DNA from: an uncultured Bacteroidales bacterium
GTDB taxonomy: Bacteria > Bacteroidota > Bacteroidia > Bacteroidales > P3
Reading direction: 5' to 3'
DNA: 53,660 nucleotides
Assembly (NCBI GenBank): GCA_905236645.1
Contig: CAJOMZ010000002.1
Coordinates: 1-53,660 of the forward strand
Part shown: in pieces, positions 1-53,660 of the stretch
Position numbering within the stretch: the stretch's first letter is position 1
How the letters are laid out: each line of letters begins with the position of its first letter
The notes under the pieces: generated by a model
What the model saw: only the letters and a program-made list of their open reading frames with translations
What the model was told of the DNA's origin: nothing
The model's database searches: none
Translations under genes and position numbers: made by a program

Positions 1-1147
1 GACTACCAACCTGCTGGAAAGAATCATCCCCGGCATTGCCAAGTCGGACGAGGAGCGCAAGGCATTGTTGAAACAATCTGAAGACTATCACTTTGGCATA
101 GCCAACGAACTGCTTGACGAAAGCGACGAAACCCTCGTAAAGCTTCGCGAGCTGTTTGCCGAGCTCGAGAGGGTCTCGGCATCGAATCCGGGCAATTACA
201 ATTTCGACTACGACCAGACCGTGTCGTATGGCGAATTGATATCCACAACGCTTATTTCCGGCTACCTTAACAGCATTGGAATCAGCAATGTATGGGTAGA
301 TGTACGTCGGGTGATACGCACCGACGAGAACTACCGCGAGGGTATTGTTGACTTTGACAGGACCCGACAGCAGGCCCAGGCTGTCATAGGTGCGGCACTG
401 AAGGACTGCGGCTGCAAGCTGATTGTTACCCAGGGCTTTATTGCAGGAACGGCAAAAGGGACAACCACTACGCTGGGGCGCGAAGGCAGCGACTACAGTG
501 CCTCGATTCTCTCCTACTGCCTCGATGCCGACAGTATGACCATCTGGAAGGATGTGCCTGGCTTTCTCAACGCCGACCCGAAGTTCTTTGTAAACACGGT
601 GAAGATAAACAAGATACCCTTCAACGAGGCCATCGAGTTGGCCTACTATGGTGCCTCTGTAATACACCCCAAGACCGTCAAACCGATACAGAACAAGGGC
701 ATTTGCCTGAACATAAAGTCGTTTTTAGACCCTTCGGCCGAGGGCTCGATTATAGGCCCATATAGCAGCATAGAGCCTCTGACGCCTCTTTACATTTTCA
801 CTAACAACCAGTTACTTATCTCTATACAGCCAAAGGACTTCTCGTTCATTGCCGAGGATAATCTGCAGACAATTTTCGCCGTACTGGCAGAATTGAACAT
901 ACGCGTCAACCTGATGCAGAACTCGGCTTTGAGCTTCTCGCTTTGTATGAACTACAACGAGATACTGCTCGGCAAGATCCGCGAGCGCCTCGAGAGCCAG
1001 TTCCGACTGGTCTACAACACCGGGCTGCAGCTGATTACAATACGCTACTACAACCAACGGATCATTGACGAGATTGTCGGCGACAGGATTGTACTGCTTC
1101 AGCAACGATCGCGCACAACAACACAACTATTAGTTGATTCCAAATGA
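1..1147 (+). CDS. lysC: Aspartate kinase, C-terminal part (5' end outside window)
   Basis: Phosphorylates L-aspartate at the entry of the lysine/threonine/methionine pathway. The reading frame is open from base 2, so the gene starts upstream and 381 residues are visible. Seen: the substrate-binding core with a TTTLGREGSDYSA stretch, the following EVDADSMTIWKDVPG-like segment (here LDADSMTIWKDVPGFLNADP), YYGASVIHPKTVKP, and then a C-terminal regulatory region of about 130 residues that should hold the ACT domains. The conserved N-terminal kinase strand with KFGGTS lies before the window. It looks monofunctional, since no homoserine dehydrogenase domain follows. The stop overlaps the next start by 4 bp (ATGA), so the downstream nuclease-like gene is probably translationally coupled. 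Family assignment is firm; subtype and feedback ligand are not visible. Confidence 0.93.
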   Translation, partial: TTNLLERIIPGIAKSDEERKALLKQSEDYHFGIANELLDESDETLVKLRELFAELERVSASNPGNYNFDYDQTVSYGELISTTLISGYLNSIGISNVWVDVRRVIRTDENYREGIVDFDRTRQQAQAVIGAALKDCGCKLIVTQGFIAGTAKGTTTTLGREGSDYSASILSYCLDADSMTIWKDVPGFLNADPKFFVNTVKINKIPFNEAIELAYYGASVIHPKTVKPIQNKGICLNIKSFLDPSAEGSIIGPYSSIEPLTPLYIFTNNQLLISIQPKDFSFIAEDNLQTIFAVLAELNIRVNLMQNSALSFSLCMNYNEILLGKIRERLESQFRLVYNTGLQLITIRYYNQRIIDEIVGDRIVLLQQRSRTTTQLLVDSK

Positions 1148-1821
1148 ATTACAGGCTGACCAAAAGCAAATTCATCCTTGGGCTGCAATGCGAGAAGGCG
1201 CTGTATCTTGACGTATACAAGCCGAACCTGGCATATTATCCTCCTGAAACTCTGGCCCGCTTCCGCAAAGGACGCGACTTTGAGGCAAAGGTTAAGGCAC
1301 TGTTTCCAAACGCAATAGATATCAGCAAACAGCTTGGTCGGAACATTCAGCGTTACCCTGAACTGACCACACGGATGCTTGAACAACCCGGTGAGGTAAA
1401 CCTCTATGAAGCTGGTTTTGTTTATAATGAGGTGCTTGTGCTGGCCGACGTGGTGCATAAGGGTGCTGACGGTAACATATCGGTTTACGAGATAAAAAAC
1501 TCGCTTTCAGTCAAGGATGTCTTCCGGCGCGATGTCAGCATACAGTATTATGTTATCAGCCACTGTTTAAGCAATATAGGCTCCTTTTCAATCATATACA
1601 ACGACGGCGAGGACAACCCGGTTTATGAGGAGCTGCTGCTCGAGGCTCGCGAGGCTGAACCACTGATAGCAAGGCACGTAGAGCGATTCAAAGATGTTCT
1701 TCAAGGTATGGAGCCATCGATTAAGACCGGCACACAATGCACTGTGCCGTACGAATGTCCGTATGCAAGATACTGTAATGGCAATGTGAGCGCCCAGTTA
1801 GAACTTGGATGCTTTCAGTAG
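1144..1821 (+). CDS. Cas4/RecB-like PD-(D/E)XK protein with Fe-S cysteines (DUF2779-type)
   Basis: 225 aa. The opening LTKSKFILGLQCEKALYLD resembles the start of DUF2779/Cas4-like nucleases, where the Cys (C16) is the first of four Fe-S ligands. The other three are in the C-terminal cluster GTQCTVPYECPYARYC. Between them the nuclease core is visible: VLVLADVVHKG supplies the acidic residue and SVYEIKNS the E-x-K motif, followed by a helix with the conserved Q-Y pair (IQYYVISH). I infer a stand-alone DNA exonuclease-like protein; family members lacking the helicase part are common and mostly uncharacterised. It overlaps the aspartokinase stop by 4 bp, and its 3' end runs 24 bp into the 3' end of the convergent aroB. 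No CRISPR array or other cas gene is nearby, so a Cas4 role is not supported. Confidence 0.75.
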   Translation: MNYRLTKSKFILGLQCEKALYLDVYKPNLAYYPPETLARFRKGRDFEAKVKALFPNAIDISKQLGRNIQRYPELTTRMLEQPGEVNLYEAGFVYNEVLVLADVVHKGADGNISVYEIKNSLSVKDVFRRDVSIQYYVISHCLSNIGSFSIIYNDGEDNPVYEELLLEAREAEPLIARHVERFKDVLQGMEPSIKTGTQCTVPYECPYARYCNGNVSAQLELGCFQ

Positions 1822-2868
1822 AGCGTCGCGGATTTCGTTTTCGTCAATGGCAACATCTATCACCGGTGCACCGACCTCTTGCAGCAAAACGCATAGAATC
1901 AGTCCATCGGCATTCTTTTTATCCTGCCGCATATATGAAAGGATGCCCTCGGTATCTTTCAGAGTTATGTCGGGGAACGAACACAGATGATGCAACGTTC
2001 GGCAATACTCATCGTATATCTCTTTGCTCATTCCCAGCTTCTTAACCGACAGATAGAGTTCACATTTCAGTCCTATACCCACTGCAATACCGTGAGGGAT
2101 GGGTTGGCCTTTTTCATTCAGGTAGCTCTCTATGGCGTGACCGAAAGTGTGACCGAGGTTGAGAATCTTACGTATTGACTTTTCACGGGGGTCTGCCTCT
2201 ACAACACTTTTCTTGAAATCAACACATTGCGGAATATATGATGCAATTCCATCCAGGGGAATCTTTGCACTGCCTGAAGCGAGTTTGAGCACTCCTTCAA
2301 AAGCTGGTTTATCGCAGAGAAGTAATGTCTTTGCCATCTCGAATACGCCGGAGACCAGGTCTTTAGGCTCTAATGTGGCGAGGAAATCAGAATGTAAGCA
2401 GACCGCCTCGGGTTGGTGGAAGAAGCCCACCTGGTTCTTTGCATTCTCCACATTGACAGCCGTTTTGCCGCCGATGGCAGCATCTATCATACCTATCAGC
2501 GTGGTGGGGATATTGATGTATCGTATTCCACGTTTGAAGCCGGCAGCAACAAAGCCGCCAATATCGCTCACGCAACCGCCTCCAAGGTTTAGAATCACGC
2601 TGTTGCGGTCGGCACCGCTGTCGAGCAACGCACCCCACAACTGGGTGGCGACTTCAAGCGATTTGGCCTCTTCACCGACAGGCACTTCAAAGAACTCGGC
2701 CTGCTCCAGCGCACTGACGCGACTGATTAGGACTGGCAAACAATGAGTGTAGGTGTTTTCATCAACAATAATAAAGAACTTTGAACCTTTATAATCTTCG
2801 CCCGTCAGCATACGGTTCAGTTTGGCCAACGAGGAAATACGGGATGGGAAAAAATATTTTGTATTCAT
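1798..2868 (-). CDS. aroB: 3-dehydroquinate synthase
   Basis: 356 aa, full length. Converts DAHP to 3-dehydroquinate, the second step of the shikimate pathway, using NAD and a divalent metal. Seen: the nucleotide-binding segment LNLGGGCVSDIGGFVAAGFKRG, the IPTTLIGMIDAAIGGKTAVN motif and the metal/substrate region with RKILNLGHTFGHAIES, which carries the zinc-ligand histidine. The gene is on the minus strand and divergent from the sigma-factor gene. A -7-like element TAATTTTG on the minus strand (2924-2931) lies about 55 bp before the ATG. The 3' end overlaps the end of the preceding plus-strand gene tail to tail. Confidence 0.96.
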   Translation of the reverse strand: MNTKYFFPSRISSLAKLNRMLTGEDYKGSKFFIIVDENTYTHCLPVLISRVSALEQAEFFEVPVGEEAKSLEVATQLWGALLDSGADRNSVILNLGGGCVSDIGGFVAAGFKRGIRYINIPTTLIGMIDAAIGGKTAVNVENAKNQVGFFHQPEAVCLHSDFLATLEPKDLVSGVFEMAKTLLLCDKPAFEGVLKLASGSAKIPLDGIASYIPQCVDFKKSVVEADPREKSIRKILNLGHTFGHAIESYLNEKGQPIPHGIAVGIGLKCELYLSVKKLGMSKEIYDEYCRTLHHLCSFPDITLKDTEGILSYMRQDKKNADGLILCVLLQEVGAPVIDVAIDENEIRDALLKASKF

Positions 2869-2923
2869 ATAACTACAATACAGCTAACCATTTAACGCCA
2901 TTGTGATGCGCAAAAACATCGTA

Positions 2924-2958
2924 CAAAATTACAATAAAAAACATAAAGATGTGACAAA
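2924..2958 (-). promoter_or_regulatory. Probable aroB promoter
   Basis: On the minus strand TAATTTTG (2924-2931) fits the Bacteroidota -7 consensus TAnnTTTG. A TTTG at 2955-2958 could be the -33 element, but the 23-nt spacer is longer than the usual 19-21, so the -33 assignment is weak. Confidence 0.4.
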
Positions 2959-2998
2959 AGTGTCCTTTATTGCGTTTAATACAGGCAAAAACCACAGA

Positions 2999-3481
2999 AT
3001 GAACCAGAACGAGCATCCGTTTGTAGATATGATAAACAAGCATACGGCCTTGATCAACAAGATATGCCGTTCGTTTTGCGGCGACACTGTTGAGGACAAT
3101 GAGGATTTGAGACAGGATATAATACTGAATCTGTGGCGAGGATGGAAGCGTTGGAAACCAGATTACAAACCGATAACCTGGATATACCGCGTAGCGATTA
3201 ATACTGCCATTAGCTGGCGACGCAAAAGGCTAAGAGAAATAGAAACGCATCCTATTGACGAATACGACATACCACAAGACGCAGACAACCAAGAAAACAT
3301 AGAACAACTGTATTATCTTATCCGACAACTTCCTGCTAACGACCAAAGGCTTCTGCAACTATATATAGAAGGATGGTCGGGAAGCGAGATAGCCAAGATG
3401 ATGCAAATCTCCGAAAGCAACGTAACCACACGTATTACAAGGGCAAAAGACAAACTGAAAGAATTAAACAGCGGATTATGA
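2999..3481 (+). CDS. ECF-type RNA polymerase sigma factor
   Basis: 160 aa from the ATG at 2999 (MNQNEHPF). The frame is open further upstream, but the extra 32 codons have no family resemblance and would overlap the likely promoter zone, so I take the internal ATG. Seen: region 2 with EDLRQDIILNLWRGW and WIYRVAINTAISWRRK, then region 4 with LPANDQRLLQLYIEGWSGSEIAKMM and the recognition helix near ISESNVTTRITRAKDKL. ECF factors of this kind direct polymerase to a small regulon, usually including their own operon. The stop overlaps the next start (ATGA). The three following genes (small membrane protein, small secreted protein, outer-membrane barrel) make a compact regulatory and surface cluster. 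The signal it senses is unknown. Confidence 0.9.
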   Translation: MNQNEHPFVDMINKHTALINKICRSFCGDTVEDNEDLRQDIILNLWRGWKRWKPDYKPITWIYRVAINTAISWRRKRLREIETHPIDEYDIPQDADNQENIEQLYYLIRQLPANDQRLLQLYIEGWSGSEIAKMMQISESNVTTRITRAKDKLKELNSGL

Positions 3482-3762
3482 ATACCGATGAACTTATAGA
3501 ACAATTGCACAAGACCAACGCCACCGAGCGGCAAAAGGAACGGGTTAAGCATATCCGCTTCCAACCCTGGTGGTTGGCTGTTCCAGCAGCTGCAGCCTTA
3601 ATACTGATGATTCTTCTACCCACGCACAGCCTTGCCGAGCAAAAACCAACGACAGGCCTGCACGTATACTGCAACAACAACTGCCAGAAAGAAGACGCGC
3701 TGAGCATTATACAACAGAACATCAATGAAATCAAATCGTCAACCATAAAAGCTGAACTATGA
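3478..3762 (+). CDS. Small single-span membrane protein, possible anti-sigma factor
   Basis: 94 aa, ATG overlapping the sigma stop. A charged cytoplasmic-looking N-terminus of about 30 residues (DELIEQLHKTNATERQKERV) precedes one hydrophobic span (about residues 35-52, WWLAVPAAAALILMILL) and a short outer tail with two cysteines (CNNNCQ). Topology and position directly after an ECF sigma gene suggest a minimal membrane-anchored anti-sigma factor, but there is no recognisable anti-sigma domain, so this is inference. Translational coupling at both ends (ATGA at each junction) supports joint expression with the sigma factor and the next gene. Confidence 0.75.
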   Translation: MNTDELIEQLHKTNATERQKERVKHIRFQPWWLAVPAAAALILMILLPTHSLAEQKPTTGLHVYCNNNCQKEDALSIIQQNINEIKSSTIKAEL

Positions 3763-4205
3763 AAAGAACGCTCTTAACCATTATTACTGTTTTTTGCGCT
3801 TTTGCTGCACACAGCCAATCGGCGGTGTGCAAAAGATTCCTTTCCAGCGAACAGATTCAGACCTACTGCGTGGACAACTATCCGCTGGGCAACGACGACA
3901 GCATCAACGTCACATTCCTTGTAGCCACAGAATCACGATTCTACGACACGATTAGACTATTTCTGTCCAGTCTTCCAAAAGCAAAAAACAGGTCGGAGAC
4001 ATCCATATCAATTGGAGGCAGCAAGCTCGAGGCAAAGAATTCTTTTATAATCCGATACTCGGAATCCCTATCAGGCGACAAAGGACACTACCTGACGTTC
4101 CTGTCGTCCTGCAATATGACCGCTATGATATTTCATATCAGGAATGAAGAGGATATGAAGAAAGTGATTTCCCACGTGCTGGCGAAAGAAATGAAATCTA
4201 AATAA
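3759..4205 (+). CDS. Small secreted protein of the sigma-factor cluster
   Basis: 148 aa with a signal peptide (KRTLLTIITVFCAFAAHSQS) and no later membrane span, so probably periplasmic. It contains four cysteines. I do not recognise a domain. Small periplasmic proteins in this position beside ECF sigma genes are frequent in Bacteroidales, and a role in signal perception or in the envelope is possible but unproven. Start codon overlaps the preceding stop; the next gene follows after 13 bp. Confidence 0.75.
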   Translation: MKRTLLTIITVFCAFAAHSQSAVCKRFLSSEQIQTYCVDNYPLGNDDSINVTFLVATESRFYDTIRLFLSSLPKAKNRSETSISIGGSKLEAKNSFIIRYSESLSGDKGHYLTFLSSCNMTAMIFHIRNEEDMKKVISHVLAKEMKSK

Positions 4206-4218
4206 TCCAACCTTTTTT

Positions 4219-6489
4219 ATGAAACAGCAATGCTTGATTTTGCTGCTGCTTGTTGCAGCAGCGGCACCCTCTGTGTGTCAAAATGCCGATACAACGAAGA
4301 CAGCAAAAACCACCAAAACACTTCAGGCAGTGACGGTTGCAGCCAAACGACCCGTCTTCACGATGGACGGCGAGAAAAACATCTACAACGTGGCCGATGA
4401 CCCGTCGGTGCAATCCGGCACCACCGAAGACGCCCTGCAAAACACGCCCGGTGTGAGCGTAGATGTCGAGGGCAACATCACCCTGCGAGGCGTCAGCAGC
4501 ATCGAAATCTGGATTGACGACAAACCGTCGAAACTCAGCGCCGAAAACCTGAAGACTTGGCTGCAGACATTGCCAGCCAGCGCAATCGACCACATCGAGA
4601 CAATAACAAACCCCTCAGCCAAATACGCCACCGAATCCGAAGCAGTAATCAACATCATCACGCGGGCACACATCAAGAAGAACCACTTCCTCAGCTTCGG
4701 CCTCAACGGTGCCTCGCAACCCTACATTTCGCCGTGGTTAAGCTACACCTGGGCCAACGACAAGCTGACTTTCAACATCTACGGCAGCTACCGCAACAGC
4801 AATAGCGACTATGAGTCCTGGAGTAAAAGTACGACATACGGCGACAGTCCAACGTCGCCGGGCAATCTCGACTCGCTGCAGGTGCTGATTCGCGACACCA
4901 ACAGCTCGCTCGAAGGCAACCACAGCGATATGGGTACTCTCTATATGAGCATCAACTACGCCATCAACAGCACGAGCGACATAAATTTCTGGAGCAATAT
5001 CAGCTTATACGGATATGATGTTGAATATTCTTTATTGGCGCAGCGCGAACACTTCACTTCGTCTCCGGCAATGTACATCTACAACCAGGACCAGACCCAG
5101 AATTTCAACACCCTGTTCGGATTCTTCGGTGGCTACTACACCAAACGCTTCGACAAGAAAGGCCACAACCTGACTGTCAGTCTCAACGGCAACCTCAACC
5201 AGACAAGACGAAAAATCATCTACAATCGCATCTACAGCCTCACCGACGGCCTTGGAAACAACACCGACTGTCATAAATTCAAGGACGTGGACCAGTTTCT
5301 GCCAAATCTCACTATGCGGCTGCGCTACAACCGCCCCTACAGCGACGATGGCGAGTTCACCTACGGACTATCGATTACCCAATCCAATACTCACGACGAC
5401 CTGAAGCCTTACATCATTGACACGCCATACGACGAACAGACCTCCGTCCTCTCCCCTGCCCTGTACGACACGTTGCGACGCTATGTGTTCGATGCCGACA
5501 ACAAAGCCGTCTCTGCCGACATAGGATGGCAGCATCGGTGGGGTGGCCTGACGCTAAAACTCGGAATGGGAGCCAGAGTGAGCTATTATAAATATGCTTA
5601 TACCGAGACGATTACGCTTCCCGGTGTCGATACCTCGCTGCTCAATATAACCTACAATCCCTCAATCCACCTTACCTACCGTACCGAAAAGATGCACAAC
5701 TTCAAACTCAACTACACACTGCGGATGCAAAACCCGAACTCATACGATCTGTCGCAATTTCCCATCTATGGCGAGGACAGCTATAGGATTGGCAACCACA
5801 ACCTTTCGCAGAGTTACATACACACCGCCGAGGCTGGCTGGAGCAAATATATGGGCAAGGGCAACATCAGCGCCGACCTGTACGCCAAACTGTCGACCGG
5901 CGAAATTGAATGGCTCACCGACGTCACCGACGACATAGACCCCTACATCGGCCGAGTGATAACCTTCAGCACACCTTACAATCTCGGCACTTCGCACCGC
6001 TATGGCCTGACCGCCAACGGCACCTGGCGGCCGACGGCTTTCTTCAACCTGCGCTTCGACGCCAACATCTACAACTATGGCTACAGCATACACTACGACC
6101 GCCTGGGACAAAAGCCCTACAGCGACAGCCAATGGCAATACAGTATGAAGCTGAACCTGTGGACAAAAATCCTGAAACGCTACCAGCTGAACGCCTCGGC
6201 CAGCTACACATCGCCGACCATAGGGCTGCTTTCGACTGGTGGCCCGCAATACAGGTTGAACGCAGGCGTCAGAGCCGATTTCTTCAAACGCAAACTGAGC
6301 GCATTCATCAATGTCCAAGACATTTTCAACTGGGGTAAACGCATTGGCAACGAACGTAATAACAACAACCCGTACTACATTCGGGAAAGCCTCTCACGCA
6401 CCCTCAACAGCCGCTACATATCGGCTGGGTTGACGCTACGCTTCGGCAAGATGGAGCTGGAAAGCAAAACCAAAAGCGGCAGCGAGTAA
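4219..6489 (+). CDS. Outer-membrane beta-barrel protein with TonB-receptor-like plug
   Basis: 756 aa. Signal peptide (MKQQCLILLLLVAAAAPSVCQ, about 21 residues), then a plug-like region with ALQNTPGVSVDVEGNITLRG, IDDKPSKLSAENLKTWLQT and IETITNPSAKYATESEAVIN, typical of the outer membrane beta-barrel family 3 group. The remaining 600 residues alternate aromatic-rich strands, ending in a C-terminal strand around YISAGLTLRFGK. No N-terminal carboxypeptidase-like domain and no clear TonB box are visible. It is the last gene of the ECF sigma operon and is therefore the likely main target of that regulator. Substrate is unknown; members of this family are often annotated as TonB-dependent receptors. 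Confidence 0.88.
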   Translation: MKQQCLILLLLVAAAAPSVCQNADTTKTAKTTKTLQAVTVAAKRPVFTMDGEKNIYNVADDPSVQSGTTEDALQNTPGVSVDVEGNITLRGVSSIEIWIDDKPSKLSAENLKTWLQTLPASAIDHIETITNPSAKYATESEAVINIITRAHIKKNHFLSFGLNGASQPYISPWLSYTWANDKLTFNIYGSYRNSNSDYESWSKSTTYGDSPTSPGNLDSLQVLIRDTNSSLEGNHSDMGTLYMSINYAINSTSDINFWSNISLYGYDVEYSLLAQREHFTSSPAMYIYNQDQTQNFNTLFGFFGGYYTKRFDKKGHNLTVSLNGNLNQTRRKIIYNRIYSLTDGLGNNTDCHKFKDVDQFLPNLTMRLRYNRPYSDDGEFTYGLSITQSNTHDDLKPYIIDTPYDEQTSVLSPALYDTLRRYVFDADNKAVSADIGWQHRWGGLTLKLGMGARVSYYKYAYTETITLPGVDTSLLNITYNPSIHLTYRTEKMHNFKLNYTLRMQNPNSYDLSQFPIYGEDSYRIGNHNLSQSYIHTAEAGWSKYMGKGNISADLYAKLSTGEIEWLTDVTDDIDPYIGRVITFSTPYNLGTSHRYGLTANGTWRPTAFFNLRFDANIYNYGYSIHYDRLGQKPYSDSQWQYSMKLNLWTKILKRYQLNASASYTSPTIGLLSTGGPQYRLNAGVRADFFKRKLSAFINVQDIFNWGKRIGNERNNNNPYYIRESLSRTLNSRYISAGLTLRFGKMELESKTKSGSE

Positions 6490-6569
6490 AGTAAATGCTA
6501 ACCACGTATATTCAAGCACTAACGGCAACAATCGGACAATAAACACGATTTGTTGCCGTTACCCACTGT

Positions 6570-8405
6570 ATGACAACCAAACTTGAATTGCTTTCACCTG
6601 CCAAGAATCTTGAACAGGGCAAAGCGGCCATCGACCACGGAGCCGACGCTGTCTACATCGGTGCACCGCTTTTCGGTGCCCGTATCGCCGCCGGCAACAG
6701 TATTGAGGACATAGCGGAGCTGGCAAGATACGCCCATCTCTTTGGTTCCAAAGTGTTTGCAACAGTAAACACACTGCTATTCGACAGCGAACTGGAAGAG
6801 GCGCGACGCCTGATGTGGCAGCTCTACCACGCTGGTGTCGATGCCGCAATAGTGCAGGATATGGGGCTATTGGAACTCGACCTTCCACCCATAGAACTGC
6901 ACGCCTCGACACAGACCCACAACTATGACCCACGACGCATAAAGTACTTGGAACAAGTAGGTTTCAAACGCATCATCCTTGCTCGCGAGACTTCGTTGGA
7001 GCAAATGAAAGCACTGCGCCAGGCCGTCACTGCCGACCTTGAGGCTTTCGTGCAGGGTGCCTTGTGCGTATGCTACAGCGGCCAATGCTATATGAGCCTC
7101 TACCTCAACGGTCGCAGCGGCAACCGCGGCAGCTGCTCGCAGCCCTGCCGCTCGGCCTACGACCTGGTGAACGAACAGGGAAAGACCCTGAAACACAACG
7201 AGCATCTGCTCTCGCTCAAAGACTTCTCTGCAGCACAACACATTGAACGTATGATAGATGCCGGTATAACATCCTTTAAAATCGAAGGACGTCTGAAAGA
7301 CCTGACCTACGTAAAGAACGTAACAGCATACTATCGGCAACTGATAGACAGCATAATTGCCCGACGCGAAGGCTTAAAACCCTCGTCTTCAGGGACAACC
7401 ACATTCAGTTTCGCCCCTGATCTTGAAAGGACCTTCAACCGGGGCTTTACCGACTATTTCCTGCAGAAACGCCAGCCAATGGCCTCAACCACAACACAGA
7501 AATCGCTTGGCAAAAAAATTGGAACCGTGCTCTCGGCAAACGGCAACCGACTGACAATAAGCACTTCGGAAACGCTTTCAGCTGGCGACGGCCTCTGTTT
7601 CTTCAACAGCGAGAAGCAGTTGGAGGGGTTCCTTGTGAATAGCGTGTCGGGCAACACAATCATAACCAACAAGCCATTGAATATCAATGTCTCCACAACA
7701 CTATGGCGCAACAACGACCACGCCTTTGAAAAGCAACTGCAAGCAAAGAGTGCCGAACGGAAAATAGCTGTTTCTATGACACTTACCGACACCGATTCGG
7801 GTCTGCAGCTGACCGTTATCGACCAGGACTGCTGCTGTGTCTCCGCCTCCATCGAATGCGAAAAGGCACTTGCACGAGACGAAGCCAAAGCGATAGAGAG
7901 CACAAAAACACAGCTGTCGAAACTTGGAGGTACTCCATTCGAGATCAACACAATAGCCCTACAGACACGGCACCCTTACTTTATTCCCACGTCAGTGCTC
8001 AACGACCTGCGGCGCAAGGCAGTGGACAAACTCGCAGAAACAAGGATACAGCACTTCCATCCAAAAGATACCGTGCTAATTCCAAACGAGATACCATATT
8101 ATGAAAGCGTCCTTGACGGACGAGCCAACATCGTCAACAGCAAAGCCGAGGCCTTCTATCGCCGACACGGTGCAACCGCCATTGAACGAGGCCCCGACCA
8201 ACCGGAAACAGGCTTCAAAAAAGACTTTCCGCTGATGACAACAAAGTACTGCCTGCGCTACGAACTGGGCCAGTGCCTGATGCACAAATGCAACAACAGC
8301 GTAGCGGCCGATTATGCCGGCGACCTTTACCTGCTCAACAACGGACGCCGCTTCCGCCTTGCCTTCGACTGCAAGCGCTGCGAAATGCAAGTTCTTCCTC
8401 TTTGA
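6570..8405 (+). CDS. U32 peptidase-family protein (RlhA/TrhP-like RNA hydroxylation factor)
   Basis: 611 aa. The N-terminal half is a classical U32 domain: LSPAKNLEQGKAAIDHGADAVYIG, ELHASTQTHNYDP, and the signature EAFVQGALCVCYSGQCYMS followed by GNRGSCSQPCR, whose cysteines are conserved in the family. Although named peptidases, the studied bacterial members RlhA and TrhP hydroxylate cytidine of 23S rRNA and uridine of tRNA. The long C-terminal extension (about 300 residues, ending with YCLRYELGQCLMHK and a final CKRCEMQVLPL) resembles the RlhA-type layout with extra cysteines. I infer an RNA-modification role rather than proteolysis, but cannot choose between the two RNA substrates. Confidence 0.88.
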   Translation: MTTKLELLSPAKNLEQGKAAIDHGADAVYIGAPLFGARIAAGNSIEDIAELARYAHLFGSKVFATVNTLLFDSELEEARRLMWQLYHAGVDAAIVQDMGLLELDLPPIELHASTQTHNYDPRRIKYLEQVGFKRIILARETSLEQMKALRQAVTADLEAFVQGALCVCYSGQCYMSLYLNGRSGNRGSCSQPCRSAYDLVNEQGKTLKHNEHLLSLKDFSAAQHIERMIDAGITSFKIEGRLKDLTYVKNVTAYYRQLIDSIIARREGLKPSSSGTTTFSFAPDLERTFNRGFTDYFLQKRQPMASTTTQKSLGKKIGTVLSANGNRLTISTSETLSAGDGLCFFNSEKQLEGFLVNSVSGNTIITNKPLNINVSTTLWRNNDHAFEKQLQAKSAERKIAVSMTLTDTDSGLQLTVIDQDCCCVSASIECEKALARDEAKAIESTKTQLSKLGGTPFEINTIALQTRHPYFIPTSVLNDLRRKAVDKLAETRIQHFHPKDTVLIPNEIPYYESVLDGRANIVNSKAEAFYRRHGATAIERGPDQPETGFKKDFPLMTTKYCLRYELGQCLMHKCNNSVAADYAGDLYLLNNGRRFRLAFDCKRCEMQVLPL

Positions 8406-8559
8406 ACCCAAATCTGTAATTAGACCGATCAGGGTTGAAATATGCCCTGGAAAGGGCTGTCAGAAAAACTGACAAAAGCAAAACGGCACCGTGCCAAAAA
8501 CAGGACGCGGTGCCATTAACCACACCCCCTGAAATTGTTAATAACTTTTCGTTTCCGAC
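8406..8559 (+). other. Intergenic hairpins after the U32 gene
   Basis: No gene in the 469-bp gap to cutC. The first part carries two stem-loops: TGTCAG/CTGACA at 8458-8474 and GGCACCG/CGGTGCC at 8485-8514. Neither is followed by a long T run, so they are weak terminator candidates. The rest of the gap holds a dispersed repeat and the cutC promoter. Confidence 0.4.
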
Positions 8560-8700
8560 CTCAAAAAAGGCCCAAAAACGACATTTTACAACCTGCTGAT
8601 TTCCAGGTACCAAATTCTTACCAAAGTTTACTCAAAGTTTTACCAAATTCTTATCAAATTTTACGTCGGTAGAATATGATAGAAGTTTGTTAATAACTTA
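8560..8700 (+). repeat. Dispersed intergenic repeat, copy 1
   Basis: Shares with copies at about 22.9-23.1 and 45.6-45.7 kb a GGCCCAAAAA-like opening, the exact core TGATTTCCAGGTACCAAATT (8597-8616), a run of TACCAAAGTTT-like 10-11-mers, and a GTAGAAT...GATAG closing part. All three copies have the same orientation and lie upstream of a plus-strand gene, here cutC. Copy 1 is the most diverged at its right end. Confidence 0.75.
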
Positions 8701-8825
8701 ATAAAAATTATGTCCGGAAGAGCAGCGAAGAGGGGGCGGAGAAGTGCCATTGGTAGACATTGGAAAGTCAGGATCAAAAACTGCGTCAAATCTGCAAAAA
8801 AATATTCCTATTGAATAAATTTTCG

Positions 8826-8833
8826 TATATTTG
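8826..8833 (+). promoter_or_regulatory. -7 element of the cutC promoter
   Basis: TATATTTG followed by C matches TAnnTTTG. It lies about 42 bp before the ATG. A convincing -33 TTTG at the right distance is not seen. Confidence 0.5.
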
Positions 8834-8874
8834 CAGATAGCATTTATTACCAAAAAACGATATAACACTCTGAT

Positions 8875-9573
8875 ATGCACGTAGAAATCTGTTGTAATTC
8901 CATTCTTTCGGCGCGCAATGCCAAGGCCGGTGGAGCGTATAGGATTGAGTTGTGCCAGGCTTTGGGCGAAGGCGGGACGACGCCGTCGGCGGCGGCTATA
9001 GAATACTGTGTCAAGGAGTTACATCTGCAGACACGGGTTCTTGTCCGTCCACGCGGCGGCAATTTCGTTTACGATAACGACGAGATGCGCGTGATTCTGC
9101 GCGACATCGAGCTGGCCAAACGCCTTGGAGCCGACGCCGTGGTTGTAGGCTTTCTGACGGCGCAGGGCGACATTGACATCGGCAAAACACGACAAGCCAT
9201 TGAAGCCGCCGACGGCATAGGCATTACGTTCCACCGCGCCTTCGACGAATGCCGCAATCCAGAGGAGGCATTGGAGCAGATTATAGACTGCGGATGCAGT
9301 AAACTGCTGACATCGGGTTGCAAAGCGACAGCCTGGGAGGGGCGCGAGATGCTTAAAAAACTGCTGTCGCAGGCCGACAGACGGATAGGTATTATAGGCG
9401 CAGCAGGCATAACCACTGACAGTGTGCATCGACTTGTTTGGGAAACAGGCCTTTGCGAGGTCCACGCCTCGCTGAAGCACACCGTAGACGGGCTCACTTG
9501 TACGGACGTAGACCAAGTGCGTGATTTTATGAATATTACCGACGATTTTCCAAATTATCCACCATTTAACTAA
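8875..9573 (+). CDS. cutC: CutC family protein (copper homeostasis TIM barrel)
   Basis: 232 aa, usual length. Recognised from VEICCNSILSARNAKAGGAYRIELC, the GGTTPS loop, VLVRPRGGNFVY, GADAVVVGFLT, ITFHRAFDE and LLTSGCKATAWEG, all hallmarks of CutC. The family is a TIM barrel once linked to copper tolerance in E. coli; that role is disputed and its reaction is not established. Probably cytoplasmic. It has its own -7 element upstream and is followed after 15 bp by a transglutaminase-like lipoprotein gene, so the two may share a transcript. Confidence 0.93.
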   Translation: MHVEICCNSILSARNAKAGGAYRIELCQALGEGGTTPSAAAIEYCVKELHLQTRVLVRPRGGNFVYDNDEMRVILRDIELAKRLGADAVVVGFLTAQGDIDIGKTRQAIEAADGIGITFHRAFDECRNPEEALEQIIDCGCSKLLTSGCKATAWEGREMLKKLLSQADRRIGIIGAAGITTDSVHRLVWETGLCEVHASLKHTVDGLTCTDVDQVRDFMNITDDFPNYPPFN

Positions 9574-9588
9574 AGACTAACCATCAAT

Positions 9589-12297
9589 ATGAAAAGGGTT
9601 TATGCATTATTGTTGACCTCGCTGGCGCTGTTGCTTTCGGCAACGTCGTGCCACAAGGAGAAGCATTTTATCACTGACAAAGAGTACCGTGCGCAGGTAC
9701 ACGCCGACTTCCTTGCACGCCAGGAACTTGCCGCTGGCCGCGCCAACGCACTGTTTGCAGGTATGGACACGCTGGACGCAGAGACGCGTGAGGCATTGGA
9801 ATTCCTGTATGCCTATATGCCTTACAGCGACTTGGCCGACTACGACCAAACGTTTTACTTGCAGCAGGTTAGAGCTGCCTTTGCCACACGCGAGCGCTTC
9901 AGTTGGGGCAAACAGGTGCCGGAAGATATTTTCCGCCATTTCGTATTGGTCTATCGCGTGAACAACGAGAATCTTGACACTGCAAGACTACTGATGCAGA
10001 GAGAGTTGGCACCAAGAGTGGAGGGCCTGAGTATGTACGAGGCGGCACTGGAGGTCAACCACTGGTGCCACGAGTATGTTGCCTATCGCGCCAGCGATAG
10101 CCGCACGTCTGCTCCATTGGCCACAATGCGCACATCCTTAGGCCGTTGCGGTGAGGAGTCGACCTTTGCCGTCACCGCCTTGCGCAGCGTGGGAATCCCT
10201 GCACGCCAATGCTATACGCCCCGCTGGGCGCACTGCGACGACAACCACGCGTGGGTGGAGGTGTTTATTGCCGACAGCAACCGCTGGTTCTTCCTCGGTG
10301 CCTGCGAACCCGACCCAGAGCTGGATATGGGCTGGTTTGCAGTGCCTTCCACACGCTGTATGATGGTGCATAGCAAGGCCTTCGGACGCTACAAAGGCGA
10401 CGAGGAGGTGGTGAAGCAGACAGCACTCTATAGCGAGCTGAACCTGCTGAGCCATTATGCTCCGACGAAAAAGGTTACCGTCACCGTTTTCGATGCCAAC
10501 AACAAGCCCGTCAAGGATGCCGATGTGAAGTTCAAACTATACAACTACAGCGAATTCTATCCGTTGGCGACCATCAAGACGAACAAGGATGGAAAGGCCT
10601 CGCTGACCACCGGTTTGGGCGACCTGCAGATATGGGCCACCGACGGGACACATTACAACTACGTCAAACTGGACGTGCGAGAACAGGCTGAAACCGAGAT
10701 ATATCTGACACGGGAAGGAGACGCAGAGTACACCGAGAAGATTGACATAGTGCCGCCTGTGGCTGGCGAAGCGAAGGTGACACCCGGCAAAGAGAAGGCC
10801 GACCGCAACGCAAAACGCTTGGTCTGTGAGGATTCCATCCGCGGTGCCTACACCGCCACCTTCCCGACAAAGGAGAACTTCAAGAAACTGCTTAAACCTA
10901 ACGATAACTTGACCGACAAGCAAGCTTGGGAGCTGATTCACAAGGCCGAAGGCAACTACAATGAGATTGCTGATTTCATCAACAACCACGCCGGTGAGGA
11001 TTTGAGAGAGACCACGTTTTTTACCTGCCTCTGTGAGTTACATCAAAGCGGCTATGATACTTGCTATTTTCTGTACGACTACCTCACGACATTCAGCGAC
11101 AAGGATATGCGCGACATAACAGCCGAAACGCTCGAGGCGCACTGGCAAAATCCAACGGTGCCTTGCATTATGGAGACTTACGAGGAATTTTATGTCAAAG
11201 GCATTATGCCCGCCCGCATCAGCAACGAGATGGTGCGTCCGTGGAGGCAGTTCCTGGCAGAGAAACTTACTGACATCAAGGATGCCAACAGCCTGATAGT
11301 ATGGACTAAAGAGAACATTGCCATCGACGATACCGGCAACTATTACAACTGTCCCATATCGCCTCGCGGCGTCTATGAATTGCGTCACAGCGACCGCCAC
11401 AGCCGTGACATCTTCTTCGTAGCCGCCTGCCGCTCGCTGAACATTCCGGCCTATCTCGACAACGCCACAAACACCATCTACGTGTGCGACGGCGACGCTG
11501 AAAAGCTTTGGAAGAAAGGCAAATGGGTGAAAGTGTCGTTTGAAGACGACACCGAGGAGCAGCCCACTGCCAAGCTGACGCTAACCTACAAACCCACCAA
11601 AGAGTTGGCCAAGCCTGTCTACTGGCCCCACTTCACGCTTGCCAAGTATAAGGACGGCGACTTTGTCACTTTCGACTTTGAGGACGACAGCCGTATGGAC
11701 AAGTTTCCTGCAACAATTGCCTTGGAACCAGGATATTATTGCCTTATGACCGGCAATCGCTATCCTGAGGGAGACGTTCTGGCCAAAGCCGAATACTTCA
11801 CAGTCAAGGATGGGCAGAAGGTGACTAAACAAATCATTCTAAGGCCTTTGGTTGAACGAACGGCCAACGTATTGGCCACCCTCGACCCAAAGCAAGAGAT
11901 AATCCCTGATATGGCAACGCTTGCTGACTATGCGGGCGAGACTGGTATGCTTTTCGTATTCGTGGGCGACTACAAGGAGCCCTCGAAGCATCTGATCAAG
12001 GAGATACAGTCGCTCGACAAGGAATACACGGCTTGGGGCGGTATGACCTACCTTGTTGCACCGGCATCGGCCAAACCCACCGCGTGGAAACTGCCTAACA
12101 CCGACTATATCATCAGAGAGCCCAACGACAAAGACCCATTCGAGAAACAGATTGTTGAAGCACTGAAACTGGATCTGAAAGGTGACTATCCGCTTGTAGC
12201 ACTGGTCAACAAAAAGGGCGAAATCTTGTTCCATAGCCACGGATATTCCATCGGACTGGCCGGACAAATATTGAAAAAGTTGCACGCAAAGAGCTGA
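9589..12297 (+). CDS. Large transglutaminase-like lipoprotein with a second degenerate core
   Basis: 902 aa. A lipoprotein signal (hydrophobic run ending LLSATSC, lipid Cys at 21) places it on the envelope. Residues about 145-250 hold a transglutaminase core: GRCGEESTFAVTALRSVGIPAR with the nucleophile C187, DDNHAWVEVF with H220, and the following acidic region GACEPDPELDMGWF. A middle region contains beta-sandwich-like sequence (TVTVFDANNKPVKDADVKFK). Around residues 598-625 a second, similar segment DRHSRDIFFVAACRSLNIPA appears, in which the Cys position is not Cys, so this copy should be inactive. The C-terminus (TGMLFVFVGDYKEPSKHLIKE onwards) looks thioredoxin-fold-like but has no CxxC. 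Likely hydrolyses or cross-links peptides or glycopeptides at the envelope; substrate unknown. Confidence 0.85.
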   Translation: MKRVYALLLTSLALLLSATSCHKEKHFITDKEYRAQVHADFLARQELAAGRANALFAGMDTLDAETREALEFLYAYMPYSDLADYDQTFYLQQVRAAFATRERFSWGKQVPEDIFRHFVLVYRVNNENLDTARLLMQRELAPRVEGLSMYEAALEVNHWCHEYVAYRASDSRTSAPLATMRTSLGRCGEESTFAVTALRSVGIPARQCYTPRWAHCDDNHAWVEVFIADSNRWFFLGACEPDPELDMGWFAVPSTRCMMVHSKAFGRYKGDEEVVKQTALYSELNLLSHYAPTKKVTVTVFDANNKPVKDADVKFKLYNYSEFYPLATIKTNKDGKASLTTGLGDLQIWATDGTHYNYVKLDVREQAETEIYLTREGDAEYTEKIDIVPPVAGEAKVTPGKEKADRNAKRLVCEDSIRGAYTATFPTKENFKKLLKPNDNLTDKQAWELIHKAEGNYNEIADFINNHAGEDLRETTFFTCLCELHQSGYDTCYFLYDYLTTFSDKDMRDITAETLEAHWQNPTVPCIMETYEEFYVKGIMPARISNEMVRPWRQFLAEKLTDIKDANSLIVWTKENIAIDDTGNYYNCPISPRGVYELRHSDRHSRDIFFVAACRSLNIPAYLDNATNTIYVCDGDAEKLWKKGKWVKVSFEDDTEEQPTAKLTLTYKPTKELAKPVYWPHFTLAKYKDGDFVTFDFEDDSRMDKFPATIALEPGYYCLMTGNRYPEGDVLAKAEYFTVKDGQKVTKQIILRPLVERTANVLATLDPKQEIIPDMATLADYAGETGMLFVFVGDYKEPSKHLIKEIQSLDKEYTAWGGMTYLVAPASAKPTAWKLPNTDYIIREPNDKDPFEKQIVEALKLDLKGDYPLVALVNKKGEILFHSHGYSIGLAGQILKKLHAKS

Positions 12298-12315
12298 CAT
12301 ATTAGAATTATTTAC

Positions 12316-12323
12316 TACTTTTG
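12316..12323 (+). promoter_or_regulatory. -7 element of the glmS promoter
   Basis: TACTTTTG fits TAnnTTTG about 100 nt before the glmS ATG, leaving a leader of roughly 90 nt. No -33 TTTG at standard spacing. I saw no glmS ribozyme core in the leader, as expected outside Firmicutes. Confidence 0.45.
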
Positions 12324-12421
12324 TTTCCGTCAATATGGACGGCTTTTCGTTGAATAAGCTGTTCAAAATGCGTGTTATCAACAAATTAAACAACGAATAC
12401 ATTAACCAAATTCTATAGAAA

Positions 12422-14290
12422 ATGTGTGGAATTGTAGGATACATCGGGGAACAGCAAGCCTATCCCATCTTGATTAAAGGGCTTCACAGACTCGAATACC
12501 GCGGCTACGACAGCGCAGGTGTGTCAATGATTAACGCCAAGGGCGACCTGAACGTCTACAAGGCCAAGGGCAAGGTCTCTGCATTGGAAGCCTCGGTCGA
12601 GGACAAGGACGTGAGCGGAACCATAGGTATTGCCCACACACGCTGGGCCACCCACGGCGAGCCCAACGCCACCAATGCACACCCCCACTACTCGCAGTCC
12701 AAAAACCTGGCGCTCGTCCACAACGGCATTATTGAAAACTACAAGCCGCTGCGAATAGAGATGGAGAAAAACGGTATGACGTTCTGCAGCGAGACCGACA
12801 CCGAAGTGCTGGTGCAACTGGTTGAGTACACGCAGAATACGCACAACTGCGACCTCTACACCGCTGTTCAGTTGGCACTGAAGAGCGTCGTAGGCGCATA
12901 CGCTATCGCCATACTTGACAAGCGCAATCCCGACCAGCTTATCTGCGCCCGCAAGGGCAGTCCGCTGATTATCGGCGTGGGCAGCGATAACGACAAGCAA
13001 AACGGCAAGGCCGAGTTCTTCCTCGGCAGCGATGCAACTCCCATAATTGAATACACCAACAAGGTCATATACCTTCAGGACGAGGAAATTGCAATAATGA
13101 ACCGCAAGGGTGACCTGAAAATCACCAACCTGAGCAATGTCAAGCAGACCCCCCAGCTGGTGACGCTGCAGATGAACCTTGACGAACTGGAGAAAGGCGG
13201 CTACGCCCACTTTATGCTCAAGGAAATCTACGAGCAACCCGCCGCAATGCGCATCTGCACCAAAGGACGTCTGAACGTTGTGGACAAAGACGTGCTGCTG
13301 AGCGGCATCATCGACCACAAAGAGAAGTTCATCAATGCCCGCCGCATCATCATCTGCGCCTGTGGAACCTCTTGGCACTCAGCTCTTATCGGAAAGTATT
13401 TCATTGAAGAGGCGGCCCAGATTCCAGTCGAAGTAGAGTACGCCTCCGAGTTCCGCTACCGCAACCCCGTTATCTTCCCCGACGACGTCGTCATCGCCGT
13501 CTCTCAATCGGGCGAAACCGCCGACACCTTAGCCGCCATCCAGCTGGCCAAGAGCAAGGGGGCATTCCTATACGGAATTTGCAACGTAATCGGCTCCTCA
13601 ATCCCTCGAGCCACCGACAGCGGCACCTACCTCCACGTAGGCCCTGAAATCGGCGTAGCGTCGACAAAAGCCTTCACGGGGCAGGTCATAACGCTCATAA
13701 TGCTCGGCCTGGCCATTGCCAAGGAGAAAAAGACCCTCAGCAACGAGATGTTCCATATGCTTGTCGACGAGCTGCAGCTGATTCCCGACAAGATGCAGTG
13801 GACGCTCGACCACAACAAGGGCATCGACCAATTTGCACAGATGTTTACCTACGCCCGCAACTTTATCTATCTGGGCCGTGGATACAACTACCCTGTGGCA
13901 CTCGAAGGTGCCCTAAAGCTCAAGGAAATCAGCTATATACACGCCGAGGGCTACCCCGCAGCCGAGATGAAGCACGGCCCCATCGCCCTCATCGATGAAG
14001 AGATGCCGGTCGTGGTCATTGCTCCAAAGCGCGGTATGTATGAAAAGATTGTCAGCAACATACAGGAAATCAAGTCACGTAAGGGCAAGATTATCAGCGT
14101 AGTCACTGAAGGCGACACGGTAGTCAAGGGAATGTCCGACTATTGCTTCGAAATACCAGACACGCGCGACTGCTACGTGCCCCTGCTGGCCATTCTGCCG
14201 TTGCAGCTCCTCTCCTACTACGTGGCTATTGCCAAGGGCCGTAACGTCGACCAGCCACGTAACCTGGCAAAGTCAGTGACAGTAGAGTAA
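12422..14290 (+). CDS. glmS: Glutamine-fructose-6-phosphate aminotransferase
   Basis: 622 aa. Makes glucosamine-6-phosphate from fructose-6-phosphate and glutamine, the first step toward UDP-GlcNAc for peptidoglycan and lipopolysaccharide. Seen: N-terminal MCGIVGYIG, with catalytic Cys2 of the class II amidotransferase domain; HTRWATHGEPN and AHPHYS; then two SIS domains with CGTSWHSALIGK, AVSQSGETADTLAAIQLAK and GPEIGVASTKAFTGQ; and the C-terminal PRNLAKSVTVE that closes the active site. Length slightly above the usual 610. A hairpin terminator follows directly. Supplies the same UDP-GlcNAc pathway used by murA in this window. Confidence 0.98.
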   Translation: MCGIVGYIGEQQAYPILIKGLHRLEYRGYDSAGVSMINAKGDLNVYKAKGKVSALEASVEDKDVSGTIGIAHTRWATHGEPNATNAHPHYSQSKNLALVHNGIIENYKPLRIEMEKNGMTFCSETDTEVLVQLVEYTQNTHNCDLYTAVQLALKSVVGAYAIAILDKRNPDQLICARKGSPLIIGVGSDNDKQNGKAEFFLGSDATPIIEYTNKVIYLQDEEIAIMNRKGDLKITNLSNVKQTPQLVTLQMNLDELEKGGYAHFMLKEIYEQPAAMRICTKGRLNVVDKDVLLSGIIDHKEKFINARRIIICACGTSWHSALIGKYFIEEAAQIPVEVEYASEFRYRNPVIFPDDVVIAVSQSGETADTLAAIQLAKSKGAFLYGICNVIGSSIPRATDSGTYLHVGPEIGVASTKAFTGQVITLIMLGLAIAKEKKTLSNEMFHMLVDELQLIPDKMQWTLDHNKGIDQFAQMFTYARNFIYLGRGYNYPVALEGALKLKEISYIHAEGYPAAEMKHGPIALIDEEMPVVVIAPKRGMYEKIVSNIQEIKSRKGKIISVVTEGDTVVKGMSDYCFEIPDTRDCYVPLLAILPLQLLSYYVAIAKGRNVDQPRNLAKSVTVE

Positions 14291-14309
14291 ACCTCCACAA
14301 CATACAAAA

Positions 14310-14340
14310 ACAGCGAGCCAAAAGGCTCGCTGTTTTTTTT
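14310..14340 (+). terminator. Rho-independent terminator after glmS
   Basis: Stem ACAGCGAGCC / GGCTCGCTGT with an AAAA loop, followed by eight T. On the minus strand the same hairpin is followed by five T, so it may also end the tRNA transcript coming from the other side. Confidence 0.85.
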
Positions 14341-14341
14341 G

Positions 14342-14414
14342 TGACCACGCTGGGGCTCGAACCCAGGACCCCATCCTTAAAAGGGATGTGCTCTACCTGC
14401 TGAGCTACGTAGTC
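14342..14414 (-). tRNA. trnK: tRNA-Lys (anticodon TTT), copy 1
   Basis: 73 nt on the minus strand. The acceptor stem GACTACG pairs with CGTGGTC, the D arm is GCTC...GAGC, the anticodon stem is CATCC/GGATG with loop CTTTTAA (anticodon TTT), and the T arm is CTGGG/CCCAG with TTCGAGC. The CCA end is not encoded. Identical to the second copy 24 bp away. Confidence 0.97.
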
Positions 14415-14438
14415 CCAAAAAGCATTGCAATTTATCTG

Positions 14439-14511
14439 TGACCACGCTGGGGCTCGAACCCAGGACCCCATCCTTAAAAGGGATGTGCTCTACCTGCTGA
14501 GCTACGTAGTC
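14439..14511 (-). tRNA. trnK: tRNA-Lys (anticodon TTT), copy 2
   Basis: Same 73-nt gene as the neighbour, upstream of it in transcription direction, separated by 24 bp. Probably one two-tRNA transcript ending at the glmS terminator. Confidence 0.97.
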
Positions 14512-14896
14512 AACGTATAGTTTTACCCTCAATTTTGAGTTTGCAAAAGTACTACTTTTTTATTTACTGGCAAAATATTTTTCTACAAGCAACACGTTGC
14601 AAGTCATACAAGGCTAAAAATCAGCAAGTAGCAAGAGCAGCTATTTCCAAGAAATATGTCTCTGCCAAAAGGAAAACAAGGGTTTATATTGCATTGAAAC
14701 GCGGAATTACTGCTATCTTTTCACAACGGTGTTGCACTTCGATGTTGAAACTATACCCGAGCTTTATGTTGCCCCCATCCTTGCTGCGGTGAAATGCCGG
14801 CCGCGATACGGCGTCGTCAACCACCAACGAGGTCTGAAATCGACGTGCGTTTTGTCCTGATCTTGATGCCATTTTAGCGACATTTTGAATTTTTAT
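14512..14896. other. Gene-free stretch beside the tRNA genes
   Basis: No supported gene. A 62-codon minus-strand frame at 14684-14872 contains a barrel-like bit (GNIKLGYSFNIEVQ) and could be a decayed fragment, but there is no start context or homology I can name. The end of the stretch carries the promoter of the next gene. Confidence 0.4.
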
Positions 14897-14927
14897 TTTG
14901 CCAATCTGAAAAAAGGTTGTATTTTTG
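14897..14927 (+). promoter_or_regulatory. Promoter of the 137-aa protein gene
   Basis: A textbook Bacteroidota promoter: TTTG at 14897-14900, a 19-nt spacer, and TATTTTTG at 14920-14927. It excludes the upstream in-frame start and sets the ATG at 14958. Confidence 0.75.
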
Positions 14928-14957
14928 TATCGTGAAACTAAACCAAAAAACCAGAAA

Positions 14958-15371
14958 ATGGACTATTCAATAAATATTAAGAAGGGCCTCGGCGACATTG
15001 AGTTCGGTATGCCTGTCGAGCAGGTTGTAGCACTGATGGGCAACGCCGAGGAGGTGGAATGTATGGAAAATGCAGCCGACGAAACAACCACCATCCTTCA
15101 CTACGAGAATGGCGGCATAACGCTGTTTTTCGAAGGTGAGAACCCCACGCTGGAGTGCATCGACATCTCTGTCGAAGATGCCACTCTTCTGGGCAAAAAC
15201 ATCTTCGATATGGGCGAAAAAGAGATTGTGCAGCTGATGGTGAAAAACAAATACTATGAGCAGGATGCCGACGAGGAGGCCTGGGGCGAGCGCCGCATAT
15301 CGTTCAACGAGGGCAATATCGACTTTTTCTTCGAGGACGACGAACTGCTGGCCGTAATCTATGGCCGTTAG
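14958..15371 (+). CDS. Small acidic cytoplasmic protein, unknown function
   Basis: 137 aa starting MDYSINIKKGLGDIEFGMP. The phrase GLGDIEFGMPVEQVVALMGNAEEVE resembles the short folded repeat that opens BamE/SmpA-like and related small proteins (G-x-s-x-eev-x-x-lG), but there is no signal peptide, so an envelope role is unlikely. The C-terminus is strongly acidic (EDDELLAVIYGR end). Start chosen by the promoter position and by the absence of family-like sequence before it. It overlaps the following gene by 11 bp. Function unknown. Confidence 0.8.
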   Translation: MDYSINIKKGLGDIEFGMPVEQVVALMGNAEEVECMENAADETTTILHYENGGITLFFEGENPTLECIDISVEDATLLGKNIFDMGEKEIVQLMVKNKYYEQDADEEAWGERRISFNEGNIDFFFEDDELLAVIYGR

Positions 15372-16005
15372 AACGACGATGGACTCTTACCCTGCCCTTT
15401 TCCCAACCGCCTATTTTCCTTCCATTGCACTGACCGCGGCAATGCTGCAGGCGAGCACAATAGTCGTTGAACAGCAAGAATCTTTCCCAAAGCAGACACA
15501 CCGCAACCGCACAGTCATCCTTACTGCTAACGGCCCGATGACGCTGAGTGTGCCGGTTGTGCGATGCAATGGATCGCACACGCTGACAGCCGATGTCGGC
15601 ATCAGCTATGCCGAACACTGGAACCTGATGCACTGGAGGGCGATGGAGGCAGCCTACAACTCGTCGCCCTATTTTCTCTACTATCGTGACGAAATCGAAC
15701 AAATCTTAATGCAGCGCTGCAACCGACTAATAGAATTGAACGAAACACTGCTGAAGTATGTCTTTGCAAAGCTGAAATCTCCCTGCAACATTTTATATAC
15801 TGATAATTACACAAAGCCTGATGGCGATGCCTGCGACTATCGCGACCGCTTTTCATACAAACACCCAGAGCGGCTGCCCGATTGCCCCAGATACGAGCAA
15901 GTATTCTCCGACCGTATGCCCTTCAACAGCAATGTCAGCATACTGGATCTGCTCTTCAACTTAGGACCAGAATCCAAGGATTATCTCTCAAAAATCACAA
16001 TCTAA
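15361..16005 (+). CDS. WbqC family protein
   Basis: 214 aa. Recognised as WbqC-like by FPTAYFPSIALTAAMLQAS near the start, the QTHRNRTVIL segment, LSVPVVRCNG, and ISYAEHWNLMHWRAMEAAYNSSPYF. WbqC proteins occur in surface polysaccharide loci, but their reaction is not established; in Bacteroidales a stand-alone housekeeping copy is common. Two starts are possible: ATG 15361, overlapping the upstream gene, or ATG 15379 (MDSYPALFP); I keep the first. The stop codon sits inside a hairpin that precedes a parS site. Confidence 0.85.
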   Translation: MAVRTTMDSYPALFPTAYFPSIALTAAMLQASTIVVEQQESFPKQTHRNRTVILTANGPMTLSVPVVRCNGSHTLTADVGISYAEHWNLMHWRAMEAAYNSSPYFLYYRDEIEQILMQRCNRLIELNETLLKYVFAKLKSPCNILYTDNYTKPDGDACDYRDRFSYKHPERLPDCPRYEQVFSDRMPFNSNVSILDLLFNLGPESKDYLSKITI

Positions 16006-16028
16006 ACACCATAGACTATGGTATTTAG
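16002..16028 (+). repeat. Hairpin A beside parS
   Basis: CTAAACACCATAG and CTATGGTATTTAG form a 13-position stem (one mismatch) around a single A. It overlaps the WbqC stop codon. The sequence 16010-16033 matches 16093-16116 at 20 of 24 positions, so the two hairpins around parS are related. Confidence 0.7.
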
Positions 16029-16034
16029 GCCTTC

Positions 16035-16050
16035 TGTTTCACGTGAAACA
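16035..16050. other. parS site 1 (ParB-binding centromere)
   Basis: TGTTTCACGTGAAACA, an exact perfect palindrome identical to the Bacillus-type parS consensus that is conserved across bacterial phyla, including Bacteroidota. It lies in the intergenic space between convergent WbqC and mnmG genes. ParB spreading from such sites organises the origin region for segregation and SMC loading. Confidence 0.92.
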
Positions 16051-16081
16051 GGCAGAACAGCCACATTATTGATACAAACAA

Positions 16082-16117
16082 GCCGTAAACATCATAGTCT
16101 ATGATATTTACGGCTTA
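16082..16117. repeat. Hairpin B beside parS, likely mnmG terminator
   Basis: Two arms, AGCCGTAAACATCATAG and CTATGATATTTACGGCT, form a 17-position stem with one mismatch and a 1-2 nt loop. On the minus strand it follows mnmG by 26 bp and is trailed by a T-rich TTGTTTG, so it can end that transcript. Related in sequence to hairpin A. Confidence 0.7.
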
Positions 16118-16142
16118 ACCGACAGGGCCTTTCCGCCATATT

Positions 16143-18029
16143 TCATCGGCAGTTCATCATTATCAGCAATACCGACACGTCGGCAGGCGAGACACCGCTA
16201 ATGCGCGAAGCCTGACCAATGGTTTGAGGCCGCATCTTTGAAAGCTTTTCCCTCGCCTCAAACGACAAGGCAGAGATAGAATGATAATCTACCCCTTCTT
16301 TCAACGGCAGGTTTTCGTATTTCAATATCTTATCTGCCACCTCTTTTTCCTTTTCGATATAGCGGCTGTATTTGGTCAAAATCTCTGCCGACTCGCACAC
16401 TTCTCGACGTATAGTTTCTGGAATATCGGCCAGCATTTCGCCCAACGAGGGCGACAAGGCAATCAGGTCTTGCATCGTGATTTCAGGACGCAGCAGCAGG
16501 TTGGAAAGCTTGACTTTCTGCGACAACGGGGCGGAATTATGCTGTTCCAAATAACTATTCGAGTCGTTCGGCAGGATTGGAGTCTGCTCAATTGTCTCTG
16601 ACAATCGTGCCGTATAACGCATCTTTTCATTGACCCTGTCAAGGCGCTCTTGCGAAGCCAAACCTACAGCGTGCGACAGCGGCGTGAGCCTTATATCGGC
16701 GTCATCCTGACGTAAAAGTATGCGGTATTCAGCACGCGACGTGAACATACGGTAGGGTTCATCGACACCCTTTGTCACCAAATCGTCTATGAGGACACCT
16801 ATATAAGCCTGCGACCGGCCAAGCACGAAAGCCTGTTTGCCTCGCAGTTTCAGTACTGCATTTATACCAGCCATCAGGCCCTGGCAAGCGGCCTCCTCAT
16901 AGCCCGTTGTGCCATTAATCTGTCCGGCAAAATACAAGTTCTCTATGCGTTTTGTTTCAAGGGTATACTTCAATTGCGTTGGCGGAAAGTAATCATACTC
17001 AATAGCATAGCCAGGTTTAAAAATCTGAGCCTGCTCAAAACCCTCAATCGTGTGCAGCGCGTCCAACTGCACATCAAGAGGCAATGATGAGGAGAATCCG
17101 TTAAGGTAATAAGAGTTGGTATGTAGGCCTTCCGGCTCTACGAAAAGTTGGTGCCTGTCTTTGCCGGCAAAGCGTTCAATCTTGTCCTCTATAGAGGGGC
17201 AGTAGCGCGGTCCGCGTCCTTGAATAAGCCCTGTAAACAACGGAGATTTCTCGAATCCAGAACGGAGTATATCGTGTGTATGCAGATTTGTATAGGCCAA
17301 AAAACAGGGTTTTTGTTCCGTCAGAGGCTTTGTCTGGGGACTGAAAGAGAACTTTTGTGGATCTTCGTCTCCTGGCTGCTCTGCCAGAGCACTAAAGTCT
17401 ATTGTCCGCCCATCGATTCTGACTGGTGTGCCGGTCTTCAACTTTTCAACCTCGAAACCCGCCTCCTTCAATTTATCAGACAAGCCAAGAGCTGGCCTCT
17501 CCCCTATCCTACCACCACTCAAGACCGTTTCTCCTATGAATATTTGACCATTCAGGAACGTGCCGTTTGTCAGCACAACAGCCTTTGCAGGGATAGTAAT
17601 CTGCATCCGAGTTACGACACCAGACACCACTTCGCCATTGGTTATAATATCAACCACCTCGTCCTGCCATAGGGTAAGATTTGGTGTGTTCTCAAGCACA
17701 TAGCGCCAGTTTGATGAGAAAACCGCCTTGTCACACTGCGCACGAGGGCTCCACATCGCAGGGCCTTTAGAGCGGTTAAGCATACGGAATTGAATCATTG
17801 AATGGTCTGTAACAACGCCCGACCAGCCTCCAAGAGCATCAATTTCCCGGACAATCTGCCCTTTTGCCACACCACCCATTGCAGGATTGCACGACATCTG
17901 GCAGATTGTATCGAGGTTTTGGGTAATCAGCAGCGTCTTTGCACCGAGTCCTGCAGCGGCAGCAGCAGCCTCAGCACCAGCGTGTCCAGCACCAACCACA
18001 ACTACATCATATTCTTCGAACCGCATCAT
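16143..18029 (-). CDS. mnmG: tRNA uridine-5-carboxymethylaminomethyl(34) synthesis enzyme, large subunit
   Basis: 628 aa, full length. With MnmE it installs the carboxymethylaminomethyl group on wobble U34 of several tRNAs, using FAD and a folate carbon. Seen: FAD-binding [76 protein letters not shown] and the C-terminal [16 protein letters not shown]. The start has two tandem ATGs (18029, 18026). The gene is bracketed by two exact parS sites, in keeping with the frequent origin-proximal location of gidA/mnmG in bacteria. Upstream on the same strand are ybeY and an RsbW-like gene. Confidence 0.98.
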
Positions 18030-18062
18030 TGAACAATTTATATTATAGAGTATTACGCGACT

Positions 18063-18078
18063 TGTTTCACGTGAAACA
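18063..18078. other. parS site 2
   Basis: Second exact TGTTTCACGTGAAACA, in the 52-bp gap between the mnmG start and the ybeY stop, 2028 bp from site 1. Confidence 0.92.
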
Positions 18079-18081
18079 GCA

Positions 18082-18510
18082 CTAACAACTAATGGTCTTT
18101 AACAGCTCCAGGGATTCGTTTTCCTTCTGTCGCATCAGAGCAGCATCGGCATCAGACTTGTCTTTGAATCCCAATAAATGAAGCACACCGTGAATAACGA
18201 CCCTATGAAGCTCCTCTTCAAAAGCCACAGAAAACAGCTCTGCATTCTCCCCTACCCTATCAATGCTTATCATAATGTCTCCAGACACAGAATCGCCCTC
18301 GACAGTATCAAAAGTAATAATGTCTGTATATGTGTCGTGATTCAGAAATTTCACATTTGCATCGTGAACATATTCGTCCGAGCAGAAGAGGTAGTTGATT
18401 TTACCAACGTGCATAGAGTGATTCTTTATCACTTGAGCAATCCACTTTTTCAAGAGTGGTTCATCTTTGAGTGAAAAATCTATATCGGCATTTGAAAAGT
18501 AGATAGCCAT
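18082..18510 (-). CDS. ybeY: rRNA maturation endoribonuclease YbeY
   Basis: 142 aa from the ATG at 18510 ([14 protein letters not shown]). An in-frame TTG 21 bp upstream adds nothing family-like. The catalytic signature is [16 protein letters not shown], giving two zinc-ligand histidines of the H-G-x-L-H-L-x-G motif; the usual third histidine (GYDH) is replaced by FKDK, a variation seen in Bacteroidota. TDIITFDT and [10 protein letters not shown] are also conserved. YbeY acts in 16S rRNA 3'-end maturation and ribosome quality control. On the minus strand between the RsbW-like gene and mnmG. Confidence 0.92.
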
Positions 18511-18702
18511 AGTATAAAACGATGAAATCAAATATTAGACAAGCAATCCTGTACAGGATACAAATCAAGGCAACAAACTGATTCTATGCAAGATAAACCC
18601 ATAAATAAACTATTATTCCTCAATTTCCGCGAAGTAAAAAAGCTTGGACAGGGAAACTCTACAGGCAAACGAAAGGAAAAAAGGGAAACAGATGGTGACG
18701 GA

Positions 18703-19158
18703 CTACGCATAGACAGTCTTCGGCGCATAATAGTTTCGCAAAGTCATAATCCGCTCCAAGGCACGGGTTGTCTCAATACCATTGATGATAAAATCGAGTC
18801 GAACCGTACTGCCGCCATTTTGAAAACTCAAACCATCGGAAAGAGTTTTCATCAAGAACAGGCCAGTGCCTCTACCCTCTTGGGCTGGGATGGAGCCATA
18901 ACAAGAATAGTCAAACCCCTTCCCCTCGTCGGAGACGGAAAAATACACACCGCCCTTGCAGAGATCACTTTCAATTGTTACATCCTTGCTGACAACACAG
19001 TTGTTGCCGTGTACAATAGCATTTTCGACAGCTTGGAGCAGCGACATAGAGATAGTACCGGCATAATTGTTGATGTTATAAGTATCACAAACGGCACTTA
19101 CAAAACGTTCAACCTCTATCAGATTGTTAATATCAGACTGTATAACAAGCTTTTCCAT
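18703..19158 (-). CDS. RsbW-like anti-sigma/serine kinase ATPase domain protein
   Basis: 151 aa, single HATPase_c_2 domain. Seen: SLLQAVENAIVHGN, the N-box helix; FSVSDEGKGFDY, the G1 box; and GRGTGLFLMKTLSDGLSF, the G2 region. Such proteins phosphorylate anti-anti-sigma (STAS) partners and sequester sigma factors in Gram-positives. In Bacteroidota their partners are not known and no STAS gene lies nearby. I take the ATG at 19158 because the longer version begins with TTG only about 10 nt after the expected transcription start. It heads a probable transcript toward ybeY and mnmG. Confidence 0.88.
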   Translation of the reverse strand: MEKLVIQSDINNLIEVERFVSAVCDTYNINNYAGTISMSLLQAVENAIVHGNNCVVSKDVTIESDLCKGGVYFSVSDEGKGFDYSCYGSIPAQEGRGTGLFLMKTLSDGLSFQNGGSTVRLDFIINGIETTRALERIMTLRNYYAPKTVYA

Positions 19159-19185
19159 AGAAAAATTCAAATACTATCTCAACTA

Positions 19186-19216
19186 CAAAGATACATCATT
19201 TTTTTGAAACACCAAA
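19186..19216 (-). promoter_or_regulatory. Promoter of the RsbW-like gene
   Basis: On the minus strand TTTG (19213-19216), a 19-nt spacer and TATCTTTG (19186-19193) match the Bacteroidota consensus exactly. Expected transcript start is about 20 nt before the ATG at 19158. Confidence 0.75.
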
Positions 19217-19330
19217 CATATTTCAAAAAATTTCATAAATTGTTGAACTCCTACTACGTAGAAGCAGCCAGGGTAAAACGTAGGAAATGTCGGTAAAACA
19301 GAGCCGGAATGGGGTAGGAGAGGGGGCGAA

Positions 19331-22300
19331 TCAGAACTTGAAGAAATAGTCGTTGACCTTGTTCTTGTAGTAGTTATTCAGCGCCGGAGGAGTGGTGTGG
19401 AACAGTTCCATATTCTTCTCCTGCAGTTTCTTGTACTGCTCGAGGTCACCTTGCGACGGCTGGTAGACATCCTTTCCTTCAGTACTTTCACGTCGATCCT
19501 CCTTTTCGCGTTCCATTTCAGCCTTTTCGTGCTGCAACAAGCGCGTCATAATCTGCTGCTGACGCTGTATGGTTTGATGAGTAATAGTCTTGTTAACAAG
19601 GTCTGCCTCAGTCTGTTCCATCTGACGCATAATATCCTCGACCTCCTTTGCCAGCTTGCTGTTACCACCGCTTTGGTTCTTCATTTCCTGCCCATACTCC
19701 TGCATCATACGGCGTATCTGCTCCTGTTGTGCAGCCATTTTAGCGAACTCAGAACTCATCGAATTGCGCTCGCCAATCTTAGTGCGACCAGGCTTATTGC
19801 CCTGTTTCTCGAGTTCTTTTTTAAGCGACTGCATCTGCTTGTTAAGCTCCTCCTGCATCTGTCGCATCGACTTGGGCGAAGGCTTGCCCGACCCCGGGTT
19901 TTGACACTGGCCACCCTTCATTTTCATACCAGGACGCTTGCAACTTCCCTGCTTCTTTTGTTGCTGATTCTGACGCATTTGGTTCTGCATCTGGTCAAGA
20001 GATTCGGCAAGAACGAGCGACAAATTGTTCAGCGACGTCATAGAATACTGCATACTCTTCGACGGCGTTGTGTTGTGGATACTACCATAAATCGATTGGT
20101 TGTACTGCAGAAGGGCCGACATCGACTTGGCGATGTTTGAATTAACTTCAGCCAGTTCCTTGTTGACAACAGCAGCCACGGCAACCTGCCTCTTCGCCAA
20201 GGCTCGCAACGAATCCTCCACATTGCGGAAATCGTCCTTCAACCTGTTTTGATCAAAAATAATCTGCTGATACTTAGGGTCCTGTACATTCACTGTTCCA
20301 AGAACAGAAATGAGCGATTCCTGGTTGAAAGAGAGCTGCACAAGGTTCTTGAGCAAAAGGCGTATTTGCTCCGAGTCTTCCGCAAGCTCCTGCTGCTCAA
20401 TGTCCATCTGGGCCTGAGCCAGCTGCTCCGACAGCTGGTGCAATTCGTCAGCCGCCGACTTTTGCGACTTGGATGCGTCCTTTTTCTTGCCCTTCTGAAG
20501 GCTGTTTTCGGCCTCTTGCTGCTTCTGTTCTATCTGGTTCTGAAGCTCCTTGTCGGCCTTGAAATCCGACGGACTGTCGAGCGATTTGTAATCCTTTTCT
20601 ATCTGCTCAATATCCTTTTTCAACTGCTGAAACTGCTCCGACAGCTGTTGCTGCTCCGACAACTGCTGCTTCGAATCATCCTGTTTCTTAGATAGTTCCT
20701 CCTGCTTCTTAGCCAAATCCTCAGCCTTGTTGACAGCTTGCTCCACTTTCTTCTCCAACTCCAGTCGCTTCATCAGCTCAATATTCTGGTCAAGCTGCTT
20801 CTCAAGGTCCTCGTTCTTCAACTTCATATTCTCCAGCTCTTCCTGCACCTTCTTCTTGTCGACCTCGTCCATCAGCCGGTCCATCTCCTTCATTAACTCC
20901 TTGATTTCATCGCTCATAACCTCATCAAACAGACGATCGAGCTCTTTCTGCTTCTCCATCAAGTGCTCGCTCTGGTCGCGGAACTTCTCTTCCAGGCGCT
21001 GGTTCTCCTTCATCTGCTGGCGCATCTGCTGCAGCTGGTTGCGCACCTCCTCCTGCTTCTTTTTGAGCTCCTCTATCTGCTTCTTATCTTGCCACGTAAG
21101 TTCCTTCTTGTCAACAAGTTTACGCATCATATCATTAATCTCGTCCTGCAACTTCCTGAGTTCAGAAACCGACAAATCCGCCTGCTTGTTAATCTCAGAT
21201 GTCGACGAGCGTAAAATATGGTCAATCTCCTCTTCTGTAGGCACTTGTATCTCGAACGACTGCGACTGGGTCGACTTCGCCCCATTGATGCCGTCGTTGT
21301 CCCACACCTCAAAGTAGTATTTGACGTGGTCGCCGGGATTGAGCGCAACCTGCGAGAGGTCGCACGAATAATAGAATTCCTGCGATGCGTCGCGCGTAAT
21401 GGCAACCGGCACACGCTCTGTCGACCTGAGCGATGTGTCGGACACGTTGGTCTTCACCACCACGAATTCAAGCTTCGAGAAGCCGTAGTCATCCTTAATC
21501 TGCCCTTTAAAGAACTGTCGCTCAGGCATTAGCGAATCGCTCATCTGCATAACCGCTATCATAGGGTAGGCGTCGTCGATGACTGACACCGCATAGGCGA
21601 GCGTGTCGGAAACAATACGGCTGTTGTTGACGAAGAAAGCGTATGAAAACGAGCTCATTGCCCTTACCGCAGCCGAAGTGCGGCCGTTGTCGTTGGGCAA
21701 AAGTACGCGGGGATTGTCCTCCGTCAGAAACACCAGCGAATCGGCATCGCGCGTCTGGAAAACCCACTCGATCCGCGTGCCCTTCGGTACCGTCAAATCG
21801 CCTTCATTCTGCAGTGTTTCGGCCTCCTTGCCGGTGTAAGCAGGGTAGGAGAGGCGCGCCTGGTAGTGCACCACCGCCGGACGCGGCAAAACCTCGAGCC
21901 TATAGACCTTCGACACGACGCCGACGGCCGAAAACTGCAACTCGTGCGAGCGCTGGATATTCTTGAAAAGATAACTGAAATGCGTATTGTCAAGCTTCCG
22001 CATACGGTAGCTGACCCCGTCGACAAGGATGGCCACGTCGTTCGGAATCTCGTCGCCATCAACCGTCACATTGACCGTGAAATCCTCCTGCTGCGAAGCC
22101 GACAAGTCGCTGTTTTCCAAAACAAAGGCAAAGGGCGCAGGCTTCTCGTAGAAGGTAGAATGCTTTATCAGGCGCTTTGACGGCTCGGTGATGAACGACG
22201 GCGCCACAATCAGCGCAACAACCAGGAAAAGCAACGGCACCGCCACATACTTCACATATCTCACATTGCCGCGCAGGTCGATGGCCTTGAGGAAAGGCAC

Positions 22301-22717
22301 TGGCGACAGTTGCGCCGACTTCTGGTCTATCGACGCCAGCAGCAGCTCGCTGTCCGACGCCTCCCCCATCTGTTGCAACTGCAAGAGGTTCAGCAGTTTG
22401 TCACTCACCTCGGGGAAATAGTCGCCTATTATCTTCGCCGCCGTCTCGTACGAGATGCACTTGCCAAGCCGCATCATTTTAAGCAGAGGGACAACTACAT
22501 AGATGCCCAAAATCGCGGCAATGGCAGCGATAAACGACCAGAACAGGACCGTCCTGACACCGATGCCGAACCAGCCGAAATGCTCAAGCACAACTACCGC
22601 TATATAAAGCAGCAAAATGCCCGCCGCAGCAAGCAACAGGCCCTTTATAAGCCTGTTCTTGTAGTACTTGCGGATGAAAGCATCCAGCCTGCCTATTATG
22701 TTGCCCTGCGATGACAC
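19331..22717 (-). CDS. DUF4175 family giant coiled-coil membrane protein
   Basis: 1128 aa from a GTG at 22717, giving VSSQGNIIGRLDAFIRKYY; the open frame extends 38 codons further up, but that part is not family-like. Three hydrophobic spans lie near residues 25-45, 55-80 and 160-180. A beta-rich region with PAVVHYQARLSYPAYTG and YYFEVWDNDGINGAKS resembles extracellular immunoglobulin-like modules. Then come about 600 residues of nearly continuous coiled coil rich in Q, E and K, a basic Gly-rich patch around PGMKMKGGQCQNPGSGK, and a final proline-containing tail. DUF4175 proteins are conserved in Bacteroidota and their function is unknown; a structural envelope role is plausible. Separated from the RsbW-like gene by about 170 bp that contain the latter's promoter. 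Confidence 0.85.
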   Translation of the reverse strand: MSSQGNIIGRLDAFIRKYYKNRLIKGLLLAAAGILLLYIAVVVLEHFGWFGIGVRTVLFWSFIAAIAAILGIYVVVPLLKMMRLGKCISYETAAKIIGDYFPEVSDKLLNLLQLQQMGEASDSELLLASIDQKSAQLSPVPFLKAIDLRGNVRYVKYVAVPLLFLVVALIVAPSFITEPSKRLIKHSTFYEKPAPFAFVLENSDLSASQQEDFTVNVTVDGDEIPNDVAILVDGVSYRMRKLDNTHFSYLFKNIQRSHELQFSAVGVVSKVYRLEVLPRPAVVHYQARLSYPAYTGKEAETLQNEGDLTVPKGTRIEWVFQTRDADSLVFLTEDNPRVLLPNDNGRTSAAVRAMSSFSYAFFVNNSRIVSDTLAYAVSVIDDAYPMIAVMQMSDSLMPERQFFKGQIKDDYGFSKLEFVVVKTNVSDTSLRSTERVPVAITRDASQEFYYSCDLSQVALNPGDHVKYYFEVWDNDGINGAKSTQSQSFEIQVPTEEEIDHILRSSTSEINKQADLSVSELRKLQDEINDMMRKLVDKKELTWQDKKQIEELKKKQEEVRNQLQQMRQQMKENQRLEEKFRDQSEHLMEKQKELDRLFDEVMSDEIKELMKEMDRLMDEVDKKKVQEELENMKLKNEDLEKQLDQNIELMKRLELEKKVEQAVNKAEDLAKKQEELSKKQDDSKQQLSEQQQLSEQFQQLKKDIEQIEKDYKSLDSPSDFKADKELQNQIEQKQQEAENSLQKGKKKDASKSQKSAADELHQLSEQLAQAQMDIEQQELAEDSEQIRLLLKNLVQLSFNQESLISVLGTVNVQDPKYQQIIFDQNRLKDDFRNVEDSLRALAKRQVAVAAVVNKELAEVNSNIAKSMSALLQYNQSIYGSIHNTTPSKSMQYSMTSLNNLSLVLAESLDQMQNQMRQNQQQKKQGSCKRPGMKMKGGQCQNPGSGKPSPKSMRQMQEELNKQMQSLKKELEKQGNKPGRTKIGERNSMSSEFAKMAAQQEQIRRMMQEYGQEMKNQSGGNSKLAKEVEDIMRQMEQTEADLVNKTITHQTIQRQQQIMTRLLQHEKAEMEREKEDRRESTEGKDVYQPSQGDLEQYKKLQEKNMELFHTTPPALNNYYKNKVNDYFFKF

Positions 22718-22930
22718 AAAACACAATTTTAGGATGGGATAACGACAAAGTATGAAAAATATTGTTCCAAATAAAAATATGATTTTTTTTGGACCCAAAC
22801 AGGCGGTACGGCCAACCTCGAAAGGACACAAAACGCCCCCTGAAATCGGTGAAAATGATAAATTTGTTGAAAACTAACGACCATTGCGCACAACAAGCTG
22901 AACATCAAGCGATAACAGACATAACAGACA

Positions 22931-23095
22931 AGTTTTGAAAGGGTCGGAAAAGGGCCAAAAATGCACTTTACCAACTCCCTGATTTCCAGGTACCAAATTC
23001 CTACCAAAGTTTACTCAAAGTTTTACCAAAGTTTAGTCAAAGTTCACTCGAGTAGAATTTGGTAGGAATTTATCAAAAAGTCGGGTAAAATTTAG
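22931..23095 (+). repeat. Dispersed intergenic repeat, copy 2
   Basis: Same elements as copies 1 and 3: GGGCCAAAAA opening, core TGATTTCCAGGTACCAAATT, tandem TACCAAAGTTT-like units, closing GTAGAATTTGGTAGGAATTT. The arms AAATTCCTACC (22995-23005) and GGTAGGAATTT (23061-23071) are perfect inverted repeats, so a single strand can fold. Located in the divergent gap between the DUF4175 gene and the SDR gene. The remainder of this 533-bp gap has no gene. Confidence 0.78.
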
Positions 23096-23197
23096 TATGG
23101 CGGATGTGCAGTTTCGGGGCGGCGCATCCGGCAGCAAGGGTGGGGTTGCACACCGCGTGGCGGACACGTCGACTTTTGGTGTGGTCGGGGAAAAAAA

Positions 23198-23229
23198 TTT
23201 GGCTGTTCCGCAAAAAGTTTATATCTTTG
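23198..23229 (+). promoter_or_regulatory. Promoter of the SDR gene
   Basis: TTTG at 23198-23201, a 20-nt spacer and TATCTTTG at 23222-23229, about 21 bp before the ATG. Confidence 0.75.
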
Positions 23230-23250
23230 CAAATCGAAACAATTGAAAAA

Positions 23251-24051
23251 ATGGGCAAAGTAGTATTGATTACCGGTGCCTCGTCGGGCTTTGGCAAGGC
23301 GACGGCCGAAAGACTTGCTGCGAAAGGCTACACCGTTTACGGCACCAGCCGCAACGAGGTGCAGCACAACGACATACACTTCATCGTAATGGATGTTCGC
23401 GACCGCGAGGCGGTGGCGCGCGGCATAGAACGCATTGTCGAAGAGCAGGGCAGGATAGACGTGGTTGTGAACAATGCCGGAATGGGCATCGGCGGCTCGC
23501 TGGAGATGGCCACCAGCGAGGAAATCGAGCTGCAGATGGGCACCAACTTCCGCGGATGCGTCAACGTGTGCCAGGCGGTTCTGCCGGTGATGCGAGGGCA
23601 GGGGAGAGGCCAAATCATCAACCTCAGCTCCATCGGCGGCGTTATGGGCCTGCCGTACCAAGGCTTCTATTCGGCCTCCAAGTTCGCTATCGAGGGTTTC
23701 ACCGAGGCTTTGGCGGCCGAAGTCAGGGGTTTCGGCATCCGCGTCTCAATGGTGGAACCCGGCGATTTTGCCACCAACTTCACGGCGCGGCGCAAGAACT
23801 CCGAACTGACGGCAAAAAACGCCGCCTACGGCGCCAGTTTCGCCCGCTCCCTGGAACTTATCGAGAAGGAGGAGAACGGCGGCCTACGGCCCGAAAAACT
23901 GGCCAAAACGATAGAGAAAATCATCTGCAGCCGCCGGCCGCGTCTGCGCTATGTGGTTGCCAACCTCGAACAGAGACTCTCGGTGCTGCTGAAACGCATC
24001 ATTCCAGGCAACTGGATGGTAGGGATTTTAAGGAGCTATTATAAAGTGTAA
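23251..24051 (+). CDS. Short-chain dehydrogenase/reductase
   Basis: 266 aa starting MGKVVLITGASSGFGKA. The start is set by the promoter 21 bp upstream; the frame is open before it, but that sequence overlaps the promoter. Classical SDR features: TGASSGFG cofactor loop, NNAGMG, the catalytic Ser in NLSSIGGVMG, and Y-x-x-x-K in FYSASKFAIEGFTEALAAEV, followed by VSMVEPGDFATNF. A basic residue after the first strand (YGTSRNEV) hints at NADPH preference. The C-terminal extension KRIIPGNWMVGILRSYYKV is hydrophobic and may touch a membrane. Substrate unknown; keto-lipid reduction is possible but unproven. Followed after 18 bp by a small Cys-rich protein. Confidence 0.9.
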   Translation: MGKVVLITGASSGFGKATAERLAAKGYTVYGTSRNEVQHNDIHFIVMDVRDREAVARGIERIVEEQGRIDVVVNNAGMGIGGSLEMATSEEIELQMGTNFRGCVNVCQAVLPVMRGQGRGQIINLSSIGGVMGLPYQGFYSASKFAIEGFTEALAAEVRGFGIRVSMVEPGDFATNFTARRKNSELTAKNAAYGASFARSLELIEKEENGGLRPEKLAKTIEKIICSRRPRLRYVVANLEQRLSVLLKRIIPGNWMVGILRSYYKV

Positions 24052-24069
24052 CCTCTAACAATCAACAAG

Positions 24070-24444
24070 ATGAGAAGCAATGGTAAAGACATCTGCAAAC
24101 AGCTGAAGGATATCCGTCAACAGATTGCTTGCGAGAACAACATTCCCTTTGAGGAGCACGAATGCCACTACGACGGCCCTTGCGAGGGTACCTGTCCACG
24201 ATGCGACGCAGAGCTGCAGTATCTTGAAAAAGAGCTTGGGCGCCGCGGCAAACTGAGCAAGGCCGCGCTTGTGGCCGGTTTGACCTTGAGCCTTGCCACC
24301 TCAGCCTGCACCACAGAAGGCAAAATAGAGCCGGAACCACTTGAAGGAGACCCATTTATCACCGAGGACACCACACAACGCCAGAATACAGAAACAGCCT
24401 CGTCCGACAACGAGGCTATTGGTATTGATTTGGAAGAGACCTAA
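24070..24444 (+). CDS. Small Cys-rich protein with internal hydrophobic, lipobox-like segment
   Basis: 124 aa. The N-terminal 50 residues carry six cysteines (C9, C21, C32, C38, C42, C45), including CEGTCPRC, which suggests a metal-binding knuckle. One hydrophobic stretch (about 64-80) ends in LATSAC, which reads like a lipobox, followed by an acidic, disordered-looking tail. This N-terminal Cys pattern before a membrane segment recurs in small Bacteroidales proteins of unknown function. Whether the segment is a membrane span or a cleaved signal is unclear; a 63-residue charged region before a lipobox would be unusual. Probably cotranscribed with the SDR. Confidence 0.75.
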   Translation: MRSNGKDICKQLKDIRQQIACENNIPFEEHECHYDGPCEGTCPRCDAELQYLEKELGRRGKLSKAALVAGLTLSLATSACTTEGKIEPEPLEGDPFITEDTTQRQNTETASSDNEAIGIDLEET

Positions 24445-24452
24445 TTATATCT

Positions 24453-24472
24453 CCTTGCCGATAACGGCAAGG
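24453..24472. terminator. Hairpin between convergent genes
   Basis: CCTTGCCG / CGGCAAGG with an ATAA loop. Sits between the ends of the Cys-rich gene and the accessory operon and can serve both strands, though the T runs are short. Confidence 0.55.
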
Positions 24473-24487
24473 TTCTGACTTGGGAAA

Positions 24488-25354
24488 CTAATCACATTTT
24501 CCCATCTCTCTTAAAAATGCCAGAACGCGAGGACATTCCCCGATTTGCTGCACAAAACAAGCATTCGGGAAACCGTCTATTTGGTACCATCCATTACTGG
24601 TTTTGAATGTAATTGTCATTGCGTACGAAATATAAAGCCAATCCATTAAACGCTCGTTAGGTATAGTCAGTCTTTTGGTTCCATTTTCCACTTCTGACGA
24701 ATCGACGATTAATTCGTATTCATAAAGGACGTCAATCGGATTATTGTCATAGTCGTACACAGCAATTTTTATTTCGTCCATTGTCATATCGACATTATTA
24801 TTTAAAACAATAACCGTGGACAGCAATGAATCATCTTGCGATTTACTCACATTTATTATAGCGTATCTGTCGAGAGCATCCCACGACCTGGCATACATAG
24901 GATATAACATCGTATCACCTTCCTGGTCGCTTTTCGTATTCCACTTGAATCCTAACTGCATAATATCGATGGCGCAACTGCAATGTAATAATCTTACATC
25001 GCGCATTGACAAGCCCGAAAAGTTGCGTGCTGTGGCCTGCATCAGATAGAAAAACAGGAACGAGGTGTCATTGGACATTGCCGACTCAATATTGGACCTC
25101 ATCTGGCATATCGGGCCTTTCAGTTCATCTTCACCTACGGTGCTGCCTTCGACAAGACGATACACCGAATCAATCTGATCGATTATAGCCAACTGGCTGT
25201 CGTTGAAATGCCACTCCTTTGCCATATATCGCAGATTATCCGGCCAAAGAGAAAGCTCATTATTTTCTGTGGACCTGCTTCGCACACTGCTGCAAGACAC
25301 AAAATTAAAAGCAAGCGTAGTAATTACTATTATTAATCTGATACTAACTTTCAT
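24488..25354 (-). CDS. Accessory-operon lipoprotein, unknown function
   Basis: 288 aa. Signal sequence KVSIRLIIVITTLAFNFVSC ends in a lipobox-like VSC, then a serine-rich linker; the rest is soluble with no repeats. I recognise no domain. The visible pattern suggests an alpha-helical first half (WHFNDSQLAIIDQIDSVYRL) and a beta-rich second half. It is the last gene of a minus-strand AT-rich operon and its start overlaps the preceding gene by 11 bp. Probably faces the periplasm or the surface. Confidence 0.75.
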   Translation of the reverse strand: MKVSIRLIIVITTLAFNFVSCSSVRSRSTENNELSLWPDNLRYMAKEWHFNDSQLAIIDQIDSVYRLVEGSTVGEDELKGPICQMRSNIESAMSNDTSFLFFYLMQATARNFSGLSMRDVRLLHCSCAIDIMQLGFKWNTKSDQEGDTMLYPMYARSWDALDRYAIINVSKSQDDSLLSTVIVLNNNVDMTMDEIKIAVYDYDNNPIDVLYEYELIVDSSEVENGTKRLTIPNERLMDWLYISYAMTITFKTSNGWYQIDGFPNACFVQQIGECPRVLAFLREMGKCD

Positions 25355-25538
25355 TATCCCATTTTTTTTGATCCTTTTGTTGTTTTTGCTTTTGCTTGCT
25401 CAGGTGCAAAAGATACAAGCCCAGTACAACAAACGTTATACCACCAAAATTAGATTCCCCTCCTTCTACCGCAACAACAAATGCACCCACGGCACTTAAT
25501 CCTCCAAAAACAACAAGTATCCAACCCCACACTTTCAT
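25344..25538 (-). CDS. 64-aa two-span membrane protein
   Basis: Two hydrophobic segments (about residues 3-22 and 31-46) joined by a short acidic loop (EGGES), then a very basic, Gln/Lys-rich tail (HLSKQKQKQQKDQKK). No known domain. It overlaps the preceding stop by 4 bp and the next gene by 11 bp, so it is embedded in the operon. Such mini-membrane proteins are seen in toxin, immunity and envelope-stress systems, but nothing here identifies one. Confidence 0.7.
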   Translation of the reverse strand: MKVWGWILVVFGGLSAVGAFVVAVEGGESNFGGITFVVLGLYLLHLSKQKQKQQKDQKKWDNES

Positions 25539-25735
25539 TTGCTCTCATCTCCTTGTGCATTAGTGAATGTTGGAGTATTATTCTTTTTACTGCAAGCTGC
25601 AATAATCCATCCAATAATACCCAGAAACAATCCTAAAACTGCTCCCCAAGCACTACCTATTTGACGGTTGTTTCCTATCCAAGCGCCTATACCGGCACGG
25701 ATAATCAGTGCAAAAATTATACCAATTCCTTCCAT
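25535..25735 (-). CDS. 66-aa Gly-rich membrane protein
   Basis: Residues 3-20 and 28-48 are hydrophobic with spaced glycines (GIGIIFALIIRAGIGAWIG; AVLGLFLGIIGWIIAAC), ending in a polar tail. Small-xxx-small spacing suits tight helix packing. It lies 4 bp after the J-like gene and overlaps the 64-aa gene. Unknown function. Confidence 0.7.
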   Translation of the reverse strand: MEGIGIIFALIIRAGIGAWIGNNRQIGSAWGAVLGLFLGIIGWIIAACSKKNNTPTFTNAQGDESK

Positions 25736-25739
25736 TATT

Positions 25740-26147
25740 TTATATTTTAATGTTAAGTTTTTCTTTTGCTTCGTTTTTTAGGGACTCCAGCGCTTTTACA
25801 CTATATCTGCTTTCTGTAACACGAGTGGAAATATTATTTGCAATAGCCATTTTATTTTCGTCTGGAGCATAACGGTCAGGATGGCAGAGCCTTATTAGTT
25901 GATTGTATAATTCTTCAGCATTAAATGAACTGTTCAAAACGTCAGCAAAATCTATTTCACCCTCTGCCTTCACCTTCTCTTTTATGTTTTGTTTTTTTAT
26001 ATTAGAGCTGTTTGTTTTAGAAACCAGTAAAATAAATATTAAAACAGCTTCTATAAGGGCGATAATCATCCAAATGTCAACCCCTGAATATGGAGTATTT
26101 ACAGATGAAACAGTGTCGCTTATTGCTTGAATTGTGTCTTTATTCAT
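25740..26147 (-). CDS. Membrane-anchored protein with J-domain-like HPD motif
   Basis: 135 aa. One transmembrane span (about residues 23-43), a basic linker, then a C-terminal domain of about 70 residues: AEELYNQLIRLCHPDRYAPDENK with HPD at 89-91, followed by a long helix. Helix II ending in HPD is the hallmark of J-domains, which stimulate DnaK-type ATPases. The helix before HPD here (LYNQLIRLCHPD) matches the Y-x-x-L-x-x-x-x-H-P-D spacing. No Gly/Phe or zinc domains. I infer an Hsp70 co-chaperone tethered to the inner membrane. It overlaps the preceding gene by 8 bp. Confidence 0.78.
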   Translation of the reverse strand: MNKDTIQAISDTVSSVNTPYSGVDIWMIIALIEAVLIFILLVSKTNSSNIKKQNIKEKVKAEGEIDFADVLNSSFNAEELYNQLIRLCHPDRYAPDENKMAIANNISTRVTESRYSVKALESLKNEAKEKLNIKI

Positions 26148-26550
26148 TTTGACTTCCTCCTATCATAATAAAATCGTGTAATTGCCAACGGCAACCGTAG
26201 CTGCCGACGTCACAATGTATTTCAAGGGTATCAACCCCCAAAACAACCATTCTTCTAACCAAAATGTTATCTGCAAGGACAACAGAACCAATATTGACAA
26301 TGTCTTGCTTGGACAACTGCCGTCCTGACATTGCCTTTATACGAAACCCACTACCTCCTATTATATTGGAAAATTGATGCCTATAGGGTTTGTACCCTCT
26401 TGAAGTGTTAGCCTGCAATAGTACTGGCGTGATTCCACTCACAAATGAATCTTTAGCCGCCTTGTTGAAACTGCGAATTAGTTTTGTTCGGTCGCTGCGA
26501 TCCTCAAACCACCCAACGACTTTGTTCCACATATTAGATATAATTGCCAT
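26140..26550 (-). CDS. 136-aa conserved accessory protein, unknown function
   Basis: Soluble, no signal peptide. The first 30 residues form an amphipathic or basic helix (NMWNKVVGWFEDRSDRTKLI), followed by mixed sequence with GSGFRIKAMSGRQLSKQDI and IHCDVGSYGCRWQLHDF. I do not recognise the domain, although the pattern reads like a compact alpha/beta fold conserved in Bacteroidales. It sits directly before the J-like gene with an 8-bp overlap, so a functional link (client or partner) is possible. Confidence 0.72.
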   Translation of the reverse strand: MAIISNMWNKVVGWFEDRSDRTKLIRSFNKAAKDSFVSGITPVLLQANTSRGYKPYRHQFSNIIGGSGFRIKAMSGRQLSKQDIVNIGSVVLADNILVRRMVVLGVDTLEIHCDVGSYGCRWQLHDFIMIGGSQNE

Positions 26551-26568
26551 ATAAACTATATTTATTAT

Positions 26569-26736
26569 TTAAATGTTTAAAATTGCCCCAATAATAGCAC
26601 AAATAGCTATTACGATTCCTATCTGAAAAGCACATCCTAACAATTCTCCACCCATAAAAGCCAAGCAGCCTAAAGCCTCCTTTTTCTTGTCTACATACTC
26701 AAAAACCTCAGCTTTCTTTTCTATTTCATCATCCAT
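26569..26736 (-). CDS. 55-aa single-span membrane protein
   Basis: A short frame read directly from the sequence. A charged N-terminus (MDDEIEKKAEVFEYVDKKKE) precedes a long hydrophobic stretch with small residues (from about residue 22 to the end, IGIVIAICAIIGAILNI). It lies 18 bp before the 136-aa gene in the operon. Its layout (acidic/basic head, C-terminal span) parallels the neighbouring remnant at 26.76-26.93 kb. Confidence 0.6.
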   Translation of the reverse strand: MDDEIEKKAEVFEYVDKKKEALGCLAFMGGELLGCAFQIGIVIAICAIIGAILNI

Positions 26737-26822
26737 ACAATATTATTTTTTCTAAATGACCCCTTCTGAAGTTAAGACTGCAAGAATAATTCCAACAACC
26801 AAAATCAAACAGGTAATGAAGA

Positions 26823-26933
26823 TTAATAAATCATCATATTTTCTGTACCATCTTCTTCTATTGGATTAGGTGGGTTGATTTCTTCCATTTTTTCATCTAC
26901 AAAGTCAATCCATCCTTTGCTGTCTTTATCCAT
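26823..26933 (-). CDS. 36-aa peptide, possibly the front of a frameshifted small membrane protein
   Basis: Begins MDKDSKGWIDFVDEKMEEIN just 2 bp after the 355-aa gene and ends after 36 residues. In another frame the same region continues with RRWYRKYDDLLIFITCL and a hydrophobic run up to a stop near 26757. Joining the two frames would give a protein shaped like the 55-aa neighbour. Either this is a decayed gene or the visible peptide is real; I cannot tell. Confidence 0.4.
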   Translation of the reverse strand: MDKDSKGWIDFVDEKMEEINPPNPIEEDGTENMMIY

Positions 26934-26935
26934 AT

Positions 26936-28003
26936 CTAATTCAGTATTCCAACCTCATCGATAACAAGCCTTCTGTCCAATGTTATCCTTTTTTCTCTGC
27001 CCAAATAGCCAGTTATACAATAATTGTTAGCCAAGTCTTCGCTGAAGCGGCTCACGAAGGCAGCACGTATTCTACTGCATTTCTCGTTAATGGAATTCCG
27101 TGTAGTATCAACAAGTTCGTCAATACTTTGCTCCATTCTGTCAATATTCTCGCGATTTGATAGTCGACAATATATCTGCATCAACTCATCCTTGTAGAAA
27201 ATCATATCCTTGAATCGCATTCCCTCAGGATGCCTCAAGAAGAAAAAGAAAACAACTTTTGACAATGTGGGCATCGGTATCTCCATATTGTTGTAGTCTG
27301 TCAGAATGATACGGTAATCATTGGTGATACGGAGACGGCTTAGTTTGGCTTCGGGCAAAGAAATCAAATGTTTGATTACATATTCAGACACACCCTTCAG
27401 CTTAAGTTTTTCTATGCGTGTTTTAATCTCGCGTGCTATTTCGTAAACACTTTCTCTATCAGCATTATCTCTTGGGTCGTCAGGTGGGCAGTATTCATCT
27501 ATTGAACTGCAACGGATATCTTTGAAAGGATCAATGCTTAGTATTCTTTTCAGTCGCGCGAGAAACTGCTGGTCGTTTTCGTAATACAACGGCCAAAGCA
27601 GCACCGCCTCACAATCATCCTCCGTGTATTCATAACTGATCACCATAGGCACATCAGGTATCCAGTCTCGTTTATCCAATCTGCAAGCACACAATTTATT
27701 ATACATTTCTTGAATGTCGGCCCTGAAATCGCCTTTCTTGCCAACGAAATCAAAAGCAAGGTTTGGTCTATTGTAACGGATTATATTGTCCATCCCTTTT
27801 ACAATCCCTGGTAGGTATACGAATGATTTATTGATGTTGCAACATTTCTCTATTAATTCAAAATTGTCACTAATGTAACAATTCATACATTCATTCCACG
27901 CCGGTTCTATGTAAATCGTCATTCCGGAATAAAAGCTGAAAGGCGTTTTTTTGCTAAAAAAAGCCTTTTCTGGTTTCAATTTTGAAAAATCATTATTTTC
28001 CAT
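26936..28003 (-). CDS. 355-aa conserved Bacteroidales protein heading the accessory operon
   Basis: No signal peptide or membrane span. The first 150 residues are Cys-rich (MNCYISDN, KCCNINKS). A central helical part is followed by a conserved C-terminal block from about residue 240 (LSKVVFFFFLRHPEGMRFKDM, IDELVDTTRNSINEKCSRIRAAF) that I recall in several hypothetical Bacteroidales proteins. Its helical layout (a helix, then H-P-E-G and a short turn) could be a winged-helix-like module, but this is a guess. First gene of an eight-gene, minus-strand, AT-rich operon, preceded by a palindrome overlapping a -7 element. Confidence 0.75.
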   Translation of the reverse strand: MENNDFSKLKPEKAFFSKKTPFSFYSGMTIYIEPAWNECMNCYISDNFELIEKCCNINKSFVYLPGIVKGMDNIIRYNRPNLAFDFVGKKGDFRADIQEMYNKLCACRLDKRDWIPDVPMVISYEYTEDDCEAVLLWPLYYENDQQFLARLKRILSIDPFKDIRCSSIDEYCPPDDPRDNADRESVYEIAREIKTRIEKLKLKGVSEYVIKHLISLPEAKLSRLRITNDYRIILTDYNNMEIPMPTLSKVVFFFFLRHPEGMRFKDMIFYKDELMQIYCRLSNRENIDRMEQSIDELVDTTRNSINEKCSRIRAAFVSRFSEDLANNYCITGYLGREKRITLDRRLVIDEVGILN

Positions 28004-28061
28004 TGCTTTATTATTCTAATTGTCAACGTGTTTTTGCCTATCGCCGAATTCATATCTTTTG

Positions 28062-28069
28062 CAAAATTA
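28062..28069 (-). promoter_or_regulatory. Possible -7 element of the accessory operon
   Basis: TAATTTTG on the minus strand, about 60 bp before the ATG. No -33 element at proper spacing. Confidence 0.35.
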
Positions 28070-28094
28070 TATAAACTCTATTTTCTTATGATAG

Positions 28095-28116
28095 TTTTGC
28101 AAGGCTTGCAAAAATA
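28095..28116 (-). promoter_or_regulatory. Palindromic operator-like site with overlapping -7 element
   Basis: TTTTGCAAG-G-CTTGCAAAA (28095-28113) is a perfect 9-bp inverted repeat with a 1-nt centre. On the minus strand TATTTTTG (28109-28116), a good -7 match, overlaps its edge. A dimeric regulator bound here would block the accessory operon promoter. No regulator gene is adjacent, unless the 355-aa protein itself is one. Confidence 0.5.
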
Positions 28117-28174
28117 AAAACTTTACTTTTATAATTCATTGACATCCCTTTCGACACTTGGAATAGAACCAAAC

Positions 28175-28266
28175 AAAAAAGGCGTTGAATTATTCTTTTG
28201 TGTCTCTTATCAGTCTGAGGGCTCTGGTAAACCTTGCACTTGATAAGCGACAGAATAATTCACGCC
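28175..28266 (-). terminator. Long-stem terminator of the structured RNA region
   Basis: On the minus strand about 25 paired positions close directly onto TTTTTT (28180-28175). It separates the GNAT/serine palmitoyltransferase genes from the accessory operon. Confidence 0.6.
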
Positions 28267-28356
28267 CAGGGCGTGAACCTTCCGCTAGCTTATTCTCAGT
28301 GCTATAAATTTTACCAGAATTTTCAGACGAGAATATCGGGCGGTCAGCTCTTTTTT
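28175..28356 (-). ncRNA. Strongly structured RNA candidate (6S-like or switchable leader)
   Basis: A gene-free 180-bp stretch with dense, mutually competing pairings. Structure 1: 28181-28212 pairs with 28241-28266 (GGCGT/ACGCC, GAATTATTC/GAATAATTC, TGTC/GACA, CTTATCA/TGATAAG), ending in six U on the minus strand. Structure 2: 28213-28231 pairs with 28310-28328 (GTCTGA/TCAGAC, TCTGGTAAA/TTTACCAGA), enclosing 7 more pairs (28252-28258 with 28290-28296) and the perfect hairpin TTCACGCCC/GGGCGTGAA at 28259-28277. Structure 2 is a rod with a big internal bubble and an apical hairpin, the general shape of 6S RNA. The strand is taken from the U run. I see no clear promoter, so it could also be a long 3' UTR of the GNAT gene upstream. 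Confidence 0.5.
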
Positions 28357-28412
28357 ATATATACTTTATTACTTCATTTTTATTATGTTTATATCAAATA
28401 ATTTTTTATTAA

Positions 28413-29534
28413 CTAAATCTCTTTCCCGAACACGGCGCGCATCATCAGCGGCTCGGTCTCGTAGGTGGTGCCCCAGATTTTTTCGGCTTCGTTGCCGATG
28501 ATCTGGGGGTTGGTATAGGCCCAAACGACGTTGTTTTTGATGGCGTTGCGGTTCATCTCGGCGTAGTAGATAGAGTGCACGCCGCGTTTCTGCCATTCGG
28601 GGTGCACGCCGTTGAGCAGCAGGTCGATAGTGTCGTACTTGTGCAGGGCGTGCAGCAAATGGTACCAGCCAAAGGGGAACAGGTGTCCGTTGGCCTTCTG
28701 ATAAGCCTCGGTAAGGCTGGGGATGCTGAGGCCGAAAGCCACCAGATTGTCGTCCTTGTCGACAACGAAGTTGCAGAAATCCAGATTGATGAAAGGGAAA
28801 TACTCCTTTACGTATACATCGATTTCCTTCTCCGTCATTGGCACAAAGTCATAAAGGTCCTTGAAGGCATCGTTCAGCGTGTGGAAGAACTTGCGGGCGT
28901 AGGGATAGACCTCTTTGCGCTTCTTGAAGCGCAGCAACTTGAGGTTGTAGCGCTCGAGGATAAGCTGGTTGATGCGAGCCACCTTGTCGGGTATCGGCTG
29001 GCTGGCCGGCATCTTGTACTGCTGCCAGCGGCAAAGAATCTTGCAGTCCAGACGTTCGATGAAGTCAATATAGTACTTCGGATTGTAGAGCGTGCTGAGG
29101 TTCTGGCGGGCATCGAAGCCTTCAATCACCCAGCATTCCTTGTCCATATCGGTGAAGCCGAAAGGACCCTCTATTTCTGTCATCCCTTTGCTACGGCCAT
29201 ATTCCACAACCTTGTCGAACAGGGCCTTGCAGACGTCGAAATCCTCAACGAAGTCGAACCATCCGAAACGCACAGCCTTCTTGTTCCAGTGCTGATTAAC
29301 TGTATGGTTGATGATTGCCGCCACGCGGCCCACAACCTTGCCGTCGACGGTGGCAAGATACATCTGCAGGTCGCAGTGTTCAAGCGAGGGGTTCCTGTCG
29401 GTCAGCAGTGCCCGCTCGTCGCGGTTCAGCGGCGGCACGTATGTAGGCACATCTTTAAAGAGTTTGTTTGGAAATTCAATGAATCTGTTAAGGTCGCGAC
29501 GACCGTTGACTTCACTAATAACAATGTTCTCCAT
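28413..29534 (-). CDS. GNAT-like N-acyltransferase family protein next to serine palmitoyltransferase
   Basis: 373 aa, cytoplasmic. The sequence opens VNGRRDLNRFIEFPNKLFKD and contains a first GNAT-like half (YLATVDGKVVGRVAAIINHT) and a second half with PEWQKRGVHSIYYAEMN, the acyl-CoA pyrophosphate-binding motif A. So it looks like a duplicated GNAT fold, the type often annotated only as hypothetical in Bacteroidota. Its neighbour upstream is serine palmitoyltransferase, as in other Bacteroidales; a role in sphingolipid acylation is an attractive inference but not shown by sequence. An attenuator-like hairpin touches its start codon. Confidence 0.8.
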   Translation of the reverse strand: MENIVISEVNGRRDLNRFIEFPNKLFKDVPTYVPPLNRDERALLTDRNPSLEHCDLQMYLATVDGKVVGRVAAIINHTVNQHWNKKAVRFGWFDFVEDFDVCKALFDKVVEYGRSKGMTEIEGPFGFTDMDKECWVIEGFDARQNLSTLYNPKYYIDFIERLDCKILCRWQQYKMPASQPIPDKVARINQLILERYNLKLLRFKKRKEVYPYARKFFHTLNDAFKDLYDFVPMTEKEIDVYVKEYFPFINLDFCNFVVDKDDNLVAFGLSIPSLTEAYQKANGHLFPFGWYHLLHALHKYDTIDLLLNGVHPEWQKRGVHSIYYAEMNRNAIKNNVVWAYTNPQIIGNEAEKIWGTTYETEPLMMRAVFGKEI

Positions 29535-29589
29535 AAAAAAAGCGAAAGGACTTTAAAGCCTCCTCAAAGACCCCAAAGTCCTTAAGGAC
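29535..29589 (-). terminator. Attenuator-like terminator abutting the GNAT start codon
   Basis: On the minus strand AAGGACTTT pairs with AAAGTCCTT (29575-29583 with 29546-29554), followed by TCGC and seven T, and the ATG of the GNAT gene comes immediately after. The palindrome GTCCTTAAGGAC (29578-29589) uses part of the same arm and could form instead. No promoter is visible between the two genes. Confidence 0.6.
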
Positions 29590-29611
29590 GCTGGTTGTTA
29601 AATTGTTTTTT

Positions 29612-30796
29612 TTACAACAATCCTAATTTCTTGAAGCACTTGACTGTCTTTTCTACCGCAAAATCCACCTGCTCTATAGTGTGCGTGGCCATCCAAGCAA
29701 GGCGAATGAGCGTGTCCTCGGGCGGCACGGCTGGCGATATGACCGGATTTACAAAGACACCTTCGTCGAGCAGCATCTTCGTAACCATAAAAGTCTTCTC
29801 GTTGTCGCGCACATAGAGAGGAATGATGGGTGTCTCAGTATTGCCAATCTCAAAGCCTGCCTCACGGAACGATTTGAGGGCGTAGTTGGCCACTTTCCAC
29901 AGGTTTTCCTGGCGTTCTGGCTCGCTGCGCATAATCTCGATGGCGGCTATTACCGATGCGGTCGCCGACGGCGGAATGCTGGCTGTGAAGATGTAGGGGC
30001 GCACATTGTGGCGCATCCAGTTGATGGTATCTTTGTCTGCTGCGATAAAGCCGCCGATGGAAGCGAGCGATTTTGAGAAGGTACCCATAACGAGCTCCGT
30101 CTTGTCGAGCAGATTGAAATGGTCGGTAACACCCCGTCCCTCGCGTCCGAAAACGCCCAAGCCGTGGGCCTCGTCGACCATAAGCGTAGCCTGGTATTTA
30201 TCGCACAGCACCTGCATTTCAGGCAGCTTTGCCACATCGCCCTCCATACTGAAAACACCATCAGTCACCACCAGCTTGGCGGCGTCCAAGGGGCAGCGCT
30301 GCAACACGCGCTCCAAGTCTGCCATATCGTTATGGCGATACTTCAGAGTATTGGCGAAAGTAAGGCGCTTGCCCTCAATGATAGAGGCGTGGTCCATCTC
30401 GTCGAAGATAACATAGTCGTTGCGGCCCGTAATGCAAGGGATAACACCCGAATTGGCCTGAAAGCCTGCCGAGAACAGCATAACGCCATCCTTGCCAAGG
30501 AAATCGGCCAGGATGCCTTCAAGTTTGTGATGTATGTCCAAAGTGCCATTAAGGAACGGCGAGCCGGCGCAGCCCGTACCGTACTTGTCGATAGCGGCCT
30601 TCGCAGCCTCTTTAATCTTCGGATGGTTAGTAAGACCCAAATAACTATTGGAACCAAGCATCAGGATGCGCTTTCCATTCATTGTCACCATAGTGTCCTG
30701 ATCGCTCGAAATCTCTCTAAAATAAGGATATACGCCCTTGGCTTTTACCTCTTGGGGCGCAGTATACTTGGAGAGTTTTTGTTGCAGTGGTTTCAT
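29612..30796 (-). CDS. spt: Serine palmitoyltransferase
   Basis: 394 aa, full length. PLP enzyme of the alpha-oxoamine synthase family that condenses serine with an acyl-CoA to 3-ketosphinganine, starting bacterial sphingolipid synthesis. Seen: MLGSNSYLGLTNHPKIKEA, GTGCAGSPFLNGTLDIHHKLE, DEMDHASIIEG, TDGVFSMEGDVAKLP, VDEAHGLGVFGREGRG and the PLP lysine in MGTFSKSLASIGGF. The GSPFLNGT and N-terminal details match the Bacteroides/Porphyromonas sphingolipid enzyme better than 2-amino-3-ketobutyrate ligase or BioF, though these relatives are the alternatives. On the minus strand, followed after 77 bp by the GNAT-like gene. Confidence 0.92.
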   Translation of the reverse strand: MKPLQQKLSKYTAPQEVKAKGVYPYFREISSDQDTMVTMNGKRILMLGSNSYLGLTNHPKIKEAAKAAIDKYGTGCAGSPFLNGTLDIHHKLEGILADFLGKDGVMLFSAGFQANSGVIPCITGRNDYVIFDEMDHASIIEGKRLTFANTLKYRHNDMADLERVLQRCPLDAAKLVVTDGVFSMEGDVAKLPEMQVLCDKYQATLMVDEAHGLGVFGREGRGVTDHFNLLDKTELVMGTFSKSLASIGGFIAADKDTINWMRHNVRPYIFTASIPPSATASVIAAIEIMRSEPERQENLWKVANYALKSFREAGFEIGNTETPIIPLYVRDNEKTFMVTKMLLDEGVFVNPVISPAVPPEDTLIRLAWMATHTIEQVDFAVEKTVKCFKKLGLL

Positions 30797-30862
30797 TAAA
30801 AGACTAATTATATAATAGTTTAAGAGTGCAAAATAACAAAAAAAAATCGGAAAAACACGTTG

Positions 30863-31711
30863 TTATTCCGATAAAAATTTGAAAAGATGCGACGTGAGCC
30901 GGCTTGCACCTATTCTAAAATTCTGGTTGTTAGTAGTTTTACCTTCAAATATTTTTTTGTGCAAAAGGTAAAAAACCAAGGCGTCAGAGGGGTTGGAAAT
31001 GCCTCCTGCAGCCTTAAAGCCGACAGCTTTTTTAGATATTTTTATATAATTTTGCACTGCCGTCAGCATAATATACGCCGCTTCAGGGGTGGCACCGACA
31101 GGAATCTTGCCTGTCGATGTCTTGACGAAATCGGCTCCTGCCTCAAGCACCAGCATTGATGCTTTATAAATATTTTCAGGCGATTGCAGCTCGCCCGTTT
31201 CAATGATGACCTTCAGCAAGGCATCGTTTCCGCACGCTTCCTTTGCGGCAGCGACCTCGTCAAAGACAGCCTGGGTGTCGCCCGTCAAGAAATAGCCCCT
31301 GTTTATCACAAAGTCAACCTCTTCGGCACCCTCTGCAACGGCACATCTTACTTCCTCTGTCTTAATGCGTTGCGGTGTCTGTCCAGCAGGAAAACCGCCT
31401 GCTACCGACGCAACCCTTATACCGCTACCCTCCAACTCCTTCTTGGCAACGCCTGCAAAGCAAGGATAGACGCACACCGAAGCCACGTGCCTCTCCTTGC
31501 CATCGGCAAGGCACATCCCGCGTGTTGCACGGCAGAATGCCTCGACCGAAAGTCGCGAATCAGCCCCGTTAAGCGTTGTGTTGTCTATGCACGTAAATAC
31601 TTCGCCGAGCAATTCTTTCCGCTCTGAATCAGACATTTCACCGACACCTGCCTCTATCTCGGCCATACATCCCCGAAAGGCACCGGGGTCATAAACATAA
31701 TCATTTACCAT
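30863..31711 (-). CDS. deoC: Deoxyribose-phosphate aldolase
   Basis: 282 aa. Cleaves 2-deoxyribose-5-phosphate into acetaldehyde and glyceraldehyde-3-phosphate in deoxynucleoside catabolism. Seen: CIDNTTLNGADS, VASVCVYPCF, VASVAGGFPAGQTP, EEVDFVINRGYF, the Schiff-base lysine in ADFVKTSTGK, and GFKAAGGISN with the second active-site lysine. Length fits the longer DeoC type of Bacteroidota. Its start overlaps the stop of the LutB-like gene by 11 bp, so both come from one minus-strand transcript with rpiB. Confidence 0.96.
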   Translation of the reverse strand: MVNDYVYDPGAFRGCMAEIEAGVGEMSDSERKELLGEVFTCIDNTTLNGADSRLSVEAFCRATRGMCLADGKERHVASVCVYPCFAGVAKKELEGSGIRVASVAGGFPAGQTPQRIKTEEVRCAVAEGAEEVDFVINRGYFLTGDTQAVFDEVAAAKEACGNDALLKVIIETGELQSPENIYKASMLVLEAGADFVKTSTGKIPVGATPEAAYIMLTAVQNYIKISKKAVGFKAAGGISNPSDALVFYLLHKKIFEGKTTNNQNFRIGASRLTSHLFKFLSE

Positions 31712-32858
31712 TCTCTAATGTTTTCTTGTACGACTTGGCAAAAGCCTCCTTGCTGAACGCCGGAATACGGTGCGATTTACGGTAGTCGGACGAAATGAAC
31801 TTGCACATCAGATGCTTCTTGATGAACGGCGACGAATTCAGTTTTGCACGGCTTTTCAGCATTTTACGCATAGCGCCCAACTGCCGCCTTTCCTCCTTGT
31901 CCAGCCCGCCCTCGGCGATAAGCAGATGGCGCGATTCCACTATCATCTCGCGTATCGGCAGCGATAAAGGACACACCTCCTCGCAGCGTCCACACAGGGT
32001 GCAGGCATACATAACGTGCCTGTAGCTCTCCATAGTCTCGAGATAGGGCAGCGTCACGTTTGCCATAGGTCCTGCAAAGACATTGTTGTAAGGCTCCTCG
32101 CTAATGGTTTGGAAAACAGGACAGACATCATTGCACCGGCCACAGTGCAGACACATCATCGACTGGCGTATCTCCTTGTTCGTCAACAGCTGCGAACGCT
32201 GATTGTCAATAATAAAGAGGTAGTTGTTACAATTGTCCGACCCCTTGAAAATAATCATATCCTGCCTGCCGCAACCCGAGTTGTACGAGACCAACTGCCG
32301 ATACATATCCGCCCAGTCGCCGCTGCACAAAACTCTGTCTATAGTAGTGAAGAAGACGTTGGTTTTGCAGTTCGTAAGGCGTTCAAGGCTGTTGTTTGTC
32401 TGGTTCATCAGAAGTATGGCCCCGGTGTCCGACAGCAGCCTGTCGGCATTGAAGAACTGCATATCGCCGTCCTCCGCCAGGGCAATCTTCTCGTCACGCA
32501 GGAAATACTTGATTCCCAACTCGCGGAAAATCGTGGAATTGTTGATATTGGGCAGGCGCACAGACTTGACCTTGTGCACCTTGAACAATTTCTTCAAACT
32601 CTCGAAAACATCATTGTAGTCGGTTGCCCAAAACACCGCGTTGTGCTTGTTGGCAAAATGGTTCTCGAAGCGCGTCAGCTCCTCGTCAAGGTTCTCCACC
32701 GTATGCCTCAACGCCGCCTTGAACCGCGGAATGGCAGAGCCGCTGATGTCGAAATCCGTTTCATTATCAGCGTTCAGAGCAAAACGTCGTGCACCGGCAT
32801 TCGCCTCGATAGCCTTCTCTGACAAATCCAAGAAGTTGTTATAGAAATCGTCGTTCAT
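31701..32858 (-). CDS. LutB-like protein: LUD domain plus two 4Fe-4S clusters
   Basis: 385 aa. The N-terminal half reads like the LUD fold of lactate-utilisation proteins (EELTRFENHFANKHNAVFWATD, GAILLMNQTNNSLERL). The C-terminal half has two ferredoxin-type cysteine sets, CLHCGRCNDVCPV and CTLCGRCEEVCPL, and a basic tail. LutB normally works with LutA and LutC in lactate oxidation; neither partner is adjacent here, where the neighbours are deoC and rpiB. So the electron-transfer partner and substrate are open. It lies 1 bp after rpiB. Confidence 0.85.
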   Translation of the reverse strand: MNDDFYNNFLDLSEKAIEANAGARRFALNADNETDFDISGSAIPRFKAALRHTVENLDEELTRFENHFANKHNAVFWATDYNDVFESLKKLFKVHKVKSVRLPNINNSTIFRELGIKYFLRDEKIALAEDGDMQFFNADRLLSDTGAILLMNQTNNSLERLTNCKTNVFFTTIDRVLCSGDWADMYRQLVSYNSGCGRQDMIIFKGSDNCNNYLFIIDNQRSQLLTNKEIRQSMMCLHCGRCNDVCPVFQTISEEPYNNVFAGPMANVTLPYLETMESYRHVMYACTLCGRCEEVCPLSLPIREMIVESRHLLIAEGGLDKEERRQLGAMRKMLKSRAKLNSSPFIKKHLMCKFISSDYRKSHRIPAFSKEAFAKSYKKTLENGK

Positions 32859-32859
32859 C

Positions 32860-33303
32860 TTAAACCAACAACTTATTGATTTTCTCTACGCGGCGCTGGT
32901 GACGTCCACCTTCGAAGGGTGTTGAAAGGAAAATATCGACAATCTTCAACGCCAGATCCTCCGGAATGAATCTTGCAGGCAAAGAGACGATGTTGGCATC
33001 GTTGTGCTGCCGGCCAAGCTGCGCAATCTCCTCGTTCCAGCACAGCGCGCAGCGTACATTCGGGTATTTGTTGACAGTCATCTGCACCCCGTTGCCCGAG
33101 CCGCAGATAACGATGCCCCTCTTGTAGTCGCCACGGTTGACGGCGCTGCCCACCTTGTGCGCAAAGTCAGGATAGTCTACACTATCGTTCGAGAATGTAC
33201 CAAAGTCCTTGGCCTCAATGTTTTTCGAGGCCAGAAACTCCTTGACCTTCTCCTTCAGCTCAAAGCCCGCGTGGTCGCAAGCTATAGGTATAATTTCATT
33301 CAT
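32860..33303 (-). CDS. rpiB: Ribose-5-phosphate isomerase B
   Basis: 147 aa from ATG 33303 (MNEIIPIACDHAGFELK); an in-frame ATG three codons upstream (33312) is also possible. Interconverts ribose-5-P and ribulose-5-P. Seen: CDHAGFELKEKVKEFL, DYPDFAHKVGSAV, GIVICGSGNGVQMTVNK (G-S-G-N-G in place of the common G-T-G-I-G, usual in Bacteroidota), and RCALCWNEEIAQLGRQHNDANI. First gene of the minus-strand run rpiB - LutB-like - deoC, with its own promoter on the edge of the gene-free gap. Confidence 0.96.
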   Translation of the reverse strand: MNEIIPIACDHAGFELKEKVKEFLASKNIEAKDFGTFSNDSVDYPDFAHKVGSAVNRGDYKRGIVICGSGNGVQMTVNKYPNVRCALCWNEEIAQLGRQHNDANIVSLPARFIPEDLALKIVDIFLSTPFEGGRHQRRVEKINKLLV

Positions 33304-33333
33304 ACAGTTCATTTTACACTTTGATAACTTTTG

Positions 33334-33363
33334 CAAAATTACGATAAAAAAGCGACTTGCAAA
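33334..33363 (-). promoter_or_regulatory. rpiB promoter
   Basis: On the minus strand TTTG (33360-33363), an 18-nt spacer and TAATTTTG (33334-33341), about 30 bp before the ATG. Confidence 0.7.
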
Positions 33364-33387
33364 ACATTGATGCCACAAAAGATTCAA

Positions 33388-34241
33388 TAATTATCACCAA
33401 TCCTACTTATCTGCCTAAACATTAACTTCTTATAGTTTTATAAACAATGCATTGTTTAATACCTGGTGAAAAGCCCTGAATTACAATGTTGATAAACAAC
33501 GATGCCCGGCTGATGTTGATTAGTGTTAAGAAAACATCCATTTTTCAAAAGAAATAATCACAGAAACAAACATAAAACGAAATGAACAAACAGCTGTTCA
33601 CAGCTGAATAAACAGGCTGTTCATTAAATCATAAGTCAATGAATAGTCAAACATTATCCGGTGAAAAGCACAAAAAAAACAGTGGATAAAATCACCGCAA
33701 AACACAGGCGAAAACGAGATACTAACAAATTAACACCCTAAAAAAACAAAAGAAAAAAAATTTTATATCCTTTTAATTATTTTAGCTTCGCTTCGAAGCC
33801 AAACAATAGTCGATAATCACAAACCAGTCAACTTTACCCAATCCGATGCCTAAAAAATGACACCCTGAATCAGCCATTCAAACACCGCCTCATTTCCAGT
33901 ACATTAAGGTACCAACTCCGTCCGTTGTACAATATATGTACAATACTTGTACAATATTTGTACGTTTACCAATTGTACATATATTGTACAAGTAATATAT
34001 TGTACAACGGACGGAGTTGGTACGGTCCAAATACGGTTTTTGGACGAGGAAAAAAGGCCAGACGTGGCGACGGAATAGCGGCAGGCTGTCAACAGGGTTT
34101 TGCGTCGGCAGGCATCGGAAATGGCGGCCACAACGCCGGATGTCGCATAAATGGTTTTCCGGCATCATTGACGAGGACAACGGATAAGAATGTAAAAAGT
34201 GGATAAAAGAGTGTTTAAAGAGAGTATTAAAAATATTTTCG
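33388..34241. other. Candidate chromosomal replication origin (oriC)
   Basis: Almost 1 kb with no gene, AT-rich, between divergent gene runs (minus to the left, plus to the right). It holds DnaA-box-like 9-mers: TTATCAACA (33487-33495, minus), TTATCCACT (33681-33689 and 34198-34206, both minus) and TTATAAACA (33438-33446, plus). There is also a very AT-rich tract near 33720-33790, a TGAACA/TGTTCA palindrome cluster at 33581-33625, and the GTAC-repeat inverted element. Three parS sites are within 18 kb. None of this proves initiation; it is an inference from converging signs. Confidence 0.5.
33909..34023. repeat. Iteron-like GTAC array inside perfect 29-bp inverted arms
   Basis: Arms 33909-33937 and 33995-34023 are perfect reverse complements (begin GTACCAACTCCGTCCG). 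Between and within them seven GTAC-centred units of the type TTGTACAATAT occur, starting at 33927, 33938, 33949, 33960, 33975, 33986 and 34002, that is at 11-bp steps apart from two of 15-16. Each unit is itself near-palindromic. A phased protein-binding array or a cruciform-prone element; not a CRISPR. Confidence 0.85.
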
Positions 34242-34249
34242 TATCTTTG
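34242..34249 (+). promoter_or_regulatory. -7 element of the nadA promoter
   Basis: TATCTTTG followed by C, about 72 bp before the nadA ATG. A standard -33 is not seen. Confidence 0.5.
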
Positions 34250-34321
34250 CAGTTGCATAAATAGTGGGCTGAAACGTTATTTGGCTCATTATGAGATTGT
34301 ATTGTTTAAAATTGAAAAGTT

Positions 34322-35269
34322 ATGACAAACGAAGAGCTTAAAAATGAGATAATCCGTCTGAAGAAAGAGAAGAATGCCGTAATATTGGGCCATTACTATC
34401 AGATTGACGAAATCCAGGCCTTGTCGGACTATGTAGGCGACAGCCTTGCATTGGCGCAGGAGGCGCAGCGCACCGACGCACCGATCATCGTATTCTGCGG
34501 AGTTCATTTTATGGCTGAGACTGCCAAGATACTCAACCCCACCCGCAAGGTGCTGCTGCCCGATGTCGAGGCGAGCTGCTCGTTGGCCGAATCGTGCACT
34601 GGCGAGGATTTGCGTCGCTTCAAGGCCGAGCATCCGGGGCATATTGTCGTTTCGTATGTCAATTGTTCGGCCGAGGTGAAGGCCGAGTCGGACCTGATTT
34701 GCACCTCGGGCAACGCCGAGAAGCTGATTAACGCTTTGCCGGCCGACCAGAAGATTATATTTGCCCCTGACAAGAATCTTGGCGGTTATATCAATCGTCA
34801 GACCGGCAGGGAAATGGTGCTTTGGAACGGAGTGTGCACCGTCCACGACGCTTTGGAGGCGGAGAGTATACTGAAACTGAAGCAGCAGAACCCCGACGCT
34901 CCGGTCATTGCCCATCCCGAGTGCAACAGCGCAGTGCTGGCCGTATCGGAGTTTATCGGGTCGACAAAGGCAATGCTCAACTATGTTGCCAAGTCGGAAG
35001 GCAAACGTTTCATCGTCGCTACCGAATCGGGTATCCTTTACGAGATGCGGAAGAACAATCCCGACAAGGAGTTTATAGCCGTGCCGAGCGGGGAGAGTTG
35101 CGCCTGCACAGACTGCTCGTATATGAAACTCAACACATTGGAGAAGTTGTACAGATGCTTGCGCGACGAGCAGCCTGAGATTCAGCTCGACGCCGAAATG
35201 ATAGAGCGTGCCCGCCGACCGATAGTGCGTATGCTTGATATGTCGCGCGAACTGGGTATCATTAAATAG
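34322..35269 (+). CDS. nadA: Quinolinate synthase
   Basis: 315 aa. Condenses iminoaspartate with dihydroxyacetone phosphate to quinolinate in NAD synthesis, using one [4Fe-4S] cluster. Seen: AVILGHYYQIDEIQALSDYVGDSL, VFCGVHFMAETAKIL, VVSYVNCSAEVKAESD, DKNLGGYINRQTG, HPECNSAVLAVS, and the C-terminal SCACTDCSYMKLNTL with cluster cysteines. First gene of the plus-strand run beside the candidate origin. nadB and nadC are not in the window, but nadK, which uses the NAD product, is. Confidence 0.97.
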   Translation: MTNEELKNEIIRLKKEKNAVILGHYYQIDEIQALSDYVGDSLALAQEAQRTDAPIIVFCGVHFMAETAKILNPTRKVLLPDVEASCSLAESCTGEDLRRFKAEHPGHIVVSYVNCSAEVKAESDLICTSGNAEKLINALPADQKIIFAPDKNLGGYINRQTGREMVLWNGVCTVHDALEAESILKLKQQNPDAPVIAHPECNSAVLAVSEFIGSTKAMLNYVAKSEGKRFIVATESGILYEMRKNNPDKEFIAVPSGESCACTDCSYMKLNTLEKLYRCLRDEQPEIQLDAEMIERARRPIVRMLDMSRELGIIK

Positions 35270-35290
35270 GGTGTTTCATACCGTTAGGCT

Positions 35291-35785
35291 ATGATTGGTC
35301 AGAAAGAGGTTTACGACTGCTTGGAGCGTTTGGGAATAAGCTATGAGTATTACGAGCACCCCGAGGCTCCGACTATCGAGATTGCCGCTCAGTTCTACCG
35401 CGGCGAGGGCACGACGCTGTGCAAGAATCTGTTTTTCCGCAACCACAAGGGCAATCGTCATTATCTGGTGATAATGAAGAGCACCTTTGAGATGGATATC
35501 CATAGCGTTGAGAAAATGCTGCATCAGGGCAAGCTTTCGTTTGCGTCGCCCGAGCGTATGATGCGCTATCTTGGTGTGAGGCCAGGGTCGGTCAGTCTGT
35601 TCAATCTGGTCAACGACACCAGTCACGACGTGACGCTGTTTGTCGATTCCGGTCTGCTGAAGGTGGAGAAGGTGAGCTTTCACCCCAACGACAACCGTGC
35701 CTCGCTGGTGATAAGCAGTGCCGATATGTTGAAATTCATCGAGAAAATGGGTGTAGACTACGAGGTGTTGAATCTCTATGAATGA
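35291..35785 (+). CDS. YbaK/ProX-type prolyl-tRNA editing protein
   Basis: 164 aa, a single YbaK/aminoacyl-tRNA deacylase domain. Seen: EYYEHPEAPTIEIAAQFYRG, GTTLCKNLFFRNHKGNRHYL, VRPGSVSLFNLVND and a final VDYEVLNLYE. This form, lacking a synthetase body, resembles the ProX/PrdX (ProXp-ala) group that removes alanine misattached to tRNA-Pro. Cytoplasmic. It lies 21 bp after nadA and is probably cotranscribed. The exact mischarged substrate cannot be read from the sequence. Confidence 0.88.
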   Translation: MIGQKEVYDCLERLGISYEYYEHPEAPTIEIAAQFYRGEGTTLCKNLFFRNHKGNRHYLVIMKSTFEMDIHSVEKMLHQGKLSFASPERMMRYLGVRPGSVSLFNLVNDTSHDVTLFVDSGLLKVEKVSFHPNDNRASLVISSADMLKFIEKMGVDYEVLNLYE

Positions 35786-35892
35786 CCGGAACCCGAGGTG
35801 TTGAAAAAGCTGTGACGGATTGTTGATAACCTGATGAAAACGCAAACCCGATCAATTATTATATAGTGTTGAAGAATAACAGATTACAGGTA

Positions 35893-35908
35893 TGTTTCAC
35901 GTGTAACA
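35893..35908. other. parS-like site 3 (one mismatch)
   Basis: TGTTTCACGTGTAACA, one base from the perfect site (GTGTAACA for GTGAAACA), just before the RluA-family gene. A DnaA-box-like TTATCAACA (35821-35829, minus) is 64 bp away. Confidence 0.75.
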
Positions 35909-35928
35909 TTTTTTAGAGGAGAAAGCAG

Positions 35929-36798
35929 ATGAAAACATTGGAAATAGAAGTCAAGGAACCTATAAAACTTCTTGAGCTTATAGAGAAGACTTTTCCTGAC
36001 AGCAGTCGCACAAAGCACAAGGAAATATTGGCCCATAGGGTGATTATTGCTTCGCGCCATATCACTCGATATGACTTTCCGCTTGTGCCGGGGATGAAGG
36101 TTGTGATTGAAGGCGACGAGAACAAGAACAAGCTGATGCGTGGCAATATGCCTATAGTTTATGAAGACCGTTATCTGTTTGTTGTTGACAAGCCGGTGGG
36201 CCTGCTCAGCAGCAGCACTCATCCTGACGACCGCACGGTGATCAGCGAGCTGAACGATTACCTTATCCGTCGCCGTTCGAGGCAGCGCGCCCACGTGGTG
36301 CACCGCTTGGACAGGGATACGTCGGGGCTGCTGCTTGTGGCCAAGTCGAAAGAGGTGGCGCGTGCATTCGAGAAGGACTGGAAGGAACGGGTCTACGACC
36401 GCGCCTATGTCGCTGTGACGTGGGGCGCTCCGGTGCCCGCCAGCGGGACGGTAAGGTCGTGGCTTACGGAGAACGAGTATGGAGTAGTGTCGTCGCCTAC
36501 CGACAATGGCGGCAAGCTGGCTATAACAAACTATAAAACTCTGCGGAAGCAAGGCAGATTTGCTTTGGTGCAGATGAACCTTGAAACAGGGCGTCGCAAC
36601 CAGATTCGTGTGCAGATGCGAGAATTGGGCCATCCGTTGCTGCAGGATCCGATTTACGGATACAAGGACGACAATTCGCCGCTGAAACGACTGGCCCTTC
36701 ACGCCTTCAAGCTTTGCTTCCGCCACCCCGTGACGGATAAGGACATCAAGCTTGAAACGCCGTTTCCGCAAGAGTTTATGGCTCTTTTCTCAAAATAG
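35929..36798 (+). CDS. RluA family pseudouridine synthase
   Basis: 289 aa. An N-terminal S4-like RNA-binding region of about 75 residues (SRTKHKEILAHRVIIASRHITRYD) precedes the catalytic domain with YEDRYLFVVDKPVGLLS, the active-site aspartate in HRLDRDTSGLLLVAK, and the ending LETGRRNQIRVQMRELGHPLLQDPIYG. Isomerises uridine to pseudouridine in rRNA or tRNA; the target cannot be assigned to RluC, RluD or TruC from the sequence alone. parS site 3 lies 20 bp before the start. Confidence 0.93.
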   Translation: MKTLEIEVKEPIKLLELIEKTFPDSSRTKHKEILAHRVIIASRHITRYDFPLVPGMKVVIEGDENKNKLMRGNMPIVYEDRYLFVVDKPVGLLSSSTHPDDRTVISELNDYLIRRRSRQRAHVVHRLDRDTSGLLLVAKSKEVARAFEKDWKERVYDRAYVAVTWGAPVPASGTVRSWLTENEYGVVSSPTDNGGKLAITNYKTLRKQGRFALVQMNLETGRRNQIRVQMRELGHPLLQDPIYGYKDDNSPLKRLALHAFKLCFRHPVTDKDIKLETPFPQEFMALFSK

Positions 36799-36862
36799 GC
36801 GGCAGCGCTGCAATAAAAGAGCAAAATAATCGTTATATTTAAGAAAGAATATTGATAACAGA

Positions 36863-37486
36863 ATGGATTATAATACAAACAGGGGAGAAATGCTGTACAG
36901 GGAGTATGGCCGCACGATAGAAAAAATAATAGAGAATGTGTGTGCCACTCCTGAGGGCGAAGAGCGCAACGAGGCAGCCAGAGCCATCGTCACTTCGATG
37001 GCACAGATTGCCGGCTTGTCGCTTCGCGACGATGTGGTGTACCATAAGCTATGGGACCATCTTATGATAATGTCCGATTTCGTGTTGGAGAGTGCCTGGC
37101 CGTTTGGACAGGAGGAGTTGGCACAGCTGAAGGAACGCCACGAGACGGTGGAGGGATCGAAGGCAGAGAGGCTTCCCTATAAGGACCGTACTATCGCCAG
37201 CCGTCACTACGGCGAGTACCTTGAGTCGATGCTGCACCATTTGAAGGACATCCCTGACGGCGAGGAGTATCGTGCGCTCATTACCCTTGTGGCTCAGCAG
37301 GCCAAGCGTTCCTATCTGGTGTGGAACGGAGAGTTGTCGGACGACAACATCGTAGTGGAGCAGATGATACGCATATCGGGCGACGAACGTTTGAGAGAAT
37401 ATCTCATTGACAAGCCGATCAATGTGCCGCCCAATACCTTGCCGATAGAGACAACGCCGTCGAAAAAGAAAAAGAAGAGAAAGTAA
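36863..37486 (+). CDS. DUF4290 family protein
   Basis: 207 aa, soluble, helical, with a very basic C-terminus (PSKKKKKRK). MDYNTNRGEMLYREYGRTIE and VVYHKLWDHLMIMSDF are typical of DUF4290, a Bacteroidota family of unknown function that is normally encoded immediately before murA, as it is here (33-bp gap). The context suggests a link with cell-wall synthesis, but no activity is known. Confidence 0.88.
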   Translation: MDYNTNRGEMLYREYGRTIEKIIENVCATPEGEERNEAARAIVTSMAQIAGLSLRDDVVYHKLWDHLMIMSDFVLESAWPFGQEELAQLKERHETVEGSKAERLPYKDRTIASRHYGEYLESMLHHLKDIPDGEEYRALITLVAQQAKRSYLVWNGELSDDNIVVEQMIRISGDERLREYLIDKPINVPPNTLPIETTPSKKKKKRK

Positions 37487-37519
37487 CAAAGTGATGCATT
37501 AACCGAAATAAAATTTGCT

Positions 37520-38881
37520 ATGAGTAGTTTTGAAATAGAAGGCGGATACAAACTGAAGGGGACCATACTCCCGCAGGGGGCCAAGAACGAGGCTCTTCAG
37601 GTGATATGCGCCGTGCTGCTGACCGAAGAGCGGGTGGTGATAGAGAATGTGCCCGACATCAGAGATGTGAATCATTTGATTGAACTTCTCAGACTGCTCG
37701 GGGTAAAGGTTGAGACACTTGCCTGGGACGGAGTGGGGAAGAGCTACGCTTTCCAGGCCGACGACATAAAGTTGGAGGTCATTGGCAGCCCTGATTTTTG
37801 TTCGCTTGCTTCGCGCCTTCGCGGAAGCATTATGATAGCCGGTCCGCTGCTGGCCCGGTTCGGTAAGGCTGTCATACCGCAGCCGGGCGGTGACAAGATT
37901 GGCCGCCGCCGCATCGACACCCATCTGACGGGTATGGAGATGCTCGGTGCCAAGATCGAAGACTTCCTGCTGCGCGTGCCGGCAACGGAAAACGGACGAA
38001 GTGCCCAATATGGAGGCTACAGGCTTGATGCCGGCGACGGGTTGACGGGCAGGTATATGCTGCTCGACGAGGCCAGCGTTACGGGTACGGCCAATATTAT
38101 TATGGCCGCTGTTATGGCCAAAGGCACTACAACAATAATGAATGCCGCCTGCGAGCCATACGTCTACCAGCTGTGCGAGATGCTCAACAGGATGGGGGCG
38201 CGCATCGGCGGTGTGCGCAGCAACCGACTTACAATCGAAGGGGTCGACAGCCTTGGCGGTACTGTACACCGGTTGCTGCCCGATATGATTGAGGTGGGCA
38301 GTTTTATAGGTATGGCTGCTATGACTCAGAGTGATATCACTATCGGCAATGTGGCGCTGGAGCATCTGGGCTTGATTCCGCAGGTGTTCCGTCGCCTGGG
38401 CGTGGAGATATGGCAGAAAGGCGACGACCTTTACATCCCGGCCAAAGAGGTGTATGAAATAGACCGTTTTATGGACGGGTCGATACTTACGATTGCCGAT
38501 GCACCGTGGCCAGGATTCACCCCCGACCTTATAAGCATTGCATTGGTTACAGCAATACAGGCCCGCGGTAGCGTGCTGATACATCAGAAGATGTTTGAGA
38601 GCCGCCTGTTCTTTGTGGACAAGCTGATAGATATGGGCGCGCAGATTATCCTGTGCGACCCTCACCGCGCGACAGTTATAGGACTGGCACGTGAACATCA
38701 GCTGAGGGGTATGCATATGACTTCGCCCGACATCAGGGCCGGTGTCGCACTGCTCATCGCTGCTATGGCGGCACAAGGTGTCAGCCATATCGACAACATA
38801 GAGCAGATTGACCGCGGATATGAACACATAGACGAGCGCCTGAACGCGCTCGGCGCAAAAATTAAAAGAGTAGACTATTAA
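37520..38881 (+). CDS. murA: UDP-N-acetylglucosamine 1-carboxyvinyltransferase, Asp active-site variant
   Basis: 453 aa. Transfers enolpyruvate from PEP to UDP-GlcNAc, the first committed step of peptidoglycan synthesis. Seen: ILPQGAKNEALQVICA, SLASRLRGSIMIAGPLLARFG, PGGDKIGRRRIDTHL, EASVTGTANIIMAAVMAKG and RAGVALLIAAMAAQG. The usual catalytic Cys (C115 in E. coli, target of fosfomycin) is Asp here (D125, in PGGDKIG; codon at 37892), a known natural form in some lineages that resists fosfomycin. Slightly longer than usual. Follows DUF4290; precedes a CpsB-like phosphatase by 9 bp. Confidence 0.96.
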   Translation: MSSFEIEGGYKLKGTILPQGAKNEALQVICAVLLTEERVVIENVPDIRDVNHLIELLRLLGVKVETLAWDGVGKSYAFQADDIKLEVIGSPDFCSLASRLRGSIMIAGPLLARFGKAVIPQPGGDKIGRRRIDTHLTGMEMLGAKIEDFLLRVPATENGRSAQYGGYRLDAGDGLTGRYMLLDEASVTGTANIIMAAVMAKGTTTIMNAACEPYVYQLCEMLNRMGARIGGVRSNRLTIEGVDSLGGTVHRLLPDMIEVGSFIGMAAMTQSDITIGNVALEHLGLIPQVFRRLGVEIWQKGDDLYIPAKEVYEIDRFMDGSILTIADAPWPGFTPDLISIALVTAIQARGSVLIHQKMFESRLFFVDKLIDMGAQIILCDPHRATVIGLAREHQLRGMHMTSPDIRAGVALLIAAMAAQGVSHIDNIEQIDRGYEHIDERLNALGAKIKRVDY

Positions 38882-38890
38882 GGTTTAAAT

Positions 38891-39670
38891 ATGTTTGGAT
38901 TATTCAGAAAGAAAAAAACACTTCCGACTTTTGCTCCGCTGGTGACAGATATGCACTGCCACCTGCTCCCATTGGTGGACGATGGAAGCAAATCGCTTGA
39001 GGAGTCGCTTGAAGTAATGCAGGCAATGAGGGAATGCGGATTCGAGGAGATTAGACTTACTCCCCACTTCAATTATCCGCGCTTTCCGAACAAGGCCGAC
39101 GACATACAGGAACGCTACAAGCATTTCTGCGCCGAAGTTGAGGCCAACAAGGGCGACAGGCAGATTCCCCGGATGACGAGCGTCACCGGCGAATACCAGA
39201 TAGGCGACGGCTTTGCCGAGTATTTGGAAAGCGGACAGCTTTTGACCTATCGCTTCGCCGACCCTAAACGCTGCTCGGAGAAGGGACTTCTGCTCATAGA
39301 GTTCTCTCTTCACCAGAAGCGTATGGGGCTTGAAGATACGGTATTCAAACTGCAGATGGATGGCTATGATGTCATACTTGCCCATCCGGAGCGTTATCCA
39401 TACTTCGACAGCCACAGCGAGGTGCTGGAGCGGTTCAAGGAACAGGGCGTGTATTTCCAGACAAACATCCTTTCGTTCGACGGCTTCTACGGCGAGGCGT
39501 CGCAGAAAAAAGCCTTCGACTATGTCGAGAACGGCTGGGTGGAGTTTCTGGGTACCGATATGCACAATGTGATGTATGCCGAAGCCTTGCGGCACGCCTC
39601 GTCCAATCGCAAGATTATCCAGCTCGTAGAGAAGAATGAATTTGAAAACAAAAACCTTGTCAGTAGATAA
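38891..39670 (+). CDS. CpsB/YwqE-like PHP-domain tyrosine-protein phosphatase
   Basis: 259 aa. A short basic N-terminus (FGLFRKKKTL) is followed by the PHP motif DMHCHLLPLVDDGSKSLEES, LTPHFNYPRFPNK, LLLIEFSLHQKRMG, LAHPERYPYF and LGTDMHN, whose His and Asp residues bind the metals. This is the CpsB/CapC group that dephosphorylates tyrosine kinases controlling capsule export. No tyrosine kinase gene is adjacent, so the partner lies elsewhere. Encoded 9 bp after murA and 15 bp before purB. Confidence 0.9.
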   Translation: MFGLFRKKKTLPTFAPLVTDMHCHLLPLVDDGSKSLEESLEVMQAMRECGFEEIRLTPHFNYPRFPNKADDIQERYKHFCAEVEANKGDRQIPRMTSVTGEYQIGDGFAEYLESGQLLTYRFADPKRCSEKGLLLIEFSLHQKRMGLEDTVFKLQMDGYDVILAHPERYPYFDSHSEVLERFKEQGVYFQTNILSFDGFYGEASQKKAFDYVENGWVEFLGTDMHNVMYAEALRHASSNRKIIQLVEKNEFENKNLVSR

Positions 39671-39685
39671 AAGAAACAAAGAGAT

Positions 39686-41026
39686 ATGAACAGTTTAGAT
39701 GCTATTTCGCCCGTTGACGGACGCTATCGTTCGAAGACAGAACCGTTTGCCAACTATTTTTCCGAGTCGGCACTGATACGCTATCGGGTGCGTGTTGAAA
39801 TCGAATACTATATTGCCCTTATGAGGCAGCTGGGCACAGAGTGCAACACTACGGATGCCGAGCAGTTGAGAGATTTTTACCGCAACTGGACCGTCGAATC
39901 CGCTCAGAGGGTAAAGGACATAGAAAAGACCACCAACCACGATGTAAAGGCCGTGGAGTACTTTATCAAGGAGCGACTTGATGCCATCGGAAGCACGCTG
40001 CCTCGCGAACTGGTACACTTCGGTTTGACGTCGCAGGATATTAACAATACGGCATTCCCTATGATGATGATGGAAGCCCACCGGGATGTGGTGCGTCCTG
40101 CATACGAGGAACTTACGGGCAAGATAGAGAGCCTTGCCGAGGAATGGCGCAATATTCCGATGTTGGCCCACACCCACGGTCAGCCGGCATCGCCCACGGC
40201 TTTGGGTAAGGAACTGATGGTTTTTGTATACCGTTTGCGCGAGCAGATGAAGACCATCGACAGCGTGCCGTTTACCGGCAAGTTCGGAGGAGCCACGGGC
40301 AACTACAACGCCCACCGTGTGGCATATCCTCAGGTAGACTGGCGCAAGTTTGGCGACAATTTCCTGAAAGAGAGTCTTGGCCTTGAACGTCAGCAACTGA
40401 CCACTCAGATAGAGAATTACGACTACCTTGCAGCCTATCTCGACGCCTTGCGGCGTATGAACACCATATTGATAGACCTTTGCCGCGATATATGGACATA
40501 TATCTCAATGAACTACTTCCGTCAGCGCATAAAGGCTGGCGAGGTGGGCAGCTCGGCAATGCCCCACAAGGTCAACCCCATTGATTTTGAGAATGCTGAA
40601 GGCAATCTTGGTATAGCCGATGCGCTGCTGACCCATTTCTCAATGAAACTGCCTGTCTCCCGTATGCAGCGTGACCTTACCGACTCGACGGTAATACGCA
40701 ACCTGGGTATGCCGTTGGCACATACGCTGGTAGCCATCCAGTCGTTGATGAAAGGCTTGGGCAAGCTGCTGCTCAACGAGGCTAAACTACACGAAGACCT
40801 TGAAGAGAACTGGGCTGTTACGGCCGAGGCCATACAGACTGTCCTGCGTAGCGTGAACTACCCAAACCCCTATGAGGCGCTGAAACAGCTGACACGTACC
40901 AATGAAAAGGTGACGGCAGAGACAATGTCGGCATTCATCGACCAGCTTGATGTTGCCAAAGAGGTTAAAGACCGTCTTCACAGTATCACTCCGCACAATT
41001 ACCTCGGCTACGCCCAGGAATGGTAA
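39686..41026 (+). CDS. purB: Adenylosuccinate lyase
   Basis: 446 aa, full length. Cleaves SAICAR and adenylosuccinate in purine synthesis. Seen: SPVDGRYRSKTEPFANYFSE, TNHDVKAVEYFIKERL, HFGLTSQDINNTAF, AHTHGQPASPTALGKE, GKFGGATGNYNAHRVAYP, and the lyase signature GSSAMPHKVNPIDFENAEGN. Short form of the family typical of Proteobacteria and Bacteroidota. In the same plus-strand run as murA; purD, another purine gene, is at the end of the window but on the opposite strand. Confidence 0.97.
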   Translation: MNSLDAISPVDGRYRSKTEPFANYFSESALIRYRVRVEIEYYIALMRQLGTECNTTDAEQLRDFYRNWTVESAQRVKDIEKTTNHDVKAVEYFIKERLDAIGSTLPRELVHFGLTSQDINNTAFPMMMMEAHRDVVRPAYEELTGKIESLAEEWRNIPMLAHTHGQPASPTALGKELMVFVYRLREQMKTIDSVPFTGKFGGATGNYNAHRVAYPQVDWRKFGDNFLKESLGLERQQLTTQIENYDYLAAYLDALRRMNTILIDLCRDIWTYISMNYFRQRIKAGEVGSSAMPHKVNPIDFENAEGNLGIADALLTHFSMKLPVSRMQRDLTDSTVIRNLGMPLAHTLVAIQSLMKGLGKLLLNEAKLHEDLEENWAVTAEAIQTVLRSVNYPNPYEALKQLTRTNEKVTAETMSAFIDQLDVAKEVKDRLHSITPHNYLGYAQEW

Positions 41027-41052
41027 AGTCGACGAAAAGTTGAAACCAAATA

Positions 41053-42777
41053 TTGAAAAAGATAACGGCCATAGAATTGAAAGGCAGGAAACTCCTGATG
41101 TCTGCCTTTGTCATTGCAGCGGCGATGGCTGCGGTGCTAACTATGGCCACGGCACTGAGTGTAACTGATTTTCTACAGCTGATATTCCCCTCCGATGCCG
41201 GTGGCGGCACAAGCCTTAAAACAGCAGGCTCGGGCAACCCCGTTATGCTCGTTTTGGGACGTGTGTATCTTTTCCTTGCGGCACAGGGAACGCAAAAGGC
41301 ACTGTTGCTCTACGCACTGCTGCTTTTGTTGCTGTATGGGCTCAAAAACGTGTTCTCATATATATCTGCCGTTGTGTTTGCACGTATCAAAACGGGCATT
41401 CTCTTCGACATACGCAATCGTATGCACAGGGCCGTACTGAACCAGGACTTTGCCCGATGGTCGTCGCAGGCCCAGGGACAATGGCTTTCGCGTATGAGCA
41501 ACGATGTGGCCGAATATGAGGCCAACGTGCTTGACAGCATACAACTTATCGTCTCTGCCACTTTGACGATGATTATATATGTCACTATGCTGATTTACCT
41601 TGACTGGAAGCTGACACTGCTTGTTGTCGCTGTTATGGCCTTAGGCACCGTGCTTCTCTCGGCAAGTCGCCGCCTAAAACGCGAGAGCAGAAAGCTGCAA
41701 GCCCTGAATGGGGAATTGATGACAACAACGCAGGAGACACTCGACTCACTCAAGGAAATCAAGGCTGCCACGGCAATTGAGTATGTGAACCAGCGCCAAC
41801 AAAGCCAGAACAGCCTGTTCACCGCCCGTCGCATATCGCTTTACCGTCGCATCTATGCAGCATCGCCGCTGAGCGACTTTGTCGGCAACGCCATAGTCGC
41901 TGCAATATTGATTATCGGCGCCTATCGTGTTATGGGTGAAGCGGCCAGCCTGTCGCCGGCATTGTTTGTCTCGTACATAATGATTTATGTGCTCCTGCTA
42001 ACGCCTATAAAGGACTTCAGCAACGCCATTGCGCAGTTCAAGAAGGGTAGGGGTGTGGAAGAGCGCCTGGACGAGATAATGGACTCTGCTGCAAGCGCTT
42101 TGCCCGACGAAGACAGCAGACCGGAACCGGTCACTTCTATCGAGCTGCGCGACACCTCGTTCGCTTATGGAGACAAGCAAGTGTTTGAAGGTTTGAGCCT
42201 CAGTGTGCCGATGCATCGGCACACAGCCATCGTAGGTGAAAGTGGCAGCGGCAAAACAACCTTCGGACGAATGATTGCAGGCCTTCTTGAGCCACAGCAG
42301 GGGGAAATCCTTATCAACGGTATGCCGATGGCCGCTGCCGCACGAGCGGGCAGGATAGCCTACATTCCGCAAGAGCCAATGCTGTTCAACGACACCATTG
42401 AAGCCAACATACGCTTTGGCCGGCAATGGGTTACACGCGACGATATCGACAAGGCTGTGCAAATGGCCCAGCTCGAACCCGTGCTGCAGATGCATAAAGA
42501 GGGGCTACACACCTGTATTGGCGACGGGGGCTCGCTCCTCAGCGGTGGCGAACGCCAGCGAGTCAATATCGCCCGTGCCTTGGTGGGCGACCCCAGCGTG
42601 GTCATTATGGATGAGGCTACGGCGGCCCTTGATGCAGCTACAGAACAGCGCTTTACCGAAGCCTTACACACAATGATGGAGGGGCGGACGCTACTGGTCA
42701 TTGCCCATCGAGCCTCTACAATAGCCAACTGCGACAGAGTGTACGATATGAGAACAAAAACTTTTGTCAATCAGTAA
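41053..42777 (+). CDS. ABC exporter, fused permease and ATPase
   Basis: 574 aa, TTG start giving MKKITAIELKGRKLL; the first in-frame ATG is 16 codons later. About six transmembrane segments occupy residues 15-320, with the exporter-like VLDSIQLIVSATLTMIIYV region. The nucleotide-binding domain has GESGSGKTTFGRMIAG (Walker A), LLSGGERQRVNIARAL (signature), VVIMDEATAALDAAT (Walker B) and VIAHRAS (H-loop). Half-transporter, works as a homodimer; the MsbA-like architecture suggests lipid or peptide export, substrate unknown. Only 26 bp after purB and 3 bp before the T9SS-type protein gene. Confidence 0.93.
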   Translation: MKKITAIELKGRKLLMSAFVIAAAMAAVLTMATALSVTDFLQLIFPSDAGGGTSLKTAGSGNPVMLVLGRVYLFLAAQGTQKALLLYALLLLLLYGLKNVFSYISAVVFARIKTGILFDIRNRMHRAVLNQDFARWSSQAQGQWLSRMSNDVAEYEANVLDSIQLIVSATLTMIIYVTMLIYLDWKLTLLVVAVMALGTVLLSASRRLKRESRKLQALNGELMTTTQETLDSLKEIKAATAIEYVNQRQQSQNSLFTARRISLYRRIYAASPLSDFVGNAIVAAILIIGAYRVMGEAASLSPALFVSYIMIYVLLLTPIKDFSNAIAQFKKGRGVEERLDEIMDSAASALPDEDSRPEPVTSIELRDTSFAYGDKQVFEGLSLSVPMHRHTAIVGESGSGKTTFGRMIAGLLEPQQGEILINGMPMAAAARAGRIAYIPQEPMLFNDTIEANIRFGRQWVTRDDIDKAVQMAQLEPVLQMHKEGLHTCIGDGGSLLSGGERQRVNIARALVGDPSVVIMDEATAALDAATEQRFTEALHTMMEGRTLLVIAHRASTIANCDRVYDMRTKTFVNQ

Positions 42778-42780
42778 CCA

Positions 42781-44496
42781 ATGAGACAGAGTGGCCATAT
42801 CAAGATGCTTTTGCCGTTGTGCCTTTTGGCGATGATGCTATGCTGCCAGGCAGCCGTGGCCGACCAAATACCGCTTCAGGCCCACCAGACCGCCGGACGC
42901 ACCGTCCAGCTCGACTGGGAGGCCGGCACCGGCACTACCGATATCTACCGCCGCTATCCCGACGAAGGCCAACTGTCGCTTATTGGCTCTACGTCAGGCA
43001 ATACGTGGACCGACCGCCACAACCGCAGCGTATGCAACGACACGGTGTATTACGTCGTGAGGCGAGGCGCTGACGAAGGTGCTGCGGCCGTCAATGTCTC
43101 TGACAACGAGCCCACGGCGCCGGCCCAATGGGGCGTTGTCACTGTCGATCAAACCCTTCAGCACATTAAGCTGGAGTGGATAGCAAGCCAAGACACCGAC
43201 ATAATGGGCTACCTTGTCTTGGAAGGCACCCCGAGTTTCGTCATCGATACCGTATATGGCCGTACAAACACCACATACATCTACACGCAGGACAGCTGCC
43301 TGCAAGCCCGCGACTTCCGCATTTACGCCTTCGACTCCTGCCGCAAGGCCTCAGCATTGACCGACCAATGCAACAATATGGTCCTGCACCTTGAAAGCGA
43401 ACCCTGCAGTCGCACGCTGACAGCACATTGGAATACATACAACAATATGCCGTCGGGACTTGGCCGCTACGAGTTGTGGGTGAGCCAGGACGACGCGCCT
43501 TTCACCCTTGCGGGGCAGCAGAACAACACCGCCGAAACAAGCCTCGAATTCACCATTACCGAAGAGTGCCAGCGCGTCAAGGCCTACGTAAAGGCGATCT
43601 CAACCGACGGCACGCTCGAGGCACTGTCGAACATTAGGCAGGAAGTGCTTGCAACGAGCCAACGGCCGTCAACCCTCTACCTTCGCAAGGTCTCGGTGTC
43701 CGATGACGGCAAAAACGTCACCGTCGTCGGCCAGACCGACACCAGCTGGGCCGGCCACCAATACACCGTCTATTGCAGCGTCGGTGGCGGTGCTACGAAC
43801 GTCGCGGGCCATTGCACGGCATCGGCCACTGGCGGGCTTGTATGGACCGACAGGGGAGTCAACCTCGACGAGGTGCGCACCTACTCCTTTGGCATCACCG
43901 ACGGCTGCGGCCGCAACGAGATGCGCAGTCAGAAAGGCAGCACCATCCTCGTCGAGCTCGTAACCGAAGGCAACTCAACAGGCCTTCAATGGAACGCATA
44001 CGAAGGCTGGCAGGGCACCACCACCTACGGCGTCCTGGCTTGTCAGGGCGAAAGTAATCTATGGCAACTTGCAGGTACCACCACCAACAATTGGATGCCC
44101 GATGTCTCTGACGGGGCAGGAGGCCTTTGCCGCTACAAAGTGGCAGCCTTCGAAGGCCCCGACTCGCAATACGGCCATTCCGACAGCCTGCAAAGCACCG
44201 TGGCCATCTACAACCCACACACCGATATCTGGATGCCCAACGCCATCACACCGCTCGAAAACAACAACAACACCGTCTGTCCGGTGTCGGTATACATCAA
44301 CCCCGACCAATACAGTTTTGCCGTCTACAACAGGATGGGATTCTGCATCTTCTCGTCGACCACACCGGGCCAAAGCTGGGACGGCACCTACAAAGGCCGC
44401 CACGTGCCCGAAGGCGCCTATACCTACACAATCAACTACCTCCAGAGCGACGGTAGCAGGCAACGGAAAACAGGTACCATTCTAATCATATATTAA
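42781..44496 (+). CDS. Secreted protein with T9SS type B (gliding-motility-associated) C-terminal domain
   Basis: 571 aa. Signal peptide near MLLPLCLLAMMLCCQAAVA, then three to four fibronectin-like beta-sandwich repeats (each with WDR, TVYYVVRR or YRVAAFE-like edges and paired cysteines). The last 80 residues, from IWMPNAITPLENNNNT through YNRMGFCIFSSTTPGQSWDG to GAYTYTINY and a terminal hydrophobic strand, match the gliding-motility-associated C-terminal domain that directs type IX secretion. I infer a surface-exposed or released adhesin-like protein. Encoded 3 bp after an ABC exporter. The T9SS machinery itself is not in the window. Confidence 0.87.
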   Translation: MRQSGHIKMLLPLCLLAMMLCCQAAVADQIPLQAHQTAGRTVQLDWEAGTGTTDIYRRYPDEGQLSLIGSTSGNTWTDRHNRSVCNDTVYYVVRRGADEGAAAVNVSDNEPTAPAQWGVVTVDQTLQHIKLEWIASQDTDIMGYLVLEGTPSFVIDTVYGRTNTTYIYTQDSCLQARDFRIYAFDSCRKASALTDQCNNMVLHLESEPCSRTLTAHWNTYNNMPSGLGRYELWVSQDDAPFTLAGQQNNTAETSLEFTITEECQRVKAYVKAISTDGTLEALSNIRQEVLATSQRPSTLYLRKVSVSDDGKNVTVVGQTDTSWAGHQYTVYCSVGGGATNVAGHCTASATGGLVWTDRGVNLDEVRTYSFGITDGCGRNEMRSQKGSTILVELVTEGNSTGLQWNAYEGWQGTTTYGVLACQGESNLWQLAGTTTNNWMPDVSDGAGGLCRYKVAAFEGPDSQYGHSDSLQSTVAIYNPHTDIWMPNAITPLENNNNTVCPVSVYINPDQYSFAVYNRMGFCIFSSTTPGQSWDGTYKGRHVPEGAYTYTINYLQSDGSRQRKTGTILIIY

Positions 44497-44512
44497 CAAC
44501 ATCATTCCCTAT

Positions 44513-45298
44513 ATGAGAGCCGCCATACACATCAAAAACCAAACCAACGAGCATATAGAAGGCAAGCTTGCCCTTGTCGAGGCACTGCGCAGAAGAGGCA
44601 TCGAAGTCGTTGAGAACTGGACCCAGGACGCACCGGTCGATATTGTCATCTCCATAGGAGGCGACGGCACCCTGCTCAGTGCCGTGCACCAAATCGGCGG
44701 CAGCGGCGTGCCTGTGGTAGGCATCAATTTCGGGCACCTGGGCTTCCTTACCACTGCCGGCCGCAACGACATAGAGAAACTGGCCGAATGCCTGACCACA
44801 GGCAGTTACAGCATCGAGCAACGAACAATGCTCGAGGTAAAGACCTCCGGCTCCACCCTTTACGCCCTCAACGAGGTCTACCTCCATCGACTCGATCAAA
44901 GCCCGCTGCTGCACACACAGGTAGAGGTCGACGGCAATATGGTTGCCACATACGCCGCCGACGGCCTTATTGTGGCCACCCCGACGGGCTCCACGGCCTA
45001 CTCCCTCTCCTGCGGCGGTCCGATCCTTGCTCCAGGTTCGGGCTCCATAGTCATCACCCCGATTGCCGCACATACTCTTACACTGCGCCCCGTGGTGCTC
45101 TCCGACAATGTCGCCCTGCGCCTCCACAACGAAGAGTCGGACATCGTATGCACCCTTGGCGTCGACTCCTACGTCACCCAATTGTCAGGCTCCGATGCCG
45201 TCGAGATACACAAAGCCCCCTACCAGATCAACCTTGTACGTATCGGCCGGCAAAACTTCTTTTCTGCCATTCGCGACAAACTGATGTGGGGAATGTGA
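44513..45298 (+). CDS. nadK: NAD kinase
   Basis: 261 aa, a little shorter than most (about 290). Makes NADP from NAD and ATP or polyphosphate. Seen: DIVISIGGDGTLLSAVH, GINFGHLGFLTTAG, LNEVYLHRLDQSPLLH, and TPTGSTAYSLSCGGPILAPG, the NAD-binding motif. Cytoplasmic. Starts 16 bp after the T9SS-type gene. nadA at 34.3 kb feeds the same cofactor pool. Confidence 0.95.
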   Translation: MRAAIHIKNQTNEHIEGKLALVEALRRRGIEVVENWTQDAPVDIVISIGGDGTLLSAVHQIGGSGVPVVGINFGHLGFLTTAGRNDIEKLAECLTTGSYSIEQRTMLEVKTSGSTLYALNEVYLHRLDQSPLLHTQVEVDGNMVATYAADGLIVATPTGSTAYSLSCGGPILAPGSGSIVITPIAAHTLTLRPVVLSDNVALRLHNEESDIVCTLGVDSYVTQLSGSDAVEIHKAPYQINLVRIGRQNFFSAIRDKLMWGM

Positions 45299-45578
45299 CG
45301 ACGAACAATTTGCAGATACCATTCCGGAACCGACACTGGGCAGGTGCACTTTCTATACACCCTCTCAAGTGTCGCAAAGCCCTGCAGTCATCCTCACAAT
45401 GCTGAAACCTTACAGTCGCCGTCAACACCCCGCGGGCGTTCTCTCTTAACGGCAATACAAGGACGCACCCTGCGGGTGTACTTTCATTTTGCAATAGACA
45501 TTTCAGGATTTTGCCGGCCGGCGGCCGGAAGGGTGTTTTTTATCATTTTTTCCGATTTCGGAGAAAACTCTCCGCCCG
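45299..45578. other. Gene-free stretch after nadK
   Basis: No gene. It contains GC-rich short palindromes such as CACCCTGCGGGTG and GCCGGCCGGCGGCCGG. A 108-codon frame crossing it and the repeat has no family-like sequence. It may hold the nadK terminator, but no clear stem plus T run was found. Confidence 0.4.
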
Positions 45579-45735
45579 GAAAGGGCCAAAAAAGGGCCAA
45601 AAACGGCCTTTTCCAAGTCTATGATTTCCAGGTACCAAATTCCTACCAAAGTTTACCCAAAGTTTTATAAAACTTTTACCAAAGTTTACTCCGGTAGAGT
45701 TTGATAGGAATTTATCAAAAAGTCGGATAGGATTT
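45579..45735 (+). repeat. Dispersed intergenic repeat, copy 3
   Basis: GGGCCAAAAAAGGGCCAAAA opening, core TGATTTCCAGGTACCAAATT (45622-45641), TACCAAAGTTT-like units and a closing GTAGAGTTTGATAGGAATTT with TATCAAAAAGTCGGAT, nearly identical to copy 2 at the end. Confidence 0.78.
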
Positions 45736-45774
45736 GGTCCAGGCCGTAGCCGGCGAAGGCATTTTTTTTCGTGC

Positions 45775-45863
45775 GGCGGCACGGCGAAGCTCTTGCGAGA
45801 GCGCCGGGCTATACCACTTAACATTTTGTTAACAACATTTTGTTAAGTCGAAGTGGTGCCGCC
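45775..45863. other. Three-way-junction-like nested stems
   Basis: Outer arms GGCGGCAC (45775-45782) and GTGCCGCC (45856-45863) enclose a first hairpin GCTCT-TGCG-AGAGC and a second stem CCACTT...AAGTGG with two copies of AACATTTTGTTAA. It lies upstream of the next gene's promoter, so it is not part of that 5' UTR. Could be a repeat element or a small RNA gene. Confidence 0.45.
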
Positions 45864-45905
45864 TCGTTTATCCTTGAGTTGCGTTGAAAAATATATGCGC
45901 GATTC

Positions 45906-45934
45906 TTGCCTTTTCAAAATTTTTCTTATCTTTA
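45906..45934 (+). promoter_or_regulatory. Promoter of the arginase-like gene
   Basis: TTG at 45906-45908, an 18-nt spacer and TATCTTTA at 45927-45934, 23 bp before the ATG. The following CAAATCGAAA is also present after the SDR promoter. Confidence 0.55.
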
Positions 45935-45957
45935 CAAATCGAAATATTTGTTAAATA

Positions 45958-47133
45958 ATGGAGTTAAGCACATATTTTCAGCCAGTTAACGTGAATGACA
46001 TCGCCTTTGGCGAGGGGGAATTCTATGCAAACAATGCTTCGGCCACCCGGATTTATGCCGAGGAGGGGGATTTCCCGGGCTTGGAGGATGTCACTTTGGC
46101 CTTGCTGGGTGTATGTGACGACAGCGGGTCGGTAGGCAACAAGGGCTGCAAGGATGCGCCCGACGAGATACGCCGTTATCTTTACCAGCTGGCCAAGCCG
46201 GTGGATAGTCTGCAGATGGTTGACCTGGGCAACATTATGCCCGGGGCTACGGCCGAGGACACGCGTTTCGCGTTGACTGAGGTGCTGTACAAGCTGTTTG
46301 AGAAGAATATCACGGTGGTTATTCTTGGCGGCGGGCAGGACCTGTCGTTCTCTAACTATAAGGCCTACGAGGTGCTGGGGCGCGTGGTGAATGTGGCCAG
46401 CATCGACTCGATGTTCGACTTGGGCACGGACGCGAAGCCGCTCAACAGCCGCAACTGGCTGAGCCACGTGGTGGCGCAGCAGCCTAACTATCTGTTTAAT
46501 TTCTCGAATATTGGATATCAGACCTATTTCAACGGCAGCGGGCTGGTGAAGCTGATGGACGAGCTGAACTTCGACGCCTACCGCCTGGGTGCCATCCAGG
46601 GCGATATGGTGCGTGCGGAGACGCTGGTGCGCTCGGCCGATATGGTTTCGGTCGACATCAACGCGGTGCGTCTGAGCGACGCTCCGGGCCAGGAGCAGGG
46701 CTCGCCGCACGGTTTCTACGGCGAGGAGCTGTGCCGCCTGTCGCGCTTTGCCGGAATGAGCGACAAGCTGTCGTCGATAGGCTTCTATGAGTACAACCCG
46801 CTATATGACCGTCGTGGCCAGACGGCTCATCTGCTGGCCCACGCGATATGGTACTTCATTGAGGGCTTCTACAACCGCGCGTCCGATTTTCCGCACCGCG
46901 ACAAGCAGAACTACAAGCACTATATGGTGGGCTTGAACGAGGGCGATTTCGAGATTTCGTTCTACAAGAGCAAGAAGAGCGACCGCTGGTGGATGGAGGT
47001 GCCCTGCAGCGGCGAGCGCAAGGAGCAATACCAGCGCCATTTGCTGATTCCCTGCACTTACGCCGACTATGAGCAGGCGCAGAAGAACGAGGTGCCCGAG
47101 CTGTGGGAGAAATACTATCAGCGGCTGAACTGA
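45958..47133 (+). CDS. Arginase-family protein with lost metal ligands
   Basis: 391 aa. The ureohydrolase fold is recognisable, but key manganese ligands are changed: GGGHD is GGGQD (Q127), DAHxD is DSMFD (M152), and the SVDxDxxDP motif is SVDINAVRLSDAP (N235 and R). D150, D154 and D233 remain. So three of the usual six ligand positions are lost, and arginase, agmatinase or formimidoylglutamase activity is doubtful. A Bacteroidota branch of this family is conserved with such changes and is often named formimidoylglutamase. The C-terminal 110 residues (KQNYKHYMVGLNEGDFEISF onwards) are an extra domain. No histidine-degradation genes are nearby. Confidence 0.8.
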   Translation: MELSTYFQPVNVNDIAFGEGEFYANNASATRIYAEEGDFPGLEDVTLALLGVCDDSGSVGNKGCKDAPDEIRRYLYQLAKPVDSLQMVDLGNIMPGATAEDTRFALTEVLYKLFEKNITVVILGGGQDLSFSNYKAYEVLGRVVNVASIDSMFDLGTDAKPLNSRNWLSHVVAQQPNYLFNFSNIGYQTYFNGSGLVKLMDELNFDAYRLGAIQGDMVRAETLVRSADMVSVDINAVRLSDAPGQEQGSPHGFYGEELCRLSRFAGMSDKLSSIGFYEYNPLYDRRGQTAHLLAHAIWYFIEGFYNRASDFPHRDKQNYKHYMVGLNEGDFEISFYKSKKSDRWWMEVPCSGERKEQYQRHLLIPCTYADYEQAQKNEVPELWEKYYQRLN

Positions 47134-47243
47134 TTTCAATCCCGACTTTGACCTTGACTGTAACCTTGACTTCAGAATATCAACGTATTAACATATCAAT
47201 AAAACAGTAATATCAACATCAACACTTTAATCCATTAAATCTT

Positions 47244-48041
47244 ATGAAAAGAACAAGTACCATTATCGCATTGGCAGCACTGGCAGGCTGCCTTGCTGTG
47301 GGTTGCTCGAAGACAACCTACTTCCAGGTCTATCAGACTCAATCCGTGAACGCAGAAAGTTGTGTTGCAAAGGATGGCCGGCTTGTACACGAGTCGGGCG
47401 ACTTCACGGTGCGTTACAACTTCTTCGCCGAGACCGGCGATGCCGGATTCTGGTTCGTCAACAACAGTGATTCGGTTGTGTTTCTTAACCTTGCCGAGTC
47501 GTTCTTTATTTTGAACGGCCACGCCAACGACTATTATCAGGCTCGTGGCTGGACCACCACCAAGTCGTCGACTATCACTATATCGAAGCAAGAGCGCAAG
47601 GAAAAGAAGAAATCGAGTTCTGAAAACATCGAGGGCAGCAGCACCAGCGAGATGAAAGCCAGCCAGGTCACGGAGCGCGCAGTGATGGCCATACCGCCCC
47701 ACAGCACCAAGTATGTCTCTGAGTACAATATCATTACAAAAGAGCTTGAGATGTGCGGCGTGAAGGACACTCCGAAGAAGGGCAAACCGCTGGGCCTGTC
47801 GTTCACCGTGGAGAACTCGCCGCTGTTCTTCGGCAACTATATCACCTTTACTGTGGGCTGCAAGGGCAAGAAGCAGCACATCGATGACCGCTTCTATGCC
47901 AGCGAGATTATCAATGTGAACGGCGCTGCTATGTATGAGACCGTGCGCCTCAAAGACGCCTGCGGCAAGGAGACCGGCGAGAAGGTTGAGAAAATCCGCT
48001 ATTCGACTCCCGACCGCTTCTATATCACCTACAAGAGATAA
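47244..48041 (+). CDS. Lipoprotein of unknown function
   Basis: 265 aa. Signal with lipobox (ALAGCLAVGC, lipid Cys at about 21). A beta-rich N-terminal part (YFQVYQTQSVNAE, FTVRYNFFAETGDAGFWFVN) is followed by a charged Lys/Ser-rich segment and a second beta region ending FYITYKR. I do not know the family beyond its wide occurrence in Bacteroidales. Outer-membrane or periplasmic. It lies directly before the thiamine operon, but the riboswitch and a separate promoter separate them. Confidence 0.75.
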   Translation: MKRTSTIIALAALAGCLAVGCSKTTYFQVYQTQSVNAESCVAKDGRLVHESGDFTVRYNFFAETGDAGFWFVNNSDSVVFLNLAESFFILNGHANDYYQARGWTTTKSSTITISKQERKEKKKSSSENIEGSSTSEMKASQVTERAVMAIPPHSTKYVSEYNIITKELEMCGVKDTPKKGKPLGLSFTVENSPLFFGNYITFTVGCKGKKQHIDDRFYASEIINVNGAAMYETVRLKDACGKETGEKVEKIRYSTPDRFYITYKR

Positions 48042-48074
48042 TTGGAACGTCTTTTTAACAGAGAAATAACTTTA
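48042..48074 (+). promoter_or_regulatory. Candidate promoter of the thiamine operon
   Basis: TTGG at 48042-48045, a 21-nt spacer and TAACTTTA at 48067-48074, followed by the riboswitch about 25 nt later. The last base of the -7 box differs from the consensus. Confidence 0.45.
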
Positions 48075-48099
48075 TTCAAAATTTATAGTTCACTATCAA

Positions 48100-48187
48100 T
48101 TAACCCCGGGGGTGCCCGACTTGGCGCAAGCCGATGGCTGAGAACAGACCCCTTGAACCTGAACAGGATAATACCTGCGGAGGAAAA
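48100..48187 (+). promoter_or_regulatory. TPP (THI-element) riboswitch
   Basis: Contains the conserved blocks GGGGGTGCCC, GGCTGAGAACAGACC, CCTTGAACCTGAACAGGATA and ATACCTGCGGAGG in the right order, ending 5 bp before the receptor ATG. TPP binding should shut down the operon, probably at translation because P1 closes next to the start codon. It controls receptor, PnuT and pyrophosphokinase together. Confidence 0.95.
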
Positions 48188-48191
48188 ATTT

Positions 48192-50483
48192 ATGAAAAAA
48201 AACAACAGTAAGACGGCTGCCCGCCGCGGGATGCGGTGTGCAGCGGTGTGGAGCAAGGCGCTCTGCACAACTATGCTCCTTGGAGCAACGACAGGCAACA
48301 TTTTTGCACAGACCCCTGAAAGGCCTTCAAACCCCGACGACAGTGCACGGCACGTCAAGGTTGTAAACCTTGAGAAGATTGTTATGTTGAGTTCGAGGGC
48401 GGACGACAAGACGCCATTAACCACCACGACGCTTAGCCGCCAGAAGCTGGACGAGGCCAAGATAGCAGTGTCGGTGCCGTATATGCTTGAGCTTGAACCA
48501 TCGGTGGTTGTGAGTGGCGAAAACGGCGCAACAGGAGAGACGAAGATAAGTGTTCGCGGCGTCAACTCCAGCCGTATCAACGTGAACATTAACGGCATCA
48601 CGCTCAACGACCCTGAGAGCCAGGAGGTGTTCTGGTACAATATCCCCAATCTTGGCGGTATGGCCCAGAGCCTCCAGATTCAGCGTGGCGTCGGTGCCTC
48701 GACAGGAGGCTCGCCGTCGTTCGGTGCGGCAATGAATCTTCAGACTTTCAATGCCTCGTCAAGCCCCTACGCCAACCTTGATTTGAGTTATGGCTCGTGG
48801 AACACCATTCAGCAGGGTATCACGGCCGGGACAGGCCTTATGAAGAACAACCTGTCGTTTGATATGGCTTTCAACAATACTTCGTCGGACGGTTTCATCC
48901 GCGGCAGCGGCGCCGACCAGCAGTCGCTCTTCCTCAGCGGCGGCTACTATGGCGAGCGCTCGATTTTGAAAGCTGTCTTCATTATGGGCCACCAGAAGAC
49001 GGGAATCACCTGGAATGGAGCCTACGACTTCCGGCTTGACGCTGACAGGCTCTACAATCCTGCCGGCGAATATATCGACGATGCCGGCAATACTCGTTAC
49101 TACGACAACGAGACCGACTACTACAACCAACGCCATTATCAGTTATACTATTCTTATTTGGCCAGCAAATATTTGACATTCAACGCCGCTTTCGACTTTA
49201 CCCACGGCGATGGCTACTACGAGAACTACCGATATAACAAGAAAGTGAAACAGTATGGGTTGACTTTGCTGAACGGCAACAGCAAGGACGATTTCATTCA
49301 TCGTAAGGAGGTGTACAACTCAACCTATACCGGAAACTTCTGGGCTCGTTATTGCAACAGTGGCACCACTTTTGATTTCGGTGAGACTTTCGTTCTGTAT
49401 TCAGGCGACCATTTCGGCAATCTTATATGGTCGAAGGACAGTGTTGCACTTGACGGCGATTATTTAGCGGTGAATCGTGTGTCGCCCTACGAATGGTATC
49501 GCAATCAAGGTGTCAAGACAGACAACACTTTTTATGCCAAGATGAGGAAGGAATTTTCGCAGCAGTGGAACCTTTATGCCGAGGCACAGTTGCGCAGCGT
49601 GGACTATTCATTGTATGGTACCGAGGCCGACCGCGAGGATATAGACTTCCACGAACAGTACCTGTTCTTCAATCCTAAAGTTGGTGTTAATTTCACACCC
49701 GACAGCAAGAACCGCCTGTACTTTGTGGCTGGCGTAGTCAGTCGCGAGCCCACACGCTCGGACATAAAAGAGACTTACCTTGAAGGCGACACCATCAAGG
49801 CTGAGACTATGGCTGATTTTGAGTTGGGATACCGCATTGAGGATGAGAGTTTCACCTTTGGCGCAAACCTGTATGCTATGCTGTACCAAGACCAAATGAC
49901 CCCCTCGGGCAACTATTCCCCCTCAGGTTACGCGCTGATGGAAAATGTGGACAAGAGTTATCGTCTGGGCATTGAACTTGTGGGAGGCTATCGCTTTACA
50001 CGCTGGTTCTCGATGGATGCCAACCTGACACTCAGCACCAACCGCATTATCGACTACAGCTGTATGATTACCACCGACGACTGGAGTGCAAAACAACTGG
50101 TCGATTTCGGCAATACCAACCTCTCGCTCTCGCCATCAGTGATTGGTGCCGCCATAGCGACTTTCCGTCCGTTCAAGAACACCAAACTGCAGGTGATCGG
50201 CAAATATGTGGGAGAGCAGTATGCCGACAACAGTTCGCGCGAGGAGATGAAAGTCGACCCGTATTTCCTGCTCAATGTACGTTGCAGCCACACCTTTGAC
50301 TTCAATAACGGCAACCAATTGGAATGCCAGCTGGCTATAAACAATGTGCTTGACCACGACTACCGCCTTAGCGCTTATGCGTCAAGCACTATCGATCCTG
50401 CCACGGGTGCTTTCACCTACGACCGTACCTGGTTCCAGCAACCGGGAATTAACTTAATGGGCCGCATAGTCTACCGATTCTAA
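48192..50483 (+). CDS. TonB-dependent receptor for thiamine
   Basis: 763 aa from ATG 48192; the longer frame before it runs through the riboswitch and is not coding. Signal peptide near SKALCTTMLLGATTGNIFAQ, then a plug with EIVMLSSR-like TonB-box region (VNLEKIVMLSSR), VPYMLELEPSVVVSGENGATG, ISVRGVNSSRINVNINGI and IQRGVGASTGGSPSFGAAMN, followed by a 22-strand barrel ending in an aromatic residue (GRIVYRF). Outer membrane. The TPP riboswitch and the downstream genes make thiamine or its derivatives the likely cargo, as known for this operon type in Bacteroides. Confidence 0.93.
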   Translation: MKKNNSKTAARRGMRCAAVWSKALCTTMLLGATTGNIFAQTPERPSNPDDSARHVKVVNLEKIVMLSSRADDKTPLTTTTLSRQKLDEAKIAVSVPYMLELEPSVVVSGENGATGETKISVRGVNSSRINVNINGITLNDPESQEVFWYNIPNLGGMAQSLQIQRGVGASTGGSPSFGAAMNLQTFNASSSPYANLDLSYGSWNTIQQGITAGTGLMKNNLSFDMAFNNTSSDGFIRGSGADQQSLFLSGGYYGERSILKAVFIMGHQKTGITWNGAYDFRLDADRLYNPAGEYIDDAGNTRYYDNETDYYNQRHYQLYYSYLASKYLTFNAAFDFTHGDGYYENYRYNKKVKQYGLTLLNGNSKDDFIHRKEVYNSTYTGNFWARYCNSGTTFDFGETFVLYSGDHFGNLIWSKDSVALDGDYLAVNRVSPYEWYRNQGVKTDNTFYAKMRKEFSQQWNLYAEAQLRSVDYSLYGTEADREDIDFHEQYLFFNPKVGVNFTPDSKNRLYFVAGVVSREPTRSDIKETYLEGDTIKAETMADFELGYRIEDESFTFGANLYAMLYQDQMTPSGNYSPSGYALMENVDKSYRLGIELVGGYRFTRWFSMDANLTLSTNRIIDYSCMITTDDWSAKQLVDFGNTNLSLSPSVIGAAIATFRPFKNTKLQVIGKYVGEQYADNSSREEMKVDPYFLLNVRCSHTFDFNNGNQLECQLAINNVLDHDYRLSAYASSTIDPATGAFTYDRTWFQQPGINLMGRIVYRF

Positions 50484-51080
50484 ATGTTAGAGATCTTAGG
50501 GTTACAGATATCAGCCATCGACCTTGTCGGTGCCGTCATCGGCCTGTTCTATATCATCAGCGAATATAGGGCGGGCCGGTGGTTCTGGCCCTTGTGCCTT
50601 CTGATGTCGGCATTCTATATTGCCATCGATTTCAGTTCGGGCTACTATGCCAACGGCTGTATCTGTATCTACAATTTCATTATGGCCATCTACGGCATCC
50701 TTGTGTGGCGCGGCATCGTGCAGAGCAAGGATAAGAAAGAGCGGCCGTTCGGCTCGCTGCCATTCCGCCATTGGCGATGGATTATAAGTGTGGCTATGCT
50801 TCTGTCGGCTCTTCTGTGGTGGCTGCTCGACGTGCTTGGCGAGAGCGACTATCCGGCCCTTGACGGCATCTCTTCGGCATTGACAATTGTAGGAATGTGG
50901 ATGCTCTCGCAGAAGTGGTGGCAGCAGTGGTTCTGCTGGATGATTGTAGAGCCGCTTATGGTAGCGCTCTTCTGGATGGGAGGCAACTACGCTTCGGCGT
51001 TGCTATATGTGGTATATGAGGTGTTCTGCATCCTCGGTGCGATATCGTGGCGCAGACAGTATTTAAACAGTAAGCAATGA
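50484..51080 (+). CDS. pnuT: PnuT-type thiamine transporter (PnuC family)
   Basis: 198 aa, start immediately after the receptor stop. Six to seven hydrophobic spans; PnuC features include YIISEYRAGRWFWPLC, IYNFIMAIYGILVWRG and SQKWWQQWFCWMIVEP. The inner-membrane partner of the receptor: facilitated diffusion of thiamine, trapped by phosphorylation. The stop overlaps the next start by 4 bp. Riboswitch control distinguishes it from the nicotinamide riboside relatives. Confidence 0.92.
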   Translation: MLEILGLQISAIDLVGAVIGLFYIISEYRAGRWFWPLCLLMSAFYIAIDFSSGYYANGCICIYNFIMAIYGILVWRGIVQSKDKKERPFGSLPFRHWRWIISVAMLLSALLWWLLDVLGESDYPALDGISSALTIVGMWMLSQKWWQQWFCWMIVEPLMVALFWMGGNYASALLYVVYEVFCILGAISWRRQYLNSKQ

Positions 51081-51748
51081 AAAGGACAATTATTCTGGCC
51101 AACGGCCAGTTCCCGCGTCGCCAAGAGGCCCTGCAGGGCCTTCTGCAGGCCGAAACGCTTGTCTGCTGCGACGGCGCGTATAACAAGCTGGTGGAAAGCC
51201 AGCTCTTTTCGCGTGCGACACAGTTGCCGCAGGTGGTGGTTATTGGCGACGGCGACTCGCTGAGCCGCATCGAGCCGCCTTTCCCGACCGATTTCGTCGA
51301 CAGCTACACCGACCAGGACACCAACGACTTGACCAAAGCGGTAAAGTACGCCCTTTCGCTTGGCGTTGAGCGACTAATCATACTGGGCGCCACAGGGCTG
51401 CGCGAGGACCACACTTTGGGCAATATCAGTCTGCTTGCCAGCTATTCGCAGATGCTTACCGCATCGGGCAAGCCATTGGTCGTCAGGATGTACACCGACT
51501 ATGGCTTCTTTACACCTCTCGCTGCAACGGCTACGCTGCCCAGCTTTGTCGGGCAGCAGGTGTCGCTATTCTCATTGGACGAGAGCCTGAAGGTCAGCAC
51601 AGAAGGCTTGAAATATCCCATCAGCGGCCGTCGGTTGCACCTATGGTGGGAGGCTACACTCAACGAGGCATTGGGCGACAGCTTCACCGTCACCCTTGAC
51701 GGAGAAGGCACGCTCCTTGTATATCAGACACACCTGCCAAAAACCTGA
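51077..51748 (+). CDS. Thiamine pyrophosphokinase
   Basis: 223 aa. Transfers pyrophosphate from ATP to thiamine, forming TPP, which feeds back on the riboswitch. Seen: ETLVCCDGAYNKL, VVVIGDGDSLSRI, TDQDTNDLTKAVKYAL and ILGATGLREDHTLGN, the conserved acid-rich blocks, and a C-terminal beta domain with SFTVTLDGEG. Third gene of the thiamine operon, 4-bp overlap with pnuT. The pathway here is salvage: import, trap, activate. Confidence 0.94.
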   Translation: MKRTIILANGQFPRRQEALQGLLQAETLVCCDGAYNKLVESQLFSRATQLPQVVVIGDGDSLSRIEPPFPTDFVDSYTDQDTNDLTKAVKYALSLGVERLIILGATGLREDHTLGNISLLASYSQMLTASGKPLVVRMYTDYGFFTPLAATATLPSFVGQQVSLFSLDESLKVSTEGLKYPISGRRLHLWWEATLNEALGDSFTVTLDGEGTLLVYQTHLPKT

Positions 51749-51785
51749 CCGGGTGTCGATTATGGTTCTGCAATAACAACAGGCT

Positions 51786-53096
51786 TTACTGTTCGATGCT
51801 CATTTTCAGCAGGTCCTGACCGATATCGTGTCGGTAGTAGCGTCCTTTCCATTTTATGTTCTCTGCGGCTTGCAGGCTCTTAAGCAATGCCGAGGGAAGT
51901 GAATCGGACAATGTGGTTACGCACAGCACACGCCCGCCATTGGTGGTCAGGTCGTTGACCTTGTTGAGCTTGGTGCCGGCGTGGAACACCAGCGACTCCT
52001 TCACCTCGTCGAGGCCGCTGATAACATCGCCCTTGCGATAGCTCTCCGGATAGCCTTCGGCGGTCAGCATCACACAGGCGGCGACACGCTCGTCGATGTC
52101 GAGGGTGCACTGGTTCAGCGTGCCGTCCCAACAGGCTTGGAACAGCTCAACAATGTCGCTCTTGATGCGCGGGAACACCGATTCGGTCTCGGGGTCGCCC
52201 ATACGCACATTATATTCAATCACATACGGATTCAGGGCTCCGTCGTCGCCGCGCACAGCCATCAGACCTAAAAAGATGAAACCCTTGTAGTTGATCCCTT
52301 CTTTCTGCAGTCCCTTGACGGTAGGCATAACTATTTCGTGCTCAACCTTCTGCATAAACACCTTGTCGGCAAACCCGACGGGGCTTACCGAGCCCATTCC
52401 GCCAGTGTTAAGGCCTGTGTCGCCCTCGCCTATACGCTTGTAGTCCTTGGCCGAAGGCAGTATCTTGTAGTGCTTGCCGTCGGTCAGCACAAAGACCGAC
52501 AGCTCGATGCCGCTCAGGTATTGCTCAATCACCACGCGGCTGCTGGCATCGCCGAACTTGGCCTCGGCAAGCATCTCTTTCAGGGCCTGTTTAGCCTCTT
52601 TCAGGTTGTCGATAATCAGCACACCCTTGCCTGCCGCCAGGCCGTCGGCCTTGAGCACGTAGGGGGCCTTGAGGGTCGACAGGAACTTCTGGCCCTCTTT
52701 CAAAGTCTCCTTGGTGAAAGTCTTGTAGGCCGCCGTGGGTATCTCGTGCCGCTGCATAAACTGTTTTGCAAAGTCCTTGCTGCCCTCCAGCTGCGCGCCT
52801 TTTGCCATAGGGCCAATCACGGCCACCGACTTCAGATGCTCGTCGTCGGCGAAATAGTCGGCTATGCCGCCAACCAGCGGCGCTTCGGGACCCACTACCA
52901 CCATCTTGATGTCATTGTCAAGCACAAACTTGCCAATGCCTTTGAAGTCGTCCGCTTTAAGGTCTACATTGGTGCCGCAGGCGGTGGTGCCCGCATTGCC
53001 CGGGGCAATGTAAAGTTTGTCACACTGGGTGCTTTTTGCTATGCTGGCAGCTATTGCGTGTTCACGTCCGCCCGAGCCAAGAAGGAGAATATTCAT
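51786..53096 (-). CDS. purD: Phosphoribosylamine-glycine ligase
   Basis: 436 aa. Joins phosphoribosylamine and glycine, the second step of purine synthesis. Seen: ILLLGSGGREHAIAASIAKS, VVVGPEAPLVGGIADYF, APYVLKADGLAAGKGVLI, LSGIELSVFVLTDGKHYKILPS, GDTGLNTGGMGSVSP, EYNVRMGDPETESVFPR. ATP-grasp enzyme of usual size. On the minus strand, convergent with the thiamine operon (38 bp between stops) and divergent from the carbonic-anhydrase-like gene. Confidence 0.97.
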   Translation of the reverse strand: MNILLLGSGGREHAIAASIAKSTQCDKLYIAPGNAGTTACGTNVDLKADDFKGIGKFVLDNDIKMVVVGPEAPLVGGIADYFADDEHLKSVAVIGPMAKGAQLEGSKDFAKQFMQRHEIPTAAYKTFTKETLKEGQKFLSTLKAPYVLKADGLAAGKGVLIIDNLKEAKQALKEMLAEAKFGDASSRVVIEQYLSGIELSVFVLTDGKHYKILPSAKDYKRIGEGDTGLNTGGMGSVSPVGFADKVFMQKVEHEIVMPTVKGLQKEGINYKGFIFLGLMAVRGDDGALNPYVIEYNVRMGDPETESVFPRIKSDIVELFQACWDGTLNQCTLDIDERVAACVMLTAEGYPESYRKGDVISGLDEVKESLVFHAGTKLNKVNDLTTNGGRVLCVTTLSDSLPSALLKSLQAAENIKWKGRYYRHDIGQDLLKMSIEQ

Positions 53097-53249
53097 AATG
53101 CTGTGGTTTTTCTATAATTTTTCTTAAAAACGGACAATGCCTTCCTTTATTGTGTGACGGGAAAAATAAAGGATAATATAAATTCAGCATAATGTTGCGG
53201 GCTTGACGGCTTTGCTTGTTGCCGCTACTGCGGTGTCGGATTATTTGTG

Positions 53250-53257
53250 TATCTTTG
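53250..53257 (+). promoter_or_regulatory. -7 element of the gamma-carbonic anhydrase gene
   Basis: TATCTTTG followed by C, 23 bp before the ATG. An ATG at 53264 is out of frame. Confidence 0.5.
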
Positions 53258-53280
53258 CAAAAAATGAATACAACCCGCTT

Positions 53281-53660
53281 ATGGCTCTAATCAAATCATA
53301 CAAAGGACGTTCGCCGCGGTGGGGCAGCGATTGCTACTTCAGCGAGAACGCTACGCTGGTTGGCGATGTGAAGCTGGGCGACCAGTGTTCGGTGTGGTTC
53401 AACGCTGTGGTGCGCGGCGACGTGGCGCCCATCACCATCGGCGACCGCACCAATGTGCAGGACGGCAGCTGCATCCACGTGACCCACGACACCGGGCCCA
53501 CACATATCGGCAACGACGTCACCATCGGACATAATGCCACCGTGCACGCCTGCACTATCCGCGACGGTGCCCTCATCGGTATGGGCGCCACCTTGCTCGA
53601 CGACTGTGAGGTAGGGGAGGGTGCCGTCGTCGCCGCCGGAGAACGCGCAGCCCGTCACCT
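53281..53660 (+). CDS. Gamma-carbonic anhydrase-like hexapeptide-repeat protein (3' end outside window)
   Basis: 126 residues visible from ATG 53281. Left-handed beta-helix hexapeptides run throughout (ATLVGDVKLGDQCSVWFNAV, VRGDVAPITIGDRTNVQDGS, IHVTHDT, THIGNDVTIGHNATVHACTI, GALIGMGATLLDD). The metal-binding histidines expected in gamma-carbonic anhydrase-like proteins appear in CIHVTHD, TIGHNATVHAC. Members of this family include YrdA/PaaY-type proteins whose carbonic anhydrase activity is variable. Truncated by the window edge. Confidence 0.9.
   Translation, partial: MALIKSYKGRSPRWGSDCYFSENATLVGDVKLGDQCSVWFNAVVRGDVAPITIGDRTNVQDGSCIHVTHDTGPTHIGNDVTIGHNATVHACTIRDGALIGMGATLLDDCEVGEGAVVAAGERAARH

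Follow-up and report, generated by a model that had tools for sequence, protein, structure and literature searches.

To our knowledge, replication origins of the Bacteroidota have been little studied by experiment. The passages available from one report describe the predicted oriC of Prevotella intermedia OMA14 as multiple DnaA boxes at the GC-skew transition with dnaA far off, and an oriC far from dnaA as common in Bacteroidetes, so the origin considered here is of a kind already known (PMC4755523). The window (the whole stretch of DNA analysed, 53,660 bases) was the start of contig C2 in a draft genome that comprised 172 contigs and 2.375 Mb. An original prediction had placed a candidate chromosomal origin between the genes rpiB and nadA in this window, and the present analysis bore it out, though with corrections. 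The rpiB/nadA gap very probably contains the chromosomal oriC, because relatives of the window shared a conserved module, an enriched 9-mer, the placement of parS sites and, in most long stretches, a switch in GC skew. As the prediction had also supposed, dnaA was not beside the gap; in the draft genome it was located on contig C36, and a ParB gene on contig C59.

The rpiB/nadA gap and its flanking genes

Gene assignments in the window were based on protein family searches of selected ORFs, and gave the following genes around the gap.

32860-33303, minus strand: rpiB, ribose-5-phosphate isomerase B, left neighbour (TIGR01120 above cut-off)
34322-35269, plus strand: nadA, quinolinate synthase, right neighbour (NF006878 and TIGR00550 above cut-off)
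16143-18029, minus strand: mnmG/gidA (PF01134), a gene often origin-proximal in bacteria

The nearest named matches of NadA (74-77% identity) came from uncultured Bacteroidales or Bacteroidetes, one title including yak rumen. The divergent rpiB and nadA were separated by a gap of 1018 bp with a GC content of 35.6%. The predicted strand switch was found at the gap, the long ORFs being on the minus strand at 24.5-33.3 kb and on the plus strand at 34.3-51.7 kb, with opposite-strand ORFs overlapping them. The gap contained five promoter-like sites (4.3 expected) and two terminator-like sites (0.6 expected), and an Rfam search of it gave zero matches at gathering score. Elsewhere in the window, a TPP riboswitch scored above its gathering score at 48098-48202, and a serine palmitoyltransferase of the CFB type (NF047600 above cut-off) was encoded at 29612-30796, near the putative origin.

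Comparative analysis of 34 genus loci (4 named and 30 from the genus search, window included) showed a divergent rpiB/nadA gap of 429-1431 bp in 25, again with the window; L013 and L111 were identical, leaving 24 distinct divergent gaps. The genus gap set excluded L015 (3.1-kb gap) and eight loci with rpiB out of reach or cut by contig ends. The outside-genus set of 15 gaps comprised 14 genomes of eight genera (g2-g9) and the named locus L023, and G089 was dropped (no rpiB in its 20 kb). For other families, 187 of the 200 genomes searched across the order gave a NadA match, and the same divergent gap was present in 16 of the best-scoring 26 non-family loci, from eight families; four of the ten loci without the gap were cut by contig ends. 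Several draft contigs (G020 C96, G024 C44, G030 C94, G050 C25, G019 C126 and L014) started at most 0.6 kb before nadA, which means that assembly broke off at or close to the putative origin gap; L014 and G030 possibly represent a single genome.

A conserved module with box-like 9-mers and an A-rich end

A profile was trained on 22 gaps, with the window and its two nearest relatives (G072 and L094) left out, and was run on the fetched stretches. It found the module in the window at 33321-33766 with an E-value of 8.4e-28, the next match having an E-value of 0.14. In blastn against the close relative G072 (NadA 98%), the shared piece was 28410-33806 (85.6% identity), and the match resumed at 34081. 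The gap alignment had 25 rows (L100 left out, G072 added) and contained a conserved block that began about 70 bp from the rpiB start and ended at about 480 bp with a AAATTAACA-type motif and an A-rich stretch. By these alignments, the core of the putative origin is confined to the half of the gap nearer rpiB (about 33321-33806) and does not take in all of 33388-34321, the extent first proposed; the remainder, with the palindrome, was not conserved. The features of this part of the gap were as follows.

About 33321-33806, no strand: putative oriC core, made up of the conserved module, DnaA-box-like 9-mers and the A-rich end (profile, blastn and gap alignment)
33438-33446, plus strand: DnaA-box-like TTATAAACA at gap position 135, at the same position in G072 and L094
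33487-33495, minus strand: DnaA-box-like TTATCAACA at gap position 184, the top 9-mer of the gaps
33514-33522, minus strand: DnaA-box-like TAATCAACA at gap position 211, recurring in relatives
33681-33689, minus strand: box-like TTATCCACT in the core, aligned with TTATCCACA in L101 and not conserved in G072
33727-33785, plus strand: AAATTAACA motif followed by an A-rich stretch, predicted as a probable DNA-unwinding element (motif orientation and AT content)
34198-34206, minus strand: second TTATCCACT, beyond the module and without conservation in G072 or L094

Seven genus loci had no rpiB within reach, and five of them were fetched more widely. The module was found between rpiB and nadA in four of the five, with the genes 2.4-4.4 kb apart: G014 (E-value 2.1e-10), G041 (3.6e-20), G056 (1.2e-51) and G052 (6e-19). 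In the fifth, G004, neither module nor boxes were found near nadA, rpiB was absent from the fetched 20 kb, and parS was at least 37 kb from nadA.

A conserved gap of this sort could also be a mere divergent promoter region of rpiB and nadA, AT-rich as such, in which the 9-mers would be regulator sites. Its conserved ends were promoter-like (TGCAAAnnTAC near rpiB and TATCTTTGC near nadA), and in G014 and G056 the module stayed next to or near rpiB although nadA was 2 kb away. However, the module lay at a distance from either gene in G041 (rpiB 2.9 kb off, nadA 1.2 kb off) and in G052 (0.6 and 1.3 kb), and the placement of parS and GC skew would have no reason to track a promoter region, so that this explanation was considered very improbable beside an origin.

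In the gaps of other genera, the profile gave clear matches in g2 (1.6e-15) and g8 (3.1e-6 and 2e-10), a weak match in g4 (2.5e-4, in one genome of the two), and no clear match in g3, g5, g6, g7 and g9 (best 0.0064, in G099); chance-level matches elsewhere reached 7.7e-4. G074 had a weaker second match (6.7e-8) away from its gap. Conservation of the module extends through the genus and to some other members of the family.

The 9-mers of the gaps were counted and compared with the counts expected from dinucleotide shuffles. In 29 genus gaps, TTATCAACA was the most over-represented 9-mer (32 against 0.55 expected, in 21 gaps), TTTTCAACA occurred 39 times (1.75 expected, in 21 gaps) and TTATCCACA once; with the duplicate removed, the 28 gaps gave 31, 36 and 1. 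TTATCAACA also led in the 15 outside-genus gaps (25 against 0.22), which contained TTTTCAACA 21 times (0.75 expected) and TTATCCACA not at all. The 16 other-family gaps were led by TTATTAACA (28 against 1.3), and contained TTATAAACA 12 times (1.2 expected), TTATCAACA 9 times (0.3) and TTATCCACA 3 times (0.2). On these enrichment counts, TTATCCACA was rejected as the box of the family for TTWTCAACA, which also took the place of TTATCCAC(A/T), the box first proposed.

Boxes recurred at gap positions 79-80, 135, 184, 211-212 and 239-241, each in part of 15 gaps. Position 184 was occupied by TTATCAACA in L094, L016 and L120 and by TTTTCAACA in L013, and was without a box in G072; position 211-212 was occupied by TAATCAACA in G072, by TTTTCAACA in L013, L016 and L120, and by TTATCAACT in L107. 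The 9-mers named in the original prediction (TTATAAACA, TTATCAACA and two copies of TTATCCACT) were all present, the second TTATCCACT lacking conservation in the nearest relative. The signal was weaker in the window's own clade of 11 genomes, with TTATCAACA 5 times (0.15 expected), TTTTCAACA 8 times (1.0) and TTATAAACA 8 times (1.0), none of them the top 9-mer, and the window's own gap had only one exact TTWTCAACA. Over the whole window, 17 sites were within one mismatch of TTATCCACA (10.8 expected; 17 was reached in 5 of 100 shuffles), hardly above chance, so the boxes of the window alone would not carry the case for an origin. The box cluster of a bacterial oriC was thus found in the gap sets and was weak in the window alone. 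In Duncaniella (L019), four TTWTCMACA lay in the 500 bp at 9500-10000, directly upstream of nadA, with rpiB outside the locus; the local skew minimum was at the locus end, and an origin may adjoin nadA there too.

Comparison of the window genome's own DnaA with domain IV of E. coli DnaA (1J1V; E. coli numbering, counted from the 1J1V chain) showed that residues 399, 433, 434, 438 and 439 were kept and that A, K and A stood at 423, 432 and 435. Passages of PMC5043019 name 399, 423, 432-435 and 438-439 as base-contacting residues. They also report that position 432 can be lysine, and 435 at times serine, threonine or alanine, in Epsilon- and Deltaproteobacteria, and that Epsilonproteobacterial boxes have C at position 6. 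The same residues therefore occur where boxes keep C, and the A at box position 6 cannot be put down to the residue changes by themselves; they were not established as its cause, and a link between them and the box shift would be an inference from sequence comparison.

For the A-rich end, 17 of the 29 genus gaps had the motif AA[AC]T[TG]AACA in nadA-sense orientation and 1 had it in antisense, against 2.8 expected from shuffles. In that spelling it occurred once in the 15 outside-genus gaps (1.5 expected), which is no enrichment. The AT content was 0.77 at 33741-33800, a value matched within the gap only inside the palindrome (33941-34000). Judged from motif orientation and AT content, 33727-33785 is probably a DNA-unwinding element; in the genus, and by sequence only, an AT-rich element of this type lay beside the boxes. 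The longest DnaA-trio run, ([CT]T[AT])n, averaged 4.39 in 44 gaps and 3.61 in shuffled gaps (highest of 30 shuffles 3.86), for a motif that is degenerate and was unplaced relative to a box.

parS sites and GC skew around the gap

Sequence matches to parS in the window were located on both sides of the gap, as originally predicted, although the right-hand one was inexact.

16036-16049, plus strand: exact parS next to mnmG
18064-18077, plus strand: exact parS between mnmG and ybeY
35894-35907, plus strand: parS-like site with one mismatch, +1572 from the nadA start

These made three matches with at most two mismatches in the window, against 0.16 expected, and the draft genome had one more exact parS, on contig C9. 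Exact parS was present in 48 of 59 genus genomes (72 sites in total) and absent from 11; 45 of the 48 also had a nadA match. In these 45, parS clustered around the putative origin: a site was on the nadA contig in 41, within 20 kb of nadA in 40, and less than 4 kb downstream, at +1.0 to +3.5 kb from the nadA start, in 36 (G035 was counted via its second nadA copy, on the parS-bearing contig). Most positions were near +1.5 or +2.1 kb, and a second group, which included the window's genome, was at -11 to -18 kb. Exact parS was absent from 14 of 20 other-family genomes. In the six that had it, parS was 21, 22, 32 and 65 kb from nadA in four (measured irrespective of rpiB adjacency) and on another contig in one; the place of nadA was unlisted in the other.

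In the window, cumulative GC skew reached its minimum within the gap, 352 bp upstream of the start of nadA. Nine long stretches (99-362 kb) were then compared, the minimum being sought within 50 kb on either side. All nine were more G-rich in the right 50 kb than in the left. The minimum was inside the gap in five (G072, G074, G085, G087 and G094) and outside it in four, at about 0.55 kb in G082, about 8.5 kb in G068, 46 kb in G103 and 23 kb in G106; the minimum of the whole G072 contig was at the contig end. On draft contigs, the skew minimum expected of an origin was thus found in the gap in the window and in five of the nine long stretches. Among the split points of one and the same stretch, the skew step at nadA was top or near the top in G087, G103, G085, G106, G094 and G072. 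Its rank was 0-1 of 39-40 in each of the five stretches of 100 kb, 6 of 564 in G072 and 3 of 34 in the window; the step was unremarkable in G074 (45 of 363), G082 (66 of 418) and G068 (156 of 354). In 13 shorter loci (12-20 kb), the minimum was between rpiB and nadA in 3, just outside in 1 and elsewhere in 9; skew rose across the gap in 9 and did not in 4. One 5.26-Mb contig of another family, sampled sparsely at 18 places of 2 kb, had the expected sign (-0.025 and +0.043) with four of nine samples wrong on each side, and this whole-chromosome estimate was discarded as too noisy.

E. coli has DnaA-titration and reactivation loci, datA and DARS. The boxes of the gap might likewise form such a locus near the origin, with initiation elsewhere within some kilobases: box clusters alone do not define an origin, and four of the nine skew minima missed the gap. 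Against this, the minimum fell in the gap in the window and the other five, the box cluster of the genus adjoined an oriented motif and an A-rich stretch, and the gap was the densest 600 bp for TTWTCAACA in G074 (261 kb) and G082 (289 kb), though not in G072 and G068. A titration or reactivation locus was considered very unlikely.

If the gap is the origin, DnaA, encoded elsewhere, would bind an array of 9-mers of the kind TTATCAACA, TTTTCAACA and TTATAAACA and would melt the adjacent A-rich stretch after the AAATTAACA motif, at about 33727-33785. Replication would initiate in 33321-33806 and proceed outward both ways, and ParB on parS near mnmG and about 1.5 kb beyond nadA would segregate the new origins. 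Such an origin could be recognised from two gene names across genera and several families, and with its explicit box consensus it is directly testable; with the origin position fixed, metagenome coverage could be used to estimate growth rates.

The 11-bp palindrome and comparison with known systems

The half of the gap on the nadA side contained the phased repeat array that the original prediction had counted among the origin features.

33905-34028, no strand: dispersed palindrome of 11-bp units (TTGTACAATAT) (tips, fold and genome copies)

The 11-bp units were real, and the palindrome had perfect tips of 29 nt and a DNA fold with z = -14.3. It was crossed by two ORFs of 122 and 93 aa, and the 122-aa ORF was without a Pfam match. 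A permissive Rfam search gave 26 matches (25 microRNA precursors and 1 plant snoRNA), all below gathering scores, which were read as what any long hairpin would give. The palindrome was present at no fewer than 40 places in the draft, including 33905-34028 (scoring covered 40 of the 128 candidates). In the genome, a 17-mer from its tip had 98 matches at up to two mismatches, with 1 for the reversed control. It was found in 2 of 59 genus genomes, own included, and also in G072. Among 27 aligned copies, the number of 11-bp units varied, and in one copy the tips were the same but enclosed a different unit. G072 had a palindrome of other 11-bp units at the corresponding place, and L094 had an 11-bp array of a third kind. 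One copy was about 0.6 kb upstream of dnaA (L153, G000 C36).

Arrays of the same period were also found in intergenic DNA of the window at 8607-8664, 22991-23051 and 45645-45688, and in G072 C2 (L155-L173) and other genus loci, many of them dyads. With a threshold of at least 23 of 30 matches at lag 11, there were 62 arrays in 1.22 Mb of genus DNA, or 61 in 1.20 Mb without duplicate loci, of which 41 were on two contigs (G072 C2 and G074 C3). The eight other genera yielded none in 0.96 Mb, and 1.14 Mb of other loci yielded 1. In the genus, the remaining periods between 7 and 20 gave 0-21 arrays. On contig C2 of G072, 23 of 25 arrays (looser threshold) were outside ORFs of at least 100 aa, at about 1 per 14.5 kb, and occupied tandem, divergent and convergent gaps about in proportion to gap length.

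An 11-bp-period array occurred in 11 of the 29 genus gaps, all or nearly all with different units. This would favour the array at 33905-34028 as the working part of the origin, for example a phased binding array. The other 18 gaps had none, the position within the gap varied, and such arrays were common in intergenic DNA. The array was rejected as an origin element because it is a dispersed element, given its 98 genomic tip matches and its presence in 2 of 59 genomes, and such a role was held to be extremely unlikely. The palindrome is an interspersed element, and the half of the gap that it fills lacks conservation. Arrays of 11-bp period stand apart from the origin as an unexplained trait of the genus, on which nothing pertinent was found in the literature; the 11-bp step is about one turn of an A-form duplex and close to one B-form turn, which is only a hint.

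Two bolder readings, taken together, are rather doubtful: that many Bacteroidales families inherited one rpiB-oriC-nadA origin whose DnaA box had shifted to TTATNAACA, and that the genus has a repeat class defined by its 11-bp period. Under them, TTATNAACA may be read by a DnaA in which base-reading residues have changed (to A at 423, K at 432 and A at 435), and the array unit may change by locus and species, with three units beside the core in three close relatives. If the repeat class were true, some process would measure 11 bp and build or rewrite arrays.

In the literature covered, with DoriC outside its scope, nothing pertinent was found on the rpiB/nadA gene pair with an origin, nor was the rpiB/nadA location or the TTWTCAACA consensus found in print for this group of bacteria in the sources as available; a search for TTATCAACA with 'DnaA box' gave a cyanobacterial match in the part of the text shown.

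Like MITEs and interspersed palindromes, the 33905-34028 element is short, had no recognisable protein found in it, and has perfect terminal inverted repeats and many dispersed copies. Unlike MITEs, it consists of 11-bp units throughout in variable number, and the same period recurs with other units at other loci. PINSR of Prevotella intermedia, as described in passages of PMC4755523, is without terminal inverted repeats and differs from the palindrome in this.

The predicted oriC of P. intermedia OMA14, in the same passages (PMC4755523), resembles the gap in its multiple boxes, skew transition and distant dnaA; it differs in having been predicted with E. coli boxes, one mismatch allowed, and its flanking genes are unnamed there. 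With the oriC of E. coli and B. subtilis, the gap shares a cluster of DnaA-box-related 9-mers, an A-rich stretch, a skew switch, parS on both sides and mnmG nearby. It differs from them in not lying beside dnaA, in the box TTWTCAACA, with A at position 6, instead of TTATCCACA, and in being flanked by rpiB and nadA.
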